The position numbers and the translations under genes were made by a program. Shown piece after piece: positions 1-64,000 of a stretch of DNA of 64,000 bases. Source of the DNA: Auraticoccus cholistanensis. Its GTDB lineage: Bacteria; Actinomycetota; Actinomycetes; Propionibacteriales; Propionibacteriaceae. Under the pieces are notes generated by a model. The model had not been told where the DNA came from. It saw only the letters and a program-made list of their open reading frames with translations, and searched no databases. The stretch spans positions 453,046 to 517,045 of the forward strand of contig NZ_WPCU01000004.1 in NCBI RefSeq assembly GCF_009742705.1. Reading direction: 5' to 3'. The stretch's first letter is position 1, and each line of letters begins with the position of its first letter.

Positions 1-2520
1 CAGCGGGGCTCCGCGGGTGAGCAGATCGACCAGCCGTACCTGGCGGCCTTCGACCGCGACACCGGCGAGCCGCTGCGCACCTTCACGCCCCGGCTCAACG
101 GCCAGGTCAAGGCGCTGGCCACGCTGCCCAACGGCAACGTGGTCGCCGGTGGGCAGTTCAGCTCGGCCAACGGCCAGCCGGTCACCGCCGTGGTGGCCCT
201 CGACCGGACCACCGGCGCCACCGACACCTCCTTCAACCTGACCATCGAGAACCGGATCACCAACGGCTCGGTGCTGGTCCGCACGCTGGCGCGGAAGGAC
301 TCCTCGCTGTTCATCGGCGGGGCCCTCACCCACGTCTCCAGCCGGGGCGGGGCCGCCTCCTACCAGCGCGGGGCCGCCCAGGTGGACGCCGCCACCGGCG
401 CCCCCGTGACCAGCTGGAACCCCGAGTTCAACGGCACCGTGGTCTCGGTCGACCCCACCCCGGACCGGCTCTACGCCGCCGGGTACTTCACCACCTCGCG
501 TGGTCAGACGGCGATGAAGGCGGCCGCCGTGCTGCGCCAGCCCAACTCACCGCTCGCCACCCCGCAGTGGTCGCCGGTCTGGAGCTCCAGCGAGCGCTCC
601 AACTACCAGCAGGCGATCAAGGCCACCACGAACCGGGTCTGGGTCGGCGGTTCCGAGCACTCCATGTTCAGCTTCGACACCACCACCTTCGCCCGCACCA
701 GCACCGGCATCAGCAACGCGGGCGGCGACCTGCAGACCATCAGCATCGCCGACGGCGTGGCCTACGGCGGCTGCCACTGCAACAACTACCAGTACTCCGA
801 CGCCACCACCTGGCCCGGTCTGGCCGGCTGGACCCAGGCGGACAAGATCGGCTGGATCGGTGCCTGGGACGCCGCCACCGGGGAGTTCCTGCCCGAGTTC
901 AGCCCGATCATCAACTCCGACAAGGGCGCGGGGTCGTGGTCGTCCATGGTCGACTCCAAGGGCACGCTGTGGACCGGTGGCGACTACCGGAGCGTGCGGA
1001 CCGGGGTCTCCAGCTCCAGCTGGGCCGGCGGCTTCGTCCGCTTCCCGCAGGTCGACAGCACCGCCCCGGCGACGCCGGGCGGCGTGGTCGTCTCCGCTCC
1101 TGCCGGTGACACGGTCCGGGTGGCCTGGAGCGGCAGCTCCGGGGCGACCTCCTACGAGGTGCTGCGGGACGACCGCGTGGTCGCCGTCACCGGGGCCACC
1201 GCCGTCGACGTCCCGCTCGGCGGGGGCAACCGGTTCTTCGTCCGGGCCGTCGACGCCGCCGGCAACCGCTCGGCGAGCAGCCGGGTCGCCGTGCCGGCCG
1301 ACCCCAACCGCAACCCGCTGGTGCTGCCCTACGGCTCCCAGTGGGCCTACCGCAACGACGCCAGCGCGGCCCCGGCGGACTGGACCGCCGCCGGCTTCGA
1401 CGACAGCTCCTGGCGCCGGGGCCCGGGCATGTTCGGCTTCGGCTCCGAGGCCGTGGTGACCAGCACCGACAACCCGGCGGGGTCGTCGGCGCGGGCGGTG
1501 ACGAGCTACTTCCGGCGCACCCTCACCATCCCCGACGTCGACCAGGTCAAGAACCTCACCCTGACCACCTGGGCCGACGACGGCGTGGCCGTCTACGTCA
1601 ACGGCAAGGAGGTCGGCCGCAAGAACCTGGGCTCCAGCACCATCAGCTACTCCCGCTACGCCGACGCCGCGCCACGGACGGCGACGGCCCAGGCGGAGCC
1701 GCTGCAGATCCAGCTGGCCGACGCCGACGTGCCGGACTCGGGCCCGCTGACCATCGCCGCCGAGGTGCACCTCAACTACAAGGGGACGCGGGACTCCAGC
1801 TTCGACCTGCGGGCCACGGCCACCTACTACACCGACTCCGACCCCAAGCCGGCGCCGCCGGCGGAGGCCGACCCGGTGCAGGAGCCGGAACCCGAGCCCG
1901 ACCCGGTCGACCCCGCCCCTGAGCCGGTGGACCCTGAGCCGGTGGACCCCGCGCCGGTGGATCCCGCGCCGGAGGCGGAGCCGGAGCCGGTGCAGCAGCC
2001 CGTGCTGGCCGCCGGCCAGCAGTGGGCCTACCGCACCGAGGCCAGCGCGCCGGCCGCCGGCTGGTCGGCGAGCTCCTTCGACGACTCCGGGTGGTCCCGC
2101 GGGAAGGCGGTGCTGGGCTTCGGCTCCGCCGACCTGGGGACCGACATCGACAACCCGGCGGGCAGCTCCGCCCGTGCCGTCACCAGCTACTTCCGCAAGA
2201 CCGTGGAGCTGGCCGACCGCGACGGGCTGCAGTCGCTGACCCTGACCACCTGGGCCGACGACGGCGTCGCCGTGTACGTCGACGGGGTGGAGGTCGGGCG
2301 CAAGAACCTCGGCACCGGCTCCCTGTCCTACGGGCGGTACGCCGACAGCGCCGTGCGCACCAGCGCGGCGCAGGCGGCACCGCTCACGATCGAGATCCCG
2401 GCGGCGGACCTGCCCGACGGCCCGCTGACCATCGCCGCCGAGGTGCACGTCAACTACCGGGCCACCAAGGACCTGAGCTTCGACCTGACGGCCGAGGCGA
2501 CCTACGAAGGAGAGCAGTGA
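1..2520 (+). CDS. Secreted beta-propeller/FN3 protein with duplicated C-terminal beta-domain (5' end missing)
   Basis: The reading frame is open from the first base, so the N-terminus and any signal peptide lie outside the window. The first ~345 visible residues carry repeating blades of the type NG.V.ALA..PNG.VVAGG.F, typical of beta-propeller surface proteins. An FN3-like domain follows (bases ~1051-1317; it starts DSTAPATPGG and contains SYEVLRDD). Two near-identical ~165-residue beta-domains come next (bases ~1318-1830 and ~2008-2517), each with LTLTTWADDGVAVYV and GPLTIAAEVH, joined by a Pro/Glu/Asp-rich linker. The repeats resemble the N-terminal beta-sandwich found beside calcineurin-like phosphatases, but no catalytic motif is visible. 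The gene overlaps the next one by 4 bases (GTGA), which suggests co-transcription with envelope genes. The exact ligand or role is unknown. Confidence 0.8.
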   Translation, partial: QRGSAGEQIDQPYLAAFDRDTGEPLRTFTPRLNGQVKALATLPNGNVVAGGQFSSANGQPVTAVVALDRTTGATDTSFNLTIENRITNGSVLVRTLARKDSSLFIGGALTHVSSRGGAASYQRGAAQVDAATGAPVTSWNPEFNGTVVSVDPTPDRLYAAGYFTTSRGQTAMKAAAVLRQPNSPLATPQWSPVWSSSERSNYQQAIKATTNRVWVGGSEHSMFSFDTTTFARTSTGISNAGGDLQTISIADGVAYGGCHCNNYQYSDATTWPGLAGWTQADKIGWIGAWDAATGEFLPEFSPIINSDKGAGSWSSMVDSKGTLWTGGDYRSVRTGVSSSSWAGGFVRFPQVDSTAPATPGGVVVSAPAGDTVRVAWSGSSGATSYEVLRDDRVVAVTGATAVDVPLGGGNRFFVRAVDAAGNRSASSRVAVPADPNRNPLVLPYGSQWAYRNDASAAPADWTAAGFDDSSWRRGPGMFGFGSEAVVTSTDNPAGSSARAVTSYFRRTLTIPDVDQVKNLTLTTWADDGVAVYVNGKEVGRKNLGSSTISYSRYADAAPRTATAQAEPLQIQLADADVPDSGPLTIAAEVHLNYKGTRDSSFDLRATATYYTDSDPKPAPPAEADPVQEPEPEPDPVDPAPEPVDPEPVDPAPVDPAPEAEPEPVQQPVLAAGQQWAYRTEASAPAAGWSASSFDDSGWSRGKAVLGFGSADLGTDIDNPAGSSARAVTSYFRKTVELADRDGLQSLTLTTWADDGVAVYVDGVEVGRKNLGTGSLSYGRYADSAVRTSAAQAAPLTIEIPAADLPDGPLTIAAEVHVNYRATKDLSFDLTAEATYEGEQ
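1864..2003 (+). repeat. Pro/Glu/Asp-rich linker repeat inside the propeller protein
   Basis: The stretch encodes short reiterated units of the form (E/A)PVDP and PEPEP that separate the two copies of the C-terminal domain. Coding for PVDP recurs five times within about 100 bases. Such linkers act as extended spacers in wall-exposed proteins. Repeat number is likely to vary between strains by slippage. Confidence 0.7.
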
Positions 2521-3245
2521 GCGTCCTCCACCCCGTCCGCCCGAGCTTCGGCGCCGCCCTGAGCGAGCTGCGGCACTCCCAGAAGCGCGGGGCGGGCGTC
2601 CCCCTCTACACCCGCTACGTCAACCGGGGGGCGGGACGGCTGATCGCCGCCGCCGCCGCCCGGGTGGGCGCCACCCCGAACCAGGTGACGCTGGTCAGCG
2701 GGCTGCTGACGCTGTCCGGTCTGCTGGTGGTCGCCCTGGTGCCGACCTCGGTCGGGTCGGCGGTGGCGGCCACCGCGCTGCTGGCGCTCGGCTACGCCTT
2801 CGACTCCGCCGACGGCCAGCTGGCCCGGCTGACCCGCTCCGGCTCGCCGGCGGGGGAGTGGCTGGACCACGTGGTGGACGCGGGCCGCAACCCGGCCCTG
2901 CACCTGGCCGTGCTGGTGGCGCTGTTCCGCTTCAGCGAGCTCCCCACCGCCTACCTGTGGGTGCCGCTGGCCTTCACCGTGGTGGTGTCCACCCGGTTCC
3001 TGGCGCTGATCCTGGCCGAGCAGCTCCGCGGCCCGCAGCCGGCCACCGCGCCCGACGGGGGCCAGCGGCTCCGCTCGCTGATGCAGCTGCCCTCCGACAC
3101 CGGGGTGCAGAACCTGGTCTTCCTGCTGCTGCCCTGGCCGACGGCCTTCGCCACCGCCTACGGGGTGCTGTTCGTGCTCAACGCCGGCCTGGCCTCGGCG
3201 TCCCTGGTCCGCAAGCAGCGCGAGATGGCACGCTTGCCCCGATGA
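2517..3245 (+). CDS. CDP-alcohol phosphatidyltransferase family membrane protein
   Basis: The 242-residue product carries the full CDP-alcohol phosphotransferase signature: D96, D99, G100, A103, R104, G113, D117 and D121 in the order DxxDGxxAR-x8-GxxxDxxxD. These residues bind Mg2+ and CDP and catalyse transfer of a phospho-alcohol headgroup. Several hydrophobic segments flank the motif, as expected for this integral membrane family. The GTG start at 2517 overlaps the upstream stop codon (GTGA) and follows GAAGGAGAG, a good ribosome site. The gene overlaps the following acetyltransferase gene by 4 bases. The acceptor alcohol cannot be read from sequence; inositol-phosphate or polysaccharide-lipid chemistry is possible given the surrounding envelope genes. 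Confidence 0.88.
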   Translation: MSVLHPVRPSFGAALSELRHSQKRGAGVPLYTRYVNRGAGRLIAAAAARVGATPNQVTLVSGLLTLSGLLVVALVPTSVGSAVAATALLALGYAFDSADGQLARLTRSGSPAGEWLDHVVDAGRNPALHLAVLVALFRFSELPTAYLWVPLAFTVVVSTRFLALILAEQLRGPQPATAPDGGQRLRSLMQLPSDTGVQNLVFLLLPWPTAFATAYGVLFVLNAGLASASLVRKQREMARLPR

Positions 3246-3772
3246 GCACCGACACCGCCCCCGTCCGGCTCACCACGCTGCTGCGCGAGGACCTGCGGGC
3301 CAACGCCGGGCAGCTGAAGGGCCAGCTGATCGTGGTCGCCTACCGGCTGGCCCACGCCGCCCGGACGCCCGTGGACCGTCCGCCGCGGCCGTGGGCCGTC
3401 CCGGTGGGCGTGCTCTACCGGCTGCTGGTGGAGTGGTTCCTCGGCGTGGAGATCCCCTGGCGGACGCGGATCGGGCGGCGGCTGCGGGTGCTGCACGGGG
3501 TCGGCATCGTGGTCAACGACGGCGCCGTCCTCGGCGACGACGTGGTGCTGCGGCAGAACGTCACCATCGGCAACAAGCGCGGCGGTCTGCCGTGCCCGCG
3601 GATCGGCGACGGGGTCAGGCTCGGCGCCTCGGCCATCGTGATCGGCGAGGTCGAGATCGGTGCCGGCGCCCAGGTCGGCGCCGGGGCCGTGGTCACCCGT
3701 GACGTGCCGGCCGGTGCCGTGGCCGTCGGCAACCCCGCCCGGGTCCGGATCCCGGCCGCGCGCGCCGACTGA
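3242..3772 (+). CDS. Serine-acetyltransferase-like hexapeptide acyltransferase
   Basis: The protein has 176 residues. Its C-terminal half shows left-handed beta-helix hexapeptide repeats (IGDGVRLGASAIVIG, EIGAGAQVGAGAVV) ending in VPAGAVAVGNPARV, the usual end of LbH acyltransferases. An H-G-x-G-I-V-V element with downstream NVTIG matches the serine O-acetyltransferase branch. The protein is shorter than typical CysE and sits in a surface-polysaccharide cluster, so O-acetylation of a sugar or glycolipid is more likely than cysteine biosynthesis. That assignment is inference. The ATG at 3242 overlaps the upstream stop (ATGA), so the three first genes form one transcription unit. Confidence 0.82.
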   Translation: MSTDTAPVRLTTLLREDLRANAGQLKGQLIVVAYRLAHAARTPVDRPPRPWAVPVGVLYRLLVEWFLGVEIPWRTRIGRRLRVLHGVGIVVNDGAVLGDDVVLRQNVTIGNKRGGLPCPRIGDGVRLGASAIVIGEVEIGAGAQVGAGAVVTRDVPAGAVAVGNPARVRIPAARAD

Positions 3773-3788
3773 GCCGCGGCGGGTCGCC

Positions 3789-4676
3789 TCAGCCGCGCAG
3801 CAGTGCGGCGGTCACCGCCGCGACCCGGCGACGCAGCAGCCAGCGCTGGTCGAGCGGTAGCCCCGCACCGGCGCGCAGCAGCCGCTCGGCGAAGCCGTCC
3901 AGCAGCGTGCGCGCCTCCGCCGTGCCGGCCGGCTCCAGGCGTCGGAGCACCCCGAACCACACCGGTTCGGCGCCCAGCACCCGGCGGGCCAGGTCGGCGT
4001 AGGCGTCCTGGAACCCAGGGGCCGTCCGTGCCCGCGCCCGCCAGCCCTGGTCGGCGGTGACCTGACCCGGGTGGCTGCGGCTGAGCAGCCCGGCCACCCC
4101 CTCGCGGCGCAGCCGGTACCCGGCGGCGCTCAGCCGCAGCCACAGGTCGTAGTCCTCGGCCGGGACGGCGCGGTAGCCCGAGACCGCCCGCAGCGCGTCG
4201 GTGCGGGCGACCAGGGTGGCGTGGGCCACCGGGTTGCCCAGCAGCAGGTGCAGCGGCATCGCCTGCTCGCTGATCCGCGCCGGCGCGTTGAGCCCGAGCG
4301 AGCGGACCCCGGCGCCGAAGCGTCCCACCGTGGTGAAGGTGGCGTCGGCGCCCGCGCGCAGCGCCCGCAGCGCGACGGCGAACCGCCAGGGCATCGAGAC
4401 GTCGTCGGCGTCCATGCGGGCCACCAGCGGCGTCTCCACCCGCTCCAGCAGCACGTTCAGCCCGCCGGCGACCCCCCGCGGCTCCGCGCTCTGCACGACC
4501 GCCACCCGGTCGTCGCCGAGCGCGCGGACCACCGCGACGGTGCCGTCGGTGGAGGCGTCGTCGTGGACCAGCACGCGCGAGCCGGCGGGCAGGCCGCGCA
4601 GCGTCGAGCGCAGGGCCAGGCCGACCGTGGCCGCGGCGTCGCGCGCCGGCACCAGGACCGTCACCGCGGTGCTCAT
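3789..4676 (-). CDS. Family 2 glycosyltransferase
   Basis: The 295-residue protein has a GT-A fold start (VTVLVPARDAAATVG), the DDAS motif at ~39-42, a metal-binding DAD at 89-91 (VARMDADD) and the acid ED at 174-175 in AEDYDLWLRL. These are the nucleotide-sugar and metal ligands of GT2 enzymes. No membrane segment is visible, so it should act on the cytoplasmic membrane face on a lipid-linked acceptor. The ATG at 4676 overlaps the stop of the flippase gene upstream, so the two are translationally coupled. It converges on the acetyltransferase gene with only 16 bases between the stop codons. Confidence 0.88.
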   Translation of the reverse strand: MSTAVTVLVPARDAAATVGLALRSTLRGLPAGSRVLVHDDASTDGTVAVVRALGDDRVAVVQSAEPRGVAGGLNVLLERVETPLVARMDADDVSMPWRFAVALRALRAGADATFTTVGRFGAGVRSLGLNAPARISEQAMPLHLLLGNPVAHATLVARTDALRAVSGYRAVPAEDYDLWLRLSAAGYRLRREGVAGLLSRSHPGQVTADQGWRARARTAPGFQDAYADLARRVLGAEPVWFGVLRRLEPAGTAEARTLLDGFAERLLRAGAGLPLDQRWLLRRRVAAVTAALLRG

Positions 4677-6187
4677 CCCTCGTCCCTCTTCCCCGGGCGC
4701 AGCGCCCGCAGCTCGTCCAGGTGCAGGGCCCGGCGGTCGGCGACCACCCAGCCGGCGAACGCGACGGTGGCCACCAGACCACCGGCCAGCAGCGCGGCGA
4801 CGCTCTGCCCCAGCAGCCAGGTGGCCGCCGCCGTGGGGACGCCGAACGACACCAGGCCGATCACGCCGGCCCGCAGCAGCGGCAGCGGGGCGAGCCGGAC
4901 CCCGGTGGCGCGGCGTACCTGCACGGTGGCCAGCACGGCGTCCAGCAGCATGCAGGCAGCCCACACCGCCGCCGCCCCCTCGATCCCGGCGACCGGGACC
5001 AGGAGCAGGTTGCCGACCACGTTGAGCGTCAGCGCGGCCGCCTTGTTGGCCGCCGCCAGCCCGCTGCGGCCGCTCATCAGCAGCAGCGAGTGCACGCTGC
5101 CGGCGCAGAGGATCACCGCCATGCCCACCGCCAGCACCCGCATCACCGTGGCGCCCTCGACGAACTCCGGGCCCAGCCACCCCAGCACCAGCGGCGCGTA
5201 GACGAACAGCATCACGTTGACCGGCGTGCTGAACAGCACCAGCCAGGTGGTGGAGCGGGTGAACAGCGAGCGCACCCCGGCCAGGTCCTCGCGCCACATC
5301 AGCCGGCTGAAGAGGGGGGTGACCACCGTCCGCATCGCGGTGTCGATCAGCAGGGCCGCCGACAGGAAGCGGCTGGCCGAGCCGTACACCCCGGCGGCCG
5401 CCGAGCCGGCGATGGCGCCGACCAGCAGCACGTCGACCCAGACCAGGGCCTGCTCCAGGCTGGTGGCCACCACCCGGGGGCCGGCGAAGCCCAGCATCGG
5501 CCGGAGCACGGCCCGCCGCGGCCGCAGCCGTCCCGGCCGTCCACCCCGGCGCTCGTGGCGACGGACCTGGCCGACCAGCACGGCCAGGGCGGCCAGCAGC
5601 CCCAGCAGGAAGGGGCTGGCCCAGGCCAGGGACGCGGTCGTCGCCGTCCCGCCGACGGCCACCGCCACCAGCACCAGCACGGGGCGGGCCAGCGGCACCG
5701 CGATGCTGCCGATGGCGATGTAGGGCCCGATGCCGCCCAGCGCCCGGGTGCAGGCGAGGGCGATCAGGAACGTGCTGGCCGCCGGCACCAGCCAGGCGCA
5801 GGCCCGCAGCGCCTCGCGGACCTCCGGCTCGGGTGCCAGCAGCGGGGCGAGCAGCCAGACGGCCGTCCCCGCCGCGAGCGCGGCGAGCAGCGCCGTGCCG
5901 AGCGCCACCGCGAGGGCGCTGCGGATCTGGTCCTGGTCCTCGTCCACCAGCCGGGGCAGGTACCACACCGACGCGGTGTCCATCCCCAGCCGGGCCACGC
6001 TGATGACGATCATGAACACGGCCATCACCTGCAGCACGACCCCGGCGCCGGCGTCCCCCAGGCTGCGGGCCAGCACGAAGGTGAGCACGAAGCCCATCAG
6101 GGCGCTGAAGCCCGAGCCGAGGAGGCTGACCGCACCCGACCGGGCGACCGAGGCCGAGCTGCTGGACGTCGCCGTGCGATCGGTCAC
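4673..6187 (-). CDS. Wzx/MATE-like lipopolysaccharide flippase
   Basis: The product of about 504 residues has a long series of hydrophobic helices (for example SLLGSGFSALMGFVLTFVLA near the start) typical of the polysaccharide-transport (PST/MOP) superfamily that moves lipid-linked oligosaccharides across the membrane. GTG at 6187 is chosen because AGGGAG lies 5 bases upstream. Another in-frame GTG at 6211 would add eight residues but lacks such a site. It is coupled to the downstream GT2 gene by ATGA overlap. Together with the polymerase and chain-length genes 3-5 kb away it fits a Wzx/Wzy-type export pathway. Confidence 0.85.
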   Translation of the reverse strand: MTDRTATSSSSASVARSGAVSLLGSGFSALMGFVLTFVLARSLGDAGAGVVLQVMAVFMIVISVARLGMDTASVWYLPRLVDEDQDQIRSALAVALGTALLAALAAGTAVWLLAPLLAPEPEVREALRACAWLVPAASTFLIALACTRALGGIGPYIAIGSIAVPLARPVLVLVAVAVGGTATTASLAWASPFLLGLLAALAVLVGQVRRHERRGGRPGRLRPRRAVLRPMLGFAGPRVVATSLEQALVWVDVLLVGAIAGSAAAGVYGSASRFLSAALLIDTAMRTVVTPLFSRLMWREDLAGVRSLFTRSTTWLVLFSTPVNVMLFVYAPLVLGWLGPEFVEGATVMRVLAVGMAVILCAGSVHSLLLMSGRSGLAAANKAAALTLNVVGNLLLVPVAGIEGAAAVWAACMLLDAVLATVQVRRATGVRLAPLPLLRAGVIGLVSFGVPTAAATWLLGQSVAALLAGGLVATVAFAGWVVADRRALHLDELRALRPGKRDEG

Positions 6188-6215
6188 GGGACTCCCTGGG
6201 CTCGGCTGCACGCTT

Positions 6216-6257
6216 GGGCAGGTGGACGGTCGGGCAGGTGGACGGTCGGGCAGGTGG
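6216..6257 (+). repeat. 16-bp tandem repeat, 2.6 copies
   Basis: Two exact copies of GGGCAGGTGGACGGTC (6216-6231 and 6232-6247) are followed by a 10-base partial copy (6248-6257). They lie in the 169-base gap between the divergent flippase and anchored-protein genes. The spacing is tandem without inversion. Strain-variable slippage is likely; a regulatory effect is possible because both promoters must lie in this gap. Confidence 0.75.
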
Positions 6258-6356
6258 GTAGGTGGGCGGTTCGGGGGTGGGCGTTGCCCGGACCTGAGAG
6301 GATAGTGGCCGCGACGCGTCGTCGCAGTGCTTCTCGTCGCAGGTCAGGAGACGCCG

Positions 6357-7100
6357 ATGGAGGCCCAGGGCCGCAGGAGAGGGCTCGGCAGGCTGCTGCT
6401 GCTCGTGGTCGCAGCCGTGCTGGTGGTGCTGCTGCTGGTCTGGCTGCTGGTGCCCCGCGGCGGGGACGCGCTGGTCTCCGGGCCCGGACCCTCGGGCAGC
6501 CCCGGCGCCACCACCCCCGCGCCCACTCCCGGCGCGCCGGCGTCGTCCCCGTCAGCCGGCGACCCGACCCCCACCGGCTCCGCCGACCCGACCGCCGCAC
6601 CCACCCCGGGCGCCTCTGCGGACCCCGGCGAGGAGGACCGGGTGGTCGCGCAGGAGGTCACCGGCGTGGTGGAGGAGACCGAGGCGACGGTCCCGGCCGT
6701 GGAGCGCCTGGTCGCCGAGACGGCCCAGTCGGTGGCCACGGTGGTCCCGGAGGGGGAGACCGCGCCGAACCTCGAGGAGCTGGAGCAGGTCGCCACCGGT
6801 GAGATGCTGCAGGAGCTCGAGGCCAGCGTGGAGGAGTTCCGCACCAACGGCTGGTACCAGCGGGGCGTGCCCACCCTGGTCAGCCTCGACGTGGGCGAGC
6901 TCAGCGAGGACGGCACCACCGTGGAGCTGGCGGCCTGCCTGGACTCGTCGCGGGTGCAGGTGATCGACGAGGCCGGCAACGACGTGCTGGCCGACCAGCG
7001 GGACCGCCGCTCCCTCAACCTCTACGTCGTCGAGCGCGCCGACGAGGACGCCCCCTGGAAGGTCGCCTCGCGGAGCTTCCCCGACGAGGCCGACTGCTAG
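6357..7100 (+). CDS. Membrane-anchored hypothetical protein with Pro/Ala/Thr/Ser linker
   Basis: The 247-residue protein has an N-terminal membrane anchor at ~11-32 after a basic stretch (GRRRGLGR). A ~55-residue linker rich in P, T, S, A and G follows, then an acidic helical part and a C-terminal mixed domain (~145-247) ending DAPWKVASRSFPDEADC. The topology suggests an extracytoplasmic C-terminal domain. The size and the closing beta strands recall NTF2-like or Mce-associated lumenal domains, but this is only a resemblance. ATG 6357 is selected because AGGAG lies 6 bases upstream; an in-frame start at 6327 lacks this. Its position among polysaccharide export genes suggests an envelope role. 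Confidence 0.75.
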   Translation: MEAQGRRRGLGRLLLLVVAAVLVVLLLVWLLVPRGGDALVSGPGPSGSPGATTPAPTPGAPASSPSAGDPTPTGSADPTAAPTPGASADPGEEDRVVAQEVTGVVEETEATVPAVERLVAETAQSVATVVPEGETAPNLEELEQVATGEMLQELEASVEEFRTNGWYQRGVPTLVSLDVGELSEDGTTVELAACLDSSRVQVIDEAGNDVLADQRDRRSLNLYVVERADEDAPWKVASRSFPDEADC

Positions 7101-7109
7101 GCCGGACGG

Positions 7110-7928
7110 CTAGGGCCGGCGGCCCAGCAGCTGGGCCGCCTTGTCGCGGGCCAGCCGGGCCACGAACCAGGGGTTGCCCAGGAGGTAGCGGCGCAGCAGC
7201 CGTCGGGGCTCCAGCGCCAGCCGCCACAGCCACTCCAGGCCGGCCCGCACCATCCAGTCCGGCGGGCGCCGGTGCACGCCGCCGAGCCAGTCGAACAGCC
7301 CCCCGCAGGTCAGCACGGCACCCACCCGCAGCTCGTCGCGGTGCTGCTGCACCCACTGCTGCTGCCTCGGGTCGCCCATCCCGACCCACAGCACGTCGGG
7401 GGCGAAGTCGTTGACGTCCTCGACGACCGCACGCGGGTCGGCGGCCCCCTCGTAGCCGTCACGCACCCGGGTGGACAGCCCCGGGTACTCCGTCTCCAGC
7501 CGCCGGGCCGCCGCGCGGACGACCTCGGGGGTGCCGCCCAGCAGGAAGTAGCGGGCCGGGCCGCGGGCCGTCAGGGCGGCGGTCAGCGGGTGGACGAGGT
7601 CGGTGGTGGCCACCCGCTCGGTGCAGCCGCCGCCGAGCAGCCGGTCGGCCCACACCACCGACTGCCCGTCGGGGTAGGCCAGGTCGGCGGCCCGCAGCTG
7701 CGCGGCCAGCCGGGCGTCGCCGCGGGCCAGGAAGGCGGAGTTGGCGTTGATCCCGACCGCCACCCGCGGCTGCTCGGAAGCGGTCCAGCCCAGCACGGTG
7801 CTGACGGTGTCGGACATCGAGACCGAGTCCACGGGGACCCCGCAGACGTCGATGCGTTCTGGTGCTCCCACTGTCCTCCCGTGGTCGTACGGCACCCACC
7901 CGTGGTGGTACCGGCGCTGGGCCCCCAT
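7110..7928 (-). CDS. WecG/TagA/CpsF family glycosyltransferase
   Basis: The 272-residue protein matches the GT26 family, which transfers ManNAc(A), Glc or related sugars to undecaprenyl-linked acceptors. It has the early VCGVPVDSVSM, the central DVLWVGMGDPRQQQW and the closing RPPDWMVRAGLEWLWRL followed by EPRRLLRRYL, which are the conserved blocks of the family. The first ~20 residues before ERIDVCGVPVD look non-conserved, so a GTG at 7871 (preceded by GGGAGGA) may be the true start. It is divergent from the Wzz-like gene with about 95 bases between them and belongs to the local surface-polysaccharide pathway. Confidence 0.87.
   Translation of the reverse strand: MGAQRRYHHGWVPYDHGRTVGAPERIDVCGVPVDSVSMSDTVSTVLGWTASEQPRVAVGINANSAFLARGDARLAAQLRAADLAYPDGQSVVWADRLLGGGCTERVATTDLVHPLTAALTARGPARYFLLGGTPEVVRAAARRLETEYPGLSTRVRDGYEGAADPRAVVEDVNDFAPDVLWVGMGDPRQQQWVQQHRDELRVGAVLTCGGLFDWLGGVHRRPPDWMVRAGLEWLWRLALEPRRLLRRYLLGNPWFVARLARDKAAQLLGRRP
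7118..7140 (-). terminator. Inverted repeat at convergent gene ends
   Basis: GGCGGCCCAG and CTGGGCCGCC form a perfect 10-bp stem with a 3-base loop. It sits inside the last codons of the WecG gene, just past the stop of the convergent anchored-protein gene. It could serve as a terminator for the rightward transcript; there is no T run, as is common in actinobacteria. Confidence 0.5.
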
Positions 7929-8023
7929 GGTGCCCCAAGGCCGGACCGCGGGCGAGTCGGCGACCCCTTCGGAGCGCTGTGACAGACTCGCGGTCGTCGG
8001 TTCGGGTGGGACGGAGAGGCACG

Positions 8024-9652
8024 ATGGAGGCCAAGCACGGCATGGCCGGCGGTGCGAGGAGCCCGCGGTCCGGGTTCGAGGTCCGCAGCGCGGTCGAGAT
8101 CGGCGTCTACCTGCGCACCGCGGTCCGGGGGATCGGCTGGGTCGTCGCGGGGCTCGTGCTCGGGCTGGCGCTCGCGGCCGGCTTCCTGTGGGTGAAGCCG
8201 CCGGTGTACACGGCGACCGCGTCGGTGAACGTCAACGTCATCACCGTCGACCCCTTCGACTCCGCGCAGTCGGCCTCCGGGCTGCTGGACCCGCCGACCG
8301 AGGCCTCGATCGCCACCTCCTACCGGGTCGCCCAGGCCGCCGCGGCCCGGCTGGCCGACGGCACCACCGCCGACGAGCTGCGCGCCACGGTGACGGCACG
8401 TCCCATCGCCGACGCCACGATCCTGCGCATCTCCTCCTCCGGGCCCTCGGCCGAACGGGCGCGGCGCCAGGCCGACGTGCTGGCCGAGGAGTACCTGCGC
8501 TACCGCCAGGACCAGGCCGTGCAGCGGCAGGAGGCCATCCTGGGCTCGATCGAGAGCTCGCTGTCGGAGCTGGAGGCCGAGCTCGCCCGCGCCACCACCG
8601 AGGAGCAGCGCTCGGCCATCCGCACCGAGATCGACGGGCTGCGCAGCCGCCGCAACGACCTGCTGAACCTCGACACCACCGGCGGGTCCGTGATCGACCC
8701 GGCCCTGGCCGGTGACGTGGAGGTCGCGCCGTCGTCCATGCTGGTGCTGGCCTCCGGTGCCGCGGCGGGCGCGGTGCTGGGCCTGCTGGTGGCCTTCGTG
8801 AGCCAGGCGCTGCGGCGCCGGGTGCACAACGCCGACGACGTCACCACCGCGCTCGGGCCGGGCCTGGTGGTCGGCCGGCGGCGGCGCGCTGCGGGGGAGA
8901 GCGCGCCGGTGGAGGACCTGCGGCTGGTCCGCGACCGGGCCATGGTGGCCGCCGAGACGCTCACGGAGCCGCTGCGGCGGGTGACCGTGGTCGACCAGTC
9001 CGGTGCTGCCTACCCCAGCGGCGTGGCTCTCACGCTGGCCCACGTGCTGACGCAGCGGCTGCGCGGGGCCTCCGTCGTCGTGCTCGGTCTGGACGCCGCC
9101 CGCCGGTCCGCGGTGGTCGAGGCGCTCGAGCTAGGCGGTGCGCCCGACGGCCCGCTGACCTCACCGCTGCTGCCCGGCGTCGAGGTGCGGCTGCCGCTGG
9201 CCTCCGAGGGCGCCGACGAGCCGGACCCGGTGCTGACCGCCCAGGCCACCCGGCTGCTGAGCAGCTCCGGGAAGCCCCACGTGCTGGTGGTGCCGCCCTC
9301 CAGCACGGAGTCCTCGCGGGCCGCCGCGGGGCTGCGCTCCGACATCGTGACCGTGGTCGTGCAGCGGGACTCCACCCGTCGCCGTGACCTCGTGGCGCTG
9401 CGGGAGGACCTCGACGCGGTGGGCTCGGAGGTGGCGGCGGTGCTGCTGGTGCCGCCGGCCGCGCGCGAGACCGCTCCGGACACCGACGACACCGACGACG
9501 CCGACGAGACGGCCGACGCCGACGAGACGGGCGACGCCGACGAGACGGGCGGGGCGAGCGCGCCGTCCTCGCCGGCCCCCGACGACCGGGCGGGCGAGGT
9601 CGCCAGGAGTGCGGTCCGGGACCGGGACGCCGTCGACCAGCGCAGCCGCTGA
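8024..9652 (+). CDS. Wzz/chain-length-determinant-like protein with degenerate kinase-like C-domain
   Basis: The 542-residue protein has transmembrane helices near residues 36-55 and 240-262 that bracket a periplasmic-type domain, ending in the YTATASV and coiled-coil regions typical of Wzz/capsular-polysaccharide co-polymerases. The cytoplasmic C-terminal half resembles the BY-kinase (P-loop) fold but lacks a Walker A lysine: GAAYPSGVALTLAHVL stands where GxGKST would be, with VVVLGLDAARR in the Walker A-prime place. The tail has three Asp/Glu-rich repeats (ADETGD). ATG 8024 follows GGAGAGG; in-frame codons further upstream look non-coding. It probably sets polymer length together with the following polymerase gene, which starts 5 bases after its stop. 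Confidence 0.82.
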   Translation: MEAKHGMAGGARSPRSGFEVRSAVEIGVYLRTAVRGIGWVVAGLVLGLALAAGFLWVKPPVYTATASVNVNVITVDPFDSAQSASGLLDPPTEASIATSYRVAQAAAARLADGTTADELRATVTARPIADATILRISSSGPSAERARRQADVLAEEYLRYRQDQAVQRQEAILGSIESSLSELEAELARATTEEQRSAIRTEIDGLRSRRNDLLNLDTTGGSVIDPALAGDVEVAPSSMLVLASGAAAGAVLGLLVAFVSQALRRRVHNADDVTTALGPGLVVGRRRRAAGESAPVEDLRLVRDRAMVAAETLTEPLRRVTVVDQSGAAYPSGVALTLAHVLTQRLRGASVVVLGLDAARRSAVVEALELGGAPDGPLTSPLLPGVEVRLPLASEGADEPDPVLTAQATRLLSSSGKPHVLVVPPSSTESSRAAAGLRSDIVTVVVQRDSTRRRDLVALREDLDAVGSEVAAVLLVPPAARETAPDTDDTDDADETADADETGDADETGGASAPSSPAPDDRAGEVARSAVRDRDAVDQRSR

Positions 9653-9656
9653 GCCG

Positions 9657-10937
9657 GTGTCCGCCCGGGAGCTGGCGGGGACCGCCGTGGAGCGCGTGCT
9701 GCCGGCGTGGCCCTTCGCCCTGGCCCTGCTCGGCTACCCGCTGTGGTGGGTGCTGGGCCTGGGGGACTCCGCCTGGATCCTGCTGGCGGGGGTGATGCTG
9801 CTCCTGCTGCGGGGCACGCGCGTGCAGGTGCCGCGCGGGTTCGGGGTGTGGCTGCTCTTCCTGGTGTGGATGGCCTGCTCGGCCCTGATGCTCGACTCCG
9901 GCGGGCGGCTGATCGGCTTCGCCTACCGCTACCTGCTGTACGCGACCTGCACGGTCTTCTTCCTCTACCTGTACAACGCGCGCTCCACGCTGACCGTGCA
10001 GCGGGTGCTGGGCGTGCTGTGCGGCTTCTGGGTCGTGGTCTGGGTGGGCGGCTACCTCGGCCTGCTCGCGCCCACGTTCGAGCTGCGCACCCCGCTCACC
10101 TGGGTGCTGCCCGACGGGCTGCTGGCCAACGAGCTGGTGAGCGAGATGGCCGTGCGCCGGCTCACCCAGTACAACCCCGACGCCTACAACGTGATCGACC
10201 CGCGCCCCAGCGCGCCGTTCCTCTACACCAACGGCTGGGGCAACGCGTACTCGGTGCTGCTGCCCCTGGTGCTGGCCTACCTGGGCACGCTGCGGCGCGG
10301 CTGGTGGTTCTGGACGGTCGTGGTCATGGTGCCGGTCTCGCTGGTGCCGGCCTTCCTGAGCCTCAACCGGGGGATGTTCCTCGGCCTGGGGGTGGCGTTG
10401 GTCTACGTCGTGGTGCGGCTCGCGCTGCGGGGTCACTGGCGGGCGCTGGTGGTGCTGGTCGCGGTCGCCCTGGTGGCCGGCGGCCTGCTCACCCTGCTGC
10501 CGGTGACCGAGCGGCTCAGCAACCGGCTCGAGGTCAGCAGCACCACCGAGGACCGGGCCTCGCTCTACCTGGAGACGCTGCGCCGGACCGCGGAGTCGCC
10601 GCTGCTGGGCTACGGGGCGCCACGGCCCTCGGAGACCGCCGGTGCCCCCTCGGCGGGGACGCAGGGCCAGTTCTGGATGGTGCTGTTCTCCCACGGCGTG
10701 GTCGGGGCCGTGCTCTTCGTCGGGTGGCTGCTGGTCCTGCTGGCCAAGACGCTGCGCGCCCCCGGCACGGTGGGCCTCGTCTGCCACACGGTCGTCCTGG
10801 TGACGCTCGTCGAGATCTTCTACTACGGCATCGTGGCCTCGGGGCTGATGCTGGCCCTGGTGGCCGCTGCGCTGGCGCTACGGCACACCGAGGCCGTGGC
10901 CGACGTGCGCCGGCCCGGCCTCCTGCTGCGCGGCTAG
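9657..10937 (+). CDS. O-antigen ligase/polymerase (Wzy_C-like) membrane protein
   Basis: The 426-residue polytopic protein has about ten hydrophobic segments. It also has a large extracytoplasmic loop (residues ~135-195) followed by the LSLNRGMFLGLGVALVYVVV block, where the arginine after S-x-N corresponds to the conserved S-R-G of the O-antigen ligase family. These enzymes polymerise or ligate lipid-linked glycans on the outer membrane face. GTG 9657 starts 5 bases after the previous stop. A second GTG at 9609 would overlap the upstream gene, so the start is uncertain. Its stop codon overlaps that of the convergent GH16 gene (10934-10937). Confidence 0.83.
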   Translation: MSARELAGTAVERVLPAWPFALALLGYPLWWVLGLGDSAWILLAGVMLLLLRGTRVQVPRGFGVWLLFLVWMACSALMLDSGGRLIGFAYRYLLYATCTVFFLYLYNARSTLTVQRVLGVLCGFWVVVWVGGYLGLLAPTFELRTPLTWVLPDGLLANELVSEMAVRRLTQYNPDAYNVIDPRPSAPFLYTNGWGNAYSVLLPLVLAYLGTLRRGWWFWTVVVMVPVSLVPAFLSLNRGMFLGLGVALVYVVVRLALRGHWRALVVLVAVALVAGGLLTLLPVTERLSNRLEVSSTTEDRASLYLETLRRTAESPLLGYGAPRPSETAGAPSAGTQGQFWMVLFSHGVVGAVLFVGWLLVLLAKTLRAPGTVGLVCHTVVLVTLVEIFYYGIVASGLMLALVAAALALRHTEAVADVRRPGLLLRG

Positions 10938-12331
10938 CGGTAGACCCGGATGTAGTCGATGTCGTAGTTGGCCGGCATCGCGGTCAGCTCGGGCCGGTTG
11001 GCCAGCGGGAAGCCCGCCCACTCGCTGCCGATCTGCAGGTTGAGCCGGATGTTCATCGGCTCGTCGAAGGTCTTGGCGAACCACTTCACGTCGGAGGCGA
11101 GCGCCTTGCCGACCAGCTGGTCGTCGAAGTAGAACCACATGCCCTCGGGCGTCCACTCCATCGCGTAGACGTGCCAGCCCGAGGAGACCGGGGGTGAGCC
11201 CTCCGGGGTGCCGTAGCCGGTCACCTTGGCGGGGCTGACCTGCTTGGTGGTGTCCTCGTGGATCGTCCAGGTGTAGGACTCGTGGCGGAAGTCGGGCTGG
11301 TCGGTGGGGCCGCCGTAGGCCTCCATGATGTCGGACTCGCCGAGGCCGTCGTCGTTGCGCAGCCAGAAGGCCGGCCACACGCCGCGCGACCTGCCGGGGA
11401 CGGTCGGCAGCTTGGCCCGCATCTCCCAGCGGCCGTACTTCTGCGAGAACGTGCCGATGGTGTCGAGGTAGCCGGTGGAGTAGGGCCGTGAGCCGCTGAG
11501 GTCGCGCCGGGCCTGGATCCGCAGCACGCCGTTGCCCTCGGTCACGTTGCGGGCGTAGATGCGGGCCATGTCGTAGCTGAGCGACGTCTGGTCGCGGACG
11601 CGCCACTTGTCGGTGTCGACGCGGCCGTCGCCGAACTCGTCGGACCAGGTCAGCACCCGGCAGGAGCGGTCGGAGCGGATGCCCTGGGCGCAGCCGTCGC
11701 CCGACGTCGGCGCCGGCTGGCCGGAGACCGTCAGCTTGGACACCTGCAGCTCGTCGCCCACGCCCGGGTCGTCGATCTTGAGCCGCACGGTGAGGGGCTC
11801 GCCGCCCTCTGCGACGTGGGTGGCGCGGATCGTCGTCCACGTGTGGGGCTGCACGTCCAGCGCCTTGCGGCTGGTGGCGCGGGGACCGTCGCCCTCGTAG
11901 CGGCCCTCGTTGACCTCCATGACGACGCGGCTGCGCTGGTGGGTGCGCACCCGCGTCTCGGCGGTGACCTGCTCGCCGTCGACCGAGGTGCGGGCCAGCG
12001 CCGAGATCAGCGTGCGCACCTCGATGGTGTCGCCGCCGCTCGCGCGGGCCTCCAGCTTGCCGACCCGCTGGCCGCCGGCGGAGTCGGAGCGGAACGTCGA
12101 GAACTCCGCCCTCGGGTTCACCACCCACCAGCGCAGGCCCTCGTCGAAGGTGACCTCGGTGGCCCACGCCGCGGACGCACGGGTCGGGGAGTCGGCGACG
12201 CTCGGCGGTGCGGTCGGCACGAGCACCGCGGCGGCCACGAGCACGGCGCCCAGGGCGAGTGCCGCCCGGGCCCGGATCGCGGTGGCGCGGTCGCGGGTGC
12301 CGCGGGCACGGGTCGAGGAGGTGGCGAACAT
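10934..12331 (-). CDS. Secreted glycoside hydrolase family 16 beta-glucanase with N-terminal beta-sandwich
   Basis: The 465-residue protein has a signal peptide (hydrophobic ~22-46, cleavage near SVA-DSP). An N-terminal carbohydrate-binding-like sandwich (~55-205) precedes a GH16 catalytic domain (~225-465). The active-site signature GESDIMEAYG supplies E332 (nucleophile), D334 and E337 (acid/base). GH16 enzymes cleave beta-1,3/1,4-glucans, galactans or succinoglycan-type exopolysaccharides. Its place at the end of an exopolysaccharide cluster suggests trimming or release of the cell's own polymer, as known for ExoK-type enzymes, though foraging is possible. ATG 12331 follows TAGGAG at a spacing of 9. 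Confidence 0.9.
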   Translation of the reverse strand: MFATSSTRARGTRDRATAIRARAALALGAVLVAAAVLVPTAPPSVADSPTRASAAWATEVTFDEGLRWWVVNPRAEFSTFRSDSAGGQRVGKLEARASGGDTIEVRTLISALARTSVDGEQVTAETRVRTHQRSRVVMEVNEGRYEGDGPRATSRKALDVQPHTWTTIRATHVAEGGEPLTVRLKIDDPGVGDELQVSKLTVSGQPAPTSGDGCAQGIRSDRSCRVLTWSDEFGDGRVDTDKWRVRDQTSLSYDMARIYARNVTEGNGVLRIQARRDLSGSRPYSTGYLDTIGTFSQKYGRWEMRAKLPTVPGRSRGVWPAFWLRNDDGLGESDIMEAYGGPTDQPDFRHESYTWTIHEDTTKQVSPAKVTGYGTPEGSPPVSSGWHVYAMEWTPEGMWFYFDDQLVGKALASDVKWFAKTFDEPMNIRLNLQIGSEWAGFPLANRPELTAMPANYDIDYIRVYR

Positions 12332-12380
12332 GGATCGAGCTCCTAGGTGTGGTGCCCGGGTCGCCCCAGGGCATCTGAGC

Positions 12381-12418
12381 CGACTGCCCCCCAGTCGTCG
12401 GATGCTCCTGCGAGCATA
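12381..12418 (-). promoter_or_regulatory. Probable GH16 promoter and structured leader
   Basis: On the minus strand TATGCT (12418-12413) is a good -10 hexamer. It lies inside a perfect inverted repeat ATGCTC-N4-GAGCAT (12402-12417), a candidate operator. The transcript would then begin with a 6-bp hairpin CGACTG-N5-CAGTCG (12381-12397) whose loop is all G in the RNA, about 50 bases before the ribosome site. A -35 box is not obvious. Confidence 0.4.
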
Positions 12419-12492
12419 ACCGCCTGCCCGGGGCCGTGGCGAGCCCTCCCTGAGGAGCTCTCAGGAAGCGGTCGGGTCGCCCGGCGGCAGGC

Positions 12493-13170
12493 TCAGCAGC
12501 CGGCGCCCGCCCCGGCCCCGGCCAGCACGGCCGCCGTGCCCGACAGACCCAGCCGGGTGGCGCCCGCCCCGACCATCGCCACCGCGTCGGCCCAGCTGCG
12601 GATGCCGCCGGAGGCCTTGACCCCCAGCCGGCCTCCCACGGTGCGGGCCATCAGCTCCACCGCCTCCACGGTGGCCCCGCCGGCGGGGTGGAAGCCGGTG
12701 GAGGTCTTGACGAACTGGGCGCCGCCGGCCTCGGCGGCCCGGCAGGCGGCGACGACCTCGAGGTCGGTGAGCGCCGCGGACTCGATGATGACCTTGAGCA
12801 GCGCGGTCTCGGGCATGGCCCGGCGCACCGCCTCGACGTCGGCCCGCACCGCCTCGTGCTCGCCGGCCCGCAGCCGCCCGATGTCGATCACCATGTCGAC
12901 CTCGTCGGCGCCGTCGGCGACCGCCTGCGCCGCCTCGGTGGCCTTCACCGCGGAGGTGTGCTTGCCGGAGGGGAAGCCGCAGACGGTGGCCAGAGCCAGC
13001 CCGTCGGGCAGCGGGCCCACGTCGGCCAGCAGGGACGGCGAGATGCAGATCGAGAAGGCGCCGAGGTCGGCGGCCTCGCGGGCGAGCGCCCGGACGTCGG
13101 CCGGGGTGGCGTCGGTGCGCAGCAGGGTGTGGTCGACGTAGCGCGCGAGCTGCTCGCGGGTCATGGTCAT
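12493..13170 (-). CDS. deoC: Deoxyribose-phosphate aldolase
   Basis: The 225-residue enzyme reversibly cleaves 2-deoxyribose-5-phosphate to glyceraldehyde-3-phosphate and acetaldehyde in deoxynucleoside catabolism. The Schiff-base lysine K155 sits in FVKTSTGF. K185 is in VKASGGIR and D92 in [10 protein letters not shown], so the catalytic triad is complete. Length matches the short bacterial class. ATG 13170 is preceded by GGGAAGAG at 8 bases; an ATG two codons later and an upstream start at 13206 are less well supported. The Ala/Gly-rich tail AGAGAGAGC is unremarkable. It stands alone between the GH16 and ROK genes. Confidence 0.95.
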
Positions 13171-13243
13171 GGGCGCCACTCTTCCCGGGTGCCCCGGCGG
13201 GTGCAAGCGAGGACGTCGCCCCGGGCCAGGGGTGCCGGCAGGC

Positions 13244-14407
13244 TCAGCCGGCCGCCTCGCCGTTCCAGGCGCGGGAGGTCAGCAGCGCGGCGACGGCGCA
13301 GGCGGCGGCCCCACGGGCCCAGTCGGTGAAGGTGAGGGGACGCAGCACCAGCTCGCAGTCGGCGGCGCTGCCGAAGGCGCGGCGCGCGAACTCCTCGCGG
13401 ACGCTCGGCGCCATCACGTCGTAGTCGCCGTCCGGGCCACCCACCGCCTCGCCGGTGAGCACGATCACCGCCGGGCCGAAGAGGTTGGCCAGCGTGGCCA
13501 GCCCGATGCCGATGGCCCGCCCGGCTCCGGCGAGCACCTCGCGGGCGTCGGCGGAACCGGCCCGGGCCATCGCCACCACCTCGGGCACCGTCAGCCCCGG
13601 GTGCCCGCGCCCGGCCATCTGCTCCAGCACCGCCGCCTCGCCGGCCAGCGCCTCGACGCAGCCCACGTTGCCGCAGTGGCAGCGGGGACCGGCCGAGTCG
13701 GCCAGCACGTGCCCGATCTCGCCCAGCACGCCGTGGCTGCCGTGCACCACCCGGCCCTCGAGCAGCAGCGCGCAGCCGATGCCCGCGCCGATGGTCACCA
13801 TGGCCAGCGAGTGCGCCCCGGCGCCCGTGCCCGCCATGTGCTCGCCGGTCAGCAGCGCCCGCACGTCGTTCTCGACCACCACCGGCACGTCGACCATCCC
13901 GGCGAGGAGCCGTCCCACCGGCAGGTCGCGCCACCCCAGGAAGGGGGAGTAGCCCACCTGGCCCGTGCTGGGGTCCACGTCGCCGGACAGCGAGAGCCCG
14001 GCGCGGCGCACCCGGGGGTGCTCGCGGCACCACCGGCGCACCAGCTCGGCGACCTGCTCCAGCACGGTCGGCGGGTCCTGCCCGCGCAGCTCCTCGTGGT
14101 GCTCGGCCAGCACCCGGCAGCGCAGGTCGCAGAGCACGGCCACCAGCCCGGTGGCGGTGACCTTGACGCCCACCTGCAGCTCGCGGTCGGCCTGCACCTC
14201 CAGCGCGGTGGCGGGCCGGCCGCGACCGCCGGCGGGACGGGCGGCCGTCTCGCGCACCAGCCCGCTGTCCACCAGCGGTGAGATCGCCCGGGTGATGCCG
14301 CCGGGGGTGAGACCGGTCATCCGGGCCAGCTGCATCCGCGACGTCGGGCCCTCGCGGATCAGGGTCCCGAGGACGCGCGCGGTCGACGGGCTGAGAGCAG
14401 GGGCCAT
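13244..14407 (-). CDS. ROK family transcriptional regulator
   Basis: The 387-residue protein has an N-terminal winged helix-turn-helix (~18-60, [28 protein letters not shown]) and a ROK sugar-kinase-like domain. The zinc motif is complete: H233 in GEIGH and cysteines in CHCGNVGC (243-250). ROK repressors respond to sugars and usually act on neighbouring glycoside genes, so the divergent glycosidase at 14521 is the obvious target. No Shine-Dalgarno site precedes ATG 14407, but CATACT lies exactly 6 bases upstream, as in other probable leaderless genes here. Whether the kinase site is active cannot be judged; most HTH-ROK proteins are regulators. Confidence 0.92.
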
Positions 14408-14448
14408 CGGCGCAGTATGCCTCCGCGGCGGGCGCCCGCGCCGGGAAA

Positions 14449-14484
14449 CAATTCATTGACACGCGCAAAGAAATCACCTAGCGT
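14449..14484 (+). promoter_or_regulatory. Strong promoter and likely ROK operator before the glycosidase
   Basis: TTGACA (14456-14461) and TAGCGT (14479-14484) are separated by 17 bases, close to the housekeeping sigma consensus. The palindrome CAAT-TC-ATTG (14449-14458) overlaps the -35 box in an unusually AT-rich patch. It is a natural site for repression by the divergent ROK protein. The transcript would have a leader of about 30 bases containing AGGAG. Confidence 0.65.
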
Positions 14485-14520
14485 TCCCGGGGACCGGCGC
14501 TGCGACGAGGCAGGAGCGAG

Positions 14521-17220
14521 ATGTCCACCACCCCCCGCACCCGCTGGGTGCCGCTGGCCGCGCTGACCGTGGCCACCACCCTGCTCGCCGCCCTGCTGGG
14601 CGTCCCGGGCGCCCGACCCGCCGCCGCGGCCGCGGGCACCACCTTCGAGGCCGAGGCCGTCACCGTGGTGCTGGCCGGTGGAGCCACCCGGTCCTCCTGC
14701 GCGGGCTGCTCCGGCGGGGCCAAGGTGGGCGACCTCTCGGACCGGGCGACGGTCACGGTCCCCGACGTGGTCGCCCCGGCGGCGGGCCGCTACGAGGTCA
14801 CGGTCCACTACCTCAGCGGCGACGACAGCCGCACCCTGCGCATCGCCGCCGGGGACGAGCCGCCGGTGGACGTCCGGGTGCCCTCGACCGGCGGCTGGGA
14901 CCGGGTGGGGACGAGCACGGTGGCGCTCGACCTGGCGGCGGGGGAGAACACCCTGGTGCTCACGTCGCGGCCGGGCGGCTACGGCCCGGACCTGGACCGG
15001 CTCACCGTCGAGGGCGTCACCGCCGTGGACCACCGCATCGTCGACCCCGACGCGGCCGACCCCGTCCCCGTCGACCCGACCCCCGCCGACCGCGGCCGGG
15101 TGGCCACGGTCCGTTCCGGCGACGTGGTGATCAGCTACTCCCAGGCCGGCGGCACCGCCGACGTCCGCTGGCGCGGCGGCCGCGGCGCCCAGGTGCGGGG
15201 GCTCTACAGCGCCGTGCGGCTGGGCGAGGAGCTGGTCAGCACCAAGCAGTACGACGGGCGGTGCCGGCTGCAGGGCCTCGTCGCCACCTGCGCCGCACCC
15301 GGGCGGCCGACGCTGCGCCAGGTGTTCGAGCCCGACGGCGAGCGCGGCTTCTCGATCCGTCTCGAGGTCACCGACGCCGGCCGCCCGGTCGCCACCTCGA
15401 TGATGGTGCCGGTGGCGACCGACCAGCCCGGCTCGGTGTCCCTGGGTGCCCAGGGGGACCCGCGGATGGTGCTGGTCCCCTTCGACAACGACCACTGGGT
15501 CCGCTACGAGGCGCCGGCGGTGTCCGATGTCACCCCCGCCCGGCGCAGCTTCGAGGTCAGCACGGTCTTCGACCCGCGCTCGGGCCGCGGGCTGGTGGTC
15601 GGCTCGCTCGACCGCGACACCTGGAAGTCGGGGGTGGTGGCCGACGGCAACGACGACGGCGGGCTGGACCGGCTGCAGGCCGCGGCCGGGCTGACCGACT
15701 GGTCCTACGACTACGGCGACGGCATGAACCGCCACCAGTTCAACCGCGAGGGCAAGCCGCACGGCACCGTGTCGGGGCGCACGGTCGCGTCGCCGCGGAT
15801 GTACCTGGGGCTCTTCGAGGACTGGCGCACCGGGATGGAGACCTTCGGTCGGCTGGCCGGCGAGGCCGCCGACGCCCGCAGCTGGGACGGCGGCACCCCC
15901 TTCGGCTTCAACAGCTGGGGTGGGCTGGGCGCCCGCGGCGGCGACCCGGCCACCATGGAGGCCACCTCCCGGTTCCTGGCCGAGGAGCTGCCCGGCTTCC
16001 GCAGCTCCTCCTCCGAGGCCGGCCCCTACGTCGGCATCGACTCCTACTGGGACAAGATGCTGCGTCCCGAGTACGCCTTCGAGGACCCGCGGACCTCCTG
16101 GCAGCACCTGGAGGAGTACGTGGCCACGGTGCGCTCCCGCGGCCAGGAGCCGGCGCTGTACTTCCAGCCGTTCGCCAACTTCTACGCCGAGGGGCTGGAC
16201 AGCCCGGTCGCCGCCACCGCGCTCTGCGAGGGCTGCCCGGACCAGACGTTCCGCGAGATGGCGCTGAAGGTCGACGGCGTGCCGGTCAGCATCGACGGCG
16301 CCTGGGCCCTCGACCCCACCAACCCGGGGGTGCAGAACCGGGCCCGGATCGCCCTGACGAAGTTCCGCGAGCTGGGCGTCCGCTACGTGAAGCTGGACTT
16401 CCTCACCCACGGCTACGTCGAGGCCGACAGCTGGTACGACCCGCAGGTGCAGACCGGTCAGCAGGCCTTCGCCCAGGGCATGGACCTGGTCCGCGGCTAC
16501 CTGGGGGAGGACACCTTCGTCGACCTGGCGATCTCGCCGGTGTTCGCCGCGACCTGGGCGCACGCCCGGCGCATCAGCTGCGACGTCCACGGCGCGCTCA
16601 ACAACTGGCACCCCGAGGACCCGGACCGGTACCAGAAGAGCACCGAGTACCTGCTGAACAGCCTCAGCTACGGCTGGTGGCTGGACCAGGTGTACGCCTA
16701 CAACGACGGCGACCACATCCAGTTCGGCAACTACGAGTACGACGACCAGGCCAACGCCTACCTGCTCGACGACCCCTACCCGAGCATCTGGCCGGAGGGC
16801 CAGAACCGGGCCCGGGTGACGTCGGCGGTGATCACGGGGGTGTACCTGGTCAGCGAGGACCTCACCCCCACCGGGCACCCGACCATCAGGGCGCGGGCCC
16901 GCGAGCTGCTGCAGAACCCCGCCGTCAACCGGCTGGCCGAGCACGGGGACTCCTTCGCCCCGGTCGACCCCGGTCCGGACGCCTTCACCGCCGCCGACAC
17001 CTTCTGGTCGCGGCACGGCTCCACCACCTACCTGGCCGCCTTCAACTACGGGTCCTCGCCGCGCCCCGTCTCCCTCGACCTCGAGCGGCTGGGCCTCGAC
17101 GGCGACCGCTACCTCCTTAGCGAGCTGTGGACCGGTCGCACCGGCACCGTGCGGGACCGGCTGAGCGCGTCCGTGCCGGCCGAGGACGTCCGGCTGTTCG
17201 CGATCACCCCGGCCGGGTAG
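14521..17220 (+). CDS. Secreted clan GH-D (alpha-galactosidase-like) glycosidase with N-terminal CBM35-like module
   Basis: The 899-residue protein has a signal peptide (residues ~9-38, cleavage after ARPAAAAA). A beta-sandwich with FEAEAV, SGGAKVGDL and DLDRLTVEG follows (~40-165), the pattern of CBM35-type modules. A large (beta/alpha)8-type catalytic region then carries the nucleophile motif VKLDFLTHG (D626), equivalent to KxD of GH27/GH36/GH31 relatives. A C-terminal beta-domain ends the protein. The likely activity is exo-hydrolysis of alpha-linked galactosides or glucosides; the exact substrate is not readable. AGGAG precedes ATG by 5 bases. It is divergent from the ROK gene, which probably regulates it. 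Confidence 0.8.
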   Translation: MSTTPRTRWVPLAALTVATTLLAALLGVPGARPAAAAAGTTFEAEAVTVVLAGGATRSSCAGCSGGAKVGDLSDRATVTVPDVVAPAAGRYEVTVHYLSGDDSRTLRIAAGDEPPVDVRVPSTGGWDRVGTSTVALDLAAGENTLVLTSRPGGYGPDLDRLTVEGVTAVDHRIVDPDAADPVPVDPTPADRGRVATVRSGDVVISYSQAGGTADVRWRGGRGAQVRGLYSAVRLGEELVSTKQYDGRCRLQGLVATCAAPGRPTLRQVFEPDGERGFSIRLEVTDAGRPVATSMMVPVATDQPGSVSLGAQGDPRMVLVPFDNDHWVRYEAPAVSDVTPARRSFEVSTVFDPRSGRGLVVGSLDRDTWKSGVVADGNDDGGLDRLQAAAGLTDWSYDYGDGMNRHQFNREGKPHGTVSGRTVASPRMYLGLFEDWRTGMETFGRLAGEAADARSWDGGTPFGFNSWGGLGARGGDPATMEATSRFLAEELPGFRSSSSEAGPYVGIDSYWDKMLRPEYAFEDPRTSWQHLEEYVATVRSRGQEPALYFQPFANFYAEGLDSPVAATALCEGCPDQTFREMALKVDGVPVSIDGAWALDPTNPGVQNRARIALTKFRELGVRYVKLDFLTHGYVEADSWYDPQVQTGQQAFAQGMDLVRGYLGEDTFVDLAISPVFAATWAHARRISCDVHGALNNWHPEDPDRYQKSTEYLLNSLSYGWWLDQVYAYNDGDHIQFGNYEYDDQANAYLLDDPYPSIWPEGQNRARVTSAVITGVYLVSEDLTPTGHPTIRARARELLQNPAVNRLAEHGDSFAPVDPGPDAFTAADTFWSRHGSTTYLAAFNYGSSPRPVSLDLERLGLDGDRYLLSELWTGRTGTVRDRLSASVPAEDVRLFAITPAG

Positions 17221-17289
17221 CCGCGGGCGGTGCGCGACACCCTGGCGAGCGGCCCGGGCCGGTGCCAGGATGCCGGCAGGAGGTGCGCG

Positions 17290-17658
17290 ATGGCGAGCGT
17301 GATGCGGGCCGCGGTGCCGGTGCTGAGGATCGGCGAGGAGGCGCGGGCCCGGGAGTTCTACCTCGGGGTGCTCGGTCTCTCCGAGGTGTTCGCCCACCGC
17401 TTCGAGCCCGGTCTGCCGCTCTACCTGCGGGTCCGCCGCGACCGCCTGGAGCTCGACCTCTCCGAGCACACCGGGGACGGGACGCCCGGCACCGTGGTGT
17501 GGGTGGCGGTGGACGACGTCGCCGCGCTGCAGGGCGAGCTGGCCGCGAGGTGGGACGCCGGGGCCGCACCGCAGGTGGACGACGCGGCACCGGGCGGGCC
17601 GACCCTGGAGGTCGGCGACCCCTTCGGCAACGTGCTGCGGTTCTGCCAGCCCGGCTGA
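17290..17658 (+). CDS. VOC (glyoxalase/bleomycin-resistance-like) protein
   Basis: The 122-residue protein has the beta-alpha-beta-beta-beta repeats of the VOC superfamily: AVPVLRIGEEARAREFYLGVLGL at the start and DPFGNVLRFCQPG at the end, the closing motif typical of bleomycin-resistance-like members. Metal ligands are not all obvious, so a binding rather than catalytic role is possible. ATG 17290 follows AGGAGG by 5 bases; the longer frame from 17230 would place this ribosome site inside the gene. It is convergent with the histidine kinase gene, 3 bases apart. Confidence 0.82.
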   Translation: MASVMRAAVPVLRIGEEARAREFYLGVLGLSEVFAHRFEPGLPLYLRVRRDRLELDLSEHTGDGTPGTVVWVAVDDVAALQGELAARWDAGAAPQVDDAAPGGPTLEVGDPFGNVLRFCQPG

Positions 17659-17661
17659 CGT

Positions 17662-19170
17662 CTAGGCCGGCGCGGGCGGGGCCGGGGCCGGAGGGGGCGC
17701 GAGCGGAAGCCGGACGGTGAAGACGGTGCTCCCGGGCCGGCTGCGGACCTCCACCTGGCCGGCGTGGGCGTGCACCACGGCGGTGACGATGGCCAGCCCC
17801 AGCCCGGTCCCGGACGCCGGCTGGCCGGCGGTCCCGCCGACGCGCGCCCGGGCCTGGTCGGCGCGGGTGAAGCGCTCGAACACGGTGGGCAGCGTCTCGG
17901 CCGGGATGCCGGGGCCGTCGTCGGCCACCGTGACCACCGCCCAGCCGTCCTGGGTACCCAGCGCGGTGGTGACCAGCGTCCCGGGCGGGGTGTGGGTGCG
18001 GGCGTTGGCCAGCAGGTTGATCAGCACCTGCTGCACCTGGTCGGCGTCGGCCACCACGGTGACCGGCTGCTCGGGCAGCTGCAGCGTCCAGCGGTGGTCC
18101 GGTCCCGCGACGCGGGCGTCGCTGACCGCGTTGACCACCAGCTCGCTGAGGTCGGCCGGGGCCCGCTCCACCACCGGCCCCGAGTCCAGCCGCGCCAGCA
18201 GCAGCAGGTCCTGCACGAGCGCGGTCATCCGCTCCGCCTCCGACTCCACCCGTCGCAGGGCGAAGGTGGTGTCCGGCGGCAGCCGGTCGCCGCCCCGCCG
18301 GGTCAGCTCGGCGTAGCCGCGGATGGCGGCCAGCGGGTTGCGCAGCTCGTGCGAGGCGTCGGCGACGAACCGGCGCAGCTTGGTCTCCGAGGCCTGCCGC
18401 GCGGCCAGCGCCCCGGCCACGTTGCCCAGCATGTGGTTGAAGGCCAGCCCCACCCGTCCCACCTCGCTGCGCGGGTCGGTGTCGGCCTCGGGGACCCGGA
18501 TCGCGAGCTCCACGTCGCCGGAGCCCAGCTCCAGGTCCGACACCCGCTGGGCCGTGTCGGCCAGCCGGTTCAGCGGCCGCAGCTCCCGCGCCACCACGGC
18601 GCGGACGGCCAGCGCGGCTCCGAGCAGCGCCAGCGCCGTCAGCAGCCCTGCCAGCGCCACCAGCCGGGTCAGCACCGTGTCCACCGGGGCCAGCGGCAGC
18701 CCCACCACCAGCAGGCCCTCGGCGCCGATCGGGTAGCCGACCACCCGGTAGCGGCCCAGACCCGGCAGCACCACCGACTGCGGGTCGGCGTCGGCGGGCA
18801 CGGCCAGCAGCACCTGGCCGGCGGCGTTGGACAGGTAGTGCGCGCCCTCCTCGGTCTGAATGCCGGCCAGCGCCTGCTGCCCGTCGGAGACCAGCACCAC
18901 GGTGCCCAGCTGCTGGCCGGGCAGGTCCACCCCGGCCGGCGGCCCGCCGCGGCCCTCGGCCGACTGCCCGCGGGGGACCCGCCCGACGGTCGCGCTCAGC
19001 TGGTCGTCGATCTGGCCCACCAGCAGCTGCTGCACGGCCAGGGTGGTCAGCGTGCTCAGCAGCACCGCGACCGTGACCACCACGGCGACGGTGCGGCCGA
19101 GCAGGCGGCGCTGGAGGCTGCCGGCGCCGCCGAACCAGCGCCGCCCGGGTCCCGCACCCGCTGCGCTCAT
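17662..19170 (-). CDS. Two-component sensor histidine kinase
   Basis: The 502-residue kinase has membrane helices at ~26-48 and ~167-192 flanking an extracytoplasmic sensor of ~115 residues. HAMP (~193-250), HisKA with H274 (DASHELRNPLAAIRGY) and HATPase follow, with DDGPGIP and GTGLGLAI nucleotide-binding boxes. The architecture matches actinobacterial TcrY/TrcS-type kinases. ATG 19170 overlaps the response-regulator stop (ATGA), so the pair is co-translated. The signal is unknown; the sensor is Gly/Pro/Asp-rich without recognisable ligand residues. The Pro/Ala tail (PPPAPAPPAPA) is low complexity. Confidence 0.93.
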   Translation of the reverse strand: MSAAGAGPGRRWFGGAGSLQRRLLGRTVAVVVTVAVLLSTLTTLAVQQLLVGQIDDQLSATVGRVPRGQSAEGRGGPPAGVDLPGQQLGTVVLVSDGQQALAGIQTEEGAHYLSNAAGQVLLAVPADADPQSVVLPGLGRYRVVGYPIGAEGLLVVGLPLAPVDTVLTRLVALAGLLTALALLGAALAVRAVVARELRPLNRLADTAQRVSDLELGSGDVELAIRVPEADTDPRSEVGRVGLAFNHMLGNVAGALAARQASETKLRRFVADASHELRNPLAAIRGYAELTRRGGDRLPPDTTFALRRVESEAERMTALVQDLLLLARLDSGPVVERAPADLSELVVNAVSDARVAGPDHRWTLQLPEQPVTVVADADQVQQVLINLLANARTHTPPGTLVTTALGTQDGWAVVTVADDGPGIPAETLPTVFERFTRADQARARVGGTAGQPASGTGLGLAIVTAVVHAHAGQVEVRSRPGSTVFTVRLPLAPPPAPAPPAPA

Positions 19171-19901
19171 CCGGCCGGGCGGAGCACGTAGCCGGCGCCG
19201 CGCATGGTGTGGATCATCGCCGGACGCCCGGCGTCGACCTTCTTGCGCAGGTAGGAGATGTAGAGCTCCACCACGTTGGCCTGCCCGCCGAAGTCGTAGT
19301 TCCACACCCGGTCGAGGATCTGGGCCTTGCTCAGCACCCGTCGCGGGTTGCGCATCAGGTAGCGCAGCAGCTCGAACTCGGTGGCGGTGAGGGTGATGGG
19401 CTCGCCCGCCCTGGTCACCTCGTGGCTCTCCTCGTCGAGCACGAGGTCGCCGACGACCAGGGTCGAGCTGGAGCGGGCCTGGCCGGCGCCCGTGCGCCGC
19501 AGCAGCCCGCGGAGCCGGGCGATGAGCTCCTCCAGGCTGAACGGCTTGGTGACGTAGTCGTCCCCGCCGGCGGTGAGCCCGCCGATCCGGTCCTCGACGG
19601 CGTCCTTGGCGGTGAGGAAGATGACCGGGATGTCGGGCTGCTCGCTGCGGATCCGGCGCATCACCTCCAGACCGTCGAAGTCGGGCAGCATCATGTCGAG
19701 CACGATGGCGTCCGGACGCACGTCCCGGGCCGCCTGCACCGCGGCCAGCCCGCTGCCCGCCGTGCTCACCTGCCAGCCCTCGTAGCGCATCGCCATCGAC
19801 AGCAGCTCGGTCAGGCTCGGCTCGTCGTCGACGGCCAGCACGCGGATCGGGGTGCCGTCAGGACGGGTCAGCTGCTGGGGTCGGGTCTCGCCGGTGCGCA
19901 T
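19167..19901 (-). CDS. OmpR/PhoB-type response regulator
   Basis: The 244-residue regulator has a receiver domain with D25-D26, phospho-acceptor D69 (IVLDMMLPD), T97 and K119 (YVTKPF). A winged-helix DNA-binding domain (~150-240) follows, with RVLSKAQILDRVWNYDFGGQANVVELYISYLRKKV, a typical OmpR recognition helix. It should be phosphorylated by the downstream kinase. There is no Shine-Dalgarno site. Instead CACACT ends 6 bases before ATG, in line with the leaderless pattern seen repeatedly in this window. Confidence 0.94.
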   Translation of the reverse strand: MRTGETRPQQLTRPDGTPIRVLAVDDEPSLTELLSMAMRYEGWQVSTAGSGLAAVQAARDVRPDAIVLDMMLPDFDGLEVMRRIRSEQPDIPVIFLTAKDAVEDRIGGLTAGGDDYVTKPFSLEELIARLRGLLRRTGAGQARSSSTLVVGDLVLDEESHEVTRAGEPITLTATEFELLRYLMRNPRRVLSKAQILDRVWNYDFGGQANVVELYISYLRKKVDAGRPAMIHTMRGAGYVLRPAG

Positions 19902-19976
19902 GGGGGGAGTGTGTCACCGCCCGCTCGGGCCGACCTGTGCCGCACCTGTGCGTCGGCTGTGAGCGCCGCGCCCGGC

Positions 19977-20432
19977 TCAGACGGCCCGGCTCTCGTCGTA
20001 GCGGAGGTCGTCGTCCTCCTCCTCCGGCGCGGTGAACAGCCGGTCCACCGACACCCGTCCGCCGCCGAAGCCGACCAGCAGCAGAGCCAGCGCACCGGAC
20101 ACCGCGGCGTACTCGTGGCCGCCCCCGGGCAGGAACGGAGCCCCGCCGCCCGCCCAGACCAGGGCCAGCACCGCCTCGGCCGCGAGCAGCAGCGCCACCG
20201 CCGGGGTCAGCACGCCGAACAGCAGCAGCACGCCGCCGACCAGCTCCACCATGGTCACCGCCCAGCCGGCCACCTCCGGGTACGGCACGCCCGCCGCGGC
20301 CAGCGCCGAGGTCTGGGCGTCGACGCCCTCGACCTGCCAGCGGTGCCAGCCCTGCCGCACCGCCAGCCCGCCCAGCACCAGCCGGCCCACGAGCAGCACG
20401 AGGTCGCGCACCACGCGGACGAACGACGACAT
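19977..20432 (-). CDS. DoxX family membrane protein
   Basis: The 151-residue protein has four hydrophobic helices and the DoxX features LVLGGLAVRQGWHRW, GWAVTMVELVGGVLLLFGVLTPAVALLL and a final membrane span. An acidic tail (EEEDDDLRYDES) follows. DoxX proteins are small membrane subunits; in mycobacteria a homologue works with a thiol oxidoreductase and superoxide dismutase against oxidative stress, but no such partner is next to it here. ATG 20432 follows GGAGGAGGG. It is divergent from the GNAT gene. Confidence 0.85.
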   Translation of the reverse strand: MSSFVRVVRDLVLLVGRLVLGGLAVRQGWHRWQVEGVDAQTSALAAAGVPYPEVAGWAVTMVELVGGVLLLFGVLTPAVALLLAAEAVLALVWAGGGAPFLPGGGHEYAAVSGALALLLVGFGGGRVSVDRLFTAPEEEDDDLRYDESRAV

Positions 20433-20507
20433 CAGCCCTCCTCCCGCACCCAGCGTCACCCTAACGGCGCAGGGCCGCCGCGGCGGGGACGTGACAGGAT
20501 CGGCGTC

Positions 20508-21050
20508 GTGGAGCTGCTGCTGCGCCCGTGGGCGCTGGGAGACGCCGCGGACCTGGTCCGCGCGCGGGCCAGCCACCCCGACCTCGACCGCCAGCTGCCC
20601 CCGCTCGACGACGAGGTGATGGCCCGCAGCTGGGTGCGCGACCGCCAGCGCGACCCGTTCGCCGTGTTCTGGGCCCTGGTGCTCGACGGGCGGGCCGTCG
20701 GGCAGGTGGCGGTGAGCCACCTGGATCCGCGGCACGGCACCGGCTGGTTCTCCTACTGGCTGGCCGCCGGCGTCCGCGGCCGCGGTCTGGCCTCGCGGGC
20801 GGCGGCCACGGTGGCGGACTGGGCCCTGGCCGCCGGAAGCCTGCACCGCCTCGAGCTGGGCCACCGGGTGGACAACGTCGCCTCCGCGCGCGTGGCCGAG
20901 CGGGCCGGTTTCGTGGCCGAGGGCGTGGAGCGGGAGAAGTTCCTCTACGACGGCGTCCGCCACGACGTCCGCACCATGGCCCGGCTGGTGGGCGACCCGC
21001 AGCCGGCCCCGTACCAGCCGGTGCCGATGTCGGTGCCCGCGCGCGGCTGA
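20508..21050 (+). CDS. GNAT family N-acetyltransferase (RimJ/RimL type)
   Basis: The 180-residue protein has the GNAT acetyl-CoA motif RGRGLASRAAATVADWAL (about residues 88-105). It also has the RimJ/L hallmark HRLELGHRVDNVASARVAERAGFVAEGV. Such enzymes acetylate protein N-termini, aminoglycosides or small amines. GTG 20508 begins just before LLLRPWALGDA, where family members start; CAGGAT lies 7 bases upstream and could be either a weak ribosome site or a -10 box. The substrate is unknown. Confidence 0.85.
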   Translation: MELLLRPWALGDAADLVRARASHPDLDRQLPPLDDEVMARSWVRDRQRDPFAVFWALVLDGRAVGQVAVSHLDPRHGTGWFSYWLAAGVRGRGLASRAAATVADWALAAGSLHRLELGHRVDNVASARVAERAGFVAEGVEREKFLYDGVRHDVRTMARLVGDPQPAPYQPVPMSVPARG

Positions 21051-21069
21051 GGGGTGGCACCCTGGGGCC

Positions 21070-21504
21070 ATGAGCACTGAAGCCGAGTACGAGCCCAGCC
21101 CCGACCAGTGGGTCCGCGACCAGGTCGCGGCCATCGAGGAGGCCGGCGACACCAACGCCGTGCAGGTGATGGACCGCCCCGTGGTCCTGATGACCACCCG
21201 CGGCGCGAAGTCGGGCAAGATCCGCAAGGTCCCGGTGATGCGCGTCGAGCACGAGGGGACCTTCCTCGCCGTGGCCTCCAAGGGCGGCGCGCCGGAGCAC
21301 CCGCAGTGGTACCACAACCTGGTGGCGCACCCCGAGATCGAGCTGATGGTCGACCGCGAGCGCTGGCCGGCGGTGGCCCGCCGCATCGAGGGCGAGGAGC
21401 GCGCCGAGTGGTGGGAGCGCGCGGTGGCGGCCTACCCGCCCTACGCCGACTACCAGGCCGGCACCGACCGGCAGATCCCGCTGTTCGTGCTCGAGCGCCG
21501 CTGA
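21070..21504 (+). CDS. Deazaflavin (F420)-dependent nitroreductase family protein
   Basis: The 144-residue protein matches the Ddn/FDOR-A group: VVLMTTRGAKSGKIRKVPVMRVEHEG is the F420-phosphate binding block, and HPQWYHNLVAHPEIEL and YQAGTDRQIPLFVLER are the other conserved elements. These enzymes reduce quinones or activated olefins with reduced F420; Mycobacterium Ddn activates pretomanid. It therefore implies F420 synthesis in the host. No ribosome site is visible; CACCCT ends 6 bases before ATG. It is convergent with the SET gene. Confidence 0.92.
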   Translation: MSTEAEYEPSPDQWVRDQVAAIEEAGDTNAVQVMDRPVVLMTTRGAKSGKIRKVPVMRVEHEGTFLAVASKGGAPEHPQWYHNLVAHPEIELMVDRERWPAVARRIEGEERAEWWERAVAAYPPYADYQAGTDRQIPLFVLERR

Positions 21505-21517
21505 CCGGGTCCCTCCG

Positions 21518-22036
21518 CTAGCCGTGCGCGTCGTCCGCGTGCTGCTTGCGCAGCAGGCCCGGGATCCAGTGGCGCCCGTAGCGCTGCTGCAGCTCGGGCA
21601 GCGCCCAGTCGGTGCCGGTCACCGCGCCGCGGCACAGCGGTGAGCCGCAGCAGCACGGCATCGAGAAGGCGGCGTCGTCGGTGATCGTGCCGTAGTCGAG
21701 CGTCACCTCCTCGTCGGCCGCGATCGGCCGCCGGGCGACCAGCCACAGCTCGGGCTCCTCCCACAGGTTCGGGTCGCAGCTGTGGTTGCCGTAGCCGTTG
21801 TCGGTGCGTCCGGGCATGACCAGGTTGAGGTCGGTGTCGAGGGAGAGCGTGTCGACGTAGGTCGGGCTGCGCTCGATCAGGGCGCGCAGCTCGGCGTCGC
21901 CGACCAGCCGCCCGCCGAAGCGGGCGACCCGGGCGCCCGCTGGGACGGGCTCGCGGGCGAACAGCCCCCGGCCCTCGATGGGCGACGCACGGACCTCGAT
22001 CGCCGGGCTCAGCCACGGCCGCGGTGGGACCAGCAC
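21518..22036 (-). CDS. SET-domain lysine methyltransferase-like protein
   Basis: The 172-residue protein is almost only a SET domain. It opens with IEGRGLFAREPVPAGARV, carries the pseudoknot motif NHSCDPN (84-90), has the catalytic tyrosine region VTLDYG (Y115), and keeps a post-SET CCCGSPLC (C128-C135). C87 plus the three post-SET cysteines could form the zinc site seen in eukaryotic enzymes. A protein-lysine methyltransferase role is likely; the target is unknown. GTG 22036 lacks a ribosome site but has TACCCT ending exactly 6 bases upstream, suggesting a leaderless transcript separate from the ABC operon upstream. Confidence 0.83.
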   Translation of the reverse strand: MLVPPRPWLSPAIEVRASPIEGRGLFAREPVPAGARVARFGGRLVGDAELRALIERSPTYVDTLSLDTDLNLVMPGRTDNGYGNHSCDPNLWEEPELWLVARRPIAADEEVTLDYGTITDDAAFSMPCCCGSPLCRGAVTGTDWALPELQQRYGRHWIPGLLRKQHADDAHG

Positions 22037-22042
22037 CGCCCC

Positions 22043-22048
22043 AGGGTA
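22043..22048 (-). promoter_or_regulatory. Leaderless -10 box for the SET gene
   Basis: TACCCT on the minus strand ends 6 bases before the GTG start, so transcription would begin at or next to the start codon. No Shine-Dalgarno sequence is present. Confidence 0.45.
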
Positions 22049-22094
22049 GGACGGGGCGGGCTCTGCGGGCCCGTCTCCTCCGGCCGCGGGCGGG

Positions 22095-22862
22095 TCAGAA
22101 GATGGACCGGGTGATCGTCCGGACGCCCACCGTGAGGCCGACGACGGCGGTGACGGCCGCGGCGACGAGCCCCCAGAGCACCGAGGGGTCGGCGAAGGTG
22201 CCGGCGAAGAGCGCCCGCTCGGCCTCCACCAGGTAGGTGAGCGGGTTGAAGCGGGAGGCCAGCTGCATCCACCCCGGCGCGGTCTCCAGCGGCAGCATCA
22301 TCCCCGAGAGGATCAGCAGCGGGAACAGCAGCGTCTGCTGCACCGCCCAGAAGATCCACTCGCTCCTGCGGGCGGCGATGGCCAGCGCGTACGAGAGCGC
22401 TCCCACGCCGACGCCGAAGAGACCGAGCAGCAGCAGCCCGACCGCCACGTGCAGCGGGTGCAGCCGGAAGCCGAAGGGCATGGCCACGGCGCAGATGATG
22501 AGCCCCTGCACCACCAGCGGCGTCAGCTCCTTGAGGGCCCGCCCCACCATCAGCGACGAGCGGTGCAGCGGGGTGGCGAGGATCCGCTCGAACGCCCCGG
22601 TCATGATCTCGAACTGCAGGTTCGAGCCGGTCATCGACGTCCCGAACAGGGTGATCATCACCACCACCCCCGGCAGGAACCACTGCAGCGGCGAGACCCC
22701 GCCCAGGTCCTGACCACCGGCGAAGCCGGACAGCAGCGGCCCGAACAGGGCCAGGAAGACCAGCGGCTGCAGCAGCGAGAACACCAGCGAGAACGGGTCG
22801 CGGACGATGGTCAGCGTCTCGCGCCACCAGACGGCGCGGGTGTCGGCGACGAGCGTGCTCAT
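22095..22862 (-). CDS. ABC-2 type exporter permease (DrrB-like)
   Basis: The 255-residue permease has six hydrophobic helices and the ABC-2 hallmarks of daunorubicin-type exporters: FSLVFSLLQPLVFLALFGPLL, GAFERILATPLHRSSLMVGRAL and LSGMMLPLETAPGWMQLASRFNPLTYLVEAERAL. It should pair with the ATPase encoded upstream, whose stop codon overlaps its ATG (ATGA at 22859-22862). Likely role: export of a drug or lipid, induced when the TetR protein releases the operator. Confidence 0.92.
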   Translation of the reverse strand: MSTLVADTRAVWWRETLTIVRDPFSLVFSLLQPLVFLALFGPLLSGFAGGQDLGGVSPLQWFLPGVVVMITLFGTSMTGSNLQFEIMTGAFERILATPLHRSSLMVGRALKELTPLVVQGLIICAVAMPFGFRLHPLHVAVGLLLLGLFGVGVGALSYALAIAARRSEWIFWAVQQTLLFPLLILSGMMLPLETAPGWMQLASRFNPLTYLVEAERALFAGTFADPSVLWGLVAAAVTAVVGLTVGVRTITRSIF

Positions 22863-23845
22863 GCGGCGCTCCTCTCCGCGACGGTGCCGGCCGGTGCGCC
22901 CTCGCGGAGGCTGCGGCCGGTCAGGCTGAGGAAGACGTCGTCGAGGGTGGGCCGGTGGACGGCCGCCCCGCGTACCTCGACGCCGTCGGCGTGCAGGGCC
23001 AGCACCAGGCGGGGGAGCGTCTGCTCGCCGTGCGCGACCCGGACGGCCAGCTCGACCTCGCCGTCCCGGTCCCGACGCGCCACCTCCCCGGAGGGGGCGA
23101 GCCGGGCGGTCGCCCGTTCCGCGTCCGCCGCGGGCACGGTGAGCCGGACCCGGTCGCCGGCCTGGCCGGCCTTCAGGTTCTCCGCGGTGTCGTCGGCGAT
23201 GATGCGGCCGTGGTCGATCACCACCACCCGCTCGGCCATGGTGTCGGCCTCCTCCAGGTAGTGGGTGGTCAGCACGATGGTGGTGCCGCGCTGCTCGCGC
23301 AGCCGCAGGATGTGCTCCCACAGGTTGGCCCGGTTCTGCGGGTCCATGCCGGTCGACGGCTCGTCGAGGAACAGCAGCGGCGGCTCGTTGATCAGCCCGA
23401 GGGCGATGTCGAGGCGCCGCCGCTGGCCGCCGGAGAGGCTACTGACCTTGCGGTCCTCCATCCCGGCCAGGTCGAGGCTCCCCAGCAGCGCCGCCGCCCG
23501 GCGGGCCGCCTCGGTGCGGCCGAGACCGAAGAAGCGGCCCTGCATCACGAGCTCGTCGCCCACCCGGTAGCTGTGCCCGGCGCCGTCCTTCTGCCCGATG
23601 TAGCCGATCCGGCGACGCACCCCGGCCGGGTCGGCGGCGACGTCGACGCCGACGACCACCGCCCGTCCCGAGCTCGGTCGCAGCAGGCTGGTCAGCATGC
23701 GCAGCGTGGTCGACTTGCCTGCCCCGTTGGGGCCGAGGAAGGCGACCAGCTCGCCCTCCCCGACGTCCAGGTCGATCCCGCGGACCGCCTCGACGCTCTG
23801 CCGGCCGGTGACGAACGTCCGGCTCAGCGACTCGGTGTGGATCAC
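22859..23845 (-). CDS. ABC exporter ATP-binding protein (DrrA-like)
   Basis: The 328-residue protein has Walker A GPNGAGKST (38-46), the signature SLSGGQRRRLDIA, Walker B LLFLDEPSTGMDP and the H-loop LTTHYLEEAD. The C-terminal ~90 residues form the extension usual in DrrA-type exporters. GTG 23845 follows GGGGAG at 8 bases; the frame is open further upstream but crosses the operator region. It is co-translated with the permease and divergent from the TetR gene. Confidence 0.94.
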   Translation of the reverse strand: MIHTESLSRTFVTGRQSVEAVRGIDLDVGEGELVAFLGPNGAGKSTTLRMLTSLLRPSSGRAVVVGVDVAADPAGVRRRIGYIGQKDGAGHSYRVGDELVMQGRFFGLGRTEAARRAAALLGSLDLAGMEDRKVSSLSGGQRRRLDIALGLINEPPLLFLDEPSTGMDPQNRANLWEHILRLREQRGTTIVLTTHYLEEADTMAERVVVIDHGRIIADDTAENLKAGQAGDRVRLTVPAADAERATARLAPSGEVARRDRDGEVELAVRVAHGEQTLPRLVLALHADGVEVRGAAVHRPTLDDVFLSLTGRSLREGAPAGTVAERSAA

Positions 23846-23862
23846 GTCCCGCTCCCCTCTGC

Positions 23863-23900
23863 GTACGGTGTACGAGGAGTCTAACCATACGGTGTACGAT
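23863..23900. promoter_or_regulatory. TetR operators and divergent promoters
   Basis: The 12-mer TACGGTGTACGA occurs twice as a direct repeat (23864-23875 and 23888-23899), 24 bases apart. The first copy is embedded in the palindrome GTAC-GGT-GTAC (23863-23873). The second copy overlaps TACGAT (23895-23900), a -10 box ending 6 bases before the tetR ATG. Between them TAGACT on the minus strand (23883-23878) can serve as -10 for the ABC genes. Binding would block both promoters. Confidence 0.75.
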
Positions 23901-23906
23901 GTGGCA

Positions 23907-24728
23907 ATGCCCGACGACGCGGTGAACCGCCAGGACCCGACCCCTGAGGAGCCGGCGCCGGCGGACCCGCGGGAGTGGGGGACGCCCGAGGGCCGGCACA
24001 TGATCGAGCTGCTGTGGAACCCGCCCGGCCCCGCCGGCCGGGGCCCCCGGCAGCGGCTCAGCCTGGACCGCGTGGTCGAGACGGCCATGGCGCTGGCCGC
24101 CCGCGACGGCTTCGAGGCGCTGTCGATGCGCCGGCTCGCCGCCGAGCTGGGGGTGGGGGCGATGAGCCTCTACACCTACGTGCCCGGTCGCGACGAGCTC
24201 TTCGAGCTGATGATCGACCGCGCCTGGGGCGACCGCGGCCGCGCCGACCCGAGCCGCCCCTGGCGCGAGCAGGTCGAGCAGGTCGCCGAGGAGGCCTGGG
24301 CGATGTACCAGCGCCACGGCTGGCTGGTCAGCGCCAACCTGGCCCGGCTCCCGCTGGGTCCGAACGTGCTGGACGCCCAGGAGGACCTGTACCGGGCGGT
24401 CGCGCTGACCGGGCTGCCCCACCCCGACGTCGTCCGGGTCACCGGGGCGGTCGAGGCGCACGTCTTCGGCGCGGCCCGGGCCGCCGTCGTGGACACCCGG
24501 CAGGCCACGGCGACCGGCGTCAGCTACGACGGCTACTGGGAGTCGCGCAGCAGCTTCTGGGGGACCTACTACACCCCCGAGCGGTTCCCCACCATGACCG
24601 CGATCTGGGAGAGCGGGGGCTTCGACGAGGTCGTCGACAACCACGCCGACATGCGCTTCGGGCTGCGGATGCTGCTGGACGGCGTCGAGCTGGCCGTGCG
24701 CCGCGCCGCGGGCACCCCGCCCGCCTGA
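23907..24728 (+). CDS. TetR/AcrR family transcriptional regulator
   Basis: The 273-residue protein has its helix-turn-helix unusually far in (residues ~55-100: SLDRVVETAMALAARDGFEALSMRRLAAELGVGAMSLYTYV), after a ~45-residue acidic and proline-rich N-extension. The large C-terminal ligand domain fits the TetR_C subgroup that controls drug exporters. It sits divergent from the Drr-like operon with operators between them. ATG 23907 has no ribosome site and probably lies at the transcription start. The end of the gene runs into a 16-bp tandem repeat. Confidence 0.93.
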   Translation: MPDDAVNRQDPTPEEPAPADPREWGTPEGRHMIELLWNPPGPAGRGPRQRLSLDRVVETAMALAARDGFEALSMRRLAAELGVGAMSLYTYVPGRDELFELMIDRAWGDRGRADPSRPWREQVEQVAEEAWAMYQRHGWLVSANLARLPLGPNVLDAQEDLYRAVALTGLPHPDVVRVTGAVEAHVFGAARAAVVDTRQATATGVSYDGYWESRSSFWGTYYTPERFPTMTAIWESGGFDEVVDNHADMRFGLRMLLDGVELAVRRAAGTPPA

Positions 24729-24830
24729 CACCACGCCCGCCTGACACCCCGCCCGCCTGACACCCCGCCCGCTCGACACCCAGCCCGCCTGACACCCCGC
24801 CCGCTCGACACCCAGCCCGCCTTGCACCCC
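24719..24830 (+). repeat. 16-bp minisatellite, seven copies
   Basis: Seven contiguous 16-base units start at 24719, 24735, 24751, 24767, 24783, 24799 and 24815, with core GCCCGCCTGACACCCC. Two units carry the variant GCCCGCTCGACACCCA, and the last is degenerate. The first unit includes the tetR stop codon. Units are head-to-tail with no spacers, so this is not CRISPR. It separates the tetR and ligase genes. Confidence 0.92.
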
Positions 24831-24891
24831 GCTCCCCGGGACACCCCGGCAGGGCCGCGACCTCCGGCGGGCCGGCCCGGCGAGGAGCAGA

Positions 24892-25995
24892 ATGACGCCC
24901 ATGCGACTGCCTGTCATGCCGCCCGTCAAGCCGATGCTGGCGAAGTCCGTGCCCGAGATCCCGGGCGGCGCGATGAGCTACGAGCCCAAGTGGGACGGCT
25001 TCCGCGCCATCGTGTTCCGCGACGGCGAGGAGGTCGAGATCGGCTCGCGCAACGAGCGGCCGATGACCCGCTACTTCCCCGAGCTGGTGGAGGCGGTGCG
25101 GGCCGAGCTCCCCGGGCGCGTGGTGCTGGACGGCGAGATCGTGGTCGCGGTCGGGGACCGGCTGGAGTTCGAGGTGCTGCAGCAGCGGATCCACCCCGCG
25201 GCCAGCCGGATCAACCTGCTCGCCCGGCAGACCCCCGCCCGGTTCGTCGCCTTCGACCTGCTGGCGCTGGACGAGGAGGACCTGACCGGCCAGCCGTTCG
25301 AGCGCCGCCGCGAGCTGCTGGTCGAGGCCCTGGCCGACGTCCGGGCGCCCATCCACGTCACCCCCGCCACCCGCGACCAGGCCCTGGCCCAGCAGTGGTT
25401 CTCCCAGTTCGAGGGGGCCGGGCTCGACGGCGTGGTGGCCAAGCCGCTGCAGGGCACCTACCAGCCCGACAAGCGCACCATGTTCAAGATCAAGCACCAG
25501 CGGACCGCCGACTGCGTGGTGGCGGGCTACCGGACCCACAAGAGCGGCCCGGACGCCATCGGCTCGCTGCTGCTCGGGCTCTACGACGACGGCGGCGACC
25601 TGGTCAGCGTCGGCGTGATCGGCGCCTTCCCCGCCGCCCGCCGCAAGGAGCTCTTCCGCGAGCTGCAGCCCCTCGTCACCACCTTCGACGACCACCCCTG
25701 GGCCTGGGCGGAGCCGACCGGGGCGGGCGGCGGCCCGGCGCCCACGGAGGGCGCCCGCACCCCCCGCAACTCCGAGGGCAGCCGCTGGAACGCCGGGAAG
25801 GACCTCTCCTTCACCCCGCTGCGGCCCGAGCTCGTGGTGGAGGTGCGCTACGAGCACATGGAGGGGGTGCGCTTCCGCCACACCGCGCAGTTCAACCGCT
25901 GGCGTCCCGACCGCGACCCCCGCTCGTGCACCTACCAGCAGCTGGAGGAGGTCGTCCGGTTCGACCTGGACGACATCCTCGCCCCGCCCCGCTGA
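24892..25995 (+). CDS. ATP-dependent DNA ligase (LigC type)
   Basis: The 367-residue protein has the adenylation motif EPKWDGFRA (nucleophile K33), LDGEIVV, the region ARFVAFDLLALDEED, DGVVAKPL and TMFKIKHQRTADCVV (motifs I-V), then an OB-fold domain ending near the FNRWRPDRDPRSCTYQQLE block. No primase or nuclease domain is fused, so it is LigC-like rather than LigD-like. Such ligases work in non-homologous end joining and base-excision repair in mycobacteria. ATG 24892 follows GAGGAG; an ATG at 24901 is possible. Confidence 0.94.
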   Translation: MTPMRLPVMPPVKPMLAKSVPEIPGGAMSYEPKWDGFRAIVFRDGEEVEIGSRNERPMTRYFPELVEAVRAELPGRVVLDGEIVVAVGDRLEFEVLQQRIHPAASRINLLARQTPARFVAFDLLALDEEDLTGQPFERRRELLVEALADVRAPIHVTPATRDQALAQQWFSQFEGAGLDGVVAKPLQGTYQPDKRTMFKIKHQRTADCVVAGYRTHKSGPDAIGSLLLGLYDDGGDLVSVGVIGAFPAARRKELFRELQPLVTTFDDHPWAWAEPTGAGGGPAPTEGARTPRNSEGSRWNAGKDLSFTPLRPELVVEVRYEHMEGVRFRHTAQFNRWRPDRDPRSCTYQQLEEVVRFDLDDILAPPR

Positions 25996-26063
25996 GCCCG
26001 GGCGGGACCGTCGCGGAGGAGCCCGGGCGGAGCGGTCTTGGCCGGCTCTGGTGGGATGGGCAG

Positions 26064-26468
26064 ATGATCACTCCTGAGCTCGCCGTCGAGCTGGCCCGGG
26101 CCGGGCTGGAATGGAAGCCGGCCAACGGGGACCGCTTCATGATCCCGCGACCCGACCTCGAGCACGACGTCTTCCTGGTCAGCGACATGACCATCGAGGT
26201 GGAGCGGCTGGCGCTCGGCGGCGGGCTGGTGAAGTTCAACGGCACCACCGAGTGGGCGCTGGACAGCATCGCCCAGGGCGAGGTGGTCTGGCTGCCGCGG
26301 GAGGACCAGCTCCGCAGCGCCCTCGGTGAGGCGTTCTCGTCGCTGGCGCGGGTCTACGACTCCTGGGTGGTCACGGTCGAGGCCGGCGGCGAGGAGGTCC
26401 GGGTGATCGACAACGACGTCGAGTGCGTCTACGCCAAGGCGCTGCTGCGGGTGATCGGCCGGGCCTAG
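26064..26468 (+). CDS. Conserved actinobacterial hypothetical protein
   Basis: The 134-residue protein begins MITPELAVELARAGLEWKPANGDRF and has the conserved block VKFNGTTEWALDSI followed by VVWLPREDQLRSALG. I recognise this as a small family widespread in actinobacteria, sometimes labelled pilus assembly CpaE-like without good reason. No signal peptide, membrane span or catalytic motif is visible. Upstream sequence lacks a ribosome site. It lies 68 bases after the ligase gene; a functional link is unproven. Confidence 0.75.
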   Translation: MITPELAVELARAGLEWKPANGDRFMIPRPDLEHDVFLVSDMTIEVERLALGGGLVKFNGTTEWALDSIAQGEVVWLPREDQLRSALGEAFSSLARVYDSWVVTVEAGGEEVRVIDNDVECVYAKALLRVIGRA

Positions 26469-26527
26469 TGGGTACCGGACGGTGCGGGACGGCAACCCCG
26501 CCGTCGCCGCAGCACCGAGGAGGAAGC

Positions 26528-27049
26528 ATGTCCGCAGACGCCGAGGGATCGGTGCAGAAGGTGGCCGAGCTGATGAAGGACGCCCGGATCGCGATGGTCA
26601 CCTCCGTGGCCGCCGACGGCCGGCTGGTGTCCCGCCCGCTGTCGGTGCAGCAGGTCGAGTTCGACGGCGACCTGTGGTTCTTCGTCGACCGGGAGGCCGA
26701 GCTGCTGCAGCAGGTCCTCACCCAGCCCCAGGTCAACGTCGCCCTGCAGTCGAAGGACAGCTGGGTCTCGGTCTCGGGCACGGCGTCGCTGGTCGAGGAC
26801 CCGGCGCGCGCCCGGGAGCTGTGGAACCCGGTGGCGGCCGCCTGGTTCGACGCCGAGGGCTCCACCGACACCGACGCGGACGACCCGGGCCCGGCCGAGC
26901 TGGGCGCCGTGCTGGTCAAGGTCGACGGCAGCACCGCGGAGTACTGGGAGAGCGCCGGACGGCTGGCCACCGCGGTGTCGCTGCTCAAGGCCCAGGTCAC
27001 CCGCGGCGACGTCGAGGCGACCCGCAACGAGACCGTGGAGCTGCCGTGA
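26528..27049 (+). CDS. Pyridoxamine 5'-phosphate oxidase-like general stress protein
   Basis: The 173-residue protein has the split-barrel flavin-binding fold of general stress protein 26 relatives: KVAELMKDARIAMVTSVAADGRLVSRPLSVQQVEFDGDLWFFVD, then VNVALQSKDSWVSVSGTASLVEDPARARELWNP. These bind FMN, FAD or F420 and are usually stress-linked. ATG 26528 follows GAGGAGGAAG. The stop overlaps the next gene by 4 bases (GTGA), so both are co-translated. Confidence 0.88.
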   Translation: MSADAEGSVQKVAELMKDARIAMVTSVAADGRLVSRPLSVQQVEFDGDLWFFVDREAELLQQVLTQPQVNVALQSKDSWVSVSGTASLVEDPARARELWNPVAAAWFDAEGSTDTDADDPGPAELGAVLVKVDGSTAEYWESAGRLATAVSLLKAQVTRGDVEATRNETVELP

Positions 27050-28014
27050 GCCGGCACCACGTGGTGTACGGCGCGGGAGCCGTCGGCGGGGTCGTCGGCG
27101 GGCTGCTGCACCGGGCCGGTCTGCCGGTCACGCTGATCGCCCGCGGTGACCACCTGCGCGCCATCCGCGAGCACGGGCTGCACCTGGTCACCTCGACCGT
27201 GGACGAGCACCTCGACGTGCGGGCGGTCGAGGACCCCGCCGAGGTGATGTGGACCGGCGACGAGATCGTGCACCTGGCGGTGAAGAGCGACGCCACCGCG
27301 CAGGTGCTGCCCCGGCTGCACCAGGCCGCCCCGGAGTCCACCGTGGTGTCCTGCCTGCAGAACGGGGTGGCCAACGAGCCCGCGGCGCTGCGCTGGTTCG
27401 CGCGGGTGCTGGGGATCTGCGTGATGCTGCCGGCGACCTACCTGGAGCCCGGGAAGGTGGAGGCCTACTCGACCAACGTGCCGGCCGTCCTCGACTGCGG
27501 CCGCTACCCGCCCCGCAGCGACGGCAGCATCGACCCGCTGGCCGAGGAGCTCGCCGCCGACCTGCGCCACGCCGGGATGGAGTCCCAGCCGCGGGCCGAC
27601 ATCATGGCCTGGAAGTACCGCAAGCTCGTCTCCAACCTGGGCAACGCCGTGGACGCCGCCTGCGAGCCCGGCCCGGAGCGCGACGAGCTGGCCCGCCGGG
27701 TCCGCGAGGAGGGCGAGCAGGTGCTCGCCGCCGCCGGGATCGAGGTGGTCAGCCGCGAGGAGGACGCCGCCCGTCGCGGGGACCTGATCGCCACCGCCCC
27801 CGGCCGGGGCGGGAGCTCCACCTACCAGAGCCTGGCCCGCGGCACGGGCAGCGTCGAGGTGGACTGGCTCAGCGGCGAGATCGTGGCCCTGGCGCACCGG
27901 ATGGGACGGACGGCCCCGGCCAACGACCTGCTCCGCCGTGCCGCCGTCTCGCTGGTGGGCGGGCGTCCGCGCAGCATCCCGGCGGCCGACCTGCTCGCCC
28001 AGCTCGACTCCTGA
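27046..28014 (+). CDS. Ketopantoate reductase (ApbA/PanE)-like NADP oxidoreductase
   Basis: The 322-residue protein has an N-terminal Rossmann motif VVYGAGAVGGVVGG, the conserved LAVKSDAT and QNGVANE blocks (residues ~78-112), and the ApbA C-terminal domain with WKYRKLVSNLGNAV and VEVDWLSGEIVAL (the E-x-D-x-L-x-G-x-I element). 2-Dehydropantoate 2-reductases make pantoate for CoA. Many paralogues act on other substrates, and no pantothenate gene is adjacent. GTG start overlaps the PPOX stop. Confidence 0.87.
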   Translation: MSRHHVVYGAGAVGGVVGGLLHRAGLPVTLIARGDHLRAIREHGLHLVTSTVDEHLDVRAVEDPAEVMWTGDEIVHLAVKSDATAQVLPRLHQAAPESTVVSCLQNGVANEPAALRWFARVLGICVMLPATYLEPGKVEAYSTNVPAVLDCGRYPPRSDGSIDPLAEELAADLRHAGMESQPRADIMAWKYRKLVSNLGNAVDAACEPGPERDELARRVREEGEQVLAAAGIEVVSREEDAARRGDLIATAPGRGGSSTYQSLARGTGSVEVDWLSGEIVALAHRMGRTAPANDLLRRAAVSLVGGRPRSIPAADLLAQLDS

Positions 28015-28055
28015 GGGCCGCCGGGTTGGCCGGGCGGGCGGCCGCGGGTGACACT

Positions 28056-28089
28056 GGCCACCGCGGTCGGTCGGCCACCGCGGTCAGTC
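28056..28089 (+). repeat. 17-bp direct repeat, two copies
   Basis: GGCCACCGCGGTCGGTC (28056-28072) is followed directly by GGCCACCGCGGTCAGTC (28073-28089), differing at one base, in the gap before the pseudokinase gene. It may be a slippage product or a tandem regulator site; nothing else supports a function. Confidence 0.6.
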
Positions 28090-28117
28090 GGGGGACGTCC
28101 AGCCACAGGGGAGCAGC

Positions 28118-29659
28118 ATGCAGCCAGCCACGCCGGCCGGACGGCGCGTGGGGACGCGTCTGGGCTCCTCGCGCCTGACCGACCTGCTGCACGAGACGTC
28201 CGCCCGGGCCATCTACCGGGCCGAGGAGCCGGGCGGCTCCGTGGCGCTCGTCATGGTGCTCTCCGAGCAGGTGGCCGCCCACCCGGTGGTGCGCTCGCGG
28301 TTCTCGTCCTGGATGGCCCGGGGTGCCGGCGTGCTGGAGCGCCACCTGGTGCCGCTGCGCCGGTGGGGCGAGGTCGACGGGCTGCTGTGCGCCGAGCTGG
28401 GCGTGCTGTCGGGCACCGGGCTGGCCACGCTGCTGGAGCACCAGCCGCTGCCCCCGGCGCGGGCGCTGGCCCTGCTGGAGGACCTGGCGGCCGCGGTCGA
28501 CGCGGCCCACAGCCGCGGGGTGGCCCACCTGGCGCTCTCGCCCACCACCGTCGTCGTCGGCCACGACGAGGTGGCGCGGGTGACCGACCTGGGGCTGGGG
28601 GCGCTGCTGGCCGAGGCCGGGGTGGCGCCCGATGCGCCGGAGCTGGCCTACCGCGCCCCCTGGCTGACGGGTCCGGTGGACCCGGCCGGCCCGGCGGCGA
28701 CGGCCGCGGACCTGTGGTCGCTGGCCGCGCTGCTGCACGACGCGCTCACCGGGGTGGGGCCGGCCGCAGCACCCGCCGCGGTGCCGGCCGCCCTCGTGCA
28801 GCTGCTCCGCCAGCGGCTCGGTCCCCGCCCGGCCGGGTCGCAGACGGCGGCGGAGCTGGCCCGGGCCGCGCGGGCCGCGATGGCGGCCGGTGGCCCGCCG
28901 GTGCCGCTGCCGCCGCGGTCGGAACCCGACCCGGAGGCCACCGCCCTCCGCTCCGCCCTCCACGGACCGGGCCCGGCGCGGCCGGCGGTGCCCGTCCGGA
29001 CCCCGCCGGGGACGACCACGCCCGCGACGTCGGCCTCCGGGGTCACCCGCCCGTTGACGGCGCCCACCCCGCCCGCCGGGCCCCCGGCCCCGCCGCAGCA
29101 GCACCCGGCCCCGCCGCAGCAGCCCCCGGTCCCACCTCAGCAGCGGCAGCAGCCCCCGTCGACGATCCGCGCCGCACCCCGGCGGCGCTCGCTGGTGCCG
29201 GTGGTGGCGCTGCTGCTCGCCCTGCTCGCCGTGGTGGCCACCGGCGTCTTCCTGTGGCTGCTGTTCGACCCGCCCGGACGTCCCGGGGGGACCGCAGGCA
29301 CCGCGGCGCCGCGGACCACGCAGCAGCCGTCACCGCAGGGCACGGACGGCGAGGAGCCCCGGAGCCCTTCCGCGACGCCCCGGGCCACCCCGGCGCTGCC
29401 GGCCGGCGCGGTGGTGTGCGAACCCGCGGGCGGACCGGCCGGCGGGCTGCGCGGCTCGGCGGCGGGGACACCACGGACCTCCTGCCCGTTCGCCGAGGAG
29501 ACCCGCCAGCAGCTGGCCCGCACGCCCGACCCGTTCGCCGCCCAGCAGGTCGAGGCGACCAGCCCGGTCACCCGCCAGACCTACACGCTCTCCTGCGACA
29601 GCGCCGACGGCCTCATCACCTGCACCGGCGGCGACGACGCCGTGGTGCTGGTCTGGTGA
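28118..29659 (+). CDS. Membrane protein with PknB-like pseudokinase domain
   Basis: The 513-residue protein has a kinase-like N-domain (~15-265), a proline/glutamine-rich linker (APPQQ repeats, ~320-345), one membrane span (~355-380) and an extracellular C-domain with TSCPFA and two further cysteines. The kinase core is degenerate: the VAIK lysine is V45, HRDLKPxN reads HLALSPTT (137-144) so catalytic Asp and Lys are Ala and Ser, while the DFG-like D157-L-G remains. The Gly-rich loop is also absent. It should therefore be a non-catalytic scaffold or sensor, comparable in concept to MviN-partner pseudokinases in mycobacteria. GGGGAG precedes ATG. Confidence 0.82.
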   Translation: MQPATPAGRRVGTRLGSSRLTDLLHETSARAIYRAEEPGGSVALVMVLSEQVAAHPVVRSRFSSWMARGAGVLERHLVPLRRWGEVDGLLCAELGVLSGTGLATLLEHQPLPPARALALLEDLAAAVDAAHSRGVAHLALSPTTVVVGHDEVARVTDLGLGALLAEAGVAPDAPELAYRAPWLTGPVDPAGPAATAADLWSLAALLHDALTGVGPAAAPAAVPAALVQLLRQRLGPRPAGSQTAAELARAARAAMAAGGPPVPLPPRSEPDPEATALRSALHGPGPARPAVPVRTPPGTTTPATSASGVTRPLTAPTPPAGPPAPPQQHPAPPQQPPVPPQQRQQPPSTIRAAPRRRSLVPVVALLLALLAVVATGVFLWLLFDPPGRPGGTAGTAAPRTTQQPSPQGTDGEEPRSPSATPRATPALPAGAVVCEPAGGPAGGLRGSAAGTPRTSCPFAEETRQQLARTPDPFAAQQVEATSPVTRQTYTLSCDSADGLITCTGGDDAVVLVW

Positions 29660-29689
29660 GCGGGGCCGACCGGCCGGGAGGGGGAGGCG

Positions 29690-30358
29690 TCAGAGGGTGA
29701 TGCCGAAGTAGAAGCGGGCGAACTCGCGGTAGAAGCGGAGCACGACGGCGGTGGCCACGACGACGTACCAGGCCAGCACGAGCACCCACTGCCAGTCCCG
29801 CAGCGCCCGCCCGACCCGCTGGGCGCCGGCGCCCAGGGCTCCGGTGCGCAGCGTGGTGACGGTGGTCGTCACCACGAGCGGGATGGTCACCAGCCAGACG
29901 AGCATGCACCACAGGCACAGCGCGTTGATCACGTGCAGGCTCTGGAACTGCAGCCAGGTGATGAAGGCCGCGGCGGCCAGCACCGCCACCTGCAGGCAGA
30001 CCAGCACCCACCTCGGCAGCCGCAGCCCGCTGGCCACCACCACCCCGAGGGTGCCGGTGACCGCGAACCCGCCGATGCCGAGCAGCGGGTTGGGGAATCC
30101 GAACAGCGCCCCGGCGGCCGAGGACATCACCGGACCGCAGGCCACGAAGGGGTTGATGTCGCAGACGAACTGCGCCTCGGGGTCGGCCAGCAGGTGGAAC
30201 CGGTCCACGGTGAGCACCATCGCGGCCAGGAACCCCAGCGCGGAGGTGACCACCAGCAGCACGCCCCAGCGACGGCTCATCTCGTCCTCGGGTGCGTCCG
30301 GGCCGTCGAGGTCCTCGTCGAGCTCGTCGCCGGAGGTGCCCTGGGCGGTGGTGGTCAT
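29690..30358 (-). CDS. Vitamin K epoxide reductase (VKOR) family protein
   Basis: The 222-residue membrane protein has the loop cysteine pair C66 and C74 (FVCDINPFVACG) and the active CxxC at 148-151 (CLWC) within a four-to-five-helix bundle. This is the bacterial VKOR/DsbB-equivalent set. Bacterial VKOR reoxidises DsbA-like enzymes using menaquinone, allowing disulfide formation in secreted proteins. An acidic N-terminal extension (~1-28) precedes the first helix. ATG 30358 follows GAGGAC. No DsbA gene is adjacent. Confidence 0.93.
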   Translation of the reverse strand: MTTTAQGTSGDELDEDLDGPDAPEDEMSRRWGVLLVVTSALGFLAAMVLTVDRFHLLADPEAQFVCDINPFVACGPVMSSAAGALFGFPNPLLGIGGFAVTGTLGVVVASGLRLPRWVLVCLQVAVLAAAAFITWLQFQSLHVINALCLWCMLVWLVTIPLVVTTTVTTLRTGALGAGAQRVGRALRDWQWVLVLAWYVVVATAVVLRFYREFARFYFGITL

Positions 30359-30469
30359 CGGTAGTCCTCGCTCGCGTCGTACGGCCCCGCCCATCGTAGG
30401 TGACGCCTCCGCCGGGGCCCGGCGCGATCCGCCCGGCGTGCACCGTCGCCGACGGGGTACCACCTCCGC

Positions 30470-30841
30470 ATGAGCGGCGAGGCGGACGGGGACGAGGCGG
30501 GCCGGGACGAGGCGGGCCGGGAGGAGATCTGGCAGGAGTTCCGCGAGGCGGTCAACATGACGCCCAAGGAGCTGGAGGAGTGGCTGGAGACCGACGAGGC
30601 CCAGGAGGTCGGGCAGAAGTCCGGTGGCTCTGGAGAGTCCACCGGGCACGCCTCCGGGCGCCGGATCGTGCAGATCCTGCGGGCCAGGAAGGCCGACCTC
30701 GGAGACGACGACTACGAGCACATGCGCAAGGTCGTCGGCTACGTGCACCGCCACCTCGCCCAGGGGCCGGGCTCGGACGTCGAGCACTCCCGGTGGCGGT
30801 ACTCGCTGATGAACTGGGGTCACGACCCGCTCAAGTCCTGA
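30470..30841 (+). CDS. DUF3140-type small protein
   Basis: The 123-residue protein shows the DUF3140 pattern: EEIWQEFREAVNMTPKELEEWLETDEAQEVG, then SGRRIVQILRARKADLGDDDYEHMRKVVGYVHRHLAQGP and WRYSLMNWGHDPLK. Function is unknown; the family is common in actinobacteria and plausibly DNA- or stress-related. Codons 8-17 are a duplicated 15-base unit (30491-30505 and 30506-30520) coding DEAGR twice. ATG 30470 lacks a ribosome site. The next small gene begins 33 bases downstream. Confidence 0.8.
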   Translation: MSGEADGDEAGRDEAGREEIWQEFREAVNMTPKELEEWLETDEAQEVGQKSGGSGESTGHASGRRIVQILRARKADLGDDDYEHMRKVVGYVHRHLAQGPGSDVEHSRWRYSLMNWGHDPLKS

Positions 30842-30873
30842 CCGCCCGCAACCACCCGACACGGAAGGCAGAG

Positions 30874-31068
30874 ATGGACATCTGGGAGCGCATCCGGCAC
30901 GCCCGCGACAAGGCCCTGGAGGCCGAGCGGACCGAACGCCGACGGCTGGCCGACGCCGACACCCGTGCCCTGCAGGACGCCGCGTCGGTGCGGCTGGCCA
31001 CCCGCCAGGCCGTCCGCGAGGCCCTCGACGACATCCTCGACGAGACCTCCGACCCCGAGGCCTCCTGA
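30874..31068 (+). CDS. Small helical protein of unknown function
   Basis: The 64-residue protein (starts MDIWERIRHARDKALEAERT, ends DETSDPEAS) is highly charged and predicted wholly helical, with heptad-like spacing of A/L and no membrane segment. GGAAGGCAGAG precedes ATG, a good ribosome site, and codon use matches neighbours, so it is probably real. It follows the DUF3140 gene by 32 bases and may be co-expressed. I do not recognise a family. Confidence 0.6.
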   Translation: MDIWERIRHARDKALEAERTERRRLADADTRALQDAASVRLATRQAVREALDDILDETSDPEAS

Positions 31069-31071
31069 CCC

Positions 31072-31086
31072 GCCGGGCCGCCCGGC
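31072..31086. terminator. Hairpin between convergent genes
   Basis: GCCGGG-CCG-CCCGGC is a perfect 6-bp stem with a 3-base loop. It fills the 18-base gap between the small helical gene and yaaA, so it can terminate in both directions. Confidence 0.55.
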
Positions 31087-31818
31087 TCAGCGGGCCGTGA
31101 CCGCCAGCGTCCACCCCTTCGCCGCCGCGGAGAGCTCGACGCGGAAGGGCCCGGCCAGCAGCTCCGCCAGCCCCTGGGCGGTCCGCGGCCGCTCCGCGCG
31201 GCGGCACAGCTCGCGGGCCACCAGCCCCCGGGTGTGCTTGGCCATGTGCGTGGCGCCGGGCACGACGACCCGCACCCAGCGCTCGAGCCGGTGCGGGGTC
31301 CAGGCGGCCGCGTAGCCGCCGCTGCGGCAGTCCACCACCAGCCCCTCGCCGGCGACCTCGTCCAGCACCGGCCCGAGCACCGGCCGCCAGGCGGCGGCCA
31401 GCGGCCCCGTCCCCGGCAGCCGTGCCGCCATCGAGCAGCGGTACGGGCTGACGCGGTCGCCCGGCCGCAGCGCGCCGAACAGCGCCGAGCTCACCACCAG
31501 CCGCCGACCCGCCCGCCGCCGCGAGGCTGGGTCCAGGCCGGCCAGGTCGAGGGCGTCGTAGAGGACGCCGGTGTACAGCTCGGCCACCGGGACCGCGGGG
31601 GCGGTGGCCAGCCGCGTGTTCCGGGCGATCTCGGGGGCCAGGGCGGGGCTGACTCCCAGCAGCTCGGCCGCGTCCGGACGTCCGCTCGCCTCGGCCAGGG
31701 CCGCCGCGACCTGCCGTCGTCGCCCGTCCAGGGCCGGGAAGGACAGCTCCTCCCAGCACATCGGACGTCCCCGCCGACGCTCGTGCTTGGACTCCGAGGG
31801 CGGCAGCACGACGATCAC
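31087..31818 (-). CDS. yaaA: YaaA family peroxide-stress protein
   Basis: The 243-residue protein begins MIVVLPPSESKH and has ELYTGVLYDALD, LVVSSALFGALRPGDRVSPYRCSM, VDCRSGGYAAAW and THMAKHTRG, which are the conserved blocks of the UPF0246/YaaA family. E. coli YaaA lowers free iron under peroxide stress and binds DNA. GTG 31818 has no ribosome site; TAGGCT ends exactly 6 bases upstream, pointing to a leaderless transcript. It lies just upstream of, and divergent from, the heat-shock operon. Confidence 0.9.
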   Translation of the reverse strand: MIVVLPPSESKHERRRGRPMCWEELSFPALDGRRRQVAAALAEASGRPDAAELLGVSPALAPEIARNTRLATAPAVPVAELYTGVLYDALDLAGLDPASRRRAGRRLVVSSALFGALRPGDRVSPYRCSMAARLPGTGPLAAAWRPVLGPVLDEVAGEGLVVDCRSGGYAAAWTPHRLERWVRVVVPGATHMAKHTRGLVARELCRRAERPRTAQGLAELLAGPFRVELSAAAKGWTLAVTAR

Positions 31819-31824
31819 CGGGGG

Positions 31825-31830
31825 AGCCTA
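31825..31830 (-). promoter_or_regulatory. Leaderless -10 box for yaaA
   Basis: TAGGCT on the minus strand ends 6 bases before the GTG start and no Shine-Dalgarno sequence is present. Confidence 0.45.
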
Positions 31831-31900
31831 GCGACCGCCGGAGGGGACCAGCGGGTGTGCGCCGCCGCTCGGGCACCCCGAGCGGACCCCTGCCCGTTGC

Positions 31901-32002
31901 CTTGAGCGAACCAGGCTCAACCCCGATTGGTGGAATGAGCCGACCCGGTGCATAGTTGAGTCTGTCGGGCTCAATGCAGAGGTTGAGCCTCCCTGACTCA
32001 GA
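31901..32002 (+). promoter_or_regulatory. dnaK promoter with three HAIR (HspR) operators
   Basis: HAIR-type inverted repeats occur at 31901-31921 (CTTGAGC-N7-GCTCAAC), 31955-31975 (GTTGAGT-N7-GCTCAAT) and 31982-32002 (GTTGAGC-N7-ACTCAGA, weaker). The family consensus is CTTGAGT-N7-ACTCAAG. A likely promoter is TTGGTG (31927-31932), 18 bases, CATAGT (31951-31956), so the second operator overlaps the -10 and start. Two more ACTCAGA half-sites follow before the ATG. HspR, encoded last in the operon, should repress here with DnaK as co-repressor. Confidence 0.88.
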
Positions 32003-32036
32003 CCGCTGACTCAGAACTCTCGGAGGAACTCAGAAC

Positions 32037-33898
<1,862 letters not shown>

Positions 33899-33902
<4 letters not shown>

Positions 33903-34543
33903 CCGATCCCGGGACCGAGCCCCAGGGCCCGACCATCCGCGACCGGCGCCGGATCGACCCCGAGACCCTGCAGGTGCGGGAGCCGCAGCCCGAGGCTGCG
34001 GCCCCCGCCGCGGAGGCGGTCGAGGGGGAGGTGGCCGACGCCGCCGCCCCCGCGGCCGAGGCTCCCGCGGTGGACCCGCAGCTGGCGGCGCTCGAGCAGT
34101 CGCTGAGCGAGCGCACGCTCGACCTGCAGCGGCTGCAGGCCGAGTACGTCAACTACAAGCGACGGGTCGACCGCGACCGCGAGGTGAGCCGGGCGGCCGG
34201 CGTGGAGTCGGTGCTCCGCGACCTGCTGGCGGTGCTGGACGACGTCCGCTCCGCCCGCGAGCACGGCGAGCTCACCGGCGCCTTCAAGGCGGTCGGCGAG
34301 GGCGTGGAGAAGGTCACCGCCCGGCACGGGCTGACCTCCTTCGGCGAGGCGGGCGAGCCGTTCGACCCGCAGGTCCACGAGGCGCTGATGCACGCCTACG
34401 CCGAGGACGTCACCGAGCCCACCTGCGTGCAGGTGCTGCAGGTCGGCTACCGCGTCGGCGAGCGGGTGCTCCGTCCGGCCCGGGTCGCGGTCGCCGAGCC
34501 GGCGGCCCCGTCCGACGACCAGTCCAGCAGCGAGCAGAGCTGA
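33899..34543 (+). CDS. grpE: Nucleotide exchange factor GrpE
   Basis: The 214-residue protein has a disordered Ala/Glu/Pro-rich N-terminus and a coiled coil (~60-110, [26 protein letters not shown]). The beta-domain carries [18 protein letters not shown] and [20 protein letters not shown], diagnostic for GrpE. It releases ADP from DnaK. GTG at 33899 overlaps the dnaK stop (GTGA), so expression is coupled. Confidence 0.97.
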
Positions 34544-34573
34544 CCTGAGGGCAGCGGGGGAAGGAGGCGTTCG

Positions 34574-35728
34574 GTGAGTACGAAGGACTGGCTCGAGAAG
34601 GACTACTACAAGGTCCTGGGCGTCTCCAAGGACGCCAAGCCCGAGGAGATCAAGAAGGCGTTCCGCAAGATCGCGCGGGAGAACCACCCCGACGCGAACC
34701 CGGGGAACGCCGAGGCCCTGCAGCGGTTCAAGGACGCGTCGGAGGCCCACCAGGTGCTGTCCGACCCCGGGCAGCGCAAGGAGTACGACGCCACCCGGAG
34801 CCGCTTCGGCGGCTTCCGGTTCCCGCCCGGCGGGAGCGGCGGCGGGGGCGGGGTCGACGACCTCTTCCGCAACGCCGCCGGTGGCGCCTCCGGGGCCGAC
34901 TTCTCCGACCTGTTCGGCGGGCTGTTCAACAGCACCACCCGCCGGGCCGGCACCACCCGCGGCCCGCGCCGCGGCAGCGACGTCGAGGGCGAGGTCACCA
35001 TCGACTTCGTCGAGGCCGTCGACGGCGTGACGGTGCCCATGCAGATGGTCAGCGACGCCGCCTGCCCGGTCTGCCACGGCACCGGCGCCCGCTCCGGCTC
35101 CGTGCCGCACGTCTGCACCAAGTGCCAGGGATCGGGCATGCAGACCTCGACCGCCGGCGGGGTGTTCGCCGTCAGCGAACCCTGCACCGAGTGCCGGGGT
35201 CGCGGGCTGGTGGTGGACGACCCCTGCCCGGAGTGCCACGGCTCGGGCCGCGGCCGCTCGACCCGCACGATGTCGGTGCGGATCCCGGCCGGGGTGACCG
35301 ACGGGCAGCGGATCCGGCTCAAGGGCAAGGGCGGGGCCGGTGAGAACGGCGGCGCCAACGGCGACCTCTACGTCACCGTCCACGTCCGCCCGCACCCGGT
35401 CTTCGGCCGCAGCGGCAACAACCTGACGCTGCAGGTGCCGGTGACCTTCGCCGAGGCCTCGCTCGGGGCCGAGATCACCGTGCCGACCCTCAACGGGCAG
35501 CCGGTGCGGCTGCGGCTGCCCGCCGGCACCCCCAGCGGGCGCACGCTGCGGGTCCGCGGCAAGGGCGTGAGCCGCGGCGACGGCACGGTCGGCGACCTGC
35601 TGGTCACCGTCGACGTGGTGGTGCCCAAGGACCTCAGCTCCGACGCCCGTGCGGCCCTGGAGTCCTTCGTGGCCAAGGCGCCGGCGGGTGACCCGCGGGC
35701 CGAGCTCTTCGCCAAGGTCCGGTCGTGA
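34574..35728 (+). CDS. dnaJ: Co-chaperone DnaJ (type I)
   Basis: The 384-residue protein has a J-domain with HPD (ENHPDANPGN, ~38), a Gly/Phe-rich linker and four zinc motifs: CPVCHGTG, CTKCQGSG, CTECRGRG and CPECHGSG. The C-terminal substrate domains follow. The KDWLEKDYYKVLGV start matches the actinobacterial DnaJ1 found in the dnaK operon. AAGGAGG precedes GTG 34574. Its stop overlaps the hspR GTG. Confidence 0.98.
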   Translation: MSTKDWLEKDYYKVLGVSKDAKPEEIKKAFRKIARENHPDANPGNAEALQRFKDASEAHQVLSDPGQRKEYDATRSRFGGFRFPPGGSGGGGGVDDLFRNAAGGASGADFSDLFGGLFNSTTRRAGTTRGPRRGSDVEGEVTIDFVEAVDGVTVPMQMVSDAACPVCHGTGARSGSVPHVCTKCQGSGMQTSTAGGVFAVSEPCTECRGRGLVVDDPCPECHGSGRGRSTRTMSVRIPAGVTDGQRIRLKGKGGAGENGGANGDLYVTVHVRPHPVFGRSGNNLTLQVPVTFAEASLGAEITVPTLNGQPVRLRLPAGTPSGRTLRVRGKGVSRGDGTVGDLLVTVDVVVPKDLSSDARAALESFVAKAPAGDPRAELFAKVRS

Positions 35729-36147
35729 CCGAGCAGCACCTGCCGCAGGTGGTGGACAGCGACGCCCCGCTGTTCGTCATCTCGGTCGCGGCCCGGCTGG
35801 CGGACATGCACCCGCAGACCCTGCGGTCCTACGACCGGATGGGTCTGGTGAAGCCGCAGCGCACCCGTGGTCGGGGCCGGCGCTACTCCCGCCGCGACAT
35901 CGCCCGGCTCCGGCTGATCCAGCACCTCAGCCAGATGGAGGGGATCAACCTCGAGGGGATCCGCCGGATCCTGGAGATGCAGGACGAGATCGACCGGCTC
36001 CGCAGCCGGACCGAGGAGCTCACCGAGCTGCTCCGGATGGCCCGCGTGGCCCCCGACAGCCGGCTCTTCGCCGCCGACGCGGGCGGTCACGTCCACCTCT
36101 CCCACCGGGCCCGGCTGATCGAGCCGCCCCGCGCGCTCGGTCGCTGA
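35725..36147 (+). CDS. hspR: Heat-shock repressor HspR (MerR family)
   Basis: The 140-residue protein has a MerR-type winged helix (VISVAARLADMHPQTLRSYDRMGLVKPQRTRGRGRRYSRRDIARL) and a short coiled coil (~85-105), then a short C-terminal tail. HspR binds HAIR operators and is titrated by DnaK availability. Operators occur before dnaK and clpB in this window, so it should control both plus itself. GTG overlaps the dnaJ stop. A long hairpin follows its stop codon by 13 bases. Confidence 0.97.
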   Translation: MTEQHLPQVVDSDAPLFVISVAARLADMHPQTLRSYDRMGLVKPQRTRGRGRRYSRRDIARLRLIQHLSQMEGINLEGIRRILEMQDEIDRLRSRTEELTELLRMARVAPDSRLFAADAGGHVHLSHRARLIEPPRALGR

Positions 36148-36160
36148 CCTCCGACCTACC

Positions 36161-36200
36161 GGCGCCCGATCCGCTGCGACTGCGCAGCGGATCGGGCGCC
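36161..36200 (+). terminator. 18-bp palindrome after hspR (copy 1 of a repeated element)
   Basis: The left arm 36161-36178 (GGCGCCCGATCCGCTGCG) and right arm 36183-36200 are perfectly complementary around a 4-base loop. It can terminate the heat-shock operon. The same sequence recurs at 37222-37261 with one change, so it is also a dispersed palindromic element. Confidence 0.8.
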
Positions 36201-36271
36201 GCTGTCGTCCCTGTCCACAGATGTGGGTCCGGGCGGAGGCGGGGAGGTGGCGGGCGGGGGAGGGTCGGAGG

Positions 36272-37215
36272 GTGCACGCACGCCTCGACCCAGGCCCCCA
36301 GCTGGCCGACCTCGCCGTCCTGCAGGCGGGCGTGGTGTCCCTGGAGCAGGCCCGCGGGCACGGGCTGGGACGCAACTCGGTGGCCCGGCTGGTGCGCGAG
36401 GGGCGGTGGCGGCCGCTGGGCCGCGGCGTCTACGCCGTCCACGCCGCCGAGGAGCCGCGCTGGCTCGGGCTCGCCTGGGCGGGGGTGCTGGTCGGCGGGG
36501 ACGGCGCGCGGCTGGGCGGCTGGGCCGCCGCCCACCTGCACGGGCTGGCGGAGCCGCCGCCGGAGCTGGAGGTGTGGCTGCCCCGCGACAGCCGGGTGCG
36601 CGGCGGGGTGGGCCCGTGGCGCTTCCGGCACGAGCGGCCCGGCACCCACCGCACGACGCGCGTCGGCGACCCGCCCCGGCTGGGCGTCGAGGACACCCTG
36701 CTCGACCTGCTGGCCGAGCTCACGCCCGACGAGGCCGTGGCGCTGCTGATCCGCGCCGTGCAGACCCGCCGCACCACCCCCGACCGGGTGCGCCGGGCGG
36801 CGGCGGAGCGGCCGCGGCTGCGTCACCGCCGGCTGATCGCCGAGGTGCTGGCCGAGGTGTCGGCCGGTGTCGAGTCGCCGTTGGAACGGCGCTACCTGCA
36901 CGACGTCGAGCGGGCCCACGGCCTGCGAGCGGGGCAGCGGCAGCAGCGGGCGTCCGGCTCGGTGCGCGACGTGGTGTACCTCGACCACGGCTGGTGGTGG
37001 AGCTGGACGGCCGCTTCCACGAGGGGGCCGGACGCTTCCGCGACATGCGCCGGGACAACCTGGCCATGCTCTCGGGCCAGCGGACGCTGCGGTTCGGCTG
37101 GCCGGACGTCACCCAGCGGCCGTGCGAGGCGGCGTCCCAGGTGGCGACGCTGCTGGTCGACGGCGGCTGGGGCGGGCTCTTCCGCCGCTGCCGACGCTGC
37201 CGGTCCGTGGTCTGA
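36272..37215 (+). pseudogene. AbiEi-like/DUF559 protein gene broken by a -1 frameshift
   Basis: From GTG 36272 the frame encodes an AbiEi-antitoxin-like N-domain (LADLAVLQAGVVSLEQARGHG, LVREGRWRPLGRGVYAVH, AAHLHGL) up to VRDVVYLDHG near 36991. The DUF559 nuclease-like end (VVELDGRFHEGAGRFRDMRRDNLAM to GWGGLFRRCRRC, stop 37215) continues in a different frame. Inserting one C after the GGC at ~36991 would restore the expected HGLVVELDG. The break therefore falls just before the catalytic E-x-D core. Either the gene is inactivated or the base is a sequencing error. It is flanked by two copies of a 45-bp palindromic element. Confidence 0.8.
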
Positions 37216-37221
37216 GCCGGC

Positions 37222-37261
37222 GGCGCCCGATCCGCTGCGACTGCGCAGCCGATCGGGCGCC
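37222..37261 (-). repeat. Palindromic element, copy 2
   Basis: This copy matches 36161-36200 at 39 of 40 positions (C at 37250 replaces G at 36189), leaving one mismatch in the stem. Identity extends to 45 bases (37221-37265). It lies between the stops of the broken DUF559-like gene and the convergent MFS gene, so it can terminate both. Confidence 0.8.
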
Positions 37262-37266
37262 GCTGC

Positions 37267-38718
37267 TCACGTGGAGGCGTCCTCTGCGGTGCGCACCCGG
37301 CGGGGGACCACCAGCACCGCCGCCAGCAGCAGCACCGCGACCCCGGTCGAGACCACCAGGACGTCGTGCACGGCCGGGGAGAGCAGCTCCGCCGGCAGCG
37401 CGGCCTCACCGCCGCCGTGGCCGCCCAGCTGGGTGCCGACGCGGGCGTTGACCACCGCACCGAACACCGCCAGCCCCAGCGCGCTGCCCATCGACCGGGC
37501 GAACATCACCGCCCCGGTGACCACCCCGCGCTCCTCCCAGCCCACCGTGGACTGGGCCGCGATCAGCGTCGGGGCGGCGATCAGCCCGAGGCCGACACCG
37601 ACCCCGAAGCAGCCCGCCGCCACGTGCCACACCGAGCTGTGCAGGCCCAGCGGCAGCATCGAGGCCGTGCCCGCCAGCGCCAGCACGGCACCAATCAGCC
37701 CGGTGTCGCGGAACCCCAGCCGCAGGTAGAGCCGTCCGGCGTTGGCGGCGGCCAGCGGCCAGCCGAGGGTCATCGCCGCCAGCGCGAACCCGGCGACCAG
37801 CGCGCTGGTGCCCAGCACCCCCTGGGCGTAGACGGGGATGTAGGAGGTCAGCCCGATCAGCAGCGCACCGACGGCGAGGCTGCTCAGGTGCGCCCCGTTG
37901 AGGACCCGCCGGCCGAAGACCCAGCCGGGCAGCACGGGCTCGGCGGCCCGGCGCTCGACCAGCACGAAGGCCAGCGCGGCCACGGTGCCGGCGCCCAGCA
38001 CCAGCAGCGAGGTCGGCGAGGTCCAGGCCCACTCGACCCCGCCGGACAGCAGCCCCAGGATCAGCAGCGAGGCGGCCACGGTCAGCAGCGCGGCGCCTGG
38101 CCAGTCGATCCGATGGCTGGTGGGCCGGGTGCGCTCGGTGAAGCGCCGCACCAGCACCCAGGCGGCGAGCCCGCCGAGCGGGATGTTGACGAAGAACACC
38201 CAGCGCCAGTCGAGGAAGTCGACGAAGATCCCGCCCAGGGTGGGACCGACCACCGAGGAGGCCGCCCACACGCTGGCCACGTAGCCCTGCACCCGGGCCC
38301 GCTCGGCCACGGTGTAGATGTCGCCGATGATCGTCATGCCCATCGGCTGCACCGCCCCGGCGCCGATGCCCTGCACGGCCCGGAAGGCGATCAGCGCGGG
38401 CATGCTCCAGGCCAGCCCGCACAGCACCGAGCCCAGCACGAAAGAGCCGATGCCGACGAGCATCACGGTGCGCCGGCCCAGCACGTCGGCCAGCTTGCCG
38501 AAGATCGGGGTGGTGACGGCCTGGGCCAGCAGGTAGGCCGAGAACAGCCACGGGAACTGGCTGAAGCCGCCGAGGTCGGCGACCAGGGCGGGCACCGCGG
38601 TGGCCAGGATGGTGGAGTCGATGGCCACCAGACCGGTGCTGAGCATCACCGCGAGCAGCACCGGGCCGCGCTCGGAGCGCAGCCCCACACCGGCACGGGT
38701 CGCCTGCTGCTCGGTCAC
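37267..38718 (-). CDS. DHA2 family MFS drug transporter (EmrB/QacA type)
   Basis: The 483-residue protein has 14 hydrophobic spans and the DHA2 hallmarks: STGLVAIDSTILATAVPALVADLGG, GKLADVLGRRTVMLVGIG (motif A), RAVQGIGAGAVQPMGMTIIGD and VVGPTLGGIFVDFLDWRWVFFVNIPLG (motif C region). It likely exports drugs or antiseptics using proton motive force. GTG 38718 is the best start before the first helix, though no clear ribosome site exists. It is divergent from mutM with 76 bases between them; no regulator is adjacent. Confidence 0.92.
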   Translation of the reverse strand: MTEQQATRAGVGLRSERGPVLLAVMLSTGLVAIDSTILATAVPALVADLGGFSQFPWLFSAYLLAQAVTTPIFGKLADVLGRRTVMLVGIGSFVLGSVLCGLAWSMPALIAFRAVQGIGAGAVQPMGMTIIGDIYTVAERARVQGYVASVWAASSVVGPTLGGIFVDFLDWRWVFFVNIPLGGLAAWVLVRRFTERTRPTSHRIDWPGAALLTVAASLLILGLLSGGVEWAWTSPTSLLVLGAGTVAALAFVLVERRAAEPVLPGWVFGRRVLNGAHLSSLAVGALLIGLTSYIPVYAQGVLGTSALVAGFALAAMTLGWPLAAANAGRLYLRLGFRDTGLIGAVLALAGTASMLPLGLHSSVWHVAAGCFGVGVGLGLIAAPTLIAAQSTVGWEERGVVTGAVMFARSMGSALGLAVFGAVVNARVGTQLGGHGGGEAALPAELLSPAVHDVLVVSTGVAVLLLAAVLVVPRRVRTAEDAST

Positions 38719-38794
38719 CGACCCATTCGACCACGCCAGCCGCGGGCGGCCCGCGTCCCCCTGCCCGGCGGGACGGCTCGGGCAGACTCGGGGG

Positions 38795-39631
38795 GTGCCA
38801 GAGCTGCCGGAGGTCGAGAGCGCCCGCGCCACCATCGAGAGGGGGGCGCTGGGACGCAGGATCGCGGCGGTGGACGACACCGACCGCTACGAGTGCCGTC
38901 CGCACGCCCCGGGCGAGATCGCCCGGGCCCTCGTGGGGCGCCGGCTGGTCTCGGTCCACCGGCGGGGCAAGTCGATGTGGTGCGAGACCTCCGGGGCGGA
39001 CGGCGGCGAGGGCGCCGGCCCCGCGCTCGGCATCCACCTGGGGATGAGCGGGCGGATCGTGGTGACGGATGCGGACGGCAGCTCGATCGAGGGCGGGGAC
39101 TGGCTGGGCGGCCGCTACGGCAGGGTCGCCGACCAGCCCGACCGCAAGCCCGAGTGGGACCGCTTCACACTCACCTTCGACGACGGCGGCCAGCTGCGGC
39201 TGTTCGACAAGCGCCGGCTGGGCCGGGTCCGGCTCGACCTCGACCTGTCCGCCCTCGGCCCGGACGCGCAGCAGGTCGACCTCGCCGAGTTCGCCGCCCG
39301 GGTCGGGCGCGGCACGGTCGCGGTCAAGGCGCGGCTGCTCGACCAGTCCGTGCTGGCGGGGGTGGGCAACCTGCTGGCCGACGAGACGCTGTGGCAGGCG
39401 CGCATCTCGCCGCGGCGTCCGGCCGGGGAGCTGGGCGCCGAGGAGCTGGCGGCGCTGCACCGGGCGCTGCTGGCGGCCACCGAGGCCGCCATCGCGCGGG
39501 GCGGTGTCCACACCGGTGAGGTGATCGAGCACCGCACGCCCGGCGGCCACTGCCCGCGCTGCGGCGCCGAGCTTGCCCGCGCCACCGTCGGCGGACGCAC
39601 CACCTTCTGGTGCCCGGCCGAGCAGCGCTGA
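38795..39631 (+). CDS. mutM: Formamidopyrimidine-DNA glycosylase (Fpg/MutM family)
   Basis: The 278-residue enzyme starts with PELPEVE, giving the catalytic Pro after fMet removal and the essential Glu. It has IHLGMSGR, KRRLGRVRL and the H2TH region LLDQSVLAGVGNLLADETLW. It excises oxidised purines and cleaves the abasic strand. The zinc finger is odd: CPRCG is followed by TTFWCPAEQR, so the fourth cysteine is replaced by Glu. This is a Fpg paralogue with an incomplete finger, still with the GRTTFWCP loop shape. GTG 38795 is fixed by PELPE; CAGACT ends 6 bases upstream. Confidence 0.9.
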   Translation: MPELPEVESARATIERGALGRRIAAVDDTDRYECRPHAPGEIARALVGRRLVSVHRRGKSMWCETSGADGGEGAGPALGIHLGMSGRIVVTDADGSSIEGGDWLGGRYGRVADQPDRKPEWDRFTLTFDDGGQLRLFDKRRLGRVRLDLDLSALGPDAQQVDLAEFAARVGRGTVAVKARLLDQSVLAGVGNLLADETLWQARISPRRPAGELGAEELAALHRALLAATEAAIARGGVHTGEVIEHRTPGGHCPRCGAELARATVGGRTTFWCPAEQR

Positions 39632-39632
39632 C

Positions 39633-39647
39633 CCGCCGCGACGGCGG
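39633..39647 (+). terminator. Hairpin after mutM
   Basis: CCGCCG-CGA-CGGCGG is a perfect stem directly after the mutM stop. A second inverted repeat, GCCTGACGC (39647-39655) with GCGTCAGGC (39671-39679), spans the convergent stop of the FAD oxidoreductase gene and can terminate leftward transcripts. Confidence 0.6.
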
Positions 39648-39673
39648 CCTGACGCCCGTCCGGCGCGGCAGCG

Positions 39674-41929
39674 TCAGGCGGGCCGGGGTGCCGGCGGGGA
39701 CGCTGCTCGGCCGCGGGACGCCGGCGCCGCGACGCCGGCCGCCGCGACCGAGTGGTTGTGGCCGAAGACGTCCTCGGGGTCGTAGCGGTCCTTGAGTGCG
39801 CGCAGGCGGGCGAGCGTGGGTCCGGGGAAGATCTCGGCGAGCCGCTCGGGGCGCCGGTCGGTCTCGAAGCTGGAGTAGATCCCCGAGAAGTGGTGGCTCA
39901 TGGCGTCCCAGCGCCGGTCGAGCCGCTCCCGGGACGTGCCCAGGGCCACCGCCTGGAAGCCGGCCGTGCGGTGGGCGTAGGCGGTGGCCCCGGCGGGGAC
40001 GTCGTTGACCGCGCCTCCCACGGAGCGGATCTGGAAGAAGTAGAGGTCGCCGCTGCGCAGGAGCCGCTCGGCGTCGTCGGCGAACTGCGGACTCAGGTGC
40101 TCCAGCATCGCCGACCGGGTGACGGGTTCGCCCTGGCCGGCGTGCACGTCGTCGGTGCGCTGCACCACGCCGCTGTACGGCAGCAGCTGCACCAACTGCT
40201 GCACCAGCGGCGCCAGCCGGGCGAAGGGCTGCAGCCGGGCGACGATCGTCTCGGGGTCGTCGGAGGCGACCACGGCCATCACCTGCGCCAGCACCTGACC
40301 CCCGCGGGGACGTCCCATGATGAGGAACGGCGTCAGGTCCCGCGGCGCGGTCTCGACGAGGGCGCCGAAGTCCACCAGGAAGCCCGCGACGTCGTCCACG
40401 GCGAAGGCCAGCTGGGCGAACCCGACGTCGCCGACCTCGGCGACCTCGAACTCGAAGGCCGTCACGATGCCGAGGTTGCCGCCCGCTCCCCGGAGACCCC
40501 AGAACAGGTCCGGGTGGTGCTCCTCGTCGGTCCGCACCACCGTGCCGTCGGCCAGCACGACCTCGGCGGCTCGCAGGTGGTCGATCGTCAGACCGTGCTG
40601 GCGGGCGAGGAACCCCAGTCCGCCGGCGGTGGCCAGACCGCCCACCCCGACCCCGCCGTAGTCGCCGGAGGTGAGGGCCCACCCGTACGGCTGCAGCGTC
40701 TCGGCGACCTGTCCCCACCGCGCGCCGGGACCGATCCGCACCCGGCGGGTCCGGTGGTCGAGCACCTCGACGGCGTCGAGGTGGCGGAGGTCGAGGACGA
40801 TGCCGCCGTCGTTGGTGGAGCGGCCGCTGATCCCGTGGCCGCCGCTGCGGACGGCCAGCGGCACGGGCTGGCTACGGGCCCAGCCGAGAGCGGTGACGAC
40901 CTGCTCGGTGTCACGGGGGAGCAGGACCAGTCCGGGGCTCCCGCCGCGCAGGTAGTTCGAGCGCATGCTGCGGTAGCGGGCGTCCCCCGGCTCGACCGTC
41001 TCCAGGCCGGCCGGGACGTCGTCGTAGTCGATGCCCGCTCGCCGGCGGGCACGGACACGGGCGGGTCGGGTCGGCGCCGGGCGGGTGCCGCGGGATCTGC
41101 GGGTCGCGGCGACGAGGTCGCGCAGGGCCGGGGCGACCGCGGTGGCGAGGTGCTGCACGGTGGCGGGGTCGGTGGTGGCCAGCAGGACCGTGTCGATGCC
41201 GTCCTCGACCACCAGCCGGACCAGGGCGGGCAGGTCGGGCAGCGTGGCCAGGGTCAGCAGGCGCCGGATCTCCGCCGGGTCGCGGCCCGCCCGGTCGGCG
41301 GCGGCGTCCAGGCGCGACTGCGCCGCGGCGACGGTGGTCGGGTCCGGCGCCTCGGTCCACCAGCCGTCCGCGGTGCGGGCGGCGAGGTCGAGCAGCGCCT
41401 CGTCGGTGCCGCTGAGCCAGACCGGCAGCTCGTGGGCCGGCGCGGGCCCCGGCTCGGCTCCCGGCACCCGGTGGAGCGGCCCGGCGGCGCGCACCGGGCC
41501 GCGGTCGGCCGTCCACATGCTGCGCAGGACGGCGATGGTCTCCCCGACCGCGCCCGCGTGGGGCTGCACGCCCAGGGCCGGGGAGGCGGCGCCGGTCGGG
41601 ACGGCGGTCAGACCGAGCTCCAGGCGGCCGCCCGTGATCCGGTCGAGGTCGGCGGCGGCGCGGGCCAGCACCGCGGCAGTACCCGTCGGTGCGAGGGCGT
41701 GCGTGGCCAGCGTGATCCTGTCGGTCGTGCCGGCCAACCAGGCGAGCGTCGTCCACGGGTCCGGACCGCTGGGCCCGGAGGCCTCCCCGGCGGCGGCGTC
41801 GGTGACGGCCAGCAGGTCCAGCCCGGCCTCGTCGGCCGTCCGGGCCAGCCGGGTCAGCCCGTCCGGGGTCAGCACCGAGGGGTCGACGGCCACGCCGAGC
41901 CGGACCGGGTACCCGTGGTCGCGGGTCAT
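39674..41929 (-). CDS. Fusion of LLM-class flavin oxidoreductase and FAD-linked (BBE-type) oxidase
   Basis: The 751-residue protein joins two enzymes in one frame. Residues ~1-285 are a luciferase-like monooxygenase (RLGVAVDPSVLTPDGLTRLARTADEAGLDLL, DRITGGRLELGL, TADGWWTEAPDP). After a basic linker (~290-310) comes a FAD_binding_4 plus BBE oxidase: PLAVRSGGHGISGRSTNDGG with the covalent-FAD histidine, GVGVGGLATAGGLGFLARQHGL, and the terminal YDPEDVFGHNHSV. The second FAD-linking cysteine of berberine-bridge enzymes is not present. ATG 41929 overlaps the stop of the upstream LLM gene (ATGA). Substrate is unknown; MarR control suggests a detoxification or aromatic/redox role. Confidence 0.87.
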   Translation of the reverse strand: MTRDHGYPVRLGVAVDPSVLTPDGLTRLARTADEAGLDLLAVTDAAAGEASGPSGPDPWTTLAWLAGTTDRITLATHALAPTGTAAVLARAAADLDRITGGRLELGLTAVPTGAASPALGVQPHAGAVGETIAVLRSMWTADRGPVRAAGPLHRVPGAEPGPAPAHELPVWLSGTDEALLDLAARTADGWWTEAPDPTTVAAAQSRLDAAADRAGRDPAEIRRLLTLATLPDLPALVRLVVEDGIDTVLLATTDPATVQHLATAVAPALRDLVAATRRSRGTRPAPTRPARVRARRRAGIDYDDVPAGLETVEPGDARYRSMRSNYLRGGSPGLVLLPRDTEQVVTALGWARSQPVPLAVRSGGHGISGRSTNDGGIVLDLRHLDAVEVLDHRTRRVRIGPGARWGQVAETLQPYGWALTSGDYGGVGVGGLATAGGLGFLARQHGLTIDHLRAAEVVLADGTVVRTDEEHHPDLFWGLRGAGGNLGIVTAFEFEVAEVGDVGFAQLAFAVDDVAGFLVDFGALVETAPRDLTPFLIMGRPRGGQVLAQVMAVVASDDPETIVARLQPFARLAPLVQQLVQLLPYSGVVQRTDDVHAGQGEPVTRSAMLEHLSPQFADDAERLLRSGDLYFFQIRSVGGAVNDVPAGATAYAHRTAGFQAVALGTSRERLDRRWDAMSHHFSGIYSSFETDRRPERLAEIFPGPTLARLRALKDRYDPEDVFGHNHSVAAAGVAAPASRGRAASPPAPRPA

Positions 41930-42834
41930 CGGGCCGCCTCCTCGCGGTGCTGGGCGACGACCTCGCGCAGGGCGGGGGCCACCTCCTCGCCGAGGACGCG
42001 CAGCGACCGCTCGTCGTCGCCGGTCAGGACGTAGCCGCTGAACCCGAGCTGGAGGGTGAGCTCGGCGAGCTGCTCGACCCACTGCGACACCGGTCCCTGC
42101 AGGAACCCGGTGCTGGCGCCCGTGGTGAAGGTCCCGCCGATGTTGAGGAGCCGGCGGACGGCCGAGGGCTCGCGCCCGGCCGCGGCAGCCGCCTCGTCGA
42201 TGCGCGCGTTGGCGTCGACCAGCTCCTGGGGGTCCTTGATGTAGGGCAGGGACGGCAGCCAGCCGTCGGCCTTCTGACCCGTCAGGGCCAGCATCTTCGG
42301 CTTGTACGCCCCCAGCCAGATCGCGACCGGGTGCGCCGGTGCGGGTCCGCGCTTCGCGCCGCGGACGCCGTAGTAGGTGCCCTCGACCCTCAGGCTCTGG
42401 CGGGTCGAGGTGTCCCACACCCCGCGGATGACGTCGATCGCCTCGCTGAGCGCGGTGACGGCCTGACCGGGGCTCAGCCGGCGCCCGCCCATCGCCTCGA
42501 TGGCGTCCCAGAAGCCGCCGGCGCCCAGCCCGAGCTCGACGCGGCCGCCGCTGAGCAGGTCCAGGCTCGCCACCGCGCGCGCGAGGACCGCGGGCGGGCG
42601 CAGCGGGAGGTTCAGCACGTTGCCGGAGAGCGAGATGCGCTCGGTGCGCGCGGCGACGTAGGACATCAGCGTCCAGGTGTCGAGGAACCCGGGCTGGTAC
42701 GGGTGGTCCTGGAAGGTGACCAGGTCGAGACCGGCCACCTCGCTCGCCCGTGCCAGCCGGACCACCTCCTCGGGGCGGGCGTTCGTCGGGGTGATGAAGG
42801 AGCCGAGCAGGAGGTCGTGCCCGTAGTCGCTCAT
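41926..42834 (-). CDS. LLM-class flavin-dependent oxidoreductase
   Basis: The 302-residue protein is a luciferase-like (beta/alpha)8 enzyme: LLLGSFITPTNARPEEVVRLARASEVAGLDLVTFQDHPYQPGFLDTW, DLLSGGRVELGLGAGGFWDAIEAMGG and QKADGWLPSLPY are typical F420- or FMN-dependent members. It is distinct from the N-half of the fused neighbour, with which it is translationally coupled. AGGA lies 8 bases before ATG 42834. Promoter elements between it and the divergent MarR gene suggest regulation by that protein. Confidence 0.9.
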   Translation of the reverse strand: MSDYGHDLLLGSFITPTNARPEEVVRLARASEVAGLDLVTFQDHPYQPGFLDTWTLMSYVAARTERISLSGNVLNLPLRPPAVLARAVASLDLLSGGRVELGLGAGGFWDAIEAMGGRRLSPGQAVTALSEAIDVIRGVWDTSTRQSLRVEGTYYGVRGAKRGPAPAHPVAIWLGAYKPKMLALTGQKADGWLPSLPYIKDPQELVDANARIDEAAAAAGREPSAVRRLLNIGGTFTTGASTGFLQGPVSQWVEQLAELTLQLGFSGYVLTGDDERSLRVLGEEVAPALREVVAQHREEAAR

Positions 42835-42869
42835 GGTGGGTCCTGGGATGTCGTGCCGCAGCGGATCTG

Positions 42870-42936
42870 CGGTCACACAGATCGTATGTCCGACAGATGA
42901 TCGGTTCAACCGTGCGTCGCGACGTACGATGGGTGG
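42870..42936. promoter_or_regulatory. Divergent promoters between LLM operon and MarR gene
   Basis: On the minus strand TTGAAC (42909-42904), 17 bases, TACGAT (42886-42881) forms a good promoter for the oxidoreductase pair. On the plus strand TACGAT (42925-42930) ends 6 bases before the marR ATG, implying a leaderless message. CCGA-N7-TCGG (42890-42904) overlaps the minus -35 and is a candidate MarR site. Confidence 0.6.
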
Positions 42937-43437
42937 ATGGCGAGGACGACGACCGACGGCGGCCGGCTGGGGCACCAGGAGCTGGGCTGGACCCTCGGGG
43001 TGCTGCTGCGTCACTACCAGGACGAGGTGGGCCGGGTCCTCGACGACGTCCCGCAGGGGCACCGCGGGTTCCAGGTGCTGACCTCGGTCGTGCACGGCGA
43101 CCAGCGCAGCCAGCTGGCGCTCGCCCGCCACCTCGGCATCGACCGCACGGTGATGACCTACGTCGTCGACGACCTCGTCGCCGCCGGCTGGGTGGAGCGC
43201 CAGGTCGACCCCGACGACCGGCGCCAGCGACGTCTGGTGGCCACGCCCGCCGGCCGGCAGCGGCTGGCCCGGCTCGAGCTCGACGTCCGTGCCGCCGAGG
43301 ACCGGGCCCTGTCGAGCCTGCCCGGCGAGGACCGCGCCACGCTCCGGCACCTGCTCGGGGTCGTCGCCTGCGCCATCCGGCAGGTCGACCCGGTGGACCC
43401 CTGCGAGGCGGTCGAGTCGGCCCTCCGGCCCCGGTAG
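42937..43437 (+). CDS. MarR family transcriptional regulator
   Basis: The 166-residue protein has the MarR winged helix: SQLALARHLGIDRTVMTYVVDDLVAAGWVERQVDPDDRRQRRLVATPAGRQRLARL, with the DxR wing motif. It most likely represses the divergent LLM/FAD oxidoreductase operon and itself, responding to a phenolic or redox ligand. ATG has no Shine-Dalgarno site and follows TACGAT by 6 bases. Confidence 0.92.
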   Translation: MARTTTDGGRLGHQELGWTLGVLLRHYQDEVGRVLDDVPQGHRGFQVLTSVVHGDQRSQLALARHLGIDRTVMTYVVDDLVAAGWVERQVDPDDRRQRRLVATPAGRQRLARLELDVRAAEDRALSSLPGEDRATLRHLLGVVACAIRQVDPVDPCEAVESALRPR

Positions 43438-43448
43438 CTCCGTCGCGT

Positions 43449-43464
43449 GCCGGTGGGCACCGGC
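43449..43464 (+). terminator. Hairpin after the MarR gene
   Basis: GCCGGT-GGGC-ACCGGC forms a 6-bp stem 11 bases after the stop codon and upstream of the clpB promoter. It would insulate clpB from read-through. Confidence 0.45.
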
Positions 43465-43525
43465 GGCGCGGGCCAGGGGCGTCACGGGGTGGCCCGGAGC
43501 GACCCCCGAGAGAGCCCTGAGCAGA

Positions 43526-43592
43526 GTTGAGCGGAGGTGGCTCAAGTTGGAATACTGGTCCTCGACGACAGGTTGAGCCGGTAGGACTCAAG
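43526..43592 (+). promoter_or_regulatory. clpB promoter with two HAIR (HspR) operators
   Basis: HAIR repeats occur at 43526-43546 (GTTGAGC-N7-GCTCAAG) and 43572-43592 (GTTGAGC-N7-ACTCAAG). A promoter fits exactly: TTGAGC (43527-43532) as -35, 18 bases, AATACT (43551-43556) as -10. The first operator therefore contains the -35 and the second lies just downstream of the start, a clear repression layout. Confidence 0.9.
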
Positions 43593-43626
43593 GTGGGTCC
43601 TCCCCATGCCGTACGAGGAAGTGCCC

Positions 43627-46221
<2,595 letters not shown>

Positions 46222-46279
46222 CCGCCCGGCCCTGACCGCTCCGGTCAGGCCGCACCCGGCCGCTCCGGCCGTCCCGGCG

Positions 46280-46316
46280 TGAGGGCCCGCACACCCCCCG
46301 GGTGTGCGGGCCCTCG
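46280..46316 (+). terminator. Strong hairpin terminator after clpB
   Basis: The arms 46281-46296 and 46300-46315 form a 16-bp perfect GC-rich stem (GAGGGCCCGCACACCC with its complement) with a 3-base loop, about 60 bases after the clpB stop. It also faces the convergent DUF4173 gene. Confidence 0.85.
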
Positions 46317-46409
46317 TCGCGTCCGGCCGCGGGCTCGTGGTGCACCGCCGCGACCGGCCCCGGCCGGCCGCCGCACCCGCGACGGCCTCCGCCCGGCGGG
46401 TGGCCCCGC

Positions 46410-48050
46410 TCAGCGCCCGGACAGCCGGCAGTCCAGGCCGCGGTCGACCGGGCGGTGCCGCAGCAGCTCCAGCGCCCGTCCGGTCGGCAGGTCCCACCCG
46501 GCGGGGTCGGGTGCGAGGTCGAGCCGGCGCAGCGTGCAGGAGCGCAGCGGCTCGGGCAGCCGGTCCAGCGCCGGCACGGCCTCGGCGGTGAGCGTGCCGA
46601 GGTAGCGGGCGTCGAGCGTGCCGGTGGCGGCGTGCCGGGCCACGTTGCGCTCGGCCACCACCCGGTCCGGACCCGCCGCGGTCAGCGCCAGCAGCATCAC
46701 GCACCCCAGCCAGACCGCGATCCGCGGCACCCAGCTGCCGCGCAGCCGCACGCAGACCGTCGCGGCCAGCAGCAGCACCACGGCGACCCACACCTCGAAG
46801 GTGGCGACCAGCAGCCGCAGCCGGCTGGCGCCGAAGGCCGCCTCGTAGAGGGCCATCCGGTGCAGCGCGGAGGCCGCCACGGCCAGCGCGAGCAGGCAGA
46901 GCGTGCACAGCAGCCCGCGGAGCCAGCGGCGGTCCGCGGGGGTGGCCCGGGCGGCCCGCCGGACGGTCGTCGCCACCACGACCAGCACCAGGCAGGTGGC
47001 CGCCACCAGCTGGCCGAACCCCTGGTGGACGTGCTCGGCGTGGCTGGTGCCGTGGGCCCGCAGGTAGGCCTCGCCGCCGAACAGGGCGGAGGCCTGGGCG
47101 GCCAGGAAGACCGCCAGCACCACCACCACCGAGCCGACGGGGACGCCCCACTCGCTGCGCCGCAGCGGCGGCCGCGGTCGGGCCCGCAGCACGCCGACGT
47201 CCGGGGGCAGCACGACCACGGTGAGCAGCGACCAGGTCAGCAGCAGCACCGCGCCGAGGACGAGCAGACGCAGCGGCAGCCGGTCCAGGTCGGGCACCAG
47301 CCCGAGCACCCAGGAGGCGAAGACGTCGTCGGCGCTGGCGAGCAGGCCGGTGAACACGGCGACCAGCCCCGCGGCCACGACGGCCGTCCGCACCGTCCGG
47401 CCCAGGGTGGCGGGGTCCTGCCGACCCGCGCCCAGCGAGCGGGCCAGCCACGGCAGTCCGCGGACCCAGGCGATGGCGAGGGCGGCCACGGCGGCCAGCG
47501 CGGCGCCGGTGCTGCGCGCCCGCGTGCTGGTCAGCGGGACCAGGGCGATCGCCGCGGCCCAGCACAGCAGCACCGCCCAGGACGAGGAGGTCAGCACGCC
47601 GGTGAGCACCATCAGCCCCGCCAGCGCGGCGGTGGAGAGGTCCCCGCGCCGCGCCCGGGGCCGGTGCGCGACCACGACCAGCGCCAGGACGAGCCCGGCG
47701 ACCACCGTCGCGGCCACGCCGACACCCGCACCCGGCGCCGTGGTCGCGGCCACCACCGCCGGCAGCAGGGCCGCCAGCGCCAGCCCCCGGTGCTGCTGGC
47801 CCGGACGCGGGTCGGGCCAGAAGCTGCCGAACAGCGCGTCCACCGGGCTGCCCACGGCCGCACCGCCGGGGGTGAGCTCGACCGGCGCGCCGGTGCGCGG
47901 ATCCGCGGCCCGGACGGCAGGTGGGGCGGCGGACGTCTGCGTCCCCGGCCGCCGCGGTGGCCCGGGTGGTCGCGCGGGCGCTGCGGTGGGTCGGGCCCCG
48001 GCGGGTGGCCGGGGAACCGGGGGGACGGACCGGGGGACCGGGTCGTGCAC
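46410..48050 (-). CDS. DUF4173-type polytopic membrane protein
   Basis: The 546-residue protein has a Pro/Ala-rich cytoplasmic N-terminus (~1-75) and about 12 membrane spans. It carries DUF4153/4173 features: DDVFASWVLGL, HVHQGFGQLVAATCLVLVVV, RMALYEAAFGASRLRLLVATFEVWVAV and ERNVARHAATGTLDARYLGTLTAEAVPAL. Function is unknown. GTG 48050 is chosen because GGAGGAG lies 5 bases upstream; the frame continues another 59 codons of low-complexity sequence that is unlikely to be translated. It converges on clpB. Confidence 0.82.
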   Translation of the reverse strand: MHDPVPRSVPPVPRPPAGARPTAAPARPPGPPRRPGTQTSAAPPAVRAADPRTGAPVELTPGGAAVGSPVDALFGSFWPDPRPGQQHRGLALAALLPAVVAATTAPGAGVGVAATVVAGLVLALVVVAHRPRARRGDLSTAALAGLMVLTGVLTSSSWAVLLCWAAAIALVPLTSTRARSTGAALAAVAALAIAWVRGLPWLARSLGAGRQDPATLGRTVRTAVVAAGLVAVFTGLLASADDVFASWVLGLVPDLDRLPLRLLVLGAVLLLTWSLLTVVVLPPDVGVLRARPRPPLRRSEWGVPVGSVVVVLAVFLAAQASALFGGEAYLRAHGTSHAEHVHQGFGQLVAATCLVLVVVATTVRRAARATPADRRWLRGLLCTLCLLALAVAASALHRMALYEAAFGASRLRLLVATFEVWVAVVLLLAATVCVRLRGSWVPRIAVWLGCVMLLALTAAGPDRVVAERNVARHAATGTLDARYLGTLTAEAVPALDRLPEPLRSCTLRRLDLAPDPAGWDLPTGRALELLRHRPVDRGLDCRLSGR

Positions 48051-48364
48051 GGCAGCTCCTCCACGGGTGGCTGGTCGCCGGCCCGCTCGCGGACCCCTCG
48101 GGCCGACGGCGGGGGCGGCGCCGACGCTAGGACCCCGCCGCCGCCCCGGGGGAGGGCCGGCGGGCGACCGGTGCCCGGGGTGGTAGCGGGCGGGGAGCAG
48201 GGTCGCAGCCACGCCCGGGCGGGGCACGACCCCGGGCCGAGCGCGGCGACGGCGGGCACGGCCCGCAGGCGGACGCCTGCTTCCCCACCCGCCCCGGCGG
48301 GGGGCGGCGTGTGCGCTCCGGGCCGGAACGGGTACGACCCGGTCAGACGACCTGAGGAGGAGCC
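48051..48364. other. 314-base intergenic region between divergent genes
   Basis: The gap holds GC-rich low-complexity sequence and open frames that look like chance. The only structure I can point to is a perfect 5-bp palindrome CGGGT-ACG-ACCCG (48329-48341), ending 23 bases before the downstream start. AGGAGGAGC follows as the ribosome site of the plus-strand gene. No RNA gene or terminator is apparent. Confidence 0.5.
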
Positions 48365-48562
48365 GTGAGCGAGGACCAGCAGCCCGACGACCCCCGCGCG
48401 ATGGACGAGGAGGAGCTCGAGGACCCGCCGCCCGCCTCCACCCAGACCTCCGGCGACGAGCCGGTGGTCGAGGAGGAGTACGCGCAGGGCAGCACCACCG
48501 ACTCCGGCGGCGCGGACCGCGACGCCCCGGCGGGAGAGGACTACGCCGGCAGCGGTTTCTGA
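48365..48562 (+). CDS. Small acidic disordered protein
   Basis: The 65-residue protein (MSEDQQPDDPRAMDEEELED at the start, AGEDYAGSGF at the end) is rich in Asp, Glu, Pro, Ser and Gly and lacks hydrophobic segments. GAGGAGGAGC precedes the GTG by a good distance, and a hairpin follows the stop, so it is likely expressed. Similar acidic small proteins are common in actinobacteria without known role. No partner can be inferred. Confidence 0.6.
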   Translation: MSEDQQPDDPRAMDEEELEDPPPASTQTSGDEPVVEEEYAQGSTTDSGGADRDAPAGEDYAGSGF

Positions 48563-48592
48563 GCCGCCGCCCGCCGGGCGACGGGCCCGGCC

Positions 48593-48611
48593 GCCCGCCG
48601 GTCCGGCGGGC
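48593..48611 (+). terminator. Hairpin after small acidic gene
   Basis: GCCCGCCG (48593-48600) and CGGCGGGC (48604-48611) pair perfectly around a 3-base loop, 30 bases after the stop codon and just before the next promoter. Confidence 0.55.
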
Positions 48612-48636
48612 ACGACGCCGCTGACCCCGGGACCAC

Positions 48637-48642
48637 TAGGGT
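48637..48642 (+). promoter_or_regulatory. Leaderless -10 box for the 48650 gene
   Basis: TAGGGT ends 7 bases before ATG 48650 and no Shine-Dalgarno sequence is present. Confidence 0.4.
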
Positions 48643-48649
48643 CCCTGGC

Positions 48650-49732
48650 ATGCCCAGACCACCGCTCTCACCCAGGGCGGTGTCCCTGCAGCGCCACGGC
48701 ACGATCCTGTGGGGGGTGCTGCTGCTCGGGGTCTGGCTGCTCGGCACGGCCTTCTGGACGGTGCTGGGCGCCAGCGGCTTCTTCGACTCCGGCGGCGCGG
48801 ACGAGCCGGTGCCGCCGGCCACGGCCGCCGTCGCCTACTTCATCGCCTCCCAGCTGCTGGTGGGTCTGTTCGGCGTCCTCGGGCTGGTCCTGGTGGTCGT
48901 CGGGCTCCGGGCCGGCCGCCGCGCCCGGGCCTTCGAGCAGCGCGACCGGGCGCTCGCCGCGGCGCTGGCGGGCGCGGTCGACCAGCTGCGCCGGCTGCCT
49001 GCCGAGGCGGTGTACGAACCGGGCGAGGGCGACGTCGTGCTGCGCGGCGCCCGGCTGGTCGAGGTCTCCCGCCACTTCGACAGCCAGGCCCACGGGGCGG
49101 TCACCGGCACGATGGTGCACCGCATGCGCAGCTTCGGCAGCTCCTTCTCGCTGTCCTACGGCGCCTCCTCGGGGCTGGGCGTCGGCTCGAGCAGCTTCAG
49201 CTCCTCGGCCGTCGGCCTCAGCTCGGTGGACCTGCAGCTGAGCGCCACCACCCGCGACGACCTGATGGGCGACGCCCTCTTCGCGGTCTTCGAGGCGCCC
49301 GGCCCGGCCGGCCCCGAGGACGTCCACCGGGTGGTCAGCATGTCGGCCGCCGCGGCCATGGGCTGGGTGAGCGACCTGGTCGCCTCGGTCGCCTACCAGC
49401 TGGGCGGACGCGACACCCACGCCGGGGCCACGCTGCTCGCGGCGGCGGGGGAGCTCGCCGCCCGCTTCGCCCCGCCCGACGTCTCCTACACCACCGACCG
49501 GCTGATGGCCCTGGAGCGCCGGTCCGCCGCCGAGCGTGCGCCCGTGACCGTCCACGGACCCGCGATCGGGCGCAACGCCCTCCTCGGCGCGGGCATCAGC
49601 ATCGACGGCGGGACCCCGCTGCAGCTGCTGCCGGCCGGGTTCCCGCAGCTGTTCGGGCAGGTGGTGGGCCAGGCCCTGGCGGCCGCGGAGCAGCAGCTGC
49701 CCGGCGGCAGCAGGCGCGCCGTCACCGCCTGA
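48650..49732 (+). CDS. Hypothetical membrane protein with large cytoplasmic domain
   Basis: The 360-residue protein has two membrane spans (~18-42 and ~58-85) followed by a basic turn (RAGRRARAFEQRDR) and a ~260-residue domain. That domain includes a Ser/Gly-rich stretch (GSSFSLSYGASSGLGVGSSS) and closes with GPAIGRNALLGAGISIDGGTPLQLLPAGFPQLFGQVVGQAL. I do not recognise a family. The serine-rich core is unusual against neighbouring codon and residue use. ATG 48650 likely starts a leaderless message. Confidence 0.65.
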   Translation: MPRPPLSPRAVSLQRHGTILWGVLLLGVWLLGTAFWTVLGASGFFDSGGADEPVPPATAAVAYFIASQLLVGLFGVLGLVLVVVGLRAGRRARAFEQRDRALAAALAGAVDQLRRLPAEAVYEPGEGDVVLRGARLVEVSRHFDSQAHGAVTGTMVHRMRSFGSSFSLSYGASSGLGVGSSSFSSSAVGLSSVDLQLSATTRDDLMGDALFAVFEAPGPAGPEDVHRVVSMSAAAAMGWVSDLVASVAYQLGGRDTHAGATLLAAAGELAARFAPPDVSYTTDRLMALERRSAAERAPVTVHGPAIGRNALLGAGISIDGGTPLQLLPAGFPQLFGQVVGQALAAAEQQLPGGSRRAVTA

Positions 49733-49741
49733 AGGCGCCGC

Positions 49742-50245
49742 TCACCTGTCGCGCTCGAGCAGCTCCTCGTAGAAGCCCACCACGTCGCCGAGGAAGTCCG
49801 CGACCACCGCCTGCTCCTCGGGCGTGCGCCGCTCGACGAGGGCCACCACGCCGTCGATGATCGGGCGCAGCTCCTCGAAGACCCGGGCCACGGACTCGGC
49901 GTCGGGGGCCACGGTGACCCGACGCCGGTCGTGCGGGTCGCGGCGGCGGTGCGCGTGCCCGGCGGCGCTCAGCCGGTCGATGACGTGCGTGGTGGCGGCG
50001 GTGGACATCTCCATCCGACGGGCCAGCTCGCTGGCGCTCATCGGCCCGTGCAGCAGCAGGTGCTCCACGGCCGCCAGGTCGGTGGGACCGATCCCGAGCG
50101 TGCGGGCCAGCTGGCGCTGCACCTTGTCCGCCAGCACCTGCAGCTCACGGACCCTGGCGGCCACCGGCGGCACCTGCGTCCGGGGCAGCTGCGCGGGCGG
50201 GTCGGCGGGCTCGCTGAGCGGCCCGGGGTTGCTCCGCGGGGACAT
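49742..50245 (-). CDS. MarR family transcriptional regulator
   Basis: The 167-residue regulator has the MarR fold: LAAVEHLLLHGPMSASELARRMEMSTAATTHVIDRLSAAGHAHRRRDPHDRRRVTVAPDAES, including the basic wing HDRRR. The N-terminal ~25 residues are proline-rich. ATG 50245 has no ribosome site and follows TAGCAT by 7 bases. It is divergent from the MMPL exporter, with a palindromic operator in the 59-base gap, so it should repress the exporter and itself. Confidence 0.92.
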   Translation of the reverse strand: MSPRSNPGPLSEPADPPAQLPRTQVPPVAARVRELQVLADKVQRQLARTLGIGPTDLAAVEHLLLHGPMSASELARRMEMSTAATTHVIDRLSAAGHAHRRRDPHDRRRVTVAPDAESVARVFEELRPIIDGVVALVERRTPEEQAVVADFLGDVVGFYEELLERDR

Positions 50246-50252
50246 GTGGGCG

Positions 50253-50293
50253 ATGCTAACCACTCGAGTAACTAAACGACTTGGTAACCAAGT
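50253..50293. promoter_or_regulatory. MarR operator and promoters between MarR and MMPL genes
   Basis: ACTTGGT-A-ACCAAGT (50279-50293) is a perfect 7-bp-arm palindrome centred 19 bases before the MMPL start and overlapping its likely transcription start. The nearby CTCGAG and GAGTAACT form a second, weaker dyad toward the marR side. TAGCAT (50258-50253, minus) is the marR -10. The patch is AT-rich relative to surroundings. Confidence 0.75.
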
Positions 50294-50304
50294 GAGGTGA
50301 TCGC

Positions 50305-52329
50305 GTGGCGGTCCTGGTCGGCACCACGCGGCGTGCCTGGCTGGTCCTGGTGGTGGCGGTGCTGGCGGTGGGGGCGGCCTTCGCGTGGACGCCGCGGGTG
50401 GACGACGCGGCCCTCCCCGGGGCCGGTCTGCCGGCGGAGACGCAGTCGGCCCAGGTGGACGCACTGCTCGAGGAGTTCCCCGGAGCCGACGACAGCGCCG
50501 CCCTGCTGGTGTGGGACCGCGGCGGCGAGCCGCTGGACGACGCCGACCGGCGTGCCGTGGGCGAGCGGGCCGCCGCGCTGGCCGAGGAGTCCACCACGCC
50601 GGAGGCGGTGCGTCCGCAGGTCAGCGAAGACGGCACGGCCGCCCTGGTGGTGGTCCCGGTGGCGGGTGCGGACGTCGACGCCGACCTGGCCGGGCTCGCC
50701 GACCGGTTCCGGGCGCTGGCGGCCGAGGACCTGCCGGCGGGTCTGACCTCGCGGCTGACCGGTCCGGTGGGGTTCTCCGACGACGTCTCCGGGGCCTTCG
50801 CCGGCGCCGACCTGCGGCTGCTGCTGGTCACCGTCGCCGTCGTGGCGGTGCTGCTCATCATCACCTACCGCAGCCCTCTGCTGTGGCTGGTGCCGCTGCT
50901 CGTGGTGGGCACCGCCGACGGGCTGGCCCGCGTCGTGGTCGCGCCGGTCGCGGAGGCGGCCGGGCTGCCGGTGGACGCCTCCATCTCCGGGATCCTCTCG
51001 GTGCTCGTCTTCGGGGCCGGGACGAACTACGCCCTGCTGCTGGTGGCCCGCTACCGCGAGGAGCTGCAGCGCGAACCGGACCGCCACGTGGCCATGGCCA
51101 CCGCCGTGCGCAGCGCCGGTCCCGCCGTGCTGGCCAGCGGCGGCACGGTGGTGCTGAGCCTGCTGACCCTGCTGCTGGCCTCGCTCGAGGGCAACCGGGC
51201 GCTCGGTCTGGCGTGCGCGCTGGGGGTGGTGCTGGCCATGGCCTCCGCCCTGCTGGTGCTGCCCGCCGCCCTGGTGGTGTGCGGCCGGGGGCTGTTCTGG
51301 CCGCTGGTGCCGCGGGTGCGGGACGACGGCGAGGACGTCCGCCCGGGGCTGTGGCACCGGCTCGGCGAGGGGGTGGCGCGGCGGCCGGCGCTGGTGGCCG
51401 TGGTCGCCGTCTGCGGGGTCGCGGTGCTCGCCCTGGGGCTGGGCAGCTACCGGGTCGGTCTCTCCCAGACCGAGCAGCTGCTCGGCGAGCCGGAGTCCGT
51501 GCAGGCTCAGGCGGTGCTCGACCGCTCCTTCAGCGCCGGGCTGTCCGGCGGCATCGACGTGCTGGTGCCCGCCGACCGGGTCGAGCCGGCGGTGGCCCTG
51601 GTCGAGGGCCTGGACCGGGTCGGGTCCGTCCGCCCGCTCGGTGAGCACGAGGGGCTGGCCCGGCTCAGCGTCACCAGCTCCGAGCCGCCGCAGAGCGAGG
51701 GCGCCTTCCAGCTGGTCCGCGACCTGCGCAGCGGCCTGGCCGCCGAGCCGGGACTGGAGGGGGCGCTGGTCGGCGGCTCCGACGCCACCGCGCTGGACAC
51801 CCTCGTGGCGGCCGAGGAGGACCTGGAGCTGGTCGTCCCGCTGATCCTCGGCGTGGTTGCGCTGGTGCTGCTGGTGCTGCTGCGCTCGCTGCTGGCGCCG
51901 GTGCTGCTGATCGCCAGCGTGCTGGGCACCTTCTTCGCCAGCCTGGGGGCCGGGGCCTGGCTGTTCGAGCACGTCTGGGGCTTCCCGGCGCTGGACGCCA
52001 ACGTCACCCTCTACGCCTTCCTGTTCCTCATCGCCCTCGGGGTGGACTACAACATCTTCCTCACCAGCCGGGCCCGCGAGGAGCGCGCGGTGCTGGGCTA
52101 CCGGGCCGGGATGGTGGCCGCCCTGGGCAGCACCGGCGGGGTGATCACCAGCGCGGGGATCCTGCTGGCCGCCGTGTTCGCCGTCCTGGGGGTGCTGCCG
52201 GTGGTGGCGCTGACCCAGATCGGGGTCGTCGTCTGCCTGGGCGTGCTGCTGGACACCCTGGTGGTCCGCACCCTGCTGGTGCCGGCGCTGGCCTTCCTGA
52301 CCCGCGAGGCGTTCTGGTGGCCGCGCTGA
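50305..52329 (+). CDS. MMPL family RND transporter
   Basis: The 674-residue transporter has two six-helix halves with ISGILSVLVFGAGTNYALLLVARYREEL and LYAFLFLIALGVDYNIFLTSRAREE, the paired helix-4 blocks that carry the proton-relay residues (the second with GVDYN). A large extracytoplasmic domain lies in each half. MMPL proteins export lipids or drugs in actinobacteria. GAGGTGATC precedes GTG 50305. Regulation by the divergent MarR protein suggests drug efflux rather than lipid biosynthesis. Confidence 0.93.
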   Translation: MAVLVGTTRRAWLVLVVAVLAVGAAFAWTPRVDDAALPGAGLPAETQSAQVDALLEEFPGADDSAALLVWDRGGEPLDDADRRAVGERAAALAEESTTPEAVRPQVSEDGTAALVVVPVAGADVDADLAGLADRFRALAAEDLPAGLTSRLTGPVGFSDDVSGAFAGADLRLLLVTVAVVAVLLIITYRSPLLWLVPLLVVGTADGLARVVVAPVAEAAGLPVDASISGILSVLVFGAGTNYALLLVARYREELQREPDRHVAMATAVRSAGPAVLASGGTVVLSLLTLLLASLEGNRALGLACALGVVLAMASALLVLPAALVVCGRGLFWPLVPRVRDDGEDVRPGLWHRLGEGVARRPALVAVVAVCGVAVLALGLGSYRVGLSQTEQLLGEPESVQAQAVLDRSFSAGLSGGIDVLVPADRVEPAVALVEGLDRVGSVRPLGEHEGLARLSVTSSEPPQSEGAFQLVRDLRSGLAAEPGLEGALVGGSDATALDTLVAAEEDLELVVPLILGVVALVLLVLLRSLLAPVLLIASVLGTFFASLGAGAWLFEHVWGFPALDANVTLYAFLFLIALGVDYNIFLTSRAREERAVLGYRAGMVAALGSTGGVITSAGILLAAVFAVLGVLPVVALTQIGVVVCLGVLLDTLVVRTLLVPALAFLTREAFWWPR

Positions 52330-52360
52330 GCAGGATCTGAGGCCGCGGCCGGGCTGGCCC

Positions 52361-52366
52361 TAGGGT
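52361..52366 (+). promoter_or_regulatory. Leaderless -10 box
   Basis: TAGGGT ends 6 bases before GTG 52373, the start of the spermidine-synthase-like gene, and no ribosome site is present. Confidence 0.45.
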
Positions 52367-52372
52367 TGGCGG

Positions 52373-53194
52373 GTGGCCGACGAGGGAGAGCGCTCCGAGC
52401 TGGTGCCCGACCGCGACGTCCCCGGCGCCTTCGTGGTGGTGACCGGGGAGACCGAGCAGTCCTGGGTGGACCCCGACGACCCCACCCGGCTCGAGTTCGA
52501 CTACGTGCAGCGCATCGCCGACGCGCTGGACGCCCACGCCCCGGCCGGCCAGCGGCTGCGGGTGGTCCACGTCGGCGGCGCCGGGATGACGCTGCCCCGC
52601 TACGTGGCCCACACCCGGCCGAGCTCGCCGCAGATCGTGCTCGAGCCCGACAGCGAGCTGACCCGGCGGGTGCGCGAGCAGCTGCCGCTGGGCCGTCGCA
52701 GCGGGATCAAGGTCCGCGACACCGACGGGCTCAGCGGGATCGCGGCCATGCCGGCCGACTACGCCGACGTGGTGGTGCTGGACGCCTTCGTCGGGGGCCG
52801 GGTCCCGTCCGAGCTCACCACGTCGGAGTTCTTCGCCGACGTGGCGCGGGTGCTGACCGCCGACGGGACGCTGATGGTCAACATCACCGACCAGGCGCCG
52901 TTCGACTACGGCCGCCGGGTGCTGGCCGGGATGGCCGAGCACTTCCCGCAGCTGCTGGTCAGCAGCGAGCCGGCCACCCTCAAGGGACGCCGGCTGGGCA
53001 ACGTGGTGCTGCTCGGCTCGGCCCGCCCGCTGCCGGTGGCCGAGCTGACCCGGCGGGCGGCGGGATCGGCCTTTCCCTACCGGCTGGTGGTGGGGGAGGC
53101 GCTGCAGAAGTGGCTGCGCGGCTCACGCCCCTTCACCGTGGCCGACCCCGGCTCCTCACCCGCGCCGGGGCGCGGTCTCACCCACTTCAGCTGA
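52373..53194 (+). CDS. Spermidine synthase-like methyltransferase-fold protein
   Basis: The 273-residue protein has a Rossmann fold of the polyamine synthase class: RVVHVGGAGMTLPRYVAHTRPSSPQIVLEPDSELTRRV, DTDGLSGIAAMPADYADVVVLDAFVGGRVPSELTTSEFFADVARVL and LMVNITDQ. The acidic residues needed for decarboxylated-SAM and putrescine binding are only partly conserved (VLEPD and VLDAF), so it may act on another substrate. Many actinobacteria keep such orphan paralogues. Its end overlaps the convergent MFS gene by 8 bases. Confidence 0.85.
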   Translation: MADEGERSELVPDRDVPGAFVVVTGETEQSWVDPDDPTRLEFDYVQRIADALDAHAPAGQRLRVVHVGGAGMTLPRYVAHTRPSSPQIVLEPDSELTRRVREQLPLGRRSGIKVRDTDGLSGIAAMPADYADVVVLDAFVGGRVPSELTTSEFFADVARVLTADGTLMVNITDQAPFDYGRRVLAGMAEHFPQLLVSSEPATLKGRRLGNVVLLGSARPLPVAELTRRAAGSAFPYRLVVGEALQKWLRGSRPFTVADPGSSPAPGRGLTHFS

Positions 53195-54434
53195 CCGCGG
53201 TCCGGGACGCGCGCGCCCGGCGACGACGGGCGGCGAGGGCCATCGCGACCAGCCCGGCCGCGGTGACCACGCACAGCGCCGCGGGGATCGTGAACACGCC
53301 GGGGACGCCGAACCAGCCGACCCCCACCGCCCCGACCACCCCGCCGATGCCGGCGGCGAAGCGGAGCGCGGAGAAGTACAGCGAGGAGGCCATGCCGATG
53401 CCCTGCGGGTAGAGGTCCTGGGCCACCGTGATGCCGATCCCTCCCAGCGCGGCCCACATGATCGCGTGCAGCACGGTCGCCGCGACGAGCACCAGCTCGC
53501 TGTCGGCGACGGCGAAGCCCAGGTTGGCCCCGACCCCCAGCAGCACGCACACCACCACCACCCGCTGGGCGCCGTACCGGTCGGCCAGCACGCCGGCCAG
53601 CGGGATGAACACGACCATGGCCAGCGACTGGGTCGAGATCACCGCCCCGCGGAGCCAGTCGGGGGTGCCCAGCTGCAGCTCCATGTAGATCGGCAGGTAG
53701 GCCAGCCGGATGGTGTCCCCGCACATCGCCAGCACGCCGAGGCCGAGGAAGGTCAGCAGCGGGGCCAGACCGGCGGAGGAGCCGCCGCGTCCCCGCGAGC
53801 TGCCGCGCGCCTGCTCGGGCACCGCCCGCGGCACCCGCTGGCGCACCAGCGGCACCACCTGCACCAGCGTGCAGAGACCGGCCGCCACCAGGGTCAGCCG
53901 GAGCCCGACCAGGCCGCCGAGGACGCTGCCGACCAGCGGGCCGCTCATGAACCCGAGGCTGAAGCCGAGCCGCACCGTGGACATCACCCGGTTGTCCGCC
54001 CCGGTGGGCACGTGGGTCAGCTGGTCGCGCACGGCGGCGAAGACGAGGGAACCCGTCGCCGCCGCGAACCCCAGCACCGTCAGGTTGACCACGAAGGCCA
54101 TCCACACCTGCGTGGACAGCGCCATCACCACCCAGCCGAGCAGACCCACCACCGCCCCGACCCGGAACAGCGTCAGCCGGTCGGTGAGCCGGTCCGACCA
54201 GCGGCCGACGACGAAGCCGAGCACCGGGGCGGCCAGGTTGGTGAGGAAGAACAGCCCCGCCACCGGCAGCGACGCGTGCAGGTCCTGCACCAGGAACAGC
54301 GACAGCTGCGGCAGCGCCACCGACATCCCCAGCCCGGCGAAGAAGAGGCTGACCAGCGCCCGCCGGTACAGCCCCGGGCCCATCACCAGCGACAGCGCCG
54401 ACCGCGACTCGGTGGCGACCGCGGGCTGGGGCAT
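53187..54434 (-). CDS. MFS transporter (sugar-efflux/SET-like)
   Basis: The 415-residue protein has 12 hydrophobic spans. Motif A is VVGRWSDRLTDRLTLFRVGAVVG, and the second-half equivalent is LAGVLADRYGAQRVVVVCVLLG. The pattern MSTVRLGFSLGFMSGPLVGSVLGG matches bacterial sugar efflux transporters of the SetA type. The substrate is not certain. ATG 54434 has TACGGT ending 6 bases upstream, with GAGG inside the gap, so either leaderless or very short-leader initiation is possible. It is divergent from the serine hydrolase gene. Confidence 0.88.
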   Translation of the reverse strand: MPQPAVATESRSALSLVMGPGLYRRALVSLFFAGLGMSVALPQLSLFLVQDLHASLPVAGLFFLTNLAAPVLGFVVGRWSDRLTDRLTLFRVGAVVGLLGWVVMALSTQVWMAFVVNLTVLGFAAATGSLVFAAVRDQLTHVPTGADNRVMSTVRLGFSLGFMSGPLVGSVLGGLVGLRLTLVAAGLCTLVQVVPLVRQRVPRAVPEQARGSSRGRGGSSAGLAPLLTFLGLGVLAMCGDTIRLAYLPIYMELQLGTPDWLRGAVISTQSLAMVVFIPLAGVLADRYGAQRVVVVCVLLGVGANLGFAVADSELVLVAATVLHAIMWAALGGIGITVAQDLYPQGIGMASSLYFSALRFAAGIGGVVGAVGVGWFGVPGVFTIPAALCVVTAAGLVAMALAARRRRARASRTAVS

Positions 54435-54440
54435 GTCCTC

Positions 54441-54446
54441 ACCGTA
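54441..54446 (-). promoter_or_regulatory. Leaderless -10 box for the MFS gene
   Basis: TACGGT on the minus strand ends 6 bases before the ATG at 54434. Confidence 0.4.
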
Positions 54447-54486
54447 GACCGCCGCTCCGGCGGCCCTGCACTGGCACAGTGGCCCC

Positions 54487-55296
54487 GTGACGACCACCAC
54501 CCTGCCCGAGCTCACCCCGGACGCCCGCTGGTCGGTGTGCCTCCGCGACGCCGCCACCTCGACCGTGCTGGCGGCCCGGGACCCCGGTCGGGTGCTGCGC
54601 ACGGCCAGCGTGGGCAAGGTCTTCCTGCTGGCCGAGGTGGCCCGCCAGGTCGAGACCGGCGAGCTCGACCCGGCCGAGCGGCTGGCGCGCGAGCCCGAGG
54701 AGTGGGTGGCCGACTCCGGGCTGTGGTACCTGCTGGACGAGCCGGCGCTGGGGGTGCTCGACCTGTGCCGGCTGGTCGGGGCGTTCAGCGACAACCTGGC
54801 CACCAACGTGCTGCTGCGCCGCGTCGGCGTGCCGGCCGTCACCGCGACCACGAGGGCCCTGGGCTGCCGCGACTCGGCCCTGCTGGACCGGGTCCGCGAC
54901 GACCGCGGTCCGCAGCACCCGCCCACGCTGTCGCGCGGCAGCGCCGCCGAGCTGTCGGAGGTGATGGCCCGCCTGCACCGCGACGAGCTCGTCTCCGCGC
55001 CGGTGAGCGCCCGGGTGCGACGCTGGCTGGCCGCCAACGCCGACCTGTCGATGACCGCGTCGGCGTTCGGGCTCGACCCGCTGGCCCACGCCGACCCCGA
55101 CCGGGGCACCACCCTGGTGAACAAGACCGGCACCATCTCCACCGTCCGGGCCGACGTCGGCCTGGTGCAGGGCCCGGCCGGGGCGCTCGGCTACGCCGTG
55201 CTGGCGGAGTGGGCCGAGGGCACCGACGCCCGTGACGACGTGCTGGCCGGCATGCGGGCGGTGGGGGAGGTGCTCCGCGCCGCGGTCGCCGGCTGA
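54487..55296 (+). CDS. Class A beta-lactamase-fold serine hydrolase
   Basis: The 269-residue protein has the serine beta-lactamase motifs SVGK (S41-K44), SDN (101-103) and KTG (213-215) in the right order and spacing. No signal peptide or lipobox is visible: the protein starts TTTTLPELTPDARWSVCLRDA. I see no ExxLN omega-loop glutamate in the expected stretch ~130-145. It may therefore be a cytoplasmic esterase or a peptidase rather than a resistance enzyme. GTG 54487 follows CACAGT by 6 bases. It lies beside the M20 peptidase and peptide-transport genes. Confidence 0.83.
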   Translation: MTTTTLPELTPDARWSVCLRDAATSTVLAARDPGRVLRTASVGKVFLLAEVARQVETGELDPAERLAREPEEWVADSGLWYLLDEPALGVLDLCRLVGAFSDNLATNVLLRRVGVPAVTATTRALGCRDSALLDRVRDDRGPQHPPTLSRGSAAELSEVMARLHRDELVSAPVSARVRRWLAANADLSMTASAFGLDPLAHADPDRGTTLVNKTGTISTVRADVGLVQGPAGALGYAVLAEWAEGTDARDDVLAGMRAVGEVLRAAVAG

Positions 55297-55324
55297 GGGC
55301 GCACCGCCGGGGGGAGGGGACCGT

Positions 55325-56680
55325 TCAGACGGTGTCGAGGAAGCGGGTCAGGATCCGCAGGCCGCCGCGCAGCGAGGCCACCGGGACCCGCTCGTCCACC
55401 CCGTGCACCCCGGCCACGGTGCGCCCTGCCGGGTCCGGGGTGAGCGGCGCGAAGCCGTAGCAGGCGATCCCCAGCCCGCTGAACGCCTTGGCGTCGGTGC
55501 CCCCGCCCAGGCAGGCCGGGACGACCACCGCGTCGGGCACCTCGGCGCGGACCGCCGCCGCGGCGGCGGCGAACCAGGGGCTGTCCACGGGGGCCTCCAC
55601 GGGCGGGTTGAAGACGCTGTGGTGCACCTCGACCCGGTCGCCGAGCAAGTCGGGCAGCCGGGCCAGCAGCTGCTCCTGGTAGCCGGGCGGGCAGCGCACG
55701 TCCACCTCGGCGGTGGCGCTGCCGGGGATGACGTTGACCTTGTAGCCGGCGCCGACCACGGTCGGCGTGGTGGAGGCCCGGACGGTGAACCGGGCGACCT
55801 CCGCCGCCCCGGCCAGGTCGGCCACCGCCCGCTCGACCCCGGCCTCGTCGGACAGGTCGACCTCGTGGCCCAGCGCCGCGGCGGTCTGCTCGAGCTGGGC
55901 CCGCACCAGGTCGGAGAGGTGCACCGGCCAGCGGTGGTGCCCCAGCCGGTGCAGCGCGTCGACCAGGGTCAGCACCGGGTTGTCGTCGTGCGGACGCGAC
56001 CCGTGCCCGGAGGTGCCCGTCGCGGTCAGCCGCAGGTGCATCGTGCCCCGCTCGCCGGCGGCGACCCGGGCCAGCCGGACCGGGCGGCCGTCCCGGGAGG
56101 TGTGCTCCTCCACGGTCCCGCCCGACTCGCCGACGGCCGCCGCCACGCCGGCGAACAGCCCGGGGTGCTCGTCCACCAGCCACTGCGCCCCGTAGGCGCC
56201 GTCGGTCTCCTCGTCGGCCACGAAGGCCACCACCACGTCGCGGCGGGGGCGGCGGCCGCTGCGGCCCCACTCCAGCAGCACGGCCAGGGTCATGGCGCAC
56301 ATGTCCTTCATGTCCACCGCGCCGCGGCCCCAGACCCAGCCGTCGCGCTCCACGCCGGCGAACGGCGGGACGCTCCACTGCTCCGGCTCGGCCGGCACCA
56401 CGTCGAGGTGGGCGTGCACCAGCAGCGCGGGCAGCCCGCGGTCCGCCCCGGGGACGCGGACCACCACGTTGGCCCGGTGCGGCGCGTCGGGGCGCGCCAG
56501 CAGCACCGGCTCCCAGCCGGCCTCGGTCAGCAGCCCGGCCACCCAGCGGGCCGCCTCGAGCTCGCCCTCGGCGTCCCCGGGAGCGCGGTTGGTGGTGTCG
56601 AAGGTGATCAGCCGGCGGAGCAGGCCGACCACGTCGGCCTCGGCGCCCGACGGGGAAGGGGGGATCGTTGCGGAACACAT
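55325..56680 (-). CDS. M20 family metallopeptidase
   Basis: The 451-residue protein has the co-catalytic zinc motifs of M20 dipeptidases/deacylases: LLVHAHLDVVPAE (His and Asp ligands), WGRGAVDMKDMCAM (bridging Asp), FVADEETDGAYGAQWL (Glu-Glu general base and ligand) and CLGGGTDAKAF near the C-terminus. A dimerisation lid lies between. It could hydrolyse dipeptides or N-acyl amino acids. ATG 56680 is chosen because homologous sequence (DVVGLLRRLITFDTTNRAPG) begins soon after; in-frame GTGs at 56692 and 56725 are alternatives. It is divergent from the peptide ABC operon. Confidence 0.9.
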   Translation of the reverse strand: MCSATIPPSPSGAEADVVGLLRRLITFDTTNRAPGDAEGELEAARWVAGLLTEAGWEPVLLARPDAPHRANVVVRVPGADRGLPALLVHAHLDVVPAEPEQWSVPPFAGVERDGWVWGRGAVDMKDMCAMTLAVLLEWGRSGRRPRRDVVVAFVADEETDGAYGAQWLVDEHPGLFAGVAAAVGESGGTVEEHTSRDGRPVRLARVAAGERGTMHLRLTATGTSGHGSRPHDDNPVLTLVDALHRLGHHRWPVHLSDLVRAQLEQTAAALGHEVDLSDEAGVERAVADLAGAAEVARFTVRASTTPTVVGAGYKVNVIPGSATAEVDVRCPPGYQEQLLARLPDLLGDRVEVHHSVFNPPVEAPVDSPWFAAAAAAVRAEVPDAVVVPACLGGGTDAKAFSGLGIACYGFAPLTPDPAGRTVAGVHGVDERVPVASLRGGLRILTRFLDTV

Positions 56681-56850
56681 GTCGCTGGCCACCCTGTCGC
56701 ACACCGGCACGGCAGGCCAGCGCACGGGACCGGCGGTGAGACGCTGGTTAAGGATCGGTTACGTATCCTGCCCCGACCGTTGACACCGCGGCGGGCGGGC
56801 TGGTTGGTTCGACCCACCCCCTGCCGCGCCCTGCACCGGAACGAGGAACC

Positions 56851-58683
56851 ATGTCCCGCACCCCCTCCACGCCCCGCTGGCGGCGCGCCGCCGCGGTCTG
56901 CGTGGCCGCCCTGCTCTCGGTGGGCACGCTGTCCCTGGGCACCGCCCGTCCCTCCGCCGCGGAGGTGGCCGGGGAGAACGTCAAGGTGGCCCTGACCAGC
57001 GACATCGACACCTTCAACCCGTTCCTGGCCATCCTGGCCACCAGCACGGGGATCCTGCGCTTCCAGTACGAGCCGCTGGTGGCCTGGGGCACCGACAACG
57101 AGCCGGTGCCCGGGCTCGCCTCGGAGTGGTCGGCCACCCCCGACGCCACCACCTGGACCTTCACCATCCCCGAGGACCGGCTGTGGTCCGACGGCCAGCC
57201 CATCACCGCCGAGGACGTGGTCTGGACCTTCGAGCAGATCCAGCAGAACGAGGCGCTGCAGGCGGCCAACGGCGGGCTGGTCGAGAACGTCGAGGCGATC
57301 ACCGCCCCGGACCCGCAGACGGTGGAGATCCAGCTGGCCTCGCCGCAGGCGTCCAACCCGGGGGCCGAGGTGCCGGTCGTGCCCAAGCACGTCTGGCAGG
57401 ACGTCGACCCGGCCGAGTACGCCAACGACACCGACACCGTCGGCTCCGGGCCGTTCACCATCGCCTCCTACACCAGCGGCCAGAGCGTCGAGCTCAAGGC
57501 CAACCCGCACTTCTGGCGGGGGGCGCCCAAGGTGCCCGGGCTGACCTACGTGGTCTACCGCAACACCGACGCCGCCGTGCAGGGGCTGCGCACCGGCGAG
57601 ATCGACGTGCTGAGCGGGCTCACCCCGGCGCAGTTCCAGTCGCTGGAGGGCCAGCCGGGCATCACCACCAGCTCCGGCGCCGGGCGCCGCTACACCGCGA
57701 TGGCCATCAACCCCGGGGCGCTCGACAAGGACGGCAACCCCCTCGGCGACGGCCACCCGGCGCTGCAGGACCCGGTGCTGCGCACGGCGATCTTCACCGC
57801 GATCGACAAGAACCAGCTGCTGGAGACCGTGCTGCAGGGTCTCGGCGAGCCCGGCAAGACCGAGATGCCGACCGTCTACCCGATGTACCACGGCTTCGCC
57901 CCCGGCACCGAGGAGGTCACCTTCGACCCGGCGGCGGCCAACGCGATGCTCGACGAGGCCGGCTACGAGCGCGGCCCCGACGGCATCCGCCTGGACGAGG
58001 ACGGCGAGCCGCTGCGGTTCCGCCTGATGGGCCGCAACAGCGACCCCACCCACCAGCAGATGGCCGACTTCATCCAGCCCTGGCTGGCCGACATCGGCAT
58101 CGACGTCGAGGTGTCCATGGTCACCCCGAACCAGGTGAACGACGACTCCACCCTGGGCCGCTACGACCTGTACTTCACGGGCTGGGGGATCGGGCCGGAC
58201 CCGGACTTCCAGCTCTCGATCAACACCTGCGCCTCGCGCCCGGCCGCCGACGGCTCCGGGGCCACCAGCGAGAACAACTGGTGCAGCCCCGAGTTCGACG
58301 AGCTCTACGCCGCCCAGCACGCCGAGCTGGACCCGCAGCGTCGCGCCGAGCTGGTCAAGGAGGCCTTCTCGGTGCTCTACGAGGCCTCGGTGAACAACCC
58401 GATCTGGTACGCCGACACCCTCGAGGCCTACCGCAGCGACCGCTTCACCGGCTTCACCAAGCAGCCCGAGGAGACCGGCGTCATCACCGGCCAGAACGGC
58501 TACTGGGGGCTGTACACCGCCGAGCCGGTGGCCACCGCCGAGGGCGGTGCGGCGGCCGGCGGGGAGCCGGGCGGGCTGCCCGCCGGCGCCTGGGTCGGCA
58601 TCGCGGCCGCGGTGGTGGTCGTCGGCGCCCTGGCCGTCTACCTGGTCAGCCGTCGACGCGGCGCCGCCGACGAGCGCGAGTGA
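56851..58683 (+). CDS. Family 5 (oligopeptide-type) substrate-binding protein with C-terminal membrane anchor
   Basis: The 610-residue protein has a signal peptide (~10-38, RPSAAEVA cleavage region) without a lipobox. The SBP_bac_5 domain carries NVKVALTSDIDTFNPF, YEPLVAWGTDNEPVPGLASEWS, WSDGQPITAEDVVWTFEQI and NPHFWRGAPKVPGL. After residue ~565 a Gly-rich spacer leads to a membrane span (GAWVGIAAAVVVVGALAVYLVS) and a basic stop (RRRG). Binding proteins of monoderms are normally lipoproteins, so this anchoring is unusual. The GTG of the permease overlaps its stop. A TATCCT sequence at 56764 is the best promoter guess; no operator is clear. Confidence 0.92.
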   Translation: MSRTPSTPRWRRAAAVCVAALLSVGTLSLGTARPSAAEVAGENVKVALTSDIDTFNPFLAILATSTGILRFQYEPLVAWGTDNEPVPGLASEWSATPDATTWTFTIPEDRLWSDGQPITAEDVVWTFEQIQQNEALQAANGGLVENVEAITAPDPQTVEIQLASPQASNPGAEVPVVPKHVWQDVDPAEYANDTDTVGSGPFTIASYTSGQSVELKANPHFWRGAPKVPGLTYVVYRNTDAAVQGLRTGEIDVLSGLTPAQFQSLEGQPGITTSSGAGRRYTAMAINPGALDKDGNPLGDGHPALQDPVLRTAIFTAIDKNQLLETVLQGLGEPGKTEMPTVYPMYHGFAPGTEEVTFDPAAANAMLDEAGYERGPDGIRLDEDGEPLRFRLMGRNSDPTHQQMADFIQPWLADIGIDVEVSMVTPNQVNDDSTLGRYDLYFTGWGIGPDPDFQLSINTCASRPAADGSGATSENNWCSPEFDELYAAQHAELDPQRRAELVKEAFSVLYEASVNNPIWYADTLEAYRSDRFTGFTKQPEETGVITGQNGYWGLYTAEPVATAEGGAAAGGEPGGLPAGAWVGIAAAVVVVGALAVYLVSRRRGAADERE

Positions 58684-59702
58684 GCGTCACCGAGACCGCC
58701 GCGGCGCTGGAGGAGGAGCGGCCCCGCGGCTCCACCCTCCCGCGCTACCTCGCCCTCAAGGGCGGCGGCGCCCTGGTCAGCCTGGCCATGGTCGTCGTGC
58801 TCGGCTTCTTCTCCTTCCGGGTGCTGCCCGGCGACCCCGCGATCAACATGACGCGGGGGCGCCGGGTCAGCGCCGAGGAGGTCGAGCGGCTGCGCGCCGA
58901 GATGGGTCTGGACGACCCGCTGCCGCTGCAGTTCCTCTCCTACCTGGGCGACCTGTTCCGCGGCGACCTCGGCGTCTCCTACGTCTACCGGCGCGAGGTG
59001 ACCGAGCTGATCGCCGAGCGGCTCGCGCCCACCCTGCTGCTCACCGGCACCGCCGCGCTGATCTCGGTCGTGCTCGGGCTCTGGCTCGGCCAGAAGTCCG
59101 CCTGGCGGCGCGGCAGCCTGTTCGACAAGACCCAGACCGGGCTGGCCCTGGTGTTCTGGTCGGTGCCCACCTTCTGGCTGGGGCTGATCCTGCTGCTGGT
59201 CTTCGCCGGCGGCCTCGGCTGGTTCCCCACCGGCGGCATGGTCACCCCCGGCACCGACCCCACCGGGCTGGCCCGGGTGCTCGACGTGGCCCACCACCTG
59301 GTGCTGCCGGTGCTGACCATGGTGGCGGTGGTCTACGCCCAGTACCTGATGGTGATGCGCGCCTCGGTGCTGGAGGAGATGACCTCCGACTACCTGACCA
59401 CCGCCCGCGCCAAGGGTCTGCGCGAGGACCTGGTGCGCACCCGGCACGCCGTCCCCAACGCGCTGCTGCCCACCGTGACGCTGATCTTCCTCACGATCGG
59501 CGGGCTCGTCGGCGGCGCGGTGACGGTCGAGACCGTCTTCTCCTGGCCCGGTCTGGGCTACCTCACCTTCCAGGGCCTGAGCGCCCCGGACCTGCCGCTG
59601 CTGCAGGGCACCTTCGTCGTCTTCTCCTCGATCGTGATCGTGATGAACTTCGTCGCCGAGCTCGTCTACCGGGTCCTCGACCCACGTCTGAAGGCCTCGT
59701 GA
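58680..59702 (+). CDS. Oligopeptide ABC transporter permease (DppB/OppB type)
   Basis: The 340-residue permease has the N-terminal VVVLGFFSFRVLPGDPA, the extended loop LGDLFRGDLGVSYVYRREVTELI, and the EAA-type loop DYLTTARAKGLREDLVRTRHAVPNALLP that contacts the ATPase. The first ~20 residues are an acidic cytoplasmic extension. GTG 58680 overlaps the binding-protein stop, and its own stop overlaps the next permease. Confidence 0.95.
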   Translation: MSVTETAAALEEERPRGSTLPRYLALKGGGALVSLAMVVVLGFFSFRVLPGDPAINMTRGRRVSAEEVERLRAEMGLDDPLPLQFLSYLGDLFRGDLGVSYVYRREVTELIAERLAPTLLLTGTAALISVVLGLWLGQKSAWRRGSLFDKTQTGLALVFWSVPTFWLGLILLLVFAGGLGWFPTGGMVTPGTDPTGLARVLDVAHHLVLPVLTMVAVVYAQYLMVMRASVLEEMTSDYLTTARAKGLREDLVRTRHAVPNALLPTVTLIFLTIGGLVGGAVTVETVFSWPGLGYLTFQGLSAPDLPLLQGTFVVFSSIVIVMNFVAELVYRVLDPRLKAS

Positions 59703-60616
59703 GCGCCGGCACGGTGGGGTCCGCCCCCCGCTCCGGGCGCGCGGCGGTGGCCGCTCAGCGACGGGCCCGGGCGGCGGAGGTGTGGCGCGAGTTCGCGGCC
59801 ACCCGCTCGGGGCTGGTGGGTCTGGTGCTGCTGGCCGCGGTGTTCGCGGTGGCGCTGCTGGCCCCGGTGCTGGTCCCGCTGGAGACCCTCGACGTCACCC
59901 GGCTGACGGCCGCCAGCAACGAGCCGCCGAGCGCGGCGCACCTGCTGGGGACCGACCCGTCGGGCCGCGACGTGCTGGGCATGCTGGTCTGGGGCGCGCG
60001 CGTCTCGCTGCTGGTGGGCTTCGCCGCCACCGCGGTGTCGATGGTGATCGGCACCCTGGTCGGGATGGCCGCCGGGCACTTCACCGGGCTCACCCAGGCG
60101 GTGATCATGCGGGTGGTCGACTTCTTCCTGGTGGTGCCCAGCCTGGTGCTGGCCATCGTGCTGTCCTCGGTGCTCAGCCGGGGGCTGTGGACGATCGTCA
60201 TCGCGATCGGCGTCACCAGCTGGGCCAGCACCGCCCGGGTGGTGCGCTCGCAGACCCTCAGCATCGAGGCCCGGCCCTACATCGAGCGGGCCCGCGCCCT
60301 CGGTGGCGGCGACGGGCACATCCTCGGCCGCCACGTGCTGCCGGCGGTGCTCCCGCTGGTGCTGGCCAACACCACGCTGACGGTCGGGTCCGCGGTCATC
60401 GCGGAGTCGACGCTGTCCTTCCTCGGCCTGGGCGACCCCACCCAGTTCTCGTGGGGCTCGATGCTCAAGAGCGCCCTCGACACCGGGGCGGCCACCGCCG
60501 GCTTCTGGTGGTTCGTGCTGCCCCCCGGGCTGGCGATCGTGGTGGTCGTGCTCTGCTTCACCCTGGTGGGACGGGCGCTGGAGTCCGTCCTCAACCCGAC
60601 GCTGAGGGGGCGCTGA
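59699..60616 (+). CDS. Oligopeptide ABC transporter permease (DppC/OppC type)
   Basis: The 305-residue permease carries the OppC features HLLGTDPSGRDVLGMLVWGARVSLLVG, DFFLVVPSLVLAIVLSSVL and the EAA loop YIERARALGGGDGHILGRHVLPAVLP. It forms the translocation pore with the previous permease. GTG 59699 overlaps the previous stop (GTGA); its stop and the ATPase ATG share one base (TGATG). Confidence 0.95.
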   Translation: MSAGTVGSAPRSGRAAVAAQRRARAAEVWREFAATRSGLVGLVLLAAVFAVALLAPVLVPLETLDVTRLTAASNEPPSAAHLLGTDPSGRDVLGMLVWGARVSLLVGFAATAVSMVIGTLVGMAAGHFTGLTQAVIMRVVDFFLVVPSLVLAIVLSSVLSRGLWTIVIAIGVTSWASTARVVRSQTLSIEARPYIERARALGGGDGHILGRHVLPAVLPLVLANTTLTVGSAVIAESTLSFLGLGDPTQFSWGSMLKSALDTGAATAGFWWFVLPPGLAIVVVVLCFTLVGRALESVLNPTLRGR

Positions 60617-62349
60617 TGAGCGGGGCGCAGCAGCCGGCCGGTGCCGCGCTGGAGTGGCGCGACGTCACCATCGGCTACCGCCGCGGCGACGGCGGCGAGC
60701 TCGTCGCCGTCGACGGGGTCAGCCTGTCGGTGCCGCGCGGCGGGACGGTCGGGCTGGCCGGCGAGTCCGGCTGCGGCAAGTCGACCATGGCCATGTCGGT
60801 GCTGCGGCTGCTGCCGCGCTCGGCGCGGATCACCGGCTCGATCCTGGTGGGCGGCGAGGACGTCGCCACCATGAGCTGGGGACGGCTGCGCGCCGTCCGC
60901 TGGACCGAGGCCGCGATCGTCTTCCAGGGGGCGATGCACTCCCTCAACCCGGTGCGCACCGTGCGCCGCCAGATCCGCGAGGCGCTGGAGCTGCACTCCT
61001 CGCCCGCCACCCGCACCCCGGCCCAGCGCGACGCCCGGGTGGCGGAGCTGCTGGCCCTGGTCGACCTGCCGGCGGCCCGCGCCGAGGCCTACCCGCACGA
61101 GCTCTCCGGCGGGCAGAAGCAGCGGGTGATGATCGCCATGGCGCTGGCCTGCGACCCCGAGGTCATCATCGCCGACGAGCCCACCACCGCCCTCGACGTG
61201 GTGGTGCAGGCCCAGGTGCTCGACGTCCTCAGCGGGCTGGTCCGCGACCGCGGCCTCACCCTGGTGATGATCAGCCACGACCTGTCGGTGCTGGCCGCGG
61301 TCTGCGAGCGGATCGTGGTGATGCGGCACGGCCGGATCGTGGAGGAGGGGCCCTCGGAGCAGATCCTGGGCAGCCCCCGGCACGAGCACACCCGCGAGCT
61401 GGCCGCGGCCTTCCCGGTGATCGGCGACCCCGGCTCCCGCCGGGTGGTCGGGCGCGCCGCCGTCACCCGGCTGCGCGCCCGGGAGTCCGGGGCACCCGAG
61501 GAGGACGGCGGGCCGGCGGCGGGCGTCCCGGCCGCACCCGACGGGGCGGCCGCGACGCACGCCGAGGACACGGCGACCCCGCTGCTGGAGGTGCGGGACC
61601 TGGTGGTCGACTTCCGCTCGCGCGGCCAGCACGTGCGGGCGGTCGACCACGTCTCGCTGCGGTGCCGGGCGGGGGAGATCGTCGCCCTGGTCGGTCAGTC
61701 GGGCTCGGGCAAGACCACCCTGGCCCGGACGGTGCTCGGGCTGCAGCGGCCGACGTCGGGGCAGGTGCTGCACCGCGGCGTCCCGCTGCCCACCGCCCGC
61801 GCCGCGCTCAAGGCCTACCGGCGGGCCGTGCAGTTCGTGCTGCAGGACCCCTCGGCCTCGCTCAACCCCAAGCACACCGTCTACGAGGCGGTGGCGGAGG
61901 GGCTGCGGATCCACCGCCTCCCCGGCGACGAGCGGGAGCGGGTGGCGGCGGCGCTGACCCAGGCCGAGCTCACCCCGCCCGAGCAGTTCTTCGCCCGGAT
62001 CCCGCAGGAGCTGTCCGGCGGGCAGCGGCAGCGGGTGGTGATCGCCGGTGCGCTGGCCCTGGAGCCGAGCTTCCTGGTGGCCGACGAGCCGGTGGCCAGC
62101 CTGGACGCCTCCGTCCGCGGGGAGATCCTGGCCCTGCTGCTGCGGCTGCAGCGCGAGCTCGGGCTGGGTGCGCTGGTGATCACCCACGACCTGGGGCTGG
62201 CCTGGAACATCGCCGACCGGGTGGTGGTGATGCACCAGGGCCGCCTGGTCGAGGACGGCCCGGTGGAGCAGGTGCTGCTGGACCCGCAGCACGACTACAC
62301 CCGCACCCTGCTGGACGTGGTGCCCTCCCGGCTGGGAGCACGGCTGTGA
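60616..62349 (+). CDS. Fused double ABC ATPase (DppD-DppF in one chain)
   Basis: The 577-residue protein has two complete ATPase modules. Module 1: GESGCGKST, LSGGQKQRVMIAMAL, IIADEPTTALDV. Module 2 (from ~residue 325): GQSGSGKTT, LSGGQRQRVVIAGAL, LVADEPVASLDASV. The linker (~275-320) is Ala/Gly/Glu-rich. Each module ends with the HEHTREL or HDYTRTL peptide-importer tail, so DppD and DppF functions are combined. No iron-sulfur cysteines are visible. Confidence 0.95.
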   Translation: MSGAQQPAGAALEWRDVTIGYRRGDGGELVAVDGVSLSVPRGGTVGLAGESGCGKSTMAMSVLRLLPRSARITGSILVGGEDVATMSWGRLRAVRWTEAAIVFQGAMHSLNPVRTVRRQIREALELHSSPATRTPAQRDARVAELLALVDLPAARAEAYPHELSGGQKQRVMIAMALACDPEVIIADEPTTALDVVVQAQVLDVLSGLVRDRGLTLVMISHDLSVLAAVCERIVVMRHGRIVEEGPSEQILGSPRHEHTRELAAAFPVIGDPGSRRVVGRAAVTRLRARESGAPEEDGGPAAGVPAAPDGAAATHAEDTATPLLEVRDLVVDFRSRGQHVRAVDHVSLRCRAGEIVALVGQSGSGKTTLARTVLGLQRPTSGQVLHRGVPLPTARAALKAYRRAVQFVLQDPSASLNPKHTVYEAVAEGLRIHRLPGDERERVAAALTQAELTPPEQFFARIPQELSGGQRQRVVIAGALALEPSFLVADEPVASLDASVRGEILALLLRLQRELGLGALVITHDLGLAWNIADRVVVMHQGRLVEDGPVEQVLLDPQHDYTRTLLDVVPSRLGARL

Positions 62350-63299
62350 CCGCGGCGCAGGGCACGGCCGCCGCCGTCCTCGCCCCGCTCGCGCCCGGAG
62401 CGCGGGTGGCGCTGGTGGCGCCGTCGGGGCCGGTGGAGGAGAACCGGGTGGCCCGGGCCGTCTCCCTGCTCCGCGGCTGGGGGCTGGAGCCGGTGCTGAT
62501 GCCGAGCGCCACCGCCCGGCACCCGCGGGCGCGGTACCTGTCGGGGGAGGACGCGGTGCGGGCCCGCGACGTCCAGGACGCCTGGTGCGACCCCTCGGTC
62601 GAGGCGATCTTCTGCATCCGCGGCGGCTACGGCAGCGTCCGGCTGCTCGACGCCCTGGACGCCGACGCGATGCGGGCGGCCCGGCCGAAGCCGCTGCACG
62701 GCAGCTCCGACGTGACCGCGCTGCACGAGTGGCTGCGCGAGCAGCTGGGCGTGCCGACCTGGTTCTCCCCGATGGTGGCGAGCCTGGCGCTGCTGGACGA
62801 CGAGGCCGCCACCGCCGACCTGCGCCGGGCGGTGCTCGGGCCGGCGGGGGAGCGGTGGTGGACCTCGCCGGCGGCGGAGGCGCTGGTGCCCGGCACGGCG
62901 GAGGGCACCCTGGTCGGGGGCAACCTCAGCCTGCTCGCCATGACGATCGGCGCCCGGGGCCGTCCGGTGCTGGACCACTCCGGCTGCATCGCGCTGCTGG
63001 AGGACATCACCGAGGACACCTACCGCGTCGACGGCTACCTGGTGTCGCTGCTGCGGGCCGGCTGGTTCGACGGCGTCACCGGGGTCGCGCTGGGCAGCTG
63101 GTTCGAGTGCGGGCCGCTGGAGGAGATCCGCGAGCTGGCGGTGGAGCTGCTGGCGCCGCTGGGCGTCCCGCTGGTCTTCGAGCTCGGCTTCGGCCACGGA
63201 CCGGCCGCCCACACGCTGCCGCTGGGGGCGCGGGGACGGCTGGTCGCCGACGGCCGGCCCCGCCTCGAGGTCGACGTCCCCGAGCGGGGACCGCGGTGA
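62346..63299 (+). CDS. LD-carboxypeptidase (peptidase S66 family)
   Basis: The 317-residue protein has the S66 catalytic set: S121 in HGSSDVTALHEWL, E219 in ALLEDITEDTYRVDG and H284 in GFGHGPAAHTLPLG. Family members (LdcA, MccF) cleave L,D-peptide bonds, most notably the terminal D-Ala of murein tetrapeptides in cytoplasmic recycling. Its GTG overlaps the ATPase stop, so it is translated with a peptide importer. Recycling of imported cell-wall peptides is the best reading; an MccF-like immunity role cannot be excluded. Confidence 0.9.
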   Translation: MTAAQGTAAAVLAPLAPGARVALVAPSGPVEENRVARAVSLLRGWGLEPVLMPSATARHPRARYLSGEDAVRARDVQDAWCDPSVEAIFCIRGGYGSVRLLDALDADAMRAARPKPLHGSSDVTALHEWLREQLGVPTWFSPMVASLALLDDEAATADLRRAVLGPAGERWWTSPAAEALVPGTAEGTLVGGNLSLLAMTIGARGRPVLDHSGCIALLEDITEDTYRVDGYLVSLLRAGWFDGVTGVALGSWFECGPLEEIRELAVELLAPLGVPLVFELGFGHGPAAHTLPLGARGRLVADGRPRLEVDVPERGPR

Positions 63300-63937
63300 C
63301 CGAGGCCAGCCGGGCGCCGCGGGCGTCCACCGTGCTCAAGACGCGGCTGCTGGAGGCCTACCGCGAGGAGTTCGCCGCCGGCCTGGAGTGGGCGCTGGGC
63401 GACCCCTCGCTGGAGGCGGCCGCGGCCCGGATCACCGGCGCCCGCCGTCGGTTCGTGCTGGGCGCGGCCAGCTCCTTCACCTACGCCTCGCTGCTGGCGG
63501 CCAAGCTGAGCGCGGCGCTGGCCCAGGTCACCCTGGTCGACGGCACCATCGTCCGGCCGCTGGAGATCCTCAGCGACGTCCGCGACAGCGACGTGCTGAT
63601 CGTGGTCTCGCTGCGGCGCTGGCGCCGCTACACCATCGACAACGCGCTGCCCTTCGCCCAGGCCGGTGGCGCGCTGGTGCTGGTGACCGACTCCGCCGAC
63701 CACCCGCTGCTGCCGCACGCCGCCGAGGCGGTGGTGATCAGCAGCGGCGCCGACGCCTTCGCCCGGGTCTCCGCCGACGTCCGCCCGCACCCGGAGTCGC
63801 CGGGCGTCTCCCCGACCGTGGTCAGCCTGGTCATCGACGTGCTCGCCACCCTGGCCAGCGCCAGCGCCAAGGGCGCCAACCGCCGGCTCGCCGAGCGCGA
63901 GCGGCTCGCCTCCGAGCTCGGCCTCTACCTCGACTGA
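63296..63937 (+). CDS. SIS-domain protein (MurR/RpiR-like without HTH)
   Basis: The 213-residue protein is a SIS phosphosugar-binding domain: ITGARRRFVLGAASSFTYASLLAAKLSAALAQVTLVDGT, SDVRDSDVLIVVSLRRWRRYTIDNALPFAQAGGALVLVTDS, and HPESPGVSPTVVSLVIDVLATL. No helix-turn-helix precedes it, unlike RpiR repressors. It could be an isomerase, an etherase of the MurQ type, or a sensor of amino-sugar phosphates. GTG overlaps the LD-carboxypeptidase stop. It ends 63 bases before the window edge, so downstream operon members may be missing. Confidence 0.85.
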   Translation: MTEASRAPRASTVLKTRLLEAYREEFAAGLEWALGDPSLEAAAARITGARRRFVLGAASSFTYASLLAAKLSAALAQVTLVDGTIVRPLEILSDVRDSDVLIVVSLRRWRRYTIDNALPFAQAGGALVLVTDSADHPLLPHAAEAVVISSGADAFARVSADVRPHPESPGVSPTVVSLVIDVLATLASASAKGANRRLAERERLASELGLYLD

Positions 63938-64000
63938 CCCCCTCACCCCACCCCCCGCACCCCGCCCGCGTGTATGTCGTCGCGGTCACGGTCGGCGTGT

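Follow-up and report, generated by a model that had tools for sequence, protein, structure and literature searches.

A fused LLM–FAD oxidase gene with a putatively inactive LLM half beside an intact LLM gene in Auraticoccus cholistanensis

Gene organization and predicted regulation

We analyzed a 64,000-nucleotide stretch of the Auraticoccus cholistanensis genome (completeness 99.98%), termed the window, in which an ORF of 751 codons, opening with an ATG at position 41929 and free of internal stops, encodes an LLM domain fused to an FAD-linked oxidase (Table 1). The amino-terminal part matched Bac_luciferase (PF00296) over residues 18–228 with 105 bits at a cut-off of 27.9. The gene overlaps a second, separate LLM gene and a divergent MarR gene lies alongside, confirming the coupling described in an earlier note on this DNA. 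LLMs as such are common in this host, as its genome yielded 17 LLM matches including the two of the window.

Table 1 Features of the LLM–oxidase locus (positions of the window)
Feature	Position	Strand	Basis
LLM–FAD oxidase fusion gene, 751 aa, LLM half putatively inactive	39674–41929	(-)	ORF, Pfam, GC3, homologous fusions
Fused LLM barrel, aa 1–290	41060–41929	(-)	model retains eight barrel strands; active-site motif absent
aa 43–52, TDAAAGEASG in place of QDHPY of intact LLMs	41774–41803	(-)	alignment; model pLDDT <50 at 45–55
FAD_binding_4 domain, aa 333–467	40529–40933	(-)	Pfam 113.9 bits, cut-off 26.4
His365, predicted 8-alpha FAD-linking His	40835–40837	(-)	aligned with EncM H78
aa 423–427, DYGGV, no Cys	40649–40663	(-)	alignment with EncM
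BBE C-terminal motif, aa 704–728	39746–39820	(-)	Pfam 23.6 bits, cut-off 20.6
Separate LLM gene (302 aa) with intact QDHPY, predicted to be the working monooxygenase	41926–42834	(-)	4-nt overlap with fusion; Pfam, motif alignment
Imperfect palindrome ATCATCTGTCGGACATACGAT, predicted MarR operator	42881–42901	(-)	between MarR and LLM genes
Divergent MarR-family regulator gene	42937–43437	(+)	PF12802 43.7 bits, PF01047 39.7 bits

The earlier note had read an LLM and an FAD oxidase in one chain, with an artificial joint at 40960–41060 as the doubt to be settled. The GC3 of the ORF was 0.88–1.00 in all ten 80-codon blocks, junction included, and because this profile is even across the junction no frame shift is visible. 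Together with the open frame and with homologues aligning over both halves, this rules out a frameshift or assembly joint, so that the single chain stands on an intact ORF, three Pfam domains and homologous fusions.

Both domain scores of the regulator lie above their MarR cut-offs. A 21-bp imperfect palindrome was common to three Nocardiopsis intergenic regions, and comparing these Nocardiopsis-derived sites with the 64-kb window returned the palindrome of Table 1 as the best place, with 4–5 mismatches; the best places in 40 base shuffles, run for one Nocardiopsis site, had 6–8 mismatches each. No other place in the genome comes within 3 mismatches of the window's own site. The intergenic regions of other relatives contained a similar site or no clear site, and elsewhere the module adjoins a different MarR-like regulator or a short protein that is HxlR-like by eye. 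Control of the LLM and fusion operon by MarR through this predicted operator, as the earlier note had proposed for the gene pair, is likely.

Further features were observed in the window. A 45-nt near-perfect palindromic, REP-like repeat occurs at 36160–36204 and 37221–37265; allowing up to 3 mismatches, its pattern has 9 occurrences genome-wide. The AbiEi/DUF559-like gene at 36221–37215 (by eye) has its amino- and carboxy-terminal parts in different frames and may represent a pseudogene or a sequencing error. At 43572–43592, just upstream of an ORF (43606–46221) that is clpB-like by eye, lies a site two mismatches from the HAIR (HspR) consensus, at a chance expectation of 0.02.

Related fusions and the oxidase half

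A contig scan with the window protein, using six exact peptide patterns, yielded 70 loci (numbered L###; genomes are numbered G###), of which 19 aligned over both halves (L001–L017, L019, L020); given the reliance on exact patterns, this count is a lower bound. All 19 belong to named actinobacteria, and the frame is broken in one of them, L017. Among 57 genomes of relatives, own included, both halves were matched in four (own, G035, G040, G049), and G001 and G055 carry an oxidase and an LLM adjacent to each other without a full fused LLM. Likewise, in a draw of 396 genomes from the phylum (completeness ≥90, E 1e-60, fusion of L003 as query), 11 including the own genome matched over both halves. 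The domain-architecture check suggested by the earlier note thus returned other LLM–oxidase fusions in actinobacteria, and the counts among relatives and in the phylum draw show that the fusion is widespread, patchy and no artefact. None of the open PMC papers listed by full-text searches described such a fusion in its title or the start of its abstract, subscription papers lying outside the scope of this search.

The pairing of LLM and oxidase persists whether the arrangement is fused, split (L015, 4-nt overlap), reordered or partly decayed, which argues for their functional coupling, in agreement with the LLM–oxidase pairing claimed before. The 4-nt overlap was present in 8 of 9 downstream arrangements, with gene starts taken from a purpose-made caller. 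In L015 (Streptomyces wuyuanensis, 2463–4687 and 5995–8238) the split pair lies beside an intact fusion, whose fused LLM retains its motif.

Several arrangements were recorded besides. In the fusion of L019 (5995–8109), some 60 residues are missing from the FAD-binding domain, the LLM being intact, and the oxidase is possibly inactive. In L123 (7850–8869), L124 (3035–4048) and L125 (8046–9059), the module is followed by a further LLM-like gene (~337 aa, by eye). LLMs related to those of the window are fused to a hemerythrin domain (PF01814) in L089 (10287–11873) and L095 (2104–3669), the two scanned out of seven, with L090–L094 similar by length or eye; these LLMs therefore have at least two fusion partners. 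In one genus (five genomes, four being L089–L092) the LLM and oxidase genes lie ~7 kb apart, an arrangement that we set aside as a side branch, since its oxidases fall outside the fusion clade and the scanned LLM carries the hemerythrin domain. An MFS transporter was likewise discarded as a fixed partner: such genes, belonging to one cluster, occur close to the module in the window and in L003, L010 and L085, but directly adjacent only in L003 and L085.

His365 of the oxidase half aligned with H78 of EncM, which is a flavin ligand according to an excerpt of PMC7662398. The surrounding GHG motif was found in 34 of 34 rows compared (L017, with its broken reading frame, and L018, at a contig end, left out) as well as in the split copy. 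No Cys for a second (6-S-cysteinyl) FAD link occurs at residues 420–430, where alignment with the BBE motif would place the berberine-bridge Cys around Y424. The earlier note had thus correctly described the FAD-His as present and the bridge Cys as absent, which places the protein outside the bicovalent subgroup. As mono-covalent BBE-like oxidases are known (PMC11375781, in excerpt), the missing Cys is not remarkable. FAD_binding_4 and BBE scores over cut-off together with the 8-alpha His position place the oxidase half among BBE-like/VAO-PCMH proteins. The O2 pocket for the N5-oxide of EncM is not retained, V427 standing at the position of T139, and since the EncM T139V variant shows oxidase activity (excerpt of PMC7662398), a mono-covalent oxidase is predicted here rather than an N5-oxide oxygenase. 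An ordinary mono-covalent oxidase is thus the more likely assignment for this half.

Loss of the active-site motif in the fused LLM

Of the intact-type LLMs in the alignment, 54 of 54 carried the QDHPY motif, the separate LLM of the window among them, as did 0 of 9 decayed fused LLMs, where the latter count holds by definition, as rows were classed as decayed by loss of the His, and the former does not (L081, lacking the domain, and the distant L104 were left out). Besides the motif, the window's fused LLM has lost G104 and G106 of the Gly loop. It departs at 15 of 39 invariant columns, compared with 7 for L082 and 17 for L083, these columns being defined on 43 of 47 aligned LLM rows, after removal of three decayed ones and a distant one; when each of the 43 was left out in turn, its departures reached at most 5 of 44 (split LLM of L015). 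In 16 fusions without an adjoining LLM, the fused LLM was 57–70% identical to the separate LLM of the window and 34–41% to its fused LLM. With the distant LLM L104 as intermediate, the His of QDHPY aligned with the His of the SDH motif in F420-dependent glucose-6-phosphate dehydrogenase, and it presumably corresponds in position to His44 of LuxA. An excerpt of PMC10696468 describes LuxA His44 as essential for light emission.

Modelled with AlphaFold2 (pLDDT 82.2, pTM 0.74), the fusion retains eight strands of the barrel in its LLM half, pLDDT values falling below 50 at residues 45–55, 81–83 and 111–122, the expected sites of the motif and the Gly loop. As the matches listed by a VIA search with the whole model were all oxidases, the LLM half was also modelled alone, resulting in a TIM barrel (pLDDT 83.2, pTM 0.83) similar to Mer (Z 28.1, rmsd 2.2, 252 residues aligned), SfnG (Z 26.7) and LuxA (Z 23.9). 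The kept fold is partly information from homologues, because the input alignments include intact ones. By its Pfam score the domain belongs to the family, and passing the cut-off counts against the reading as a dead domain; the QDHPY of its clade is nevertheless missing. Altogether, these data suggest that the fused LLM of the window is a catalytically dead but folded domain, and the two working flavin enzymes in one chain of the earlier note do not agree with the loss of QDHPY and G104/G106.

We next considered the selective constraint, using a purpose-written NG86 script, on pairs that share rows. The decayed fused LLM gave dN/dS values of 0.88, 0.61 and 0.51 for the pairs L123/L124, L123/L125 and L124/L125, respectively, whereas the oxidase half gave 0.28, 0.35 and 0.27 and the separate LLM 0.28, 0.23 and 0.22. 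The same parts of L123/L126 gave 0.47, 0.26 and 0.19, L126/L127 being too alike to be counted. For three Occultella pairs, in which the fused LLM is intact, dN/dS was 0.14–0.29 in all parts. Judged by these ratios, constraint on the decayed fused LLMs is relaxed, not gone.

The loss of the motif follows the presence of a neighbouring LLM gene, scored within the flank covered (~3 to 6 kb each side). In the first 24 rows, comprising the 18 usable loci of the contig scan, L081–L085 and the window, the motif was lost only beside a separate LLM gene, namely in the window, L082, L083, L085, where a stub of ~150 residues is left, and L081, the locus of the complete same-genus genome G001, whose oxidase has no fused LLM at all. 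Three Occultella genomes combine a separate LLM with an intact fused LLM. A prediction was fixed before ten fresh fusions were opened: as predicted, the motif was kept in 4 of 4 without a neighbouring LLM and lost in 5 of 5 with a downstream LLM, all of one family and thus not five events, while in G136, with an upstream LLM and the prediction 'may have lost', it was intact. The separate LLMs of these fresh fusions kept QDHP(Y) in 6 of 6 cases. Over the 34 rows, all 20 without an adjoining LLM were intact (L015 being scored here, though its split pair sits 1.3 kb away), whereas of the 14 with one 10 had lost the motif and 4 (three Occultella, G136) had not.

On the tree of the oxidase half, three changes are needed for each trait, and on its well-supported branches the loss may go back to a single origin; an independent-pairs test gave no significance, the pairs being too few. 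The association between loss and neighbour is thus clear in the counts and rests on few events, about three on the tree. In the LLM tree, from which six copies of the fresh fusions were left out, the upstream separate copies (window, Occultella) group with the fused LLM of L003 (95/95) and the downstream ones (L081, L082, L083, L085) form another clade (98/94), so that the separate LLM gene likely arose at least twice. In this tree the window's fused LLM and L083 fall together, which was distrusted as a long-branch effect, as the oxidase trees set the two apart. In L081 the oxidase has an FMN-reductase-like gene on its upstream side and an LLM on its downstream side; it clusters with that of L083, a member of another family, rather than with the window's, suggesting its acquisition by horizontal transfer.

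Proposed function and comparison with known systems

Based on the architecture, the lost and the intact motif, the conserved pairing and the shared palindromic site, we consider it probable that the separate LLM, using FMNH2, and the covalent-FAD oxidase form a working pair, with the fused LLM remaining as a folded, catalytically dead domain. The locus would then constitute a MarR-controlled two-flavoenzyme oxidation module, in which MarR is expected to repress the operon until a ligand binds, the separate LLM would oxygenate the substrate with reduced FMN and O2, and the oxidase, with its FAD attached through His365 only, would oxidize the product or the substrate, presumably in this order, releasing H2O2. 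In the putative ancestral state one bifunctional chain carried both functions, as it apparently still does in many relatives; once an intact LLM gene became established beside the fusion, the fused LLM would have lost its active site and persisted as a dead domain, either as a remnant or as a dock.

That the fused LLM is a mere remnant, decaying, awaiting loss and without a role beyond not harming the oxidase, is a serious possibility, if one we hold at somewhat less than even. The 34 rows provide the corresponding series, from 20 intact fusions without a neighbour and 4 intact ones with a separate LLM through 8 decayed barrels and the stub of L085 to the absence in L081, and dN/dS is raised about two-fold. 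These ratios nonetheless stay below 1, and the frame is kept over deep divergence (L123/L126, at 53% identity).

Alternatively, the dead LLM could pair with the separate LLM in a LuxAB-like manner, holding the working enzyme against the oxidase, which we regard as possible but rather doubtful. In its favour, 8 of the 10 loss rows (window, L082, L083, L123–L127) retain the decayed domain in frame at close to its full length, with a dN/dS below 1. In an excerpt of PMC10696468, helices 2 and 3 make the LuxA–LuxB contact, and their retention matched that of intact controls (ratios of 1.00 and 0.99); in the 11 remaining segments the ratios ran from 0.44 to 1.05, the latter reached by loop 139–168. 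Similarly, at columns conserved to ≥90%, retention was 0.90 in helices 2/3 (12 columns) versus 0.66 elsewhere (65 columns), with a one-sided p of 0.0096 over columns that are not independent. Resolved per helix at columns conserved to ≥70%, however, the excess resides in helix 3 (0.82) and helix 1 (0.83), with helix 2 alone ordinary (0.60), weakening this retention as proof of docking. Moreover, L081 of the same genus has lost the whole domain and L085 retains only its stub, so a dock would be dispensable there. The stronger version, a repeatedly evolved LuxB-like pseudoenzyme whose fused barrel would preserve its dimer face and hold the active LLM on the covalent-FAD oxidase, appears slightly more doubtful still; if true, a bifunctional enzyme would turn into a docked two-protein complex once a separate LLM gene arises.

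The cofactor of the separate LLM could also be F420, which the earlier note had admitted beside FMN and which we judge unlikely. TIGR03619, an F420 subfamily, was the best NCBIfam LLM model for both LLMs, though with 122.1 bits for the separate LLM and 92.7 for the fusion below its cut-off of 166.9, and F420 enzymes are among the most similar experimental structures. Furthermore, the own genome contains a CofE homologue, which fits F420 use, next to an ORF that resembles CofD by eye, and of the 36 genomes that carry the module (L018, an oxidase fragment at a contig end, included), 22 have a cofH match over cut-off (17/26 and 5/10), with weaker matches below cut-off in some of the other 14 (e.g. 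G049, G074, G355). On the other hand, cofG and cofH had no match in the own, nearly complete genome, nor cofH in the complete G001, and G281 and G312, both with intact fusions, lacked a cofH match at 1e-60; an excerpt of PMC8498797 describes FO synthesis by cofG/cofH domains as universal in studied F420 producers. FMNH2 is therefore the favoured cofactor, and in L081 and L083 a Flavodoxin_2/FMN_red gene lies directly upstream of the module. Two hemerythrin-type genomes searched alongside gave no cofH match. In L086 (3859 to ~5760), from a genome without cofG/cofH matches, a CofE homologue is accompanied by a CofD-like ORF (by eye), a region that may be a remnant or an unusual F420 pathway.

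A new active site binding a different cofactor or ligand seems improbable: the active-site loops of the window copy are changed rather than vanished and its end branch measures 1.15, but the decayed copies have no common new motif (TDAAA, PDKPH, AD, GEPP, GDPP, RDAP and RDDP at the motif site) and their dN/dS is relaxed. Least probable of all is the earlier note's channelling between two active halves of one chain, plausible for L003, L009 and L118, with an intact fused LLM and no adjacent LLM in the stretch covered, but at odds with the motif and glycines lost in the window.

Taken together, the locus combines ordinary parts in an uncommon, instructive arrangement. LLM–oxidase fusions represent a recurrent enzyme type, and the steps from intact fusion to added separate enzyme, dead domain, stub and absence offer a natural experiment on which of channelling, docking and mere co-expression the joining of two enzymes serves, with the caution that a Pfam match over cut-off can be a dead enzyme.

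Among known systems, the oxidase half is closest in fold to EncM (PDB 3w8w, 4xlo; VIA Z 44.2, rmsd 2.3, 427 residues aligned, 30% identity), followed by McrA (9r43, Z 42.7) and 6-HDNO (2bvf, Z 39.5). All three share the His for FAD and the missing Cys, 6-HDNO and McrA being oxidases that attach FAD through His only. The window oxidase differs from EncM by V427 for T139, D423 for V135 and G426 for H138, and from all three by being joined to an LLM barrel. Its best NCBIfam match was the BagK/FevA1 FAD oxygenase (NF041226) of bagremycin and ferroverdin clusters, although with 176 bits far below the cut-off of 800, and by eye the neighbouring ORFs gave no sign of such a cluster. Mer, FGD, SfnG, RutA and LuxA share the TIM barrel, and the separate LLM has the QDHPY; the fused copy of the window differs by lacking motif and Gly loop, and its host by having no cofG/cofH match. 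A parallel in organization is LuxAB, where one catalytic and one non-catalytic LLM barrel are encoded side by side (PMC10696468, in excerpt). In contrast to LuxAB, the putatively non-catalytic barrel of the window carries an FAD oxidase, and its decay recurs in several relatives.
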